DNA of 34,886 bases from assembly GCA_944324895.1 (NCBI GenBank), contig CALUYC010000002.1:1-34886 (forward strand), given 5' to 3'. Positions 1-34,886 of this stretch are shown here, piece after piece. This stretch comes from Candidatus Gastranaerophilales bacterium. GTDB lineage: Bacteria; Cyanobacteriota; Vampirovibrionia; Gastranaerophilales; Gastranaerophilaceae. Position numbers and translations under genes: made by a program. How positions within the stretch are numbered: the first letter of the stretch is position 1; each line of letters opens with the position of its first letter. The notes under the pieces were generated by a model. It saw only the letters and a list, made by a program, of their open reading frames with translations, was not told the origin of the DNA and searched no databases.

Positions 1-237
1 TATTTAAAACACGGTAAAATTATTCCGACACAAGATGAAACGGATATTTTTATTTATCCGCCTTATAAAATAAAATCTATAGATAAACTGATTACAAATT
101 TTCATCTGCCAAAATCAACACTAATTATGCTTGTCAGTGCGTTTGCAGGAAAAGATTTTGTGTTTAAGGCATATAAAGAAGCAGTATCAGAGAAATACAG
201 ATTTTTTAGCTACGGCGATTGCATGCTTATTAATTAG
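1..237 (+). CDS. queA: QueA, tRNA ribosyltransferase-isomerase (3' end only)
   Basis: C-terminal 78 residues of S-adenosylmethionine:tRNA ribosyltransferase-isomerase, which transfers the ribosyl part of SAM to preQ1 at the tRNA wobble position to make epoxyqueuosine. The reading frame is open from base 1 to a TAG stop. It carries the family's very conserved end: TDIFIYPPY, then [19 protein letters not shown], then [20 protein letters not shown]. The N-terminal part lies outside the window. Its last 8 bases overlap the 3' end of the convergent response-regulator gene, and no separate terminator is visible between them. Confidence 0.95.
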
Positions 238-835
238 TACTTACATATTTAATAAGCTCATCTTGCCAGCCTGTATCTTTTTGTAAAAACATATTTGCAC
301 CGCGATTTAGGCATTTTACCTTGTGCTCACCTTTAGAAGATGCGGTTATTACTATAATTTTTGTTTTTAAGCCTTTTTGTACAACGATTTTTTTTGTTTC
401 GTCAAGCAGCAAAAACCCTTCACGCTCTGTTGAAACAAATAAATCCATAACTATAAAATCATAAACATCTTTTCTTATAAGCTTTGCAGCGCTAAAAATG
501 TCTTTTGCGGTATCTACTTCAAACCCCATTTTTTGGAACAAAACTTTTAATTGATAGGTAACAACTCCAATGTCGTCAACAACAAGGATTTTTCTTTTAT
601 CGCCAAAACCAGCAAGAGCCATATCTTTTTGCCATTGTTCTTCGCTGTATTCACTTTCTTGAGCAGGTTCAGGCGGTACAATATCCAAAGATTCGGCATC
701 AGAAAGTTTTTTCTCAATAACGCACAAAGCAAGCCTTATGGTTTCATCACTTAAATTTTCAGGTTTTTCTGTTTGTGAAATTTTATAAATTAAATCTATT
801 GTATCTTTACTGATTAAAATGCCGTCTTCACTCAT
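230..835 (-). CDS. CheY-like receiver protein with N-terminal extension
   Basis: A 201-aa single-receiver response regulator. The receiver begins at KILVVDD (residues 82-88, acidic pair D87/D88). It has the phosphoacceptor D131 in VMDLF, the conserved Thr in VITAS (T164), and the Lys of LQKD (K186), so it should be phosphorylatable. There is no DNA-binding output domain after the receiver. About 80 residues in front are acidic and helical in appearance, with no family I recognise. The start codon lies inside the end of fliN (8-base overlap) with AAGGA upstream, so the gene is translationally coupled to fliM-fliN. A role in motor switching or chemotaxis is inferred from that coupling; it could instead be a general stand-alone regulator. 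Its 3' end overlaps queA by 8 bases. Confidence 0.85.
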
Positions 836-1166
836 GAATTTTTAATCCTTCATCTATAGTATCGGTAATTCTTAAACCAAAATTATCCTCGATAATAACA
901 ACCTCGCCCTTGCCTATATGTTTGCCATTTACAAGCAAATCAATGGGTTCTGCGGTTTTATTTTCAAGTTCAATAATTGAACCTTTTGTAAGCTCTAGAA
1001 TTTTTTTTAAAGGCATGTCTGTTGAACCTAAAATTGCGCTCAATTCAAGTTCAACATCCATCAAAAGCCCCAAGGTGCCTGATGATTTTTCATGTTCTGT
1101 TTCAACAGGACGTTCAACATTTTCAAATTTACTTAAATCAAGGTTTTTTGGTTCTTTTTCAGACAT
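828..1166 (-). CDS. fliN: FliN, flagellar motor switch protein
   Basis: A 112-aa FliN-type protein of the flagellar C-ring, the cytoplasmic switch complex that sets the direction of motor rotation. After a charged, probably disordered N-terminus of about 30 residues comes a complete SpoA (surface presentation of antigens) domain: MDVELELSAILGST, then a Pro-containing KKILELTKGSIIEL stretch, then LLVNGKHIGKGEVVIIEDNFGLRI. Length fits short FliN proteins (about 80-140 aa). It begins 2 bases after the fliM stop, with AAGGA upstream of the ATG. The paralogous SpoA domain at the end of FliM makes the pair easy to confuse, but the lack of the FliM middle domain settles it as FliN. Confidence 0.93.
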   Translation of the reverse strand: MSEKEPKNLDLSKFENVERPVETEHEKSSGTLGLLMDVELELSAILGSTDMPLKKILELTKGSIIELENKTAEPIDLLVNGKHIGKGEVVIIEDNFGLRITDTIDEGLKIHE

Positions 1167-1168
1167 TT

Positions 1169-2173
1169 TTATTCCTTTGGCATATACCTTTGTGCAATTT
1201 TAACACATATTTTGCCTTCTTTTCTGCCCGGCATTGCAATAAATTTTTTCTTGTTGTTTATTAAAACAGAAAGCTTTTCATCAATTTTTTGATCAAGCTT
1301 AATAACATCACCCTCTTTTAGCTCTAAAACATCATTTATTAAAATGTTTGTTGTACCCAAAATAACGCTTAAATCTAACAGTGCGGGATTTATCTTAGTT
1401 AAAATCTCATTTCTTCCGATTTCGTTTGAAACAACGTTTGTATGTTGGAAAATATATTGAGGAGTAAGTTTTTGCAACACTGTTTCTAATACCGGATAAG
1501 GGAAACAAAGGTTAATTAAACCAAAGTTTTTAGCACCAATTCTTATTTCAAAAGAAATAAGCGCAACAATTTCACCTGATGTAGTAATCGGTACGACGTG
1601 GTATCCGTTATCAAGGCTTGTAAATTCTGCTTTTACGGGTAATACAGAACACCAAGAGTTTTCAAGGGTTTTTATAATTTTTTCGATAATTTTTTTTGTA
1701 AGCGCTTCCTCGATTTGTGTTAAATCGCGGTTAAAATCATGGTTTGAACCGTCACCACCCAACATTCTGTCTAAAATAACGGTTAAAACTTCGCTGCTTA
1801 ATCCAAGAGAAATTTCCCCTGAGAGAGGATTTAATTTAAAAATACCGTTTTGAAAGTGCGATGGCATAGAGCAAACGTATTCATCATATGTCAGTTGGTC
1901 AACAGAAATTATATCCATTTCAACGTCCATACGAAGATATGCTGTAAGCGTAAGTGCTAATTGTCTTACAAAATCGCGGTGAATATCTTGCAGGGCACGA
2001 AGGTGTTCTTTTGAAAACTTATCGGGTCTGCGGAAGTTGTAAAGTTTGTAACCCTTTTTAAACTCCTCGGAAATTTCTTCGATGAGAGCAGATTCTTCTT
2101 CAAGCGCAGCAAGACTTTCCTGACTTAAGTCCGGATTGTTTTCAAGCGGGTTGTTACCTGTTTGGTTTTGCAC
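1169..2173 (-). CDS. fliM: FliM, flagellar motor switch protein
   Basis: A 334-aa FliM, the C-ring protein that binds phosphorylated CheY and connects FliG to FliN. A short N-terminal segment (LSQESLAAL, about residues 16-24) sits where FliM normally has its CheY-binding LSQxEIDALL motif and is a weak match to it. The middle domain (about 45-250) has the family's DKFSKEHLRAL and MLGGDGS motifs, and the C-terminal SpoA domain (about 265-330) ends the protein. The start is a GTG with GGAGG only 4 bases upstream; the ATG 4 bases further up is out of frame. It is the first gene of a fliM-fliN-receiver operon, divergent from the gene at 2280. No other flagellar genes lie in the window. Confidence 0.93.
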   Translation of the reverse strand: MQNQTGNNPLENNPDLSQESLAALEEESALIEEISEEFKKGYKLYNFRRPDKFSKEHLRALQDIHRDFVRQLALTLTAYLRMDVEMDIISVDQLTYDEYVCSMPSHFQNGIFKLNPLSGEISLGLSSEVLTVILDRMLGGDGSNHDFNRDLTQIEEALTKKIIEKIIKTLENSWCSVLPVKAEFTSLDNGYHVVPITTSGEIVALISFEIRIGAKNFGLINLCFPYPVLETVLQKLTPQYIFQHTNVVSNEIGRNEILTKINPALLDLSVILGTTNILINDVLELKEGDVIKLDQKIDEKLSVLINNKKKFIAMPGRKEGKICVKIAQRYMPKE

Positions 2174-2279
2174 TCATCCTCCGATAATAACACTACAGCA
2201 CTTATATCTTACTATCTTAGAACTTGTTTGTCTATCGTGCGTATGATATACTTTTTTTGTATTTTTAAACAGGTGAGTT

Positions 2280-2615
2280 ATGGAAGAATCTTTTGAAAAA
2301 AAACGTTGGTATGACAAAGATCCTATTTTAAAAGAAGCACTTGAGCTTTTAAGATTATCATCGGACAATGAAAAAGAAGCCGCTAAAGATTTTATTTTAA
2401 AATTACAAGAAGATGTTGCAAAAGATGTTATAGAAAGAATTTATGAAATTGTTACAAAATATCAGGGTAAAGGCAACCGCTGGTACGATAATGACCCTGT
2501 TATGATTAAAGCAATAGAACTTTTAAGAAATGCCGAGCCAAAAGTGCAAAGAAAAGCTGCCCTTAAGCTGCTTTTAGCCCTTGAAGAAAAGAGTTTCCCC
2601 CAAGATAATGATTAA
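2280..2615 (+). CDS. Small protein with two WYDxDP repeats, coupled to folE2
   Basis: A 111-aa protein of unknown function. It consists of two homologous units of about 58 residues, each opening with RWYD(K/N)DP (residues 9-15 and 67-73) followed by an amphipathic helical stretch (LKEALELLRL; MIKAIELLRN). There is no signal peptide, membrane segment or cysteine, so it is probably a small all-helical cytosolic protein. AGGTGAG lies just upstream of the ATG. Its last 8 bases overlap the folE2 start, which implies translational coupling. A link to folate or pterin synthesis is only inferred from that coupling. I do not recognise the family. Confidence 0.8.
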   Translation: MEESFEKKRWYDKDPILKEALELLRLSSDNEKEAAKDFILKLQEDVAKDVIERIYEIVTKYQGKGNRWYDNDPVMIKAIELLRNAEPKVQRKAALKLLLALEEKSFPQDND

Positions 2616-3396
2616 AGACGTACAAAAAACAACCGATGAAAGAAACATCGCGCTGCAAAAAGTTGGTGTAAAAGATGTCGAAACCCTTTTAAATATTGAA
2701 AGAAAGGGTCAAAAGGCATCTCAAAAGGTTTATGCAAAAGCAAAAATGAGTGTTTATTTGCCCTCAAACTACAAAGGCACTCATATGAGCCGTTTTATAG
2801 AAATTCTTGAAGACTATCGCAAGAAAAATCTTATCGGTGTTGATATTAAAAAAATGCTTGAAGATATGAAAATCAAGCTTGAATCAAAAAGTGCATATTT
2901 AAAATTTGATTTTAAATATTTTGTAAAAAAACCTGCACCAAAATCAGCACTTGAAGCACTTATGTGCTATTACTGCTTTTTTGAGGGCACTCTTGATGAA
3001 AATGATAATTATAAATTTTATTTAGGTGCAAAAGTTCCAATAACTACACTTTGCCCTTGTTCAAAAGAAATTTCAGACAACGGTGCACATAACCAAAGGG
3101 CGCTCGTAAGTGTTAAAATTTCCTACCCTGAGGACAAGCATATTTGGCTTGAAGATTTAATAAAAGAGGTGGAAAGTTGTGCTTCATGCGAACTTTACTC
3201 TCTTTTAAAGAGAGAAGACGAGAAATTTGTAACAGAGTGCGCGTATCAAAATCCTAAATTTGTTGAAGATGTTATGCGCGATGTTGTTTTAAAACTTGAA
3301 AATAATCCTATTATTGATTATTACGAAATTGAAATTGAAGCTTTTGAAAGTATTCATAATCATAGCGCTTGGTGTAAACAGGTTAAGAAAATATAA
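2608..3396 (+). CDS. folE2: FolE2, GTP cyclohydrolase IB
   Basis: A 262-aa zinc-independent GTP cyclohydrolase, which converts GTP to 7,8-dihydroneopterin triphosphate, the first step of folate (and queuosine/biopterin) synthesis. Diagnostic segments are VPITTLCPCSKEIS with the paired cysteines C149 and C151 that occupy the family's active-site position, followed by GAHNQRA, and the C-terminal FESIHNHSAWCK. I chose the ATG at 2608 because FolE2 proteins open near MIKDVQ-like sequence and it gives the normal family length. An in-frame TTG at 2581 would add nine residues and lies deeper in the upstream gene. It is coupled by an 8-base overlap to the WYDxDP protein. Folate supply here fits the folD/gcvT one-carbon genes downstream in the window. 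Confidence 0.95.
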   Translation: MIKDVQKTTDERNIALQKVGVKDVETLLNIERKGQKASQKVYAKAKMSVYLPSNYKGTHMSRFIEILEDYRKKNLIGVDIKKMLEDMKIKLESKSAYLKFDFKYFVKKPAPKSALEALMCYYCFFEGTLDENDNYKFYLGAKVPITTLCPCSKEISDNGAHNQRALVSVKISYPEDKHIWLEDLIKEVESCASCELYSLLKREDEKFVTECAYQNPKFVEDVMRDVVLKLENNPIIDYYEIEIEAFESIHNHSAWCKQVKKI

Positions 3397-3489
3397 ACTT
3401 TTGTAACAATTAATTGCCAAAATCATAAAGTTCATTAAAATTCATCCGAAATACTTATTGTAGACAATAAGGACAACAAGGAGAAGACA

Positions 3490-3882
3490 ATGGACAATAT
3501 TTCAAAAATAGGCGCAAATGCTAATTTTTATGTAAACAATCAGCCCGTTAAGAAAGAGAATGACGAAAAGAAAGCTCAAGACAGGGAAAACTCGCAACAA
3601 AGTGTAAAAAGCGAGGCAAAAGACCCTGAGGCTATCTTTGAAGCAATGCAAATGAGTGCAATTCAAAACAAAGCGATTGCATTTGGAAAATTTGTTAACC
3701 CAAAAGATTATCTGTCAGAAGATAGGATAAAAGATATTGAAACATCAATGGGTGCTTTTGAAAGCAACACTGAAAATGCAAAAGCTGCGATGGATACGGA
3801 GTTTAAAGGTGTCGGAGCTTGGGAAAATCTATCTGAAGCTCAAAAAATGGCACTTGCTGCAAACATGCAGATTAAAGAATAG
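3490..3882 (+). CDS. Unknown 130-aa hydrophilic protein
   Basis: A 130-aa protein I do not recognise. The ATG has a strong AAGGAG about 7 bases upstream, and codon use matches its neighbours, so it looks like a real gene. The N-terminal 45 residues are rich in Asn, Gln, Lys and Glu and probably disordered. From about residue 46 on it appears helical (EAIFEAMQMSAIQNKAIAFG, ending NLSEAQKMALAANMQ). It has no signal peptide, membrane segment or cysteine. It stands alone: 93 bp after folE2 and followed by a hairpin at 3921-3949, so it may be a single-gene transcript. A cytoplasmic structural or regulatory partner role is possible, but nothing in the sequence points to one. Confidence 0.75.
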   Translation: MDNISKIGANANFYVNNQPVKKENDEKKAQDRENSQQSVKSEAKDPEAIFEAMQMSAIQNKAIAFGKFVNPKDYLSEDRIKDIETSMGAFESNTENAKAAMDTEFKGVGAWENLSEAQKMALAANMQIKE

Positions 3883-3920
3883 TTTACCCCTTATTTGTTC
3901 TTCTCACTATTGTTCAAAAA

Positions 3921-3949
3921 TATCGCCAAAGGATAATCCATTGGCGATA
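3921..3949 (+). terminator. Possible terminator hairpin after the 130-aa protein gene
   Basis: A perfect 9-bp inverted repeat (TATCGCCAA at 3921-3929, TTGGCGATA at 3941-3949) separated by 11 bases, located 38 bases after the stop codon. The tract that follows (ACTTTGATTTATATTTT) is T-rich but interrupted, so this is a moderate rather than strong intrinsic terminator. Confidence 0.5.
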
Positions 3950-3963
3950 CTTTGATTTATATT

Positions 3964-4106
3964 TTACGCTAAGCTCGCTTGACTCACGCATTTGGTACGG
4001 TTACGCCCTGTCGGCAAGGCTCTTCGCCTTCCCGTTCGGGCTTCACACACCCAAGCGCTCGTCTTCGCTTGCTAAGCTTACGCTAAGCTCGCTTGACTCA
4101 CGCATT
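3964..4106. repeat. GC-rich repeat island bounded by a 29-bp direct repeat
   Basis: Two identical 29-bp copies, at 3964-3992 and 4078-4106, enclose an 85-bp spacer. By hand count 3991-4077 is about 60% G+C, far above its surroundings. The spacer can fold: AAGGC/GCCTT at 4016-4030, CAAGCG/CGCTTG at 4052-4071, and a CCCG/CGGG pair at 4031-4040. The right copy overlaps the end of fabI: it encodes the last eight residues (CVSQASLA) and the stop codon. The left copy would encode the same tail and stop on the minus strand. No transposase is present. It resembles a small dispersed extragenic repeat or MITE-like element, but dispersal cannot be judged from one locus. Confidence 0.7.
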
Positions 4107-4893
4107 CCATTTCGTCGAGGGAAGCAAACACGCTTGAAGCGCCGCAGTCAACAAATTGTACTTGTCCTGTTACACCTGAAGACAGGTCAGAAGCCAAGTA
4201 TAAACCTGCTTTGCCAACATCTTCTAAAGACGGCGTGCGATTAAGCGGAGCTTTAAGAGCGTTGAATTTAAGCATTTTGTCAAATCCGCCAATACCTTTT
4301 GCTGCAAGTGTTTTAACAGGGCCTGCGGATAAGCAGTTGCAACGGATGTTAAATTTACCCAAATCAGCTGCAATAAATCTCATTGAAGACTCAAGTGCGG
4401 CTTTTGCTACACCCATGATGTTGTAGTTTGCAACAGCGTGGGTTGAGCCAAGGTAAGTAAGTGCCAAAATTGAACCGCCGCCGGTTTTTTCCATTTGTGG
4501 CTTAGCATATTTTGTAAGTGTTAAAAGAGAATAAGCACTTACATGCATAGCTAAATCCCAGCCTTCTCTGCTTGTTGTATAAAAATCACCCAAAAGGTCT
4601 TCTTTATTGGCAAATGCAATGGCGTGGATTACAAAATCTAATCTGTCATAAATTTTTGCGTATTCTTCAAAAACTTTTTTTACGTCTTCGTCTTTTGTAA
4701 CATCGCATTCTATGCACATTTTAGCGTTCATTTCTTGCGCTATTGGTTTTACTCTTTTTTCCATTGCTTCATTAGCGTATGTAAAAGCAATTTCGCCACC
4801 TGCAGCATAAATTTGCTCGGCAATAGCATTGGCTATACCATGTTTATTTGAGACACCAAATATAATGCCTTTTTTACCGTCCATAATACCCAT
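4078..4893 (-). CDS. fabI: FabI, enoyl-[acyl-carrier-protein] reductase (NADH)
   Basis: A 271-aa FabI, which performs the last reduction of each fatty-acid elongation cycle. It is an SDR-fold enzyme of the FabI type: an N-terminal GVSNKHGIANAIA nucleotide-binding loop (residues 13-25), HAIAFA at 90-95, the FabI catalytic set Y147, Y157 and K164 (YNIMGVAK), and LSAGPVKTLAAKGI at 188-201. AAGGAG precedes the ATG. FabI proteins usually end a few residues after the final GxSxxAxxDE-like strand. Here the last eight residues (CVSQASLA) and the stop codon come from the right copy of the 29-bp repeat, so the native C-terminus appears to have been replaced or extended. Confidence 0.95.
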   Translation of the reverse strand: MGIMDGKKGIIFGVSNKHGIANAIAEQIYAAGGEIAFTYANEAMEKRVKPIAQEMNAKMCIECDVTKDEDVKKVFEEYAKIYDRLDFVIHAIAFANKEDLLGDFYTTSREGWDLAMHVSAYSLLTLTKYAKPQMEKTGGGSILALTYLGSTHAVANYNIMGVAKAALESSMRFIAADLGKFNIRCNCLSAGPVKTLAAKGIGGFDKMLKFNALKAPLNRTPSLEDVGKAGLYLASDLSSGVTGQVQFVDCGASSVFASLDEMECVSQASLA

Positions 4894-4999
4894 AAGAATC
4901 TCCTTATTTAAGTCCTTATGCTTATTTTACTATAAAAATATTTAGAGCAAATATTTATTTTTGTTTTATAATAATTTAAGTATTTAAGGAATATTTTAA
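4894..4999. promoter_or_regulatory. Divergent fabI / lptB promoter region
   Basis: A 106-bp AT-rich intergenic region with a TATAAT at 4967-4972 facing lptB, about 27 bases before its ATG, leaving a short leader that contains AAGGA. On the minus strand a TATAGT (4929-4934) faces fabI, with AAGGAG between it and the start. No convincing -35 boxes or operator palindromes were seen. Confidence 0.5.
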
Positions 5000-5743
5000 A
5001 TGAAAATTATTGCAAATAACCTTATTAAAATATACGGAGACCGCTCTGTTGTTAATGATGTTTCTTTTGAGGTTAATAAAGGTGAAGTTGTTGGTCTTTT
5101 AGGCCCAAACGGTGCAGGTAAAACAACAACTTTTTATATGATAGTAGGGCTTGTAAAGGCAAACTCGGGGCATATATTTTTACAAAATAAAAAAAGCGGT
5201 GAAATGCTTGAAATTACCCAAATGCCAATGAATGAAAGAGCAAAAAAAGGTATTGGTTATCTGCCGCAAGAAGCATCAATTTTTAGGAAACTCTCTGTAG
5301 AGGATAATTTAAAACTTGTTTTAGAGATGAACGAATCTTTAAATCAAGAACAAAAAGCCCAAAAACTTGAAGATTTGCTTGAAGAATTTGGTGTAAAAAA
5401 ACTCCGCAATGCTTCGGCGGTTTCACTTTCCGGTGGTGAAAGAAGAAGGGTTGAAATTGCTCGAGCCTTAGCTGCAACCCCGCACTTTATTTTGTTGGAT
5501 GAACCGTTTACGGGTATTGACCCTATTGCAATAGGTGAAATTAAAGAAAACATCTATAAACTTGCGCGCGAAAAAGGTATCGGCGTGCTTATTACCGACC
5601 ACAATCCAAAAGCAACTTTATCTATTACCGATAGAGCCTATGTAATTTTTGACGGTAAAATAAAAATTTCGGGCAAATCTAAAGATGTTGCAGTTGACCC
5701 TGTTGCAAAAGAATTTTATTTAGGAAAAGACTTTACACTTTAA
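5000..5743 (+). CDS. lptB: LptB, LPS export ABC transporter ATPase
   Basis: A 247-aa ABC ATPase of the LptB type, which powers extraction of lipopolysaccharide from the inner membrane through LptFG and the Lpt bridge. Walker A is GPNGAGKT (35-42), the Q-loop is LPQ (Q90), the signature is LSGGE (143-147), Walker B is FILLDE (163-168) and the switch His is H201 (ITDHN). The YLPQEASIFRKLSV segment and LDEPFTGIDPIAIGEI are characteristic of LptB rather than of other ABC ATPases. The stop codon overlaps the next gene's ATG by one base (TAATG), coupling it to the permease. Length is normal for LptB (about 240 aa). Confidence 0.95.
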   Translation: MKIIANNLIKIYGDRSVVNDVSFEVNKGEVVGLLGPNGAGKTTTFYMIVGLVKANSGHIFLQNKKSGEMLEITQMPMNERAKKGIGYLPQEASIFRKLSVEDNLKLVLEMNESLNQEQKAQKLEDLLEEFGVKKLRNASAVSLSGGERRRVEIARALAATPHFILLDEPFTGIDPIAIGEIKENIYKLAREKGIGVLITDHNPKATLSITDRAYVIFDGKIKISGKSKDVAVDPVAKEFYLGKDFTL

Positions 5744-6849
5744 TGAATAAATTAAAACTTACAATTTTTGATAAATACATTTTTAAACAAGTGCTTATGG
5801 CGACGCTTGTTTGCCTGTTTTTGTTTATTATTGTATGGATTGCCCCTGAAACGCTTGTCAGAACAATCAAAAGAATATTAATTGAGCATATGCCTATGCT
5901 TGAGGCAACCAAACTTTTATTGTATGAAATTCCAAAAGTACTTGCAAAAGCTATTCCTGTAGGTATTTTGCTTGGGTCTTTGTTTACTTTTGATACACTT
6001 TCAAAAAACTCTGAGCTTAGTATTTTTCGTGGAGTCGGGCTTTCATTTAATAGAATTATGGCACCTGTGTTGGTTTTAGGAGTAATACTTGCTTATGTTT
6101 GCTATGTTGTAAATGACAGATTTATCCCATATACATCCGCCAAAGCAGGCGAAGCAGGCGGATATGACGTGCATTTCGTTTATCTTATAAAAGATGAAAA
6201 CGACAAACCAAAACAGGGGCTTATTGTTTCAAACTTTAGTGTACAGGCAATCAGAAACCTTATTTTGCTTAACTTTTCGCCTAAACGGTATGATGATGCA
6301 CAGATGTTTAACAGCATTATTTTTGCACCTTACGCATTAAAACTGAATGATAAATGGCTTTTAAAAGAAGCAAAAGAATATAGCATTAACCCTAACGGTA
6401 TTTATCAGGAAATTAAAGAGGTTGGCGATTATCCGATTTTAAATGAAAAATTATCTGATGAAGTTTTTCAACTGATGAAAAATGCTACCCGTCGTGACAG
6501 GTCTTATACAAATAAAGAGCTCGGACAATACGTAAAATTGCTTAAAAAGCAAGAATATACCGACGAGCACAATTTTATGCTTACAAAATATTATCAAAGA
6601 TTTTTGCACCCTTTAACTTGCGTAATATTTGCTGCGATTGGTTGTCTGCTTGGCTTTTCACCACCGCGCTCACAAAGGCTTGTTGGATTTACAATAGGCG
6701 TAGGTATGATTTTTGCCTACTATATAACACTTCCGTTTTTTGACTTGTTGGCACAAAAAGGTGTTTTGTGGCCGTTTTTGGCTGCGGCTTTTCCTATAAT
6801 TGTATTTATTGCAGCCATTTTTGTAATTAAAAAGGCGAGGGATTTATAA
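5743..6849 (+). CDS. lptF: LptF/LptG-family LPS export permease
   Basis: A 368-aa YjgP/YjgQ-family inner-membrane protein that moves LPS into the periplasmic Lpt bridge. The family layout is visible: an N-terminal FDKYIFKQVL amphipathic start and first membrane helix (about 12-35), two further N-terminal membrane helices (to about 125), a periplasmic beta-rich domain (about 130-285), and three C-terminal helices (about 290-365) that include the FAAIGCLLGF and TIGVGMIFAYYI segments. Only one LptF/G-type gene is present here, so it may act as a homodimer or pair with a second gene elsewhere. It overlaps its neighbours by one base on both sides. Confidence 0.9.
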   Translation: MNKLKLTIFDKYIFKQVLMATLVCLFLFIIVWIAPETLVRTIKRILIEHMPMLEATKLLLYEIPKVLAKAIPVGILLGSLFTFDTLSKNSELSIFRGVGLSFNRIMAPVLVLGVILAYVCYVVNDRFIPYTSAKAGEAGGYDVHFVYLIKDENDKPKQGLIVSNFSVQAIRNLILLNFSPKRYDDAQMFNSIIFAPYALKLNDKWLLKEAKEYSINPNGIYQEIKEVGDYPILNEKLSDEVFQLMKNATRRDRSYTNKELGQYVKLLKKQEYTDEHNFMLTKYYQRFLHPLTCVIFAAIGCLLGFSPPRSQRLVGFTIGVGMIFAYYITLPFFDLLAQKGVLWPFLAAAFPIIVFIAAIFVIKKARDL

Positions 6850-7658
6850 TGTTCAAAAAAATATTTTTAGTATTCACGATTTTTTTGCTTGCAACAGCTG
6901 CATATGCACAAGAAGAAATTGATGTTAAATATGATAAAAAGGGTAAATTTTATGTTTATAAAATTGACCTGAAAGAATTTGGACAAAGAATTCGTCCTTA
7001 TATTGTACAAGACGGCTTAAAAACGGCAAGAGAAGTTTTTAAAGAAAACAATTTTGACTTTGTTGTAAACGGCGGTTTTTTTGATCCGAATACTGCAAAA
7101 TCAGTTTCTTACGTAATGATTGATAAAAAAATGGTAGGTACGCCTTTTGAATCAATCGAAATGATTGAAAAATTATCTGAAGAAAATCGTGTTGAAAATG
7201 TTTTAAACAGGTGTGAACTGAGGATTTATAAACATAACCTTACTGATTTTTTAAAGTTTGACATAGCTCACCATTTTGATCCTGTGCCCAAAAATTACTA
7301 TTTAGCGCACTCTCTTGGCGGCGGGCCCATGATTTACCCTGAGATGGCAATAGAAAAAGAAGGTTTTGTAAAGTATGATGAAACAGGGCACCCGATAATT
7401 CAAAGCGCGCATGTGCTCAAAAGAAGGGCGCGCACCATTGTTGCACTAAAAGATGATTATTTGTACGTTATAATATTTTCAAATTTTGCGCCTGCTACAA
7501 TTTCAGAAGTCGGCAAAAAGCTTGAAAAATATCATTTCGAAAAAATTATGGCATTTGATGGTGGCCCTTCTACATCGCTAAATTATGAAGATAATGAAAT
7601 TTTTTCATCAAATAACGAACAAAGAAAAGTAAAATCATTTTTAATTATTCAAAAATAG
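6849..7658 (+). CDS. Exported phosphodiester glycosidase (NAGPA domain)
   Basis: A 269-aa protein with a clear signal peptide (KK, then a hydrophobic core, then AYA before QEE, residues 1-20). It matches the NAGPA/phosphodiester glycosidase family, which hydrolyses sugar-1-phosphodiester links; the human member uncovers mannose-6-phosphate. Family motifs are FVVNGGFFDPN (71-81), HSLGGGPMIYP (154-164), RARTIVALK (193-201) and FDGGPSTSLNY (236-246). Several bacterial members occur in envelope gene clusters. Its start overlaps lptF by one base, so it is expressed with the LPS exporter. A role in trimming a phosphodiester-linked surface glycan is an inference from that position; the substrate is unknown. 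Confidence 0.85.
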   Translation: MFKKIFLVFTIFLLATAAYAQEEIDVKYDKKGKFYVYKIDLKEFGQRIRPYIVQDGLKTAREVFKENNFDFVVNGGFFDPNTAKSVSYVMIDKKMVGTPFESIEMIEKLSEENRVENVLNRCELRIYKHNLTDFLKFDIAHHFDPVPKNYYLAHSLGGGPMIYPEMAIEKEGFVKYDETGHPIIQSAHVLKRRARTIVALKDDYLYVIIFSNFAPATISEVGKKLEKYHFEKIMAFDGGPSTSLNYEDNEIFSSNNEQRKVKSFLIIQK

Positions 7659-7666
7659 AGGTATAG

Positions 7667-8092
7667 ATGAACAGAGTTGCAAAAATTGAAATAGCAGTTA
7701 TTATAATTCTTGTTTTATGCATAGGATTGTATCTTTTGCCTTATTTAACGGGCGGATTGGATAAAAAGAAAGAGGCAAAAGTTGTTGCAAATGCCGCAGT
7801 TTTTACATCAAAAACTCTTTCTAATTTTGCCCTTAATAAAAAAGAAAATGCTACAAATGTTGCAAAAGCAACCGCAAAAGAGCTCAATACGCTTAGTAAA
7901 AATCCTTTTAATAAAAAATTGCCGGCGTATGTTTTTGAAAATCCACAAACAGGCAGTGTTATTATTCAATCTGATGATGAGCTGCAAACCGTTACTGTAA
8001 CGGGGTTGGGCAGGGAAAAACAAATTGTTGTAAGGACAGTTATTAAACCTCCGTCATTTGTGACTTATCAAAAATATGAGGATAAAAAATGA
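7667..8092 (+). CDS. Pilin-like single-pass membrane protein, unknown function
   Basis: A 141-aa protein with one N-terminal membrane helix (about residues 9-28) and a soluble C-terminal domain. The helix resembles the first helix of type IV pilins: Glu8 lies 17 residues before Pro25, the same spacing as Glu5 to Pro22 in mature pilins. A predicted amphipathic extension with AKVVANAAVFTSK-like sequence follows, as in pseudopilins. The prepilin leader is almost absent (only MNR), and the Gly at the cleavage position is Arg, so processing by prepilin peptidase is not expected. The C-terminal region has beta character (TVTVTGLGREKQIVVRTVI, ending PPSFVTYQKY). The gene overlaps the thioesterase start by 4 bases. 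Homology to pilins is inference, not certain. Confidence 0.7.
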   Translation: MNRVAKIEIAVIIILVLCIGLYLLPYLTGGLDKKKEAKVVANAAVFTSKTLSNFALNKKENATNVAKATAKELNTLSKNPFNKKLPAYVFENPQTGSVIIQSDDELQTVTVTGLGREKQIVVRTVIKPPSFVTYQKYEDKK

Positions 8093-8484
8093 TTGAAAAT
8101 GTAATGAGATTTAAAGTTCAATATGCTGATACTGACGCATACAGCGTAATGTGGCATGGCGCGTATTTAAGATATATGGAAATGGGCAGGGTTGAGCTTT
8201 TAGAAGATTACGGTATTAAGATTGATAAGCTTCAAAAAGAACAAGACGTTATTATGCCCGTAATTGAGCTTGACATAAAGTATAAATACAGTGCAAAACT
8301 TATGGATGAGTGTATTTTAAAAACAAAAATTGTTGAATTAACAAAAACATCGGTTACTTTTTTACAGGAGATTTTTGTTGAAGACACTCAAAAGTTGTGC
8401 ACAAGCGCTATTGTGCGCGCAACAGCACTTAAGGGCGGCAGAATTTCAAGACAGGTTGACGAGTATTTTAAAGAGAGGGTATAA
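8089..8484 (+). CDS. YbgC/FadM-type acyl-CoA thioesterase (hotdog fold)
   Basis: A 131-aa single-domain 4-hydroxybenzoyl-CoA thioesterase-like protein. The active-site stretch is near the N-terminus: VQYADTDAYSVMWHGAYLRYMEMGR (residues 10-34), matching the family pattern YxDTDAxGxxxHxxYxxxxExxR with D16 as the likely catalytic Asp and H23 in the conserved His position. The remainder (MPVIELDIKYKYSAKLMDE, then a TSVTFLQEIF strand) follows the hotdog fold. The family hydrolyses acyl-CoA or acyl-ACP thioesters, and YbgC members are often envelope-associated. It overlaps the upstream gene by 4 bases, and its stop abuts the next ATG, so it belongs to the lpt operon. Confidence 0.88.
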   Translation: MIENVMRFKVQYADTDAYSVMWHGAYLRYMEMGRVELLEDYGIKIDKLQKEQDVIMPVIELDIKYKYSAKLMDECILKTKIVELTKTSVTFLQEIFVEDTQKLCTSAIVRATALKGGRISRQVDEYFKERV

Positions 8485-9108
8485 ATGCAAATTTTTAGTG
8501 CGATGGACACTTATTTTCAAAGCTTAGGTACAATGGGGCTTGCTCTAAATTCTTTTATAGAAAGCTTTTTCCTTGTTCCTCCGCCTGATTTTTTACTTAT
8601 AGCAATGGATTTGGCCAAGCCGGAGCGTGCTTTGTATTATGCTTTAATATGCACAATAGCATCGGCTTTTGGTGGTATGGTGGGATATTGGATTGGTAAA
8701 TTTGGCGGCAGACCTGTTTTTATTTGGATTTTAACTTCTCTTTCAAATAAAAAAGGAGTGGAAAAAAGAAAACAACTAAAAAGTGCCCTGCAAAAATTTA
8801 ACGATGTTGAAGCGCTTTATAACAAATGGGGTGTACATGCGGTATTTTTCGCAGCTTTTACCCCTATTCCTTATAAAGTTTTTACAATAGCAAGCGGTAT
8901 TTTAAATATGAATTTGCTTGCTTTTACTCTTTCATCCGTAATTGGTCGCGGTATGAGATTTTTTATTGTCAGTATCGTACTTATGCTTTTTGGTGAAAGT
9001 ATAAAAAATCATTTGGAATTAATTATTCTTGGTGCAACTGCACTCATTGTGATATTTTTTATTATTTTGTACAAAAAGCGCCATGGTATTTCAAAAAGTA
9101 TAAAATAA
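8485..9108 (+). CDS. YqaA/DedA (VTT domain) membrane protein
   Basis: A 207-aa integral membrane protein of the VTT/SNARE-associated (DedA) superfamily, YqaA-like branch. The domain contains ESFFLVPPPDFLL (about 25-37), the GGxxGYWIGKFGG helix-turn (about 58-70) and the FAAFTPIPYKVFTIASGILNM segment (about 130-150), which is the superfamily's F-x-R/P-x-P-x-x-R-like re-entrant motif in its YqaA form. A charged KKGVEKRKQLK loop lies in between, and the last helix is followed by a basic tail. Some DedA relatives act in undecaprenyl-phosphate or phospholipid flipping; whether this one does is not shown. It is the last gene of the lptB operon, and the terminator begins at its stop codon. Confidence 0.85.
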   Translation: MQIFSAMDTYFQSLGTMGLALNSFIESFFLVPPPDFLLIAMDLAKPERALYYALICTIASAFGGMVGYWIGKFGGRPVFIWILTSLSNKKGVEKRKQLKSALQKFNDVEALYNKWGVHAVFFAAFTPIPYKVFTIASGILNMNLLAFTLSSVIGRGMRFFIVSIVLMLFGESIKNHLELIILGATALIVIFFIILYKKRHGISKSIK

Positions 9109-9133
9109 AATCGGGGTTTAACCCCGATTTTTT
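9107..9133. terminator. Bidirectional intrinsic terminator (lpt operon / ilvD)
   Basis: An 11-bp perfect stem (9107-9117 with 9121-9131) around a 3-base loop, GC-rich in the middle (CGGGG/CCCCG), with an A-tract on the left and a T-tract on the right. It sits between the stop codons of the two convergent genes and overlaps both, so it can serve both directions. Confidence 0.9.
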
Positions 9134-10790
9134 AACCTGTGATTGCTCCTAAATTTGCGCCCTGAACAGTTTTTGCGTATTTGGTTAAAAATCCTTTTGG
9201 GATTTCTTTTTTAACCGGCACAAATTCTTTTTGCCTTTGAGAAAGTTCTTCTTCAGAAACCAAAAGCTCGATGGTTCTTTTATTTATGTCGATTTTAATT
9301 TTATCGCCGTTTTTAATAAGCCCTATTATACCGCCTTCAGGTGCTTCAGGGCAGATATGTCCTATGCACAAGCCTCTTGTGCCGCCTGAAAATCTGCCAT
9401 CGGTAATTAAAGCACAAGATTTTCCAAGCCCTTTACCAACCAAAAGAGATGTCGGTGCAAGCATTTCGCGCATTCCGGGGCCGCCTTTCGGGCCTTCGTT
9501 TCTGATAACAACAACATCGCCTGCAACAACTTCATCTGTTTCAATGCCTTTCATAGCGTCTTCTTCGCGCTCATAAACTCGCGCTGTGCCTTCAAATTCA
9601 AAGACACTTTCATCGACACCTGAAATTTTAACAACTGCGCCCAATGGGGCTAAATTACCATGAAGTATTGCAAGGCCGGGGTTTTTGGTTATTGGATTAT
9701 CGAAAGGTTTAATAACGTTACTGTCAACCCAAGCATTTTTTGCGCGTTGTTCAACTGTTTGACCAACTAAATTTATCGTGTTTTTAAGTTCATCGCTATG
9801 TCCCCAAATTGTTTTTAATGCACCCGAAATGCCGCCTGCGTTGTCTAAATCAGTCATTGTAAGTGTTGATGAAGGGTCTAATTTAATAATTTGAGGAATT
9901 TTAAAGCTTAATTCTTCAAAATCATCAAGTGAAAGAGGAATTCCTGCGCTATTTGCTATTGCAAGCAAGTGCAGAATGGAATTTGTCGAACCGCCAAGTG
10001 CCAAGTCTAAAATAATTGCGTTTCTTAAAGAATCTCTTGTAATAATATCTTTTGGGCAGATGTTTTGTCTTACCAAATCTACAACTGTATATCCCGAATC
10101 AAAAGCTATTCTGCGTTTTTTTGAACTTACTGCAGAGGCAGTTGCACAACCTTCTAAGCTCATTCCCATAACTTCTGTTAAACATGCAAGAGTGTTTGCG
10201 GTGTATAATCCTTGACATGCACCAAAGGTGGGACAAGCATAATGTTCCATTTCGCATAATTTTTCAGCAGTTATTTCGCCTGCTCTGTATCTTCCGACAG
10301 CCTCGGATGAACCTCTGATAAATGTTAAAGTTTCGCCTTTGCACTGACCTTCTAAAGATGGCCCTGCGGTAACAATGATAGCGGGAATATTTAAACGCAA
10401 GGCTGCAATTAACATCCCCGGTGTGATTTTATCGCAATTTGTCAAAAGTACAAGTCCGTCCAGCTGGTGCGCGGCAGCTACAGCTTCAACGCAGTCCGCA
10501 ATTAAATCTCGGCTGGGCAGTGAATATCTCATTCCGCTATGACCCATTGCAATGCCGTCACAAATCGCAGGAGTACCAAAAATGTATGCCTGACCGCCGT
10601 TTGAGTGTATGCCTTTTTCAATTTGTCGCTCCAAATCCCTCATTCCGGCATGCCCCGGGACTAAATCCGAAAATGAGCTTGCAATGCCGATGAACGGTTT
10701 TTTAATATTTTTATCGCTTAAACCGCCGGCGTAAAGTAGTGCCCTGTGCGGTGCATGCGCCATACCCTCTTTAATTGCGTCAGATTTCAT
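9132..10790 (-). CDS. ilvD: IlvD, dihydroxy-acid dehydratase
   Basis: A 552-aa dihydroxy-acid dehydratase, the third step of isoleucine and valine synthesis and part of the route to pantothenate. The iron-sulfur ligand regions are present: [10 protein letters not shown] (C119) and [16 protein letters not shown] (C186, C192). At the position where one DHAD group has TPCN there is VPGH (residues 44-47), as in E. coli IlvD, which suggests the oxygen-labile cluster type; this is inferred from a short motif. [19 protein letters not shown] near the C-terminus is standard. Length is normal. It is monocistronic as far as seen, with GGAG in front of the ATG and a TATAAT at 10813-10818. No other ilv genes are in the window. 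Confidence 0.96.
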
Positions 10791-10812
10791 AGTTCTTTTC
10801 TCCTTTTTTTCA

Positions 10813-10818
10813 ATTATA
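10813..10818 (-). promoter_or_regulatory. ilvD: -10 element for ilvD
   Basis: On the minus strand the bases read TATAAT, 22 bases before the ilvD ATG, with GGAGAA between them. The -35 region upstream is not consensus. No T-box or leader-peptide attenuator was seen in the 136-bp gap between ilvD and glmU. Confidence 0.55.
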
Positions 10819-10926
10819 CATTCTTTTGTAAAAAAATGTTCATAAAATTCATTTAAAAACTTTAAATTTACATAACTTCATGAGAGAATTTTCTTGTAAC
10901 AAGTATGAAAAAATAAGGCGTCCCCC

Positions 10927-12249
10927 ATGTTTAACCGCAAAACAAGCTTTAAGGCAGTAATTCTTGCAGCAGGCAAGGGTACAAGGATGAAATCGTCCAA
11001 GCCGAAGGTTTTGCATGAAATATTTTCTAAACCTTTAGTTGGTTGGGTTGTTGATGCTATAAATGAAATTTATCCGCAAAATGATACTCAAAGCATTGTA
11101 GTTGTTGGGCATGGTGCAGATGAAGTTGAAAATTACTTAAAAAAATACGAAAATGTTACTTGTGCTCTTCAAAAAGAGCAACTTGGAACAGGCCATGCTG
11201 TTTCAATGGCCACAGGTGAACTAAAAGATTTTTGCGGTACGGTAATTGTTACTTGTGGCGATACTCCGCTTCTAAAAGCATCTACAATGCGTTCTATGAT
11301 TGAATACCACCTTGAACACAATGCTGATGTTACTGTTATGAGTGCAATTTTTGAAAATCCGTTCGGTTATGGAAGAATAATTCGCTCTCAAAATGGTAGT
11401 GTTGAGTGTATTGTTGAACAAAAAGATGCAAATGACGAGCAAAAAGCGGTAAAAGAAATTAATGCCGGTGTTTATTGCCTTAAATGGGAAAGTGTTAAAA
11501 ATGCTTTTGGCGAACTTAAAAATAACAATTCGCAAGGTGAATATTACCTTACAGACATTGTTTGCTGGGCAAAAGAAAAAAATAAAAAAGCAATTTCTTT
11601 TGTTATAGAAAATGCTGATGAGACGTTAGGTATTAATTCACGAGCACAACTTGCACAAGCCACCCAAATTATGAAAAATGAAAAGCTTAACGAGCTTATG
11701 GAAATGGGTGTTACAATAGTTGATCCTCTATCGACTTCAATTTCACCCGAAACACAAATCGGCGCAGACACTGTAATTTACCCCAATACATATATAAACG
11801 GCAAAAATAAGATTGGCTCTAATTGTAAAATTGGGCCTTTTTCGCACTTTAGGGGCAATGTCGAAGTCGGAGATTACTCAAAAGTCGGCAATTTTGTAGA
11901 ATTGAAAAACGCGAAAATAGGTTCTCATACAAATGTTTCACACCTAAGCTATGTAGGAGATGCAACTTTAGGTTCAAATGTAAACATTGGCGCAGGCACA
12001 ATTTTTGCAAATTACAATTCAATTACAAAAGAAAAGAAAAAATCGTATTTAAATGACGGTGTTTCAATCGGCTCAAACAGTGTTATAGTAGCACCTGTCG
12101 AGCTTGGTGAAAATGTGTTTGTGGGTGCCGGCAGTGTTATTACAAAAAATGTTCAAAACAATTCACTTGCACTTTGTAGAACACCACAAAAAGAGTACCC
12201 CGAATGGGTTGAAAAACAAAAGAAATTACTAAACAAAGGAGATAAATAA
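10927..12249 (+). CDS. glmU: GlmU, bifunctional GlcNAc-1-phosphate uridyltransferase / glucosamine-1-phosphate acetyltransferase
   Basis: A 440-aa bifunctional enzyme making UDP-N-acetylglucosamine, the precursor of peptidoglycan and lipid A. The N-terminal nucleotidyltransferase domain opens with VILAAGKGTRMKSSKPKVLHE (11-31) and continues with QLGTGHAV and CGDTPLL. The C-terminal domain (from about 250) is a left-handed beta-helix of hexapeptide repeats with the acetyltransferase signature VSHLSYVGDATLGSNVNIGAG. Length is close to the usual 450. An AAGG lies about 9 bases before the ATG. It forms an operon with prs (2-base gap), a pairing common in bacteria. The envelope precursor role fits the nearby LPS export genes. 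Confidence 0.97.
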   Translation: MFNRKTSFKAVILAAGKGTRMKSSKPKVLHEIFSKPLVGWVVDAINEIYPQNDTQSIVVVGHGADEVENYLKKYENVTCALQKEQLGTGHAVSMATGELKDFCGTVIVTCGDTPLLKASTMRSMIEYHLEHNADVTVMSAIFENPFGYGRIIRSQNGSVECIVEQKDANDEQKAVKEINAGVYCLKWESVKNAFGELKNNNSQGEYYLTDIVCWAKEKNKKAISFVIENADETLGINSRAQLAQATQIMKNEKLNELMEMGVTIVDPLSTSISPETQIGADTVIYPNTYINGKNKIGSNCKIGPFSHFRGNVEVGDYSKVGNFVELKNAKIGSHTNVSHLSYVGDATLGSNVNIGAGTIFANYNSITKEKKKSYLNDGVSIGSNSVIVAPVELGENVFVGAGSVITKNVQNNSLALCRTPQKEYPEWVEKQKKLLNKGDK

Positions 12250-12251
12250 AA

Positions 12252-13265
12252 ATGAAATTAGGGCTTGAAGTTATGGAACAGCAACAAAGTACGGTTTTGC
12301 CCACACATGACATTAAACTTTTTTCAGGCCGTTCAAATCCTGTATTGGCGCAAGAAATTGCTCAATATTTAGGTACAACGGTTGAGCCTATGATAGTTAA
12401 AAACTTTATGGACGGTGAAATTTACGTTCAAATTCAAGATTCTATCCGCGGCGATGACGTTTTTGTTGTTCAACCGGTATGCAACCCTGTAAATGAAAGC
12501 CTAATGGAGCTTTTAATTATAATTGATGCTTTTAAACGTGCAAGTGCAAAAACAATTACAGCTGTTATTCCTTGCTACGGATATGCTCGTCAGGACAGAA
12601 AAACATCAGGTAGAGAAGCAATTACGGCTAAACTTGTTGCCGACTTATTAACAACGGCAGGTGCAAATCGTGTTCTTGCAATGGATTTGCACACAGGTCA
12701 AATTCAAGGTTTCTTTAACATTTTGGTTGACCACATTTATTCTACCCCTGTGCTTGTTGACTACATTAAAAACTTAAATATACCATCAGATGTACTTATG
12801 GCGGTTTCTCCCGATACAGGCGGTGTTCAAAGAACTCGTTCTTTTGCAAAAGCTCTTAATTGTCCTTTGTCAATTATCGATAAACGTCGTGACAAGCACA
12901 ACGTGGCAATAGCAGACCATGTAATAGGTGATGTTAAAGGCAAAGTCTGTGTCATGTTTGATGATATGATAGATACCGCAGGGACAATTTGCGAAGCTGC
13001 AAAGTTGCTTATAAGAGAAGGTGCAAAAGAAGTTTATGTTTGCGCTTGCCACCCTGTGTTCTCGGGCCCTGCGTTGCAAAGACTTGATGAAGCACCTATC
13101 AAAGAAGTTATTGTGACAAATACAATTCCTTTGAAAAACGAGTTTATTCCGACAAAAATTACACAACTTAGCATTGCACCGCTTTTAGGTGAAGCAATTT
13201 CAAGAATTCACGATGATCAAAGTGTATCTTCGTTGTTTGGTTTTGAAAAGGAATATAAAAACTAA
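12252..13265 (+). CDS. prs: Prs, ribose-phosphate pyrophosphokinase
   Basis: A 337-aa PRPP synthetase, which makes phosphoribosyl pyrophosphate from ribose-5-phosphate and ATP for nucleotide, His and Trp synthesis. Diagnostic motifs are KLFSGRSNPVLAQEIA near the N-terminus, CYGYARQDRK (ATP-binding loop), the MDLHTGQIQGFF stretch and the PRPP-binding loop VMFDDMIDTAGT. The start at 12252 has AAAGGAG 10 bases upstream. It leaves about 20 residues before the usual N-terminus, as in cyanobacterial-length Prs. The stop overlaps the next gene's ATG by one base (TAATG). Confidence 0.97.
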   Translation: MKLGLEVMEQQQSTVLPTHDIKLFSGRSNPVLAQEIAQYLGTTVEPMIVKNFMDGEIYVQIQDSIRGDDVFVVQPVCNPVNESLMELLIIIDAFKRASAKTITAVIPCYGYARQDRKTSGREAITAKLVADLLTTAGANRVLAMDLHTGQIQGFFNILVDHIYSTPVLVDYIKNLNIPSDVLMAVSPDTGGVQRTRSFAKALNCPLSIIDKRRDKHNVAIADHVIGDVKGKVCVMFDDMIDTAGTICEAAKLLIREGAKEVYVCACHPVFSGPALQRLDEAPIKEVIVTNTIPLKNEFIPTKITQLSIAPLLGEAISRIHDDQSVSSLFGFEKEYKN

Positions 13266-13849
13266 TGACTTTTGAAAATTTAAAAAAACTTGAAAAAGAG
13301 GTGCAGCAATGTAAAAGCTGCCCTCTTTATATTTCAAGAAATAATACGGTTTTTTATGATGGTTCTGAAAATGCAAAGATTATGCTTATAGGCGAAGCCC
13401 CTGGAGCCGATGAAGATAAATCTGGTAAGCCTTTTGTCGGTCGTGCAGGCAAGCTTTTAAACGAATTTTTGCACTCGGCTGGGATTAATCGAGATGAAGA
13501 TTTGTATATAGCAAATACACTAAAATGCAGACCGCCTGAGAACAGGAAGCCTACAAAAGAAGAAAAAGCCGCCTGTGAAAGGTATTTGCGCGCACAAATT
13601 GAAATTATAAAGCCGAAAATCATTGTGCTTTGCGGGGCTACTGCAATGGAGAGTTTTTTGGATAAAAAGTTTAAAATTTCAAAAGTTCGCGGACAAATTT
13701 TTGAAAATATTGAAGGTTACAAAGGAATAAAATTTATTCCCATTTTGCACCCTTCTTATCTTTTAAGGCAACATTCCACTGATGTTGGCTCACCAAGAGA
13801 TTTAACACTAAAAGATTTAATTATGATTAAAAAAACGGCTCTTAATTGA
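13265..13849 (+). CDS. Family 4 uracil-DNA glycosylase, [4Fe-4S] type
   Basis: A 194-aa uracil-DNA glycosylase of family 4 (the thermostable UDGa group), which removes uracil from DNA to start base-excision repair. Motif A is GEAPGADED (43-51) and motif B is HPSYLLR (162-168). The four cysteines expected to bind the iron-sulfur cluster are C16, C19 (CKSC), C88 (KCRPP) and C104 (AACERYL). KPFVGRAGKLL (55-65) is also standard. It is coupled to prs by a one-base overlap. The terminator stem overlaps its stop codon. Confidence 0.93.
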   Translation: MTFENLKKLEKEVQQCKSCPLYISRNNTVFYDGSENAKIMLIGEAPGADEDKSGKPFVGRAGKLLNEFLHSAGINRDEDLYIANTLKCRPPENRKPTKEEKAACERYLRAQIEIIKPKIIVLCGATAMESFLDKKFKISKVRGQIFENIEGYKGIKFIPILHPSYLLRQHSTDVGSPRDLTLKDLIMIKKTALN

Positions 13850-13856
13850 GCCGTTT
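13833..13856. terminator. Bidirectional intrinsic terminator (UDG / SLH gene)
   Basis: A 9-bp perfect stem, AAACGGCTC (13833-13841) and GAGCCGTTT (13848-13856), with a 6-base loop. It is flanked by A-rich sequence on the left and a short T-run on the right, and lies between two convergent genes. It overlaps the UDG stop codon and ends 4 bases before the SLH gene's stop. Confidence 0.85.
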
Positions 13857-13859
13857 AAT

Positions 13860-15152
13860 TTACATATTTGTATGGGTATTAACCGAATTATCCTGACCTT
13901 GACTTTCGTCTTCAACCTCAAATTCCCAATAATTTTCATTAGGAATAACCATATCTCCGGTTAAAAGAATGTACACAAGCTCATCGCCCTTTAAGTCATA
14001 TTTAACGATTGGCGATAATTTGTCGGTATATTTAACTAAAAATTCAGCTTTTGTAATTTCTTTTCTGCCTTCAAAATAGTTTTCCTTAACAGGTGCTTTT
14101 TTGTCGACTGTTTTGGTCGTTACGACTTTACCTTTGTCTGTTGTGTATGTCACGCCTGCCATTTCATGACTTATTCCGTTTGGCATATAGAATTTTCTTA
14201 ATACTATAAGATTTTTTTGTTTTTTAATTCTAAAGGGAGTGTATTTAATTTTTTGAACATCGGCAACAAACTGTGTTCCTGCAGGATACAAAAACGTACC
14301 TTCTTGAGTGTAAACATCAGTCGGTGCTACAAATACAAGCTGGTCGCCAATTTCGTGTTTTTTACTGTTTATTGGTTGGCTTGGTTTTGCAAGAATTATA
14401 TTTCCTGCTTCAATAACATTTTTTGTGTTGTAAATATTTACGGTATTTCTTGGCGCGCCTTCAACAAGTTTTAGAGTGTTTGTGCCTAAAAACTCAGTAG
14501 GAATTTTGTTTGCAGTTCTTTTGAATTTATCTTCAACAAGATTCATATGTTTTTCAATTTGTTCAAATAAAACCGCAGCTTCTGCACGTGTTAAATAGTC
14601 ATTAGGTCTAAAATATGAAGGGTCGGGGTGATTTATGTACAATTTATTTGTAACATTTTTTGCGTAAGGATAAATTGCCCAGTTGGGAATTTGGTCTTTG
14701 TCGCTAAAACTGTTAAGAACGCTTGTATCGCCATAAAAACCTTTTGTAACGTTAGCAATAACCGCGTTTGCTTCAGAACGTAAAATTGATTGTTCGGGCT
14801 TAAAAGTGTAATCGGGATAACCGAAGATTAATCTTAACTGTTCTGATGTTAAAATGCTTTGGTCATATTGAGTTGAAGAATCAACATCCTTAAACTTTGT
14901 TGTGCCATCAGTCATAATATCTTCACTTCTTATAACTTTTAAAAGCATATGTACGAATTCACTTCTTGAAAGTGTTTCATCTGGCGCGAAACTATAACCG
15001 CTTTTAAAGCCCATATAGCCTTTGTTTAGCGCATTTGCAATTTGTGATGCTGCCCAGTAGTCATTTTGGACATCAGTAACTTCAAGTGCTGATGCTGTGT
15101 TTACGCTAAAAGCTAATAAACAAAGTACAAGCAGACAAAATATCTTTTTCAT
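13860..15152 (-). CDS. Exported SLH-domain protein
   Basis: A 430-aa protein with a signal peptide (residues 1-22, ASA before LEV) and three SLH repeats at about 25-75, 88-140 and 150-205, each with the usual F-x-D/P-x-x-x-L-(S/T)-R-(S/A)-E core (LSRSEF at 61, ILRSEA at 123, LTRAEA at 187). SLH domains bind peptidoglycan-linked polymers. In cyanobacteria and relatives they anchor outer-membrane proteins to the wall. The C-terminal half (about 215-400) is beta-rich and hydrophilic, not clearly a porin barrel, with segments such as GDQLVFVAPTDVYTQEG; I do not recognise it. The last 20 residues are acidic and Gln/Asn-rich. It is followed on the same strand by a glycosyltransferase gene. Confidence 0.88.
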   Translation of the reverse strand: MKKIFCLLVLCLLAFSVNTASALEVTDVQNDYWAASQIANALNKGYMGFKSGYSFAPDETLSRSEFVHMLLKVIRSEDIMTDGTTKFKDVDSSTQYDQSILTSEQLRLIFGYPDYTFKPEQSILRSEANAVIANVTKGFYGDTSVLNSFSDKDQIPNWAIYPYAKNVTNKLYINHPDPSYFRPNDYLTRAEAAVLFEQIEKHMNLVEDKFKRTANKIPTEFLGTNTLKLVEGAPRNTVNIYNTKNVIEAGNIILAKPSQPINSKKHEIGDQLVFVAPTDVYTQEGTFLYPAGTQFVADVQKIKYTPFRIKKQKNLIVLRKFYMPNGISHEMAGVTYTTDKGKVVTTKTVDKKAPVKENYFEGRKEITKAEFLVKYTDKLSPIVKYDLKGDELVYILLTGDMVIPNENYWEFEVEDESQGQDNSVNTHTNM

Positions 15153-15224
15153 ATATTTTAAGCCTCATTTTACTCAAAACCTATGAAAATTCTACACTAA
15201 GACAAGCTTAAAATCAAACCGGAG

Positions 15225-16244
15225 TTAAATTTTGCTTATTATTTCTTTATAATCGATATTTAAACAATCGCTTTGCTCACAGTTTTGTGCCCTTTTGTGC
15301 CACAAACAAGGGCGACAGGTTAGTGTGTTATTTTTTATTACATAAAATTTATCGTCTTTTGGCAAAAGTTTGGTTTCGTTTGTAGGTCCAAAAATTGCAA
15401 AAGTTTTAACATTTACCCCAACTGCCACATGCATAGGAGCAGAATCGGCACAAATGACACATTTTGCCTTGTTAAATATATTTGCCATATCAAGCAAACT
15501 TTTTGTTTTGTTAAAGTAATTAATGAAATTTTGATTTGATGAAATTTGTTCATCTGCAACAATTTTTGAAATCAATTCCTCGTCGTCTCGTGTACCAAAA
15601 AGTACAACTTTTTCGCCTTTTTCAAGTAATTCCGTAATTAAATTTTTCCAAAAGTCCAATTTGGGGCATTTTAAAATATTTTTTCTAATACTCATTTTAC
15701 TAACCCCGGGGTGAATTGCCACAAAATCATTCTCCTTAAGATTTTGAGGCAACAAGTAATTTTCATCTACTGCAATTTTTGGCAGTTGGCATTCTAAATT
15801 ACAAATAGGCGAAATTAAATCATGATACATATTTGAAGCGTATTGATTTTTGTTTAATTCTACACTTTTTGTAAGCAAAAATGAAGTTTTAGATTTAAAA
15901 CCCATACGCTCTTTTATTCCCGTTAAAAATAACAAAACTGCTACCAATGGGGACTTTCCGCTTGATATTACAATGTCAAAATTTTTTCTCCAAACTTGAG
16001 TTAAAAATTTTAAAATATTTAAATATTTTTTTATTCCTTGTGCTTTAATGTCAGCCTTTATTATATCGTTAATATCGGGGCAAAGTTGCACTATGCTTGC
16101 ACTTCGAGGTTCAAGCGCAAGAGTAATTTTGCAATCGTTAAAAATCTCTTTCAGACTGCTAATTACGGGCATAAAAAGAATTTCATCCCCTATTCCGCCC
16201 CAATTAACAAGCAAGATGTTTTTATATTCCTTTTTTTGTGCCAT
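15225..16244 (-). CDS. Family 9 glycosyltransferase (heptosyltransferase-like)
   Basis: A 339-aa GT9 enzyme, the family of LPS core heptosyltransferases. The N-terminal Rossmann half has ILLVNWGGIGDEILFMPVI (10-28), the acceptor-side loop of the family. The C-terminal half has VAIHPGVS (175-182), VVLFGTRDDEEL (213-224) and CADSAPMHVAVGV (265-277), which bind the sugar nucleotide. A cysteine cluster closes the protein (C310, C313, C322, C327), as in many GT9 relatives. The sugar donor cannot be read from sequence. It is divergent from the methyltransferase gene at 16300, with a weak AGGGG before its ATG. It probably acts in surface polysaccharide or LPS core assembly. Confidence 0.88.
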   Translation of the reverse strand: MAQKKEYKNILLVNWGGIGDEILFMPVISSLKEIFNDCKITLALEPRSASIVQLCPDINDIIKADIKAQGIKKYLNILKFLTQVWRKNFDIVISSGKSPLVAVLLFLTGIKERMGFKSKTSFLLTKSVELNKNQYASNMYHDLISPICNLECQLPKIAVDENYLLPQNLKENDFVAIHPGVSKMSIRKNILKCPKLDFWKNLITELLEKGEKVVLFGTRDDEELISKIVADEQISSNQNFINYFNKTKSLLDMANIFNKAKCVICADSAPMHVAVGVNVKTFAIFGPTNETKLLPKDDKFYVIKNNTLTCRPCLWHKRAQNCEQSDCLNIDYKEIISKI

Positions 16245-16282
16245 TTTTACCCCTTTTTCATAATTTTACTTCTTTTTAATTT

Positions 16283-16288
16283 TATAAT
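16283..16288 (+). promoter_or_regulatory. -10 element of the one-carbon operon, near-leaderless
   Basis: TATAAT with only 11 bases between it and the ATG at 16300. No Shine-Dalgarno sequence is visible in that interval, and no good -35 lies 16-18 bases upstream. If used, the transcript would have a 5' leader of only about 5 bases. Confidence 0.5.
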
Positions 16289-16299
16289 AAAATAAATCT

Positions 16300-17394
16300 A
16301 TGAGCGAGTTAACTTTAAATTATACGGGAATAGGCTCTTTGCCTTTTAAAGACACAAATGCACCAAAGGAAGCTTTAGATTTTATTTTCAATGAATTTAA
16401 AAGTATGCCCTTTTGGCCACAGTTACCGCATTTTGCGCGTGAAGAAGATATGGTGTTTCAATATACGCAAAACCTTGCAGGGCTTAGTTTTGATGGTGAT
16501 AAATATTTTTTAAATCCTGAAAGTGAAGAATTTTTTGTTGCGCTTGAAGAATTATTTTTTGATTACGAAAATGTAGTTGGTTCTTCCGATTTGCTTGAAT
16601 GCGAGCAAACCCTTGATAAATATGCTATTTTACCGCCAAATTCAAACACGCTTGCACCGTTTTTAAATGAATTAAAAAATAAAAATCCTGATTTTGTAAA
16701 GGGTTCAATAACAGGTCCTTTTACTTTTTCGACTTCTGTTACGGATAATGAAGGTAAATGTGCATATTACAACGAAGTTTTAAGGGATGTATGTATTAAA
16801 ACCCTTTCCTTAAAAGCTCTTTGGCAGGTAAAAGAATTTAAAAAAGCCGCTCCAAATGCTCGTGCCGTAATTTTTATGGATGAACCGTCCATTTCGCAAG
16901 TAGGCTCTTGTGCATTTTTATCGGTTGAAAGTTCTGACGTAGTTAATATGCTTAAAGTTATAGCAGATGACCTAAAAAAGTTTGGTGCACTGTGCGGGGT
17001 ACACTGTTGCGGTAAAACCGATTGGGAAATCGCGCTTTCTTCAGGTGTAGATATTGTAAACTTTGATGCTTATTTTTTCTCTCAAAGTGTTGCAAATTTT
17101 GCATCTGCAGCTAAAAAATTTATTGAAAACGGCGGTATTTTTGCTTTTGGTATTGTTCCGACGGTAAGTGACGAGATAAAAAATCTTGACATTGATACGT
17201 TAGAGGAAAAATTTAACAGTGCGCTAAAATGCTTTACTTCTAAGGGAATTGATAAAAAAATTCTTTTAGAACATTTGTTTCTCACTCCTTCTTGCGGTTG
17301 CGGTTCTTTAGATAATGACTGCGCGCTTAAAGCATTAAAGTTAACCAAAGAATTGTCAAATCGCCTGAAAGAAAGGCATGGTGCTCTTTTATGA
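16300..17394 (+). CDS. Stand-alone MetE-type zinc methyltransferase (UROD/MetE fold)
   Basis: A 364-aa protein of the UROD/MetE superfamily, equivalent to the catalytic C-terminal half of cobalamin-independent methionine synthase without its N-terminal domain. Zinc-ligand positions are kept: H235-x-C237 (GVHCCG) and C332 (PSCGCG). MDEPSI (193-198) corresponds to the MetE DEP motif, and the N-terminal TGIGSLPFKD is typical of the group. Short (core) MetE enzymes are reported to take methyl from corrinoid proteins rather than from folate. Here no corrinoid protein is adjacent, so donor and acceptor are open. It is the first gene of the 16300-24305 operon and overlaps the CooC-like gene by 4 bases. 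A uroporphyrinogen decarboxylase role is unlikely given the Cys/His set. Confidence 0.85.
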   Translation: MSELTLNYTGIGSLPFKDTNAPKEALDFIFNEFKSMPFWPQLPHFAREEDMVFQYTQNLAGLSFDGDKYFLNPESEEFFVALEELFFDYENVVGSSDLLECEQTLDKYAILPPNSNTLAPFLNELKNKNPDFVKGSITGPFTFSTSVTDNEGKCAYYNEVLRDVCIKTLSLKALWQVKEFKKAAPNARAVIFMDEPSISQVGSCAFLSVESSDVVNMLKVIADDLKKFGALCGVHCCGKTDWEIALSSGVDIVNFDAYFFSQSVANFASAAKKFIENGGIFAFGIVPTVSDEIKNLDIDTLEEKFNSALKCFTSKGIDKKILLEHLFLTPSCGCGSLDNDCALKALKLTKELSNRLKERHGALL

Positions 17395-18134
17395 CACATA
17401 CACTTGCTCTTTTAGGTAAAGGTGGCAGCGGTAAAACAACTCTTGTCAGAGCTTTTTGCTCTCTTTTAAGAGAATATTTCCCCTCTGCTTCAATTTTGCT
17501 TGTAGACAATGATTTAACTTGTGAACTTGCAGGTAGTTTTGGCTTAAAATCAAGAAATACGATATATGGTATTCGTTCAGGCAAACACGAATATAAAACA
17601 GGTATTCCAAAAGGTATGACAAAACAGGAATATATTGAGTGGGCGCTTGAAGATATTTTGGAAGAAGTAGAAGAAAATACAGATATTATTGTTTCTTGGT
17701 TTGTTGCTTCAAAAGACTGCCGTTGTCCTATAACAAAACAGATGAATGACGCCCTTGTGAAACTTGTCGACAGATATGACTTTGTTATATTTGATTGTGA
17801 ATTTGACTTAAAATATTTAAATTTACTTGTAGATTACCCTATTGATACCTCTATTATTGTTGCAAATCCTAATCAAAAGTCAGTTCACCTTGCCGGTGAA
17901 ATTTATGATTTTTCTAAAAAATACGCAGCGGACGGGCAATTTGGGGTAATTTTAAATAAAGCAAAAAAAGAAACTTTGAATAAATTTGTTGAACAAATTA
18001 ATTTGAATAATTTAAATCTTTTGGGAATTGTTGATGACTTTGGTGAAGAAGTAAATTATGAAACAGTCAAAGATTCAATAAAAGATTTTTATTCTCGCTT
18101 AAACCTTCCGCAAGATATTTCAGGAGGGGTATAA
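17391..18134 (+). CDS. CooC-like P-loop ATPase with CxC motif
   Basis: A 247-aa MinD/SIMIBI-class ATPase. The P-loop GKGGSGKTT (9-17) is at the very N-terminus and contains the deviant second Lys of the class; VDNDL (38-42) is the switch region, and FVIFDCEFD is the Walker B segment. The pair C110-x-C112 (KDCRCP) lies where CooC, the ATPase that inserts nickel into CO dehydrogenase, has its metal-binding CxC at the dimer interface. No CO dehydrogenase or acetyl-CoA synthase gene is in the window, so the client is unknown. The neighbouring MetE-like protein or a corrinoid enzyme elsewhere are candidates. It overlaps the preceding gene by 4 bases and abuts folD. Confidence 0.8.
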   Translation: MTHTLALLGKGGSGKTTLVRAFCSLLREYFPSASILLVDNDLTCELAGSFGLKSRNTIYGIRSGKHEYKTGIPKGMTKQEYIEWALEDILEEVEENTDIIVSWFVASKDCRCPITKQMNDALVKLVDRYDFVIFDCEFDLKYLNLLVDYPIDTSIIVANPNQKSVHLAGEIYDFSKKYAADGQFGVILNKAKKETLNKFVEQINLNNLNLLGIVDDFGEEVNYETVKDSIKDFYSRLNLPQDISGGV

Positions 18135-18980
18135 ATGGCTCAAATAATGGATGGAAAGGCGTATTCAAAAGAAATTTTAACGCAAATAAAATCTCGTGTT
18201 GAAAATTTAGAAAATAAACCTTCTATTGCGGTTATTTTAGTTGGAGATGACCCTGCTTCAAAAATATATGTTAAAAACAAAGAAAAAACCGCGCGTGAGC
18301 TTGGTTTTGTTTCGAAAACTTTTTATTTAAAAGAAAATACAAGCGTAAATGAGCTTAAAGATTTAATTTTAAATTTAAATCTCGATGAGGATACCGATGC
18401 AATTTTGTTGCAACTACCACTGCCAAAACACTTGGTTTCACAAGATTTTATAGAACTTATCGACCCAAAAAAAGATGTCGATGGTTTTCATCCCATAAAC
18501 TGTGGCAGGCTTTTGACAAATTCAAATCCTTATGCAATTTCTTGCACTCCAAAGGGAGTTGTGAAACTTTTGAAAAAATATAACGTTGAAATTTCAGGTT
18601 CGAACGCTGTTATTATCGGACGTTCAAATATGGTAGGCAAGCCTTTGGCACAGTTGCTTTTGGCGCAAAATGCTACAGTTACCGTTGCGCACTCAAAAAC
18701 AAAAAACCTTGCACAGACAGCGCGTGAAGCAGATATTTTAATAAGTGCAACCGGCATAAAAGGTCTTGTTACAAAAAATTTTGTAAAAGAAAATGCTGTT
18801 GTTGTTGATGTTGGCATTTCGCGAGATGAAAGCGGAAAAATCTTTGGGGATGTTGATTTCGAGGAGGTTTCAAAAATTGCTTCTCTTATAACTCCTGTCC
18901 CCGGTGGGATTGGGCCTATGACCATAGCAATGCTAATGGAAAACACACTGGAGTTGAGTTTAAAAAATGCAAAATTTTAG
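18135..18980 (+). CDS. folD: FolD, methylene-THF dehydrogenase / methenyl-THF cyclohydrolase
   Basis: A 281-aa bifunctional enzyme interconverting 5,10-methylene-, 5,10-methenyl- and 10-formyl-tetrahydrofolate with NADP(H). The N-terminal domain has the active-site YVKNKEKTARELG (45-57; K49 is the expected catalytic Lys), then PKKDVDGFHPINCGRL. The Rossmann domain has VIIGRSNMVGKPLAQLLL, ISATGIKGLV and the C-terminal PVPGGIGPMTIAMLMENTLE, all family hallmarks. Its ATG follows the CooC-like stop directly, with GGAGG a few bases upstream. Its last 14 bases overlap alr. In this operon it would link GcvT-derived methylene-THF with formyl-THF. Confidence 0.97.
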   Translation: MAQIMDGKAYSKEILTQIKSRVENLENKPSIAVILVGDDPASKIYVKNKEKTARELGFVSKTFYLKENTSVNELKDLILNLNLDEDTDAILLQLPLPKHLVSQDFIELIDPKKDVDGFHPINCGRLLTNSNPYAISCTPKGVVKLLKKYNVEISGSNAVIIGRSNMVGKPLAQLLLAQNATVTVAHSKTKNLAQTAREADILISATGIKGLVTKNFVKENAVVVDVGISRDESGKIFGDVDFEEVSKIASLITPVPGGIGPMTIAMLMENTLELSLKNAKF

Positions 18981-20127
18981 GGGAACTTTTGTAAACAAAC
19001 ACCGCGACGCTTGGGTCGAGGTAAATTTGGGACATTTAGAACACAATATTTTAGAAATCAAAAAGACTGTTTTTAAAAACTCAAAGAATGCAAACACTAA
19101 ACTGCTTGCTGTTATTAAGGCTGATGCATACGGGCATGGTTCGATTATGTGTGCGCCTACATTGCTTGCATGCGGGATTAGTGTTTTTGGTGTTGCAAGT
19201 ATTGATGAAGCGCTTGAATTAAGGCAAAATAAATTTACTGCGCCGATTTTAGTGCTTGGCTCCGTTCCTATTTGGTCTTATGAAACGGCAATAAAAAATG
19301 ACATTACTGTTTCAATTTTCTCTGATGAACATCTTGAAGCCGCAAAATTAATCAGCGAGCGTTTGGGTGGCAAAAAACTTAAAGCCCATATAAAAATCGA
19401 TACCGGCATGAACAGAATCGGTATTAATCCAAAATATGCAATAGAATTTTTTAATAAAGCTAAGGCTGCACCATATTTGGATTTAAGGGGAATTTTTACA
19501 CATTTTGCCGATGTTGAAAATGCTGAAATCACAGAAAAACAAATTGATAATTTTAAATATGTTATAAACTCAATAGACACAACGGGTTTGACTGTTCATT
19601 GTTCAAATTCTGCAGCAAGCCTATTTTATGGCGATTTAAAATTTGACATGCTGCGTTTAGGCATTATTTTGTATGGTTTAACACCTTTAAGTTATGATAA
19701 TTCTCAAAATTCTAAATTGCCGGATTTAAAACAAGTAATTGGCCTAAAGGGTAGAATTACAAACATTCATACCATAGAAAAGGGTGACGGTGTCAGCTAT
19801 GGGCATATTTTTATTGCAGATAAAAAAACACGAGTTGCTACTATTCCGATAGGCTATGCAGACGGCGTTTCAAGGTCTTTGTCGGGTAAAATTAAAGCAA
19901 GCCTTAACGGCAAAATAATTAATCAAATTGGGCGTATTACTATGGATCAGATGATGTTTGATATTGGCGATATTGAAGCCCAAAATGGCGATATAATTAC
20001 GCTTTTAGGCGAAGATGAGGCAGGAAACTTTTTTTCAATCGACAGTTGGGCAAAAGAATTAAATACTATAAATTATGAGCTTACTTGCCGTCTAAAAGTC
20101 CGTCTGCCAAGGATTTACATTAGATAA
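18967..20127 (+). CDS. alr: Alanine racemase
   Basis: A 386-aa fold-type III PLP enzyme that makes D-alanine for peptidoglycan. The PLP lysine is K51 in LLAVIKADAYGHG (47-59). HIKIDTGMNRIGI, the CSNSAASL stretch, MLRLGIILYGL, the catalytic-Tyr region GVSYGHIF and PIGYADG, and GRITMDQMMFDI follow in the standard order. The chosen ATG overlaps folD by 14 bases; no other in-frame start lies before the conserved AWVEVNLGHLEHNI, so it is probably correct. It is the only gene in the operon with no obvious folate link. Either it rides along, or its position ties D-Ala/Gly metabolism to one-carbon flow. Confidence 0.95.
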   Translation: MQNFRGTFVNKHRDAWVEVNLGHLEHNILEIKKTVFKNSKNANTKLLAVIKADAYGHGSIMCAPTLLACGISVFGVASIDEALELRQNKFTAPILVLGSVPIWSYETAIKNDITVSIFSDEHLEAAKLISERLGGKKLKAHIKIDTGMNRIGINPKYAIEFFNKAKAAPYLDLRGIFTHFADVENAEITEKQIDNFKYVINSIDTTGLTVHCSNSAASLFYGDLKFDMLRLGIILYGLTPLSYDNSQNSKLPDLKQVIGLKGRITNIHTIEKGDGVSYGHIFIADKKTRVATIPIGYADGVSRSLSGKIKASLNGKIINQIGRITMDQMMFDIGDIEAQNGDIITLLGEDEAGNFFSIDSWAKELNTINYELTCRLKVRLPRIYIR

Positions 20128-20139
20128 GAGGTATTAACA

Positions 20140-21279
20140 ATGAAAAAAACTTTTTTGCATGATGAACATATTGCGCTGGGTGCTAAAATGGTTGAATTTG
20201 GCGGTTGGGAAATGCCTGTTCAATACAAATCAATTCTTGACGAACACAAAAATGTTCGTCAAAACGTTGGTATATTCGATGTTTCGCATATGGGTCAGGT
20301 TTTTGTTTCAGGTGATGATGCACTTAATTTTTTGCAAAAAATTGTTCCTCAAGATGTTGCAAAATTTTCGCTAAATCATGCGCATTATTGCCAATTACCC
20401 TATTCTAACGGTACTTTGGTTGATGATTTAATTATTTATAAACTTGAAAATAAGTATTTAATAATTGTTAATGCTTCACGCAGGGAAGCTGATACAGATT
20501 GGTTCAAGTTGAATTCAAAAGGCTTTAGAGTAAATATTGATGATAAATCAGATGAATTTTCAATGATTGCTCTGCAGGGTTCAAAGGCTTGTGATGTCAT
20601 TGAAAAAGCAGGAATTAGTAAAGAAAATCAGCCAAAATTTTTTACAATAGCGCAAACAAAACTGTTTGGCATAGACGTTTACCTTTGCCGTACGGGTTAT
20701 ACAGGCGAAGATGGTTTTGAAATCATCTGCAAAAATGAAAATGTTGTTGAAATTTGGCGCAAATTAATAGAAATCGGTGGGGAATTTTCAATAACCCCTG
20801 TAGGTCTTGGTGCAAGAGACACACTAAGGCTGGAAGCCGCTCTATGTTTGTACGGGTCTGATATTAATGAAGATACAACCCCTATTGAAGCTGGTTTGGG
20901 ATGGTCTGTTCCAAAAGACAAGAAAGAAGACTATAACGGAAAAGAAATAATTTTGGGGCAGTTAAATGGCGAAATTCCATTGACTAAAAAGCTTTTTGCT
21001 TTTGAAATGGTTGATAAAGCAATAGCCCGCCATGGTGCTGATATATACATTGACGGGAAAAAATGCGGATGTGTAACATCAGGTTCAATCTCGCCTACTT
21101 TGGGCAAAAATATTGGGCTTTGCCTTATTTCTTTTGAAGGTGAAAATGCAAATTTAGCAACATCACTTAACACAACAGAAAAAAGTATTGGCACAACAGT
21201 GCAAATTATGGTAAGAAATAAAATGTACAATGCCAAAATTGTCAAAAAACCTTTTGTTCAAAAGAAATATGTTAAATAG
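20140..21279 (+). CDS. gcvT: GcvT, glycine cleavage system T protein (aminomethyltransferase)
   Basis: A 379-aa tetrahydrofolate-dependent aminomethyltransferase. It releases ammonia from the aminomethyl-lipoyl group on GcvH and forms 5,10-methylene-THF. Family motifs are FGGWEMPVQY (20-29), VGIFDVSHMG (43-52), NGTLVDDLIIYK (90-101, which includes the conserved catalytic Asp of the DD pair), YTGEDGFEI, GARDTLRLEA and the C-terminal GCVTSGSISPTL. This is true GcvT rather than YgfZ, since the folate-binding and Asp positions are kept. A GAGG lies upstream of the ATG in the 12-base gap after alr. gcvH follows after 8 bases. Confidence 0.96.
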   Translation: MKKTFLHDEHIALGAKMVEFGGWEMPVQYKSILDEHKNVRQNVGIFDVSHMGQVFVSGDDALNFLQKIVPQDVAKFSLNHAHYCQLPYSNGTLVDDLIIYKLENKYLIIVNASRREADTDWFKLNSKGFRVNIDDKSDEFSMIALQGSKACDVIEKAGISKENQPKFFTIAQTKLFGIDVYLCRTGYTGEDGFEIICKNENVVEIWRKLIEIGGEFSITPVGLGARDTLRLEAALCLYGSDINEDTTPIEAGLGWSVPKDKKEDYNGKEIILGQLNGEIPLTKKLFAFEMVDKAIARHGADIYIDGKKCGCVTSGSISPTLGKNIGLCLISFEGENANLATSLNTTEKSIGTTVQIMVRNKMYNAKIVKKPFVQKKYVK

Positions 21280-21287
21280 GAGATAAA

Positions 21288-21674
21288 ATGAGTATTCAAC
21301 CACCTGAAGGAATTTTGTGTTCAAAAAGCCACGAATGGGTTCTTGATGAAGGCGATACTTTTAAAATCGGCTTGACTGATTATGCTGTTGAACAGTTGGG
21401 CGATATTGTATTTGTCGAATTGCCCGAACTTGACAGTGAATTTGCAAAGGGCGAAGTTTTTGCAACCATTGAATCTGTTAAAGCAGCAAGTGAAATTTAT
21501 ATGCCAATAGGCGGCAAAATTGTTGAAGTTAACGAAGAATTAATAAATGCTCCCGAACTGATTAACGAAAATGTTTGGGAAAAAGGTTGGCTTGTAAAAG
21601 TACAAAGCGACAGCTATGCCCAAGACAGTTTGGGACTGTTGGAGTATGAAGATTACAAAGAAGAAACGGCCTAA
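21288..21674 (+). CDS. gcvH: GcvH, glycine cleavage system H protein
   Basis: A 128-aa lipoyl carrier protein that shuttles the aminomethyl group between the P, T and L proteins. The lipoylation lysine is K65 in TIESVKAASE (60-69), and the flanking VFVELPELDSEFAKGE and PIGGKIVEVNEEL strands are standard. ENVWEKGWLVKV near the C-terminus is also family-typical. AGGAG precedes the ATG. Its stop overlaps the gcvPA start by one base (TAATG). Confidence 0.97.
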   Translation: MSIQPPEGILCSKSHEWVLDEGDTFKIGLTDYAVEQLGDIVFVELPELDSEFAKGEVFATIESVKAASEIYMPIGGKIVEVNEELINAPELINENVWEKGWLVKVQSDSYAQDSLGLLEYEDYKEETA

Positions 21675-22915
21675 TGTATAATTATGAAGCACTGAGAAGC
21701 GATGAGCGCACAAAAATGTGCGATGATATCGGTATAAAATCCCCTGATGAGCTTTTTGATGTTATACCAAAAAATGCTCGTATAGAAGATTTTAGGCTTT
21801 TTAACCCGTTAAGCGAGCTTGAAGTTCAAAAGAAAATTAAAAAAATTTCTAAAAAAAACAATACAGAATATGCTTGCTTTATGGGTGGCGGTGCGTATAA
21901 AAAATTTATTCCTGCAGCTTTGGGTGATACCGCATCACGTTTTGAATTTTTATCGGCGTATACTCCTTATCAGGCAGAAATTTCGCAAGGTTCGCTGCAA
22001 ATTATGTATGAATTTCAGACCATGGTTTGTGCCTTGTGCGCGCAGGATGTTGCAAATGCCTCTGTTTATGACGGTGCAAGTGCTTGCGCTGAAGCTATTT
22101 TAATGGCATGCAGATTAACTAAAAAAAATAAAGCATTTGTAGATGAAAATGTAAATCCTAATTATTTAGAAGTTATAAAAACCTATTTATATGCTGCAGA
22201 TATTGAATTAATAGTTTCAAATGCTTGCGATGATACCGATTTAGCGGCTAAATTATATCAATATCCAAATTATCTTGGCGAAATTGAAGAAATGCCAAAG
22301 AAAAATGCTAACGAATTAATTATCGCCTGTGTCGATATTTCAACTTTATCGTTGTTAGAACCTCCAAAGAGCGATATTACGGTTGGCGATTTTCAAACAC
22401 TCGGGCTTTCGCTTAACTTTGGCGGGCCTTATGGGGGATTTATTTCCTGTCGTGATACATATAAACGTCAATTACCGGGGAGAATTGCAGGTAAAACCGT
22501 TGATAAAGAAGGTAAAGACGCTTATGTTTTAACTCTGCAAGCTCGCGAACAGCATATAAGACGTGAAAAAGCAACGAGTAATATTTGTTCAAATCAAGCT
22601 CACTGCGCACTTTGTGCTACTTTATATTTAAGTTTACTCGGTGAAAAAGGTTTTAGGGAAGTTAATTATATTGCTTATAAAAATGCCCATAAATTGGCGC
22701 AAGGCTTAAAAGATATGGGTTATAATATTTTAAATAAAAACTTTTTTAACGAATTTGTTTATGAATTAAAAGAAAATCAAAACGCGCAAGAATACCTTGA
22801 AATGCTTAAACAAAAAGGTATTTTAGGGGGTATTGCGTTAGATGATAAAAGAATTTTAGTTGCTGCAACCGAACTTAACGATGATGATGAAATAAAACTG
22901 TATTTAAGCCTATGA
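21674..22915 (+). CDS. gcvPA: GcvPA, glycine dehydrogenase (decarboxylating) subunit 1, partner absent here
   Basis: A 413-aa N-terminal half of a split P protein (glycine decarboxylase). The signature FLSAYTPYQAEISQGSLQIMYEFQTM (92-117) and ANASVYDGASACAEAILMA are intact, as are LNFGGPYGGFISCRD, LPGRIAGKTVDKEGK and TLQAREQHIRREKATSNICSNQ. It is slightly shorter than usual (about 440-450). The PLP-binding lysine is on subunit 2 (GcvPB), which normally follows directly. Here the next gene is an unrelated 244-aa protein, and no gcvPB or L-protein gene is in the window. Either gcvPB is elsewhere or GcvPA has been repurposed. A 4-base overlap couples it to the next gene. Confidence 0.93.
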   Translation: MYNYEALRSDERTKMCDDIGIKSPDELFDVIPKNARIEDFRLFNPLSELEVQKKIKKISKKNNTEYACFMGGGAYKKFIPAALGDTASRFEFLSAYTPYQAEISQGSLQIMYEFQTMVCALCAQDVANASVYDGASACAEAILMACRLTKKNKAFVDENVNPNYLEVIKTYLYAADIELIVSNACDDTDLAAKLYQYPNYLGEIEEMPKKNANELIIACVDISTLSLLEPPKSDITVGDFQTLGLSLNFGGPYGGFISCRDTYKRQLPGRIAGKTVDKEGKDAYVLTLQAREQHIRREKATSNICSNQAHCALCATLYLSLLGEKGFREVNYIAYKNAHKLAQGLKDMGYNILNKNFFNEFVYELKENQNAQEYLEMLKQKGILGGIALDDKRILVAATELNDDDEIKLYLSL

Positions 22916-23646
22916 CAAAGGATATAATTGCATTTTGGGGATACCCGCACCCTGACTTAATAAATAAAACAAAAATTCAATACCCAAACGCAACTTGGGT
23001 CGATTTAGACATTTGTTTTAATTATCCTTCGTCTAAATTCACTCCTGATGCGTATTGCGGGATTATTAAAAACATTTTTGATAACGCTTTTTATTTAAAA
23101 GACAGAATTATAAAAATTTTAGCTGCAGTTGGAAAAGACAAGTGCGACAGCGGTTTTTTTGCTGCAAATTTATTAAAAAACGAGGGATTTAATGTTGAAA
23201 TTTCATTTTTTGAAGACAATTTGCCAATAAATCAACTGCAAGATGTGCCAATTTGTAAAAGCTCATTACCACTTAAAGAAAAATTATCGTTAATTACCGC
23301 AAATATTGTTGATCAAAAAGACTATTCACATCTTGAACAAACTAAAGCGCGTTTTGGTTTTTGGGGAGTACCGCCAAATGATTTAAATATATGCGATTTA
23401 TTTCCACCTCAAACCCATGTTTTTGGTTGGTCAAGATGTGTTGAGGCTAAAAATCCGGCAAATTTTGAGCTTGAAATGTACGTTGAGCCTAATTTACCCA
23501 CAGTATTTTTTGCCCAGACTTTTTGTTCTAAAACGGCACTTGCAAAGTATTTGGCAGATAAATACAACGGACTTTACATTGATGTCGATGTTGTTCCGAC
23601 AAATTCTGCTTATGCTAAAATCGAAGCATTTTTGAGGTTAAGATGA
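22912..23646 (+). CDS. Unknown 244-aa protein with internal FWGxPxxDL duplication
   Basis: I do not recognise this protein. It begins IIAFWGYPHPDLI (FWG at 8-10), and the second half restarts with RFGFWGVPPNDLNICDLFPP (FWG at 150-152), so it looks like two diverged copies of one unit. The C-terminal unit has a distinctive FGWSRCVEA, then YVEPNLPTVFFAQTFCSKTALAKYLADKYNGLYIDVD. There are seven cysteines (35, 49, 78, 115, 161, 176, 205), but no classic Fe-S spacing, no membrane helix and no signal peptide. It overlaps gcvPA by 4 bases upstream and the HgdC-type activase by 4 bases downstream, so it is the best local candidate for the activase's partner. It occupies the slot where gcvPB is expected but is half its size and unrelated in sequence. 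Confidence 0.75.
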   Translation: MTKDIIAFWGYPHPDLINKTKIQYPNATWVDLDICFNYPSSKFTPDAYCGIIKNIFDNAFYLKDRIIKILAAVGKDKCDSGFFAANLLKNEGFNVEISFFEDNLPINQLQDVPICKSSLPLKEKLSLITANIVDQKDYSHLEQTKARFGFWGVPPNDLNICDLFPPQTHVFGWSRCVEAKNPANFELEMYVEPNLPTVFFAQTFCSKTALAKYLADKYNGLYIDVDVVPTNSAYAKIEAFLRLR

Positions 23647-24305
23647 GCAATTCAAAATTTTATATAGATGCAGGTACAACCTGGTCAAAAATTCTTGAAA
23701 TAACACCGTTAGGAGAGCGTAAATACAGCATTTATCCTACATGTGAGGCAAGAAAATTTGACATAAAATATGAAAAAATGACAGGTCACACAAGTGATAA
23801 AGATTCAGACAGATACGAAAATGAAGTCGTTGCACTTGCAATGGGCGCAAAAGCACATCTTGAAAATAATTTTATAGCGCTGGACTTAGGCTCAAGAGAT
23901 ATTAAATGGATAAAATATAAAAACTCTAAATTTTCTGATATGGATTGGAATTCCAGTTGTGCTGCAGCAACAGGAGCAACAATAGAGATGCTTTTAAAAT
24001 TTTACGATGTGAAAGTGCAAGATTTAGAATTTTGCGAAGAAAAATATCCTGTTACATGTGGAATTTTCGGGTTGGAAAAAATTATGGACGATGTGTCAAA
24101 AGGACTTTCGCCCTCTGTCGCAATTTCAAAATTTATTCATGGAATAGCTTATAATGCATATAATTTTACAAAAAATCCCGAAAAAATCTGCATTTCAGGT
24201 GGTTTTTGTGAAAACAAATGTTTTATTGATTCACTAAAAAAATATTGCGAAGTTCTGCCGCTTGGTCGTTTTGTTCTTGTTGACGGACTTGTCTTGCGTC
24301 AATAG
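23643..24305 (+). CDS. HgdC/BadF-type ASKHA ATPase, [4Fe-4S] activase
   Basis: A 220-aa member of the BcrAD/BadFG family: the ATP-driven, one-electron activator of 2-hydroxyacyl-CoA dehydratases and benzoyl-CoA reductases. ASKHA motifs are phosphate-1 DAGTTWSK (10-16), phosphate-2 LDLGSRDIKWI (80-90) and adenosine ISGGFCEN (184-191). The two cysteines that hold the bridging [4Fe-4S] cluster in HgdC align with C106 (SSCAAATG) and C139 (VTCGIFG), so the redox role seems kept. It is shorter than the usual 255-260 aa. No dehydratase alpha/beta genes are present, so it must activate something else: the 244-aa neighbour, a corrinoid or another enzyme elsewhere. It is the last gene of the operon. 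Confidence 0.85.
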   Translation: MSNSKFYIDAGTTWSKILEITPLGERKYSIYPTCEARKFDIKYEKMTGHTSDKDSDRYENEVVALAMGAKAHLENNFIALDLGSRDIKWIKYKNSKFSDMDWNSSCAAATGATIEMLLKFYDVKVQDLEFCEEKYPVTCGIFGLEKIMDDVSKGLSPSVAISKFIHGIAYNAYNFTKNPEKICISGGFCENKCFIDSLKKYCEVLPLGRFVLVDGLVLRQ

Positions 24306-24313
24306 TATTTTGT

Positions 24314-24321
24314 TATAAAAT
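24314..24321 (+). promoter_or_regulatory. -10-like element, near-leaderless
   Basis: TATAAAAT with 6 bases before the ATG at 24328 and no Shine-Dalgarno between. If this is the promoter, the transcript starts at or next to the start codon. The -35 region is not convincing. Confidence 0.4.
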
Positions 24322-24327
24322 ACAATT

Positions 24328-24696
24328 ATGAATTTGAGGATTTTATTAACTTTTATATTCATATGCGCGCAACTGTTCTTTTACAGTGCGCTTTGTGCAG
24401 ATAATCATAGTGAGTATAAAAAAAATCTTCTGGTTGAGAAAAACTTTATTATTGATGCCGAAAAAAATGGCATGCTTAATAAAAGCTCTAATGACGGGCA
24501 TTTTGTGTGCCAAAATAATTCTCTAAAATCAATAACCTCTCATAAAGAGTCTAATAATGGTTTTATAAGTTCAGTTGCTCCGTCTTTCAGGTTTGATTTT
24601 TCAAAAAAAGTTAGTTATTTTTATAAAAATAATTTTTTAACAATTAATTGCACTAAACTCGTATACTTGACCGAAATTAACCGTCGTGCTCCTTAA
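24328..24696 (+). CDS. Small exported protein, unknown
   Basis: A 122-aa protein with a strong signal peptide (hydrophobic core at about 5-20, possible cleavage after LCA at 23). The mature part is polar, Asn/Ser/Lys-rich with two cysteines (in FVCQNN and INCTK) that could form a disulfide, and Phe/Tyr-rich toward the end (FRFDFSKKVSYFYKNNF). I see no known domain. It lacks a ribosome binding site and would rely on the near-leaderless start proposed at 24314. It follows the activase gene by 22 bases, so readthrough from the one-carbon operon is also possible. A real gene is likely because of the signal peptide, but evidence is limited. Confidence 0.6.
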   Translation: MNLRILLTFIFICAQLFFYSALCADNHSEYKKNLLVEKNFIIDAEKNGMLNKSSNDGHFVCQNNSLKSITSHKESNNGFISSVAPSFRFDFSKKVSYFYKNNFLTINCTKLVYLTEINRRAP

Positions 24697-24713
24697 AAAT
24701 ATACGTTTTTAAG
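24692..24713 (+). terminator. Weak AT-rich hairpin, possible terminator
   Basis: CTTAAAAA (24692-24699) pairs with TTTTTAAG (24706-24713) across a 6-base loop. It overlaps the stop codon of the small exported protein. The stem is AT-rich and lacks a T-tract after it, so termination would be weak at best. Confidence 0.3.
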
Positions 24714-24743
24714 TTTAAACAGTATATGATAAAGGAGAAAATA

Positions 24744-24998
24744 ATGGAAAATGTAATTCAAGCCGTCTCTGACGGTGTAATTATTACTATTGTTGGTATG
24801 CTTGTAGTATTTGCCTTTTTGACAATTATGGTCATTGCCATGGATATTACATCGAGCATTGTTGCTTATTTGAACAAAAAGTTTCCGCCAAAAGTGGTTG
24901 AAACAACAACAACTAAAAAAAGACCACAAACAAACGAAGAAGAAATGGTTGCAGTTGCAATAGCTTCTATTTTAAATTTACAAAGGAGCGGGAGATAA
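24744..24998 (+). CDS. OadG-like sodium-pump gamma subunit
   Basis: An 84-aa protein with one membrane helix near the N-terminus (about 11-34, IITIVGMLVVFAFLTIMVIAM) and a polar linker (TTTTKKRPQTNEE), ending in EEMVAVAIASILNLQ. This is the architecture of OadG/MmdD, the small gamma subunit that assembles Na+-pumping oxaloacetate or methylmalonyl-CoA decarboxylases; the end matches their EEVVAVIAAALAA-like tail. The ATG at 24744 is preferred over an upstream one at 24726 because AAAGGAG lies between them. The usual partners (OadA, OadB) are absent. Instead it is 3 bases from an ArsB/NhaD-type transporter, with which it may form a complex. Confidence 0.75.
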   Translation: MENVIQAVSDGVIITIVGMLVVFAFLTIMVIAMDITSSIVAYLNKKFPPKVVETTTTKKRPQTNEEEMVAVAIASILNLQRSGR

Positions 24999-25001
24999 AA
25001 C

Positions 25002-26330
25002 ATGCTGGAAACATTTCAAAATTTTGTAAGCGCAAATGCTGTAGCGTTTAGCGCGGGGCTCTTAATTCTTGCCTATATTTTTATAGCGCTAGAGAAAATT
25101 CCAAAGGTTACAATAGCGCTTATTGGCGCAGTTATTGCGATTTTATTAAATCTTGTCAGTCAAACAAAAACGATTGATGGGGTTATAAATCCGCATTATT
25201 TTATTAATTTTGTTGATTTCAACGTAATATTTTTACTTGTTTCAATGATGATAATTGTTGCAATTACTACTCGCAGCGGTATTTTTAACTGGATTGCAAA
25301 TGAACTTTTAAAATTTACAAAAGGTCATCCTGTAAAAGTTCTTTTTATGTTATCAATTTTCACTGCTGCTGTAAGTGCACTTTTGGATAATGTAACAACA
25401 GTTATTTTAATCTTGCCGATTACTTTTGCCATTGCAAAAAAATTAGACATAAACCCTTTGCCTTTTTTAATAGTAGAGATTTTTGCATCTAACATTGGCG
25501 GTACGGCAACACTTATAGGCGATCCGCCAAATATTATAATAGGTTCCGCTGCAGGTTTTTCTTTTATGGATTTTATAAAAGAATTAACCGGAATTGTAGC
25601 GATTATTTTGCTTGCAGTTGTCACAACAATGTATTTCTTGTTTAGAAAACAGCTTGTAACAACTGAAGAAAAAATGAAATCCGTTATGGAAATTGATAAT
25701 TCAAAAACTATTGAGGATATACCTCTTATGATAAGGGCACTTGTGGTGCTTTCACTTGTCATATTGGGCTTTGTTTTGCATGATACATTGCATATAGAAA
25801 CAAGCATTGTCGCAATGATGGGCGCTTGTGTACTTTTACTTTTTGAAAAACCGACAGATATTTTGCGCGATGTTGAGTGGAATGCCATATTTTTCTTTAT
25901 CGGATTATTTATTATTATAGGTGCACTTGAAGCGTCAGGTGGTATAAAACTTATGGCGCAATGGCTTATTGACGTTACTCAAGGTTCAAAAGCGCTCACT
26001 TGCTCTTTAGTATTATGGATTTCAGGTATTGCCTCAGGTATTATCGATAATATCCCATATACTGCTACAATGGCGCCTTTAATTGCAGAAATTGAGCGTG
26101 AATTGGGCAGTGCTTACGCTTATCCTATTTGGTGGTCACTGTCCCTTGGCGCTTGCCTTGGCGGTAACTTAACCATAATTGGTGCTGCAGCTAATGTTTA
26201 TGTGTCTGAAAATGCTGCAAATAACGGTTATCCGATAGGATTTTTGCACTTTATGAAATATGGTGCAATTTGTGTCTTTATTTCGCTTATTTTAAGCAGC
26301 GCTTATATTTACCTTAGATTTTTAATGTAG
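25002..26330 (+). CDS. ArsB/NhaD-superfamily ion transporter
   Basis: A 442-aa polytopic membrane protein of the ion-transporter superfamily that includes ArsB, NhaD and the mammalian P protein. Two inverted halves are visible, each with a DN(V/I) helix-break motif (DNVTTVILILP at 129-139; IIDNIPYTATM in the second half) and a GGTATLIGDPPNIIIGSAA (166-184) or GGNLTIIGAAANVYVS counterpart. I count about 11-12 hydrophobic segments. The N-terminal half sits before a charged loop (RKQLVTTEEKMKS). The substrate (Na+/H+ exchange, arsenite, or a dicarboxylate) cannot be told from sequence. AAAGGAG precedes the start, and the pairing with an OadG-like subunit suggests Na+ coupling as an inference. 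Confidence 0.85.
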   Translation: MLETFQNFVSANAVAFSAGLLILAYIFIALEKIPKVTIALIGAVIAILLNLVSQTKTIDGVINPHYFINFVDFNVIFLLVSMMIIVAITTRSGIFNWIANELLKFTKGHPVKVLFMLSIFTAAVSALLDNVTTVILILPITFAIAKKLDINPLPFLIVEIFASNIGGTATLIGDPPNIIIGSAAGFSFMDFIKELTGIVAIILLAVVTTMYFLFRKQLVTTEEKMKSVMEIDNSKTIEDIPLMIRALVVLSLVILGFVLHDTLHIETSIVAMMGACVLLLFEKPTDILRDVEWNAIFFFIGLFIIIGALEASGGIKLMAQWLIDVTQGSKALTCSLVLWISGIASGIIDNIPYTATMAPLIAEIERELGSAYAYPIWWSLSLGACLGGNLTIIGAAANVYVSENAANNGYPIGFLHFMKYGAICVFISLILSSAYIYLRFLM

Positions 26331-26341
26331 AAAGGCAATTA

Positions 26342-26446
26342 ATGAACGAATTTAAACACAATAACAAAGATGTGCTGATAGGTATTGGCATGTTTGTATT
26401 AATGGTTATATTCATGGCACTTTTAGCACATCTTTTAAATACATAG
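26342..26446 (+). CDS. 34-aa single-helix membrane peptide
   Basis: A tiny gene: MNEFKHNNKD followed by a hydrophobic helix VLIGIGMFVLMVIFMALLAH and a short tail LLNT, ending in TAG. AAAGG lies 6-10 bases before the ATG, it follows the transporter stop by 11 bases, and it ends just before a strong terminator, so it sits as the last gene of the 24744-26446 unit. A polar N-terminus with a membrane anchor is typical of small accessory subunits of transporters. Function is unknown, and a regulatory or stabilising partner of the transporter is an inference. Confidence 0.65.
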   Translation: MNEFKHNNKDVLIGIGMFVLMVIFMALLAHLLNT

Positions 26447-26450
26447 CTAC

Positions 26451-26476
26451 AAGGGAGCAAATTTGCTCCCTTTTTT
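26451..26476 (+). terminator. Strong intrinsic terminator of the transporter operon
   Basis: A perfect 22-base palindrome at 26451-26472 (AAGGGAGCA arms around AATT), followed by a T-run to 26476. It lies 4 bases after the stop codon of the 34-aa gene. Confidence 0.92.
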
Positions 26477-26477
26477 G

Positions 26478-26483
26478 TATAAT
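26478..26483 (+). promoter_or_regulatory. -10 element, probable leaderless start for mnmC-like gene
   Basis: TATAAT immediately after the terminator T-run and 7 bases before the ATG at 26491. A transcription start about 7 bases downstream falls on the start codon itself. No Shine-Dalgarno is present. The -35 position lies within the terminator palindrome and is not consensus. Confidence 0.5.
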
Positions 26484-26490
26484 AATTTTT

Positions 26491-27306
26491 ATGAAACATG
26501 CGCAAATTTTTAAAACGGATGATGGCTCAATAGGCTTGTACAATAAGGAATTAGATGAAATTTACCACTCTAGAGAAGGTGCGCAAAAAGAAAGTATTGA
26601 AAAATTCATAATTCCATCTGACTTTGAAAAAAGAACCAAAAACACCTCTTGTGTGCGCCTTTTAGATGTTTGTTACGGCATCGGTTATAATTCAAAAAAT
26701 GCCCTTTGTTATTATAAAAATTCAGATATTATAATTGACGCGTTGGAGTGGGATTTTGAGCTTGTTGAGTATTCAAAAACGGCAGATTTTTATTTGTCTG
26801 AAATTAATGAGTTTTTAAGGGGCGAAAAAAAGCTTGGTAATTTAAAAATAAATTTTTATATTGATGATGCAAGAAAAAGTATTTTAAAGTTGAATAAACC
26901 GTATGATGTTATTTTTCTTGATGCGTTTGCGCCAAATAAGTTGCCTACTTTATGGTCAGTTGAGTTTTTTGCACAATTAAAAAGACTGCTTTTACCAGAT
27001 GGCATACTTGTAACTTATTGCAGCGCACAGCCTGTCAGAAAGGCTATGAGTTTAAACGGTTTTTGTTTAGGAAAAATGCTTGATGAAAAAAATCATTCCT
27101 ATGTTACCATTGCAACTTTGGATGAAAAATTAATAAAATTCCCTCTTGACGAGTTTGAGCTTGGTTTAATGAACACAAAGGCGGGAATTCCCTACAGAGA
27201 TGAGAATTTAAACTCAAGCGCAGAAGAAATGTTTAAAAAACGCGAGAGTGAAGTCAAAAATTCTAATCTTAAAGGTGCAAGTGCATATTTAAGAAAAATG
27301 CGCTGA
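26491..27306 (+). CDS. MnmC-like SAM-dependent methyltransferase (MnmC2 domain)
   Basis: A 271-aa protein matching the methyltransferase half of MnmC, which methylates nm5U34 to mnm5U34 in certain tRNAs. It lacks the FAD oxidase half of E. coli MnmC, as in many bacteria. It has the N-terminal EIYHSREGAQKESIEKFI (23-40), the SAM-binding motif LLDVCYGIGYNS (57-68), acidic ribose site ALEWD (84-88) and the catalytic DVIFLDAFAPNKLPTLWS stretch (about 139-156). The C-terminal PYRDENLNSSAEEMFKKRESE matches family members that extend beyond the fold. It converges with the coiled-coil gene, their stop codons abutting. A TATAAT and no Shine-Dalgarno precede the start. Confidence 0.85.
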   Translation: MKHAQIFKTDDGSIGLYNKELDEIYHSREGAQKESIEKFIIPSDFEKRTKNTSCVRLLDVCYGIGYNSKNALCYYKNSDIIIDALEWDFELVEYSKTADFYLSEINEFLRGEKKLGNLKINFYIDDARKSILKLNKPYDVIFLDAFAPNKLPTLWSVEFFAQLKRLLLPDGILVTYCSAQPVRKAMSLNGFCLGKMLDEKNHSYVTIATLDEKLIKFPLDEFELGLMNTKAGIPYRDENLNSSAEEMFKKRESEVKNSNLKGASAYLRKMR

Positions 27307-30300
27307 TTATTCTTCGATATAAGCAACGATTTTTTCCATATACCCTTGAATTTTGTCGATTTTAACTTCCATTTCATCTATTCTGTTTGCAAGTTCTTTT
27401 GTTTGTTTCATATTTTCATATGTTACATCAATAAATGAATTTGGGTCGAAACCGTCTTGTTGCCTTTGTAAGAGTACGTTTAATTTTTCATCTAAATCTT
27501 CAAGATATGAAATTTGCCTTCTTGTTGCTTCATCAATTTTTGTACCGTCAGCAGATTTTTCAGAGCGGATAAGACGGGTTTTAATTTCTTCCATACTCAT
27601 TTTTTCTGCGTTTTCAATTTGCTGAGAAAGCCCTTCAAGTTTTTGTGCTGCAGATTTAAACCAAGCGTTCAGATGGTTTATGTTTGTTTCAAGAGTATGG
27701 TTTAATTTATTGTTTTCAATATTGATATTTTTTAATTCAATTAATCTGTTTATAAATTCTTTGTAATTATCGCCTTTAAGGTTTCTTTCAATGGTTAGCC
27801 TTAATTTTGCAATGTCAGATTCAACATCTTGCAGGGAATATGCATAACTTGTGTCATCATTTGTATTTATTATTCTGCTTATGTTTGAAGTAATTTTATT
27901 TATGTCATTTTCAACATTTGATATTTTTTGAATAATATTATAAGTTTCGACTTTTGCTTCATCGCTTTTTGCGTTGAATATGGTTTCTATACTTTCTTTT
28001 AAATCTTCACTTAAATTATTTTTTAAATATTCAACATTTGTAAGGTATTCATTTATTTTTGATAAATATTCATCAACATCAGGTTTTTTTTCTGTAGAAA
28101 ATTCGTCGTTTTTATCGGTAATTTCATTTAATTTATCTGAAATTTGTTCGCCCATTTCTTTTGTGAGCGTTTCAAGGTGTTCTTTTAAAAGTTCTATCGA
28201 TTCTTTTAATTCTTCATCTCTGTCTGAATTTATGGGCTCAAGTTTTTCATTTATTATTTCAATTCTGTGTAAAATTTCATTTTCAATTTCAAATTGCTGA
28301 GGTTCTTTTCTTATTAAAGTGTCAATTTTTTGTCTTATTTCAGAACCGTTGTTTTGAATTTCTTCTAAGAGTTCTTTTGCGTTGTGAATTTGTTGTTGGT
28401 TTGTGTGTTCTATTTTTTCAAGGATATTATTTATAACCTCGAGCACAACTTCATCGTTTGTTGAGGATTGTTTTTCAAGTATTTCGTTTATTTTTTCTTC
28501 TATAATTATAAAATTAGCTTTTGCATTTTTAGTACTTCCCAAAATGCCTTCAATTAAATCATTTTTAATTGAAACAAGCGCATCTTTAATTTCAGTGCCA
28601 TCTAAGTTTGAATTTTCTAATTTATCAAGGAAATTTTTGATTTCGCCTTTGTATTCTTCAAATTCTTTTGAAATATTGATGTTTATATTTTCAACACTTT
28701 CGATTAAATAGCTTGAAAGGTTTTGTATATCCACTTTGATTTCTGATAAAGGTGAATTTTGCGAGTTTTTAATGTCTTCAATGTAAGATTTAATTGTTTC
28801 AGATGTTTCTTTGAAATAATTTTTTAACTCTTGAGAATTTTGTGCATTTTCTTGTGTTAAATAACCTCTTAAAACTTCAAGTTTTTCTGATATTGCAGGT
28901 ATTGTATTGTTTAATTTTGCTAATATTTCAACATTTGTACTTGAAGCAGCACTTTTAAAGTTTTCTTTAATTTGTTCAAAAGAACTGTTTATGCTTGATG
29001 TTGTATCTTTTATATTTTGATTGATGATGTTTAGTTGTTCATCTATTGTTGTTTCTCTTAATTCTTTTAATGCCTTTTCAAGAGGCTCTTTAAGGGCATT
29101 TATATTGCCTTGGCTTGCAGATGAAATTTCTTCTTTTAAGCTTGCAAATTTTTCTTCAAAAGATTTTATATCATCTCTTAAATTATTTATTGCAAAATCA
29201 ACTTTGCGATTATTTTCACTGTCTTTGTTTTCAAGGGTTTTATCCAAGCTTGAAAATTCGCTGCTTATAAGTTCTACAATGCTTGATAGGGAATCTTTTG
29301 TAAGGGTTTTTAAACCGTTTTCGATGATTTTTATTTCATTTAAAATATCTTCTTTGGGCAGTTTTTGGATATTTTGTTCGATTAAATCCAATTTATTTTT
29401 TAAATTTAAAATGTCTTCGCTGATTTTTTGGGTTTTGTCAGCTGAAGATGTTTTAAGATTTTCTTGTATTTTTGCAATAAGCTCATCTTTGTTTGTTGTA
29501 TTTTGAAGGCTTAATTTGTCTATTAGTGTTTTAATTTCGCCTTTTAAGTTGTTTATATCTTCAAGTCCTGCATTTGCGGATAGCTTTGTCTCAATAGAAT
29601 TTATGGCATTTGCTACTTTTTGTGAATTTTGGTTTATTGTTTCATCAATATTGCCTTGAAGTTTATTAATATTTTCACTTACAAAATTAATGCCTTCTTT
29701 AATTTCTCCGACATCTTCTTTTGTGGCACTTTTTACAAGTCCGTCTTTTACTTCTTCAAAAGTGTTTGTAATTTGTTTAATGCCTTGCAAACTCTGGTCA
29801 AAAACCGCTTCTTTTGAATTAAAAGATTCAACAAGCCCTGTTAAGTCTCTGTATTTGTGGTCAATTATTGCAAGAGCCGAGATAATAGAATTAACATTGC
29901 TGTTAATAGTATCCAGCTCAAGTTGAATATCTGTTAATTCTTCTTTAGAATTAAAACCCTTAACTTGGTTTAAAAAGTCCGTAAAATTTTTATTTAGTGT
30001 GTGGGTTATATTTTCAAAACCGCGGCTAAAAACGTTAAATTCATTGCTTAATTTTACAATTTCATTAATTGGATTTGCAGATTTATTTGTTATTAAAGTT
30101 TGATTAATTTTTTGAAGAGCAATTTCTTGAGCACCCAATTTTGCATACATGTCAGTAACTTCGTTTAAAATTTTTGTTACTTCCATCGACATTTTAGGGT
30201 TGGCCAAACCTTGAGTCATTTGCTTTATAAGGTTTTCAAACCCTGTCAGCTGTTGGCGCATTTCAAGTTGTTTTTCTTCAAGAACTTTTTTGGTTTCGTT

Positions 30301-30471
30301 TACAATAACGCCGATAAACTTTTGATTGGTAAATTCAGAGGAATTTTCAAATTTTTGTGCAAGGCTTGTCATTAAATTATTAATTTCGCTTTGCGTTAAT
30401 GATGGTCTTGAATACAGACTTCTTATTGCGTCTGTAAGCTGTTCCAGTTTTACTTCAACGTTATCCGCCAT
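27307..30471 (-). CDS. 1054-aa cytoplasmic coiled-coil protein
   Basis: A very long helical protein with heptad-like patterns over almost its full length, rich in Glu, Lys, Asn, Ile and Leu. I found no cysteine, a single tryptophan (in NAWFKSAA), very few prolines, no signal peptide and no membrane segment, so it is cytosolic and probably filamentous. Weak internal repeats are visible: recurrent INEILEK, (I/L)KEGI and SINSS-type units every 60-100 residues, with low identity. The C-terminal quarter (about 900-1054) has a more ordered sequence (KSAAQKLEGLSQQIENAEK, then RRQISYLEDLDEKLN, ending MEKIVAYIEE) that could be the conserved head. A GAGGGA lies upstream of the ATG. An intermediate-filament-like or scaffold function is possible, but no specific family is recognised. 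Confidence 0.85.
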   Translation of the reverse strand: MADNVEVKLEQLTDAIRSLYSRPSLTQSEINNLMTSLAQKFENSSEFTNQKFIGVIVNETKKVLEEKQLEMRQQLTGFENLIKQMTQGLANPKMSMEVTKILNEVTDMYAKLGAQEIALQKINQTLITNKSANPINEIVKLSNEFNVFSRGFENITHTLNKNFTDFLNQVKGFNSKEELTDIQLELDTINSNVNSIISALAIIDHKYRDLTGLVESFNSKEAVFDQSLQGIKQITNTFEEVKDGLVKSATKEDVGEIKEGINFVSENINKLQGNIDETINQNSQKVANAINSIETKLSANAGLEDINNLKGEIKTLIDKLSLQNTTNKDELIAKIQENLKTSSADKTQKISEDILNLKNKLDLIEQNIQKLPKEDILNEIKIIENGLKTLTKDSLSSIVELISSEFSSLDKTLENKDSENNRKVDFAINNLRDDIKSFEEKFASLKEEISSASQGNINALKEPLEKALKELRETTIDEQLNIINQNIKDTTSSINSSFEQIKENFKSAASSTNVEILAKLNNTIPAISEKLEVLRGYLTQENAQNSQELKNYFKETSETIKSYIEDIKNSQNSPLSEIKVDIQNLSSYLIESVENININISKEFEEYKGEIKNFLDKLENSNLDGTEIKDALVSIKNDLIEGILGSTKNAKANFIIIEEKINEILEKQSSTNDEVVLEVINNILEKIEHTNQQQIHNAKELLEEIQNNGSEIRQKIDTLIRKEPQQFEIENEILHRIEIINEKLEPINSDRDEELKESIELLKEHLETLTKEMGEQISDKLNEITDKNDEFSTEKKPDVDEYLSKINEYLTNVEYLKNNLSEDLKESIETIFNAKSDEAKVETYNIIQKISNVENDINKITSNISRIINTNDDTSYAYSLQDVESDIAKLRLTIERNLKGDNYKEFINRLIELKNINIENNKLNHTLETNINHLNAWFKSAAQKLEGLSQQIENAEKMSMEEIKTRLIRSEKSADGTKIDEATRRQISYLEDLDEKLNVLLQRQQDGFDPNSFIDVTYENMKQTKELANRIDEMEVKIDKIQGYMEKIVAYIEE

Positions 30472-30666
30472 AAACCCTAAAATCCCTCTTTAAAAATCTC
30501 TTTTTTATTCGATATTTTAATATAAAAATAGTAATTTTCCTACTTTGTAAACCATATTCGAACCCATCTGTGTTACAATTCTTTACTTCAAGTTAAAAAA
30601 TTAAACTTTTTTTGATAGTATATACCATGTTATAAGGATAGATTACAGATAAGTGACGGTGGATAA
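30472..30666. promoter_or_regulatory. Divergent intergenic region, coiled-coil gene / GH13-like gene
   Basis: A 195-bp AT-rich gap holding the ribosome binding sites of both divergent genes. Toward the GH13-like gene there is a TTATAA at about 30630 and a GGTGG before the GTG start. No riboswitch, tRNA or palindromic operator was recognised. Confidence 0.4.
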
Positions 30667-32859
30667 GTGCTTAATTTAATTAACCCCAAATCAAACGATT
30701 ATGAATTTTTAAACAATTTTGACTTAAACTTGCAATTTGCAAAGTTAAAAGAAATTTATGGTATTTCAGATATTTCTGATGATAGAAAAGAATACCTTTC
30801 AAAAACAATACAAAAGTACGGGTATTTACCTTATCCGCACTTTAAAACACTTGAAGAATTAACAACAGGTGAAATTATTTTTGCTTTTTGCGAAAAACTA
30901 AAACTGGAAGGAACATACGACGGTGAAAAATTCATCCGTTTTTTGAATCCTTCCCCCCTTGCAAGAAGAAAAGTAAAACATTCAAACTGGTTTAAAAAAG
31001 AAGGTCATAACATTAAGCTTATGTCCCTTGCAGGATTGGGTAGCGACTCTAATGTTGCAGGAAAATTTATTGATTGGCTTGCGGCAGTTGTTTCTCTTGA
31101 TTGGGGCAATAAAGAGCTTAATATAATGCCTGCAACCCTGTATTTAATACCTTTTCACCCAAGAGAATTCGGATGTGCTTATCTGCCTCAGTCTTCTGAT
31201 GTATCTCAAAATCTTTGCGACGAAAAAATTGCAAAATTTTTAGGATTAGGTGCAAAAGAACAGGTAAAATTCTTTATAACTTTGGCACAACTTGCAGGAC
31301 ATCCTGTAATTTATGATATTTTGCCTCAAACAGGCAGATTTTCAAAAATTGTCTTAACTCACCCTTATGCTGCGCGTTGGATAGATGTTAAAGAACTTGA
31401 TTCTCAAATAAAGAATTTTAAAAAAGCGCTTAAAACAAACAAATCAAAAACAAGCGAAGATGATTTAAAAGAATTTAAAATTTTAATTTCTTACAAAATG
31501 TCATTTAAAGACAAACAGGAAGAATTAACAAAACGTGTTGAGGAAATAATAGAGCGCGTAAACGGTAAAAAACCAAAATGTGAAGATGACATAACAGAAC
31601 ATGAAAAAACAATAAGAGCTTTAATTGATGAAGGTCTTTGGACTATGCCAGGTGGTGCATGGTGTTCCGCAGGGGTTCCTGTGTACGATAAAATGCATAA
31701 ATCAGGTGAATATCCGACCTTTAAACACTATAATTTTAAAGGCGAAGATGTTACTCATTTTGCAAACCTTGACTGTCAAACACCTTATTACTTTGTTTAT
31801 TTTGAAAAATCAAAATATAACAACAAAGTAAAAGAATTCTTTATTGATTATATGGACAATTTGCAAAAAGAATATAATTTTGACGGCTTTAGAGTTGACC
31901 ATATTGACCATGTGGTAGATGAAGTTTCGCAAAAATCAGGCATGCCTATAAGCTATAGAATACCAAGCAGGGTTTTAGGCGCGCTTAATTCAAAACTTAA
32001 AAAACGCATCCCATACTTTGCAACATTAGCTGAATATATGCTATGGGACGGATATTTTAAAGAATACCACTGCGATATGCACTTTGATCTTCTTTGGGGT
32101 GATGATATTGTTAGTCAGTACATTAAAACACCCGAACAAATAATAAATGATAATATGCGCCTTGAAATTTATAACAACAAGGCTTCAAGGGTAAATCCTC
32201 TTTCTATTTTAAAAGCTTATAACAATCAAGATGGTGAATTTCGTGAAATTGACCAATACCCTGGTCAATTAGGTGAGCAGGGTGCTTTGTTTAAATGGTT
32301 TAAATATAAATTCCTCCCCGGCGGAAAATTCGCACAACGTTCAACTTTATACGTTGATGGCGATGAAAGTTTTACAAAAACAGGCATAGAGCGCATTATT
32401 GGCAATGAAGTTTCTATGGACAGAAACAAAAACTGGAGTTTTTATGAAAAATTCAACGCACTGAATTATTTTGTGCAACACAGTGAACTTATAAGCCGCG
32501 GAAAAGCAGTTTTGCATGTCCAAAGTGACGACGGTTTTTGCTGTTGGGAAATTATAGGAGATAAAAAATCCGATGAAAGTCTTTTTGTTGTTGCAAATTA
32601 CTTTTCACCTACAGAAAAAGTTAATGTAGTTGATGTAAATGGCAATACAAGACGCATGACCAAAAAAGGCAAAGCTGTTTTAAATAAAACAATTAAACTA
32701 AAAGACAACAAAAGACTTAGCGCATTTTATGATTTCAGATTGGATGAAATGCAAAAATGTTCTTTTGTAGAAATTCCTATGCAAGAAGAAATAACAGGCT
32801 CTATAACCTTTGATATCTTGCAACCTGCGGAATTTAAAGTTTATAAAATGTTAAAATAA
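30667..32859 (+). CDS. Divergent GH13-like alpha-glucan-active enzyme
   Basis: A 730-aa cytosolic protein with a GH13 (alpha-amylase family) catalytic core. Region II is FDGFRVDHIDHV (405-416) with nucleophile D411, region III is TLAEYMLWDG (453-462) with acid/base E456, and region IV appears as YNNQD (518-522), giving D522 but with NNQD in place of the usual NHD. Region I is unclear (VIYDILPQTGRF, 215-225, may replace DxVxNH). The first 200 residues are unlike common amylases, and a charged helical insert (about 245-320) splits the barrel. The final 110 residues are beta-rich. There is no signal peptide, so glycogen or maltodextrin is the likely substrate class. The start is GTG, fixed by an in-frame stop immediately before it. 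Hydrolase versus transferase cannot be told. Confidence 0.8.
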   Translation: MLNLINPKSNDYEFLNNFDLNLQFAKLKEIYGISDISDDRKEYLSKTIQKYGYLPYPHFKTLEELTTGEIIFAFCEKLKLEGTYDGEKFIRFLNPSPLARRKVKHSNWFKKEGHNIKLMSLAGLGSDSNVAGKFIDWLAAVVSLDWGNKELNIMPATLYLIPFHPREFGCAYLPQSSDVSQNLCDEKIAKFLGLGAKEQVKFFITLAQLAGHPVIYDILPQTGRFSKIVLTHPYAARWIDVKELDSQIKNFKKALKTNKSKTSEDDLKEFKILISYKMSFKDKQEELTKRVEEIIERVNGKKPKCEDDITEHEKTIRALIDEGLWTMPGGAWCSAGVPVYDKMHKSGEYPTFKHYNFKGEDVTHFANLDCQTPYYFVYFEKSKYNNKVKEFFIDYMDNLQKEYNFDGFRVDHIDHVVDEVSQKSGMPISYRIPSRVLGALNSKLKKRIPYFATLAEYMLWDGYFKEYHCDMHFDLLWGDDIVSQYIKTPEQIINDNMRLEIYNNKASRVNPLSILKAYNNQDGEFREIDQYPGQLGEQGALFKWFKYKFLPGGKFAQRSTLYVDGDESFTKTGIERIIGNEVSMDRNKNWSFYEKFNALNYFVQHSELISRGKAVLHVQSDDGFCCWEIIGDKKSDESLFVVANYFSPTEKVNVVDVNGNTRRMTKKGKAVLNKTIKLKDNKRLSAFYDFRLDEMQKCSFVEIPMQEEITGSITFDILQPAEFKVYKMLK

Positions 32860-32880
32860 AAAATTTTTTAAATAAAAAAT

Positions 32881-32905
32881 GAACAAAATAAATATGTGCT
32901 TCGTT
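32881..32905 (+). promoter_or_regulatory. Candidate ECF-type promoter of the sigma/anti-sigma operon
   Basis: GAAC (32881-32884) and CGTT (32902-32905) are separated by 17 bases, closely resembling the bipartite ECF promoters used by group IV sigma factors (AAC-containing -35, CGT-containing -10). A housekeeping-like TATATAAAT overlaps the right end. Its position before the anti-sigma gene would allow autoregulation by the ECF factor encoded downstream. This is one match by eye. Confidence 0.45.
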
Positions 32906-32927
32906 ATATAAATGTAGGAGCTAAAAA

Positions 32928-33281
32928 ATGAAAGAAAAATGCAATAAATACGAAGCATATTTTACATTTCGAGATGAAAAAGAATTTTTAGAACATGTTG
33001 AAAATTGTCCCGAGTGTAAAATTGAGCATGAAAAAATGCAAAAAGTTTCGGATTTAATAGGTGAAGTGCGTCCGTATTTTTTGGCACAAAAACAACGTGA
33101 GAAAAAGAAACTGTACAAAATTAAAGCGGCTTGTTTTTCTCTTGCGCTGATGTTTTTTGCGCTGGGCGGCAGTGTTTTAAATTATGAATACGATATTGTT
33201 AATTCCATTGTATATCATAATTTAAGCGCGGAAGACTTAGGTTTTCCCACTGACGAATACGGGCTTATAATGGTAGAGTGA
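32928..33281 (+). CDS. Zinc-finger anti-sigma factor, membrane-anchored
   Basis: A 117-aa protein with an N-terminal ZAS-like zinc site, H23-x3-C27-x2-C30 (HVENCPEC), within a short helical domain, then a basic linker (QKQREKKKLYKIK), one membrane helix (about 66-84) and a roughly 30-residue outside tail. This is the layout of anti-sigma factors that hold an ECF sigma factor at the membrane and release it on envelope or redox stress. GTAGGAGC precedes the ATG. It overlaps the sigma gene by one base. The order anti-sigma then sigma is the reverse of the usual one. Confidence 0.85.
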   Translation: MKEKCNKYEAYFTFRDEKEFLEHVENCPECKIEHEKMQKVSDLIGEVRPYFLAQKQREKKKLYKIKAACFSLALMFFALGGSVLNYEYDIVNSIVYHNLSAEDLGFPTDEYGLIMVE

Positions 33282-33772
33282 TGAACTTTAGTGAATTAAT
33301 CAAACAAAACAAACAAAATGTCAGAAAAATAATCAAAAAAATAACAAATGAACAAAACGAAGACATCGAACAGGAAGTATACATAAAAATCTGGCAAAAC
33401 CAAGATAAATACGAGGAAAAAGGAAAGTTAAAGGGCTGGATTGGCACAATAGCCAAAAACTTAGCCAAAGACTACCTTAAATCGTCATATGTCAAAAATA
33501 CTACAATAGCAGAGGAAGAAAAATTAAATGAAATAAAAGATAAAAAGCAAACTCCCGAGTTAACTTTAATACAAAATGAGCGCCAAAAGCTTATTATTAA
33601 TGCAATTAACGCTCTAAAACCAAAGTTTAAGGAAGTTGTGATGTTATATGAAATAGAACAACTTTCTTATGAACAAATCGCGCGCAAAATTAAAACTCCA
33701 GTAGGAACCGTAAAATCAAGACTTTACAACGCAAAAAAAGAACTTGCTCAAAGTCTTAAGGATTTAATTTAG
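33281..33772 (+). CDS. ECF-family RNA polymerase sigma factor
   Basis: A 163-aa sigma-70 family factor with only regions 2 and 4, the ECF (group IV) layout. Region 2 is at about 28-68 (DIEQEVYIKIWQNQDKY, then KGWIGTIAKNLAKDYL), and region 4 at about 110-160 (LKPKFKEVVMLYEIEQLSYEQIARKI, then GTVKSRLYNAKKEL, the helix-turn-helix). The ATG at 33281 overlaps the anti-sigma stop by one base (TGATG); a GTG one codon earlier is also possible. It is coupled to its anti-sigma partner and followed 13 bases later by a Spy/CpxP-like gene. Confidence 0.92.
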   Translation: MNFSELIKQNKQNVRKIIKKITNEQNEDIEQEVYIKIWQNQDKYEEKGKLKGWIGTIAKNLAKDYLKSSYVKNTTIAEEEKLNEIKDKKQTPELTLIQNERQKLIINAINALKPKFKEVVMLYEIEQLSYEQIARKIKTPVGTVKSRLYNAKKELAQSLKDLI

Positions 33773-33785
33773 AAAGGATTTAAAT

Positions 33786-34367
33786 ATGAAAAAATTAGTA
33801 CTTGCATCAACTTTAATACTTTTCTTATCTGTAGGGGCAGCAAATGCACAACCTTGCCCACTTGAGGGACAAAAACCTTGCCCTAAAATGGAACAAAAAT
33901 GTCAAAAACCGCCAATGAGCCCTGAAATGAAAGCTAAAATGGAACAAAAGAAAGCCGAATTTGATAAAAAATTAAATCTGACAGATGAACAAAAAGCAAA
34001 AGCTGAACAAATCAGAAAAGACGGTTTTGAAAAAATGAAACCCGTAATGGACCAAATTAAAGTTAAAAGAGACGAAATTAAAACTATCCGCGAAAACGGT
34101 TCATTGACTCAAGCTCAAGCAAATGCTAAAGTTCAGGCGCTACACAAAGAAATAGGCGAACTTAAAGCTCAGGCAAGAGAAATAAGAAAACAAAATATGC
34201 AAGATTTTGAAGCAATCTTGACAGATAAACAAAAGAAAACGCGGGAAAAAATGAAACAAGACGGCAGAAAAGAATTTGCAAAAAAACATAAAGCTAAAAA
34301 AGGCACACGTCCTATGCCTCCGCACCACCCCGATTTAAAACCACTAGGCACACCTGAAGCCAAATAG
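33786..34367 (+). CDS. Spy/CpxP/ZraP-like periplasmic protein
   Basis: A 193-aa exported protein with a signal peptide (1-21, ANA before QPCP). A Cys/Pro/Lys-rich stretch follows (CPLEGQKPCPKMEQKCQ, three cysteines). Its helical core carries LTxxQ motifs (LTDEQ at 65-69, LTQAQ at 107-111, LTDKQ at 145-149), the hallmark of the Spy/CpxP family of periplasmic chaperones and metal sensors (with CnrX and ZraP). The tail is very basic with a His cluster (PPHHPD). AAAGGA precedes the ATG. Together with the ECF and anti-sigma genes it resembles the CnrYXH metal-stress layout, so it is either the sensor or a target of that system. Confidence 0.85.
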   Translation: MKKLVLASTLILFLSVGAANAQPCPLEGQKPCPKMEQKCQKPPMSPEMKAKMEQKKAEFDKKLNLTDEQKAKAEQIRKDGFEKMKPVMDQIKVKRDEIKTIRENGSLTQAQANAKVQALHKEIGELKAQAREIRKQNMQDFEAILTDKQKKTREKMKQDGRKEFAKKHKAKKGTRPMPPHHPDLKPLGTPEAK

Positions 34368-34395
34368 TCATTTGTTTAATTCACTACAACCGATA

Positions 34396-34426
34396 ATCGC
34401 TCCGTATATTTCGGGGCGATTTTTTT
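34396..34426 (+). terminator. Intrinsic terminator after the Spy-like gene
   Basis: A 9-bp stem (ATCGCTCCG at 34396-34404 with CGGGGCGAT at 34412-34420, one G-U pair) around a 7-base loop, followed by a seven-T run ending at 34426. It lies 28 bases after the stop codon. Confidence 0.9.
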
Positions 34427-34433
34427 GTGTTAC

Positions 34434-34461
34434 TTGCTTTAAACTGTGTAAATTGTATAAT
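34434..34461 (+). promoter_or_regulatory. gmd: Sigma-70-type promoter for gmd
   Basis: TTGCTT (34434-34439) and TATAAT (34456-34461) at 16-base spacing, about 30 bases before the gmd ATG and just after the terminator. A GGGAG ribosome binding site lies between. Confidence 0.7.
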
Positions 34462-34490
34462 GTTCTTATATCACACGCAGGGAGTAAAAT

Positions 34491-34886
34491 ATGAAAAAAG
34501 CGCTTATAACAGGTATTACAGGTCAAGATGGAAGTTATTTGGCAGAGTTACTTTTGGATAAAGGTTATGAAGTTCACGGGATGAAACGTCGTGCTTCGTC
34601 TTTTAACACTCAAAGAATTGACCACCTTTATCAAGATATTCACAATCCTAATTTGAAGTTTAAACTCCACTACGGTGATTTAACCGATTCAACAAACTTA
34701 ATCAGATTAATTCAAGAAATTCAGCCGGATGAAATATATAACCTTGCAGCACAATCTCACGTTAAAGTTTCTTTTGATGAGCCTGAATACACTGCAAACT
34801 CTGACGGTATTGGAACTTTAAGATTATTAGAAGCAATCAGGCTTTTGGGCTTAGGCGATAAAACAAAGTTTTACCAAGCTTCAACT
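34491..34886 (+). CDS. gmd: Gmd, GDP-mannose 4,6-dehydratase (5' part)
   Basis: The first 132 residues of an extended SDR enzyme that converts GDP-mannose to GDP-4-keto-6-deoxymannose, the start of GDP-fucose, GDP-rhamnose and related sugars. The cofactor loop is [12 protein letters not shown] (8-19). The GDP-mannose-type signature [14 protein letters not shown] follows at about 33-46, then [30 protein letters not shown] and, at the cut edge, the start of the QAST active-site strand. The Tyr-x3-Lys pair lies beyond the window. It begins a new transcription unit with its own promoter, presumably for surface polysaccharide synthesis. Confidence 0.95.

Follow-up and report, generated by a model that had tools for sequence, protein, structure and literature searches.

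Integron attC sites are folded, occur in tandem and lie at a stop codon in the orientation of the gene. Their structure is kept while the sequence of the stems varies. The small dispersed repeats of cyanobacteria are short and modular, and some are found in genes. GTAG- and CGTC-tagged REPs are short dispersed palindromes that lie next to, or overlap, genes (Di Nocera et al. 2013, PMC3733652). They occur singly or grouped, some are within ORFs, and their ends often provide the TAG stop of the flanking ORF. ERIC/RU-1, RU-2, NEMIS and RPE are MITE-like, non-autonomous elements of about 100–170 bp. Their RNAs are folded, and in-frame translation can make them parts of proteins (PMC2229807). Here, we focus on a repeat at the 3′ end of fabI in a Gastranaerophilales bacterium. 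We consider it likely that this is an array of a dispersed, structured and non-autonomous Gastranaerophilales repeat that docks at stop codons.

We analysed a stretch of 34,886 nt, referred to below as the window. A repeat search identified one direct-repeat family, comprising two 29-nt copies with 100% identity (positions 3964–3992 and 4078–4106) and a start-to-start distance of 114. The odds that a perfect 29-bp repeat at this spacing arose by chance are negligible. The G+C fraction is 0.34 for the window, 0.56 for the whole 143-bp element, 0.61 for the 85-bp spacer (3993–4077) and 0.48 for the 29-mer. On the minus strand, which is the sense strand of fabI, the element has a predicted fold of −57.9 kcal/mol (z = −3.84) that was equalled by 0 of 200 shuffles. 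The spacer behaves similarly on this strand (z = −3.83), and the plus strand of the element folds less well (z = −1.5). The structured core is a minus-strand hairpin, GGTGTGTGAAGCCC...GGGCGTAACCGTACC, with a GAAGA loop (3994–4051); diverged copies elsewhere have compensatory changes. An earlier note on this DNA described perfect 29-bp direct repeats around a foldable spacer of roughly 60% G+C in an AT-rich setting, and all of this was borne out. The 29-mers are not best seen as boundaries of an insertion. Array starts fit better, and congeners have solo or longer arrays at the same site. Briefly, copy 1 (AATGCGTGAGTCAAGCGAGCTTAGCGTAA; 4078–4106, minus strand) forms the 5′ edge of the array, with its conserved GCG beginning at 4103 and VSQASLA-stop in frame 2. 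The spacer (minus strand) would be the remainder of a complete first unit, and copy 2 (3964–3992, minus strand) the start of a second, truncated unit. The simplest reading is that the 29-mers open two head-to-tail units with a period of 114 and are not target duplications. The feature in the window then amounts to a tandem array of 1.25 units. Further on, an 18-bp inverted repeat with T/A runs (3917–3953) separates fabI from the convergent gene at 3490–3882. It is likely to be a bidirectional terminator common to both genes. Because this terminator-like sequence lies beyond the element, the fabI mRNA would carry the latter in its 3′ UTR.

The fabI gene (4078–4893, minus strand) encodes an enoyl-ACP reductase of 271 aa, and congener orthologues are 93–99% identical. 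FabI ends in CVSQASLA (reading ...DEMECVSQASLA), with the last seven codons and the stop given by the repeat. Consistent with the earlier claim, the ORF takes this tail and stop from the right-hand 29-mer, and the same-type frame of the left-hand copy would also read CVSQASLA. The tail had been thought to extend FabI beyond its normal end. A tail is indeed present, but it replaces the native end rather than simply being added to it, because element-free congeners (G004, G006 and G008) end in ECMCKSDN, ECMCQNEA and ECVSKAENNG. In 12 of the 15 genomes of the genus, fabI has a related array or remnant that starts from the same nucleotide. Congener fabI genes are identical up to GGAATGC, and those bearing an element have the junction GAATGC/GTGAG in common. 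Arrays or pieces of related modules are found at fabI in G000, G001, G002, G003, G005, G007, G009, G010, G011, G013 and G014; the fabI array of G012 sits on a separate contig (L127). At fabI of G003 and G009, one remnant is followed by the native flank. The FabI tails of element-bearing congeners are CVSQASLA, CVSRSEA, CASQSEA, CVSRGEP or CVSQSEVLVSR. A 20-mer search found one further Gastranaerophilales MAG contig with an identical fabI end, where a longer-unit array runs off the contig. The same tail in FabI of distant relatives had been named beforehand as a refutation; fabI genes of other genera have unrelated ends, without the tail, and the element is absent there. In a tree of fabI and typA, element-free G004 is nested beside element-bearing G000 and G007, with moderate support. 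Hence, it is likely that the site was reached more than once or that gene ends were exchanged. One insertion in the ancestor of the genus is not clear for the same reason.

Copies of the element are dispersed. The assembly that contains the window is 1.4 Mb in 134 contigs and 78% complete, and all genomes compared are draft or metagenome assemblies. BLAST with the window segment gave 4 matches at E ≤ 0.01 in its own genome and up to 12 in congeners, including diverged relatives of the spacer. A degenerate pattern for the edge matched 51 times in 11 genomes of the genus, against 0 matches for the reversed control pattern, and had no match in the other genera tested. These own-genome and congener matches uphold the earlier proposal of a dispersed repeat at the fabI 3′ end. 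A genome search for both the 29-mer and the spacer had also been suggested. Diverged relatives of the spacer were found, but a search for the exact 29-mer (23-nt part, ≤3 mismatches) returned no copy in its own genome besides the known two. We built a covariance model, R1, of the ~113-nt unit from five real units. It finds the unit in 14 of the 15 genomes of the genus and matches 51 of 191 sampled family genomes, representing 19 of 41 genera. Matches in a class-wide sample were confined to the family Gastranaerophilaceae; G045, which is outside the family, has a single R1 copy, in a Mu-like prophage. Copy numbers are very unequal among genera. Since assemblies break in or near arrays at many contig ends (e.g. 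L132, L134, L139, L140, L143 and L159), these copy numbers are lower bounds.

Units share the conserved unpaired motifs GCGTRAGCC, GUG, AAC, a GNNGA loop, GACGUAGGA and CACAGGAGC. In longer arrays, every unit opens with AATGCGTGAGYC or a close variant, and the next unit is directly behind. Among 91 distinct copies, 92.4% of pair cells hold standard pairs, compared with 70.4% in shuffled and 27–48% in slid controls. In the innermost helix, pairing reaches 99.3% and each pair shows two-sided changes. The paired fraction is 92.5% in a second set of 78 distinct copies, of which almost all come from other genera. Although the alignments were fitted to the R1 model, which favours structure, two-sided changes were still far above controls in both the 91 copies (427 against 95 ± 9 expected) and the 78 copies (493 against 135 ± 11). 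Hence, the GC-rich foldable segment first described is more than a hairpin and belongs to a wider family of structured, covarying elements. The window copy matches R1 weakly and in the hairpin part only (4046–4000, minus strand; E = 0.42); this is the sole R1 match in the window. The window type and the R1 type share the skeleton GTGTGTGAAG-stem-stem-CGTAACCGT, and both stand side by side in arrays, as at typA of G007. We assign the window copy to the R1 family, as a putative outlier type, from shared motifs, BLAST-linked relatives and mixed arrays. Rfam 15 gave no element match at E ≤ 1 for the window region and ten element loci. A gathering-threshold scan of 20 further element loci returned tRNA and RNase P only. 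The literature on repeats or RNA motifs in Gastranaerophilales or Melainabacteria yielded nothing relevant. Some units (L078, L090, L042 and L123) contain an extra nested hairpin, GATGCCCACAAACTCTTAG...TTGGGGTGCG, at one point between GGCGA and TAGGA. The arrays at L029, L076, L083, L091, L093 and L096 are interspersed with a different dispersed repeat, of the type CACCCTGAACTTGTTTCAGGGTCT.

The typical 5′ edge of the element stops all three frames within about 25 nt. GCGTRA contains the stop in one frame (A-stop), and the remaining frames are closed as RKPE-stop and VSRSEA-stop. In the window-type edge, the third frame is open for about 20 codons. Gene ends made by the edge, each followed by its stop, are NA, KKA or EKA in frame 1, VSRSEA or VSQASLA in frame 2, and RKPE, RQPE or KPE in frame 3. 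Those in other genera include IEKA, VLNA, KKKA and RQPE. The earlier note had raised the idea that such repeats bring genes a ready-made C-terminal tail with a stop. Many other genes do end in the edge, and the idea of a dispersed repeat of this sort was largely right.

We next consider where elements lie relative to genes. The weakest part of the following statistics is that gene calling followed simple ORF rules and that the null behind the p-values is uniform (over −40 to +300). In a first set, 10 of 20 gene groups had the element GCG −40 to +10 nt from the stop of a co-oriented upstream gene (p = 2e-4), as did 22 of 41 in a second set, mostly from other genera (p = 9e-9). For only those sites not inspected beforehand, the count was 15 of 32 gene groups (p = 2e-5). 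Conversely, convergent genes on the 3′ side of the element were within range in 1 of 21 cases (Fisher p = 7e-5). Hence, docking has polarity. In about half of the sampled gene groups the repeat is ≤ ~40 nt from the stop, mostly ≤ ~10 nt, and has the orientation of the gene. Sites away from stop codons make up about half of the total; some of them are right after terminator T-runs or near tRNA genes. The docking may arise because insertion is targeted, because the position is needed for function or because copies elsewhere are strongly selected against.

Individual genes illustrate the docking. The gene at 30667–32859 (plus strand), which we take to be glycoside-hydrolase-13-like, is element-free in the window and ends in KVYKMLK. 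Its G002 orthologue ends in KVYKM-RKPE through an element copy, giving an empty/filled pair. The TAG stop of typA is completed by the element in G013 and G009. Another module follows directly after the TAA of typA in G007, a degenerate module is present in G004, and other genomes have none. For both genes, sequence beside the site is too diverged for any target-site duplication to be shown. At L144, L243 and L278, in two genera, the element is directly preceded by fragments that resemble the 5′ portion of tRNA genes (GTAGCTCAGCTAA), as if it had entered a tRNA D-loop. Repeated tRNA-like fragments occur at L075.

Elements are also found in phages and operons. Mu-like prophages have single copies between their head or tail genes (L026/L027 and L191; names from sequence reading). 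In a viral collection, the phage-type pattern found one Mu-like tail contig, L191, while the first pattern and the window-core pattern had no match. At L216/L217, a unit separates a small gene from that of a large serine recombinase, both also named by reading the sequence. The frame is open through this unit, and CACAGGAGC occupies the place of a ribosome-binding site. Translation of the unit thus gives a DUF2924-like protein its final ~35 residues, just ahead of the recombinase gene. This large serine recombinase is a candidate mover. Separately, a second GC-rich folded repeat (GCGGATTTTGCGGGGCG...GGGTTGCGAG...CGCAATAATCC) occurs at L026 (minus strand, about 2150–2050), L081 and L029. It seems to be common to the Mu-like prophage and the genus.

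The element could instead be a functional structured RNA that needs a place after a stop, in an mRNA 3′ UTR or between operon genes, so that its spread was selected rather than selfish. Candidate roles are mRNA protection, termination or re-initiation of translation. We regard this as unlikely, even though the stems covary, the unpaired motifs are conserved, the strand follows the upstream gene and the sense strand folds better. At phage L191 and at L216/L217, moreover, the element takes up the space separating two operon genes, with a 3′ end, CACAGGAGC, that resembles a ribosome-binding site. Several observations speak against this reading. Orthologous sites are patchy, with typA and fabI found both with and without the element, and copy numbers differ greatly from genus to genus. 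The host genes share no function, some copies lie beyond terminators, and a start codon soon after the 3′ end is rare (within −40 to +10 in 3 of 20 groups).

Mobilisation as a REP-type repeat, by a REP-associated tyrosine transposase (RAYT), is a still poorer prospect. Many units do have GACGTAGGA before the hairpin, like a GTAG tag, and GTAG REPs are reported to end adjacent ORFs with a TAG stop (PMC3733652). A RAYT-like gene (LPDHIHVILKP) adjoins an element in G002. However, the window copy is without GTAG, the G002 RAYT seemingly has its own REP, GTAGGTTGGGGTTTCTACCCCAAC, and Y1_Tnp is present in 1 of the 15 genomes of the genus (G002 only) and in 3 of 17 high-copy genomes. Of 191 genomes, 62 have Y1 transposases (RAYT-like), namely 18 of the 51 with the element and 44 of the 140 others (p = 0.61). 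We rejected a RAYT as the mover given this lack of Y1 association over 191 genomes; RAYT loss after the element spread is possible. The RAYT-like gene of G002 (176 aa; contig C3, L073:912–1442, minus strand, and L094) is accompanied by the separate GTAG-tagged REP, copies of which are dispersed in G002 and G011, inside or adjoining arrays. MITE terminal inverted repeats were not found, the conserved ends GCGTRAGCC and CACAGGAGC not being complementary. An integron-like recombination site, in which a folded single strand at the stop codon of the preceding gene acts as attC does, is very improbable. It would suit elements that dock at stops in the orientation of the gene, keep their fold while the stems vary and form tandem arrays. 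Nevertheless, integron integrase scored above the TIGR02249 cut-off in 0 of 191 genomes, with Xer-like scores only, and the integron was rejected on this basis. The neighbours are core genes (fabI, typA and ribosomal genes) rather than cassettes, and across 91 aligned units the ends are, by eye, unlike RYYYAAC/GTTRRRY boxes. Hardest to credit is an ordinary local duplication at fabI, outside any dispersed family. The exact 29-mer is indeed confined to this place in its own genome, but the dispersed spacer copies in that genome and in congeners, the fabI junction shared by 12 of 15 genomes and the same edge at many other genes refute it.

We therefore return to a dispersed, non-autonomous element that docks at stops. 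At fabI, the element has supplanted native C-terminal residues with VSQASLA-stop. Arrays may gain and lose units when these recombine or slip against one another, and an enzyme supplied in trans, working on the folded single strand, could bring the element to new sites. The C-terminal tail would then be a tolerated by-product, and the element, transcribed in the fabI 3′ UTR, may shield the 3′ end of the mRNA. A broader proposal is more tentative, and we think it possible rather than probable. According to this, a new structured family, present in many genera and in Mu-like phages, is placed precisely at stops by targeting or by a functional need to be beside the terminating ribosome, and has repeatedly rewritten the C-termini and stops of core genes (fabI, typA and others). 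A testable question follows: what recognises the stop codon, or selects for a place beside it? The element explains odd C-terminal tails in Gastranaerophilales genomes, which calls for caution among annotators, and its arrays account for assembly breaks there. The R1 unit model could seed a new Rfam family.

Some of this has precedent. GTAG REPs that give neighbouring genes their stops are already known (PMC3733652), as are small mobile repeats fused to proteins (PMC2229807). The novelty lies in how large and covarying the unit is, in its distribution across a family of gut bacteria and phages, and in a docking at stop codons that is both sharp and polar. The element and the GTAG/CGTC REPs are both short dispersed repeats that give stops to neighbouring genes. 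Unlike those REPs, the element is a ~113-nt unit with several helices, conserved unpaired motifs and strong covariation; it is also polar, with its 5′ edge at a co-oriented stop, and not RAYT-associated. It differs from the MITE-like repeats in that no terminal inverted repeats were found. Whereas those repeats can offer an open frame, its 5′ edge stops every frame, with one exception that reads through (L216/L217). The small dispersed repeats of cyanobacteria, likened here by description only, belong to the same phylum, are modular and in some cases lie in genes, as does the element. Integron attC sites resemble it in their place and strand at stop codons, in a structure kept with variable stems and in tandem order, but the element has other end motifs and is accompanied by neither an integron integrase nor cassettes.
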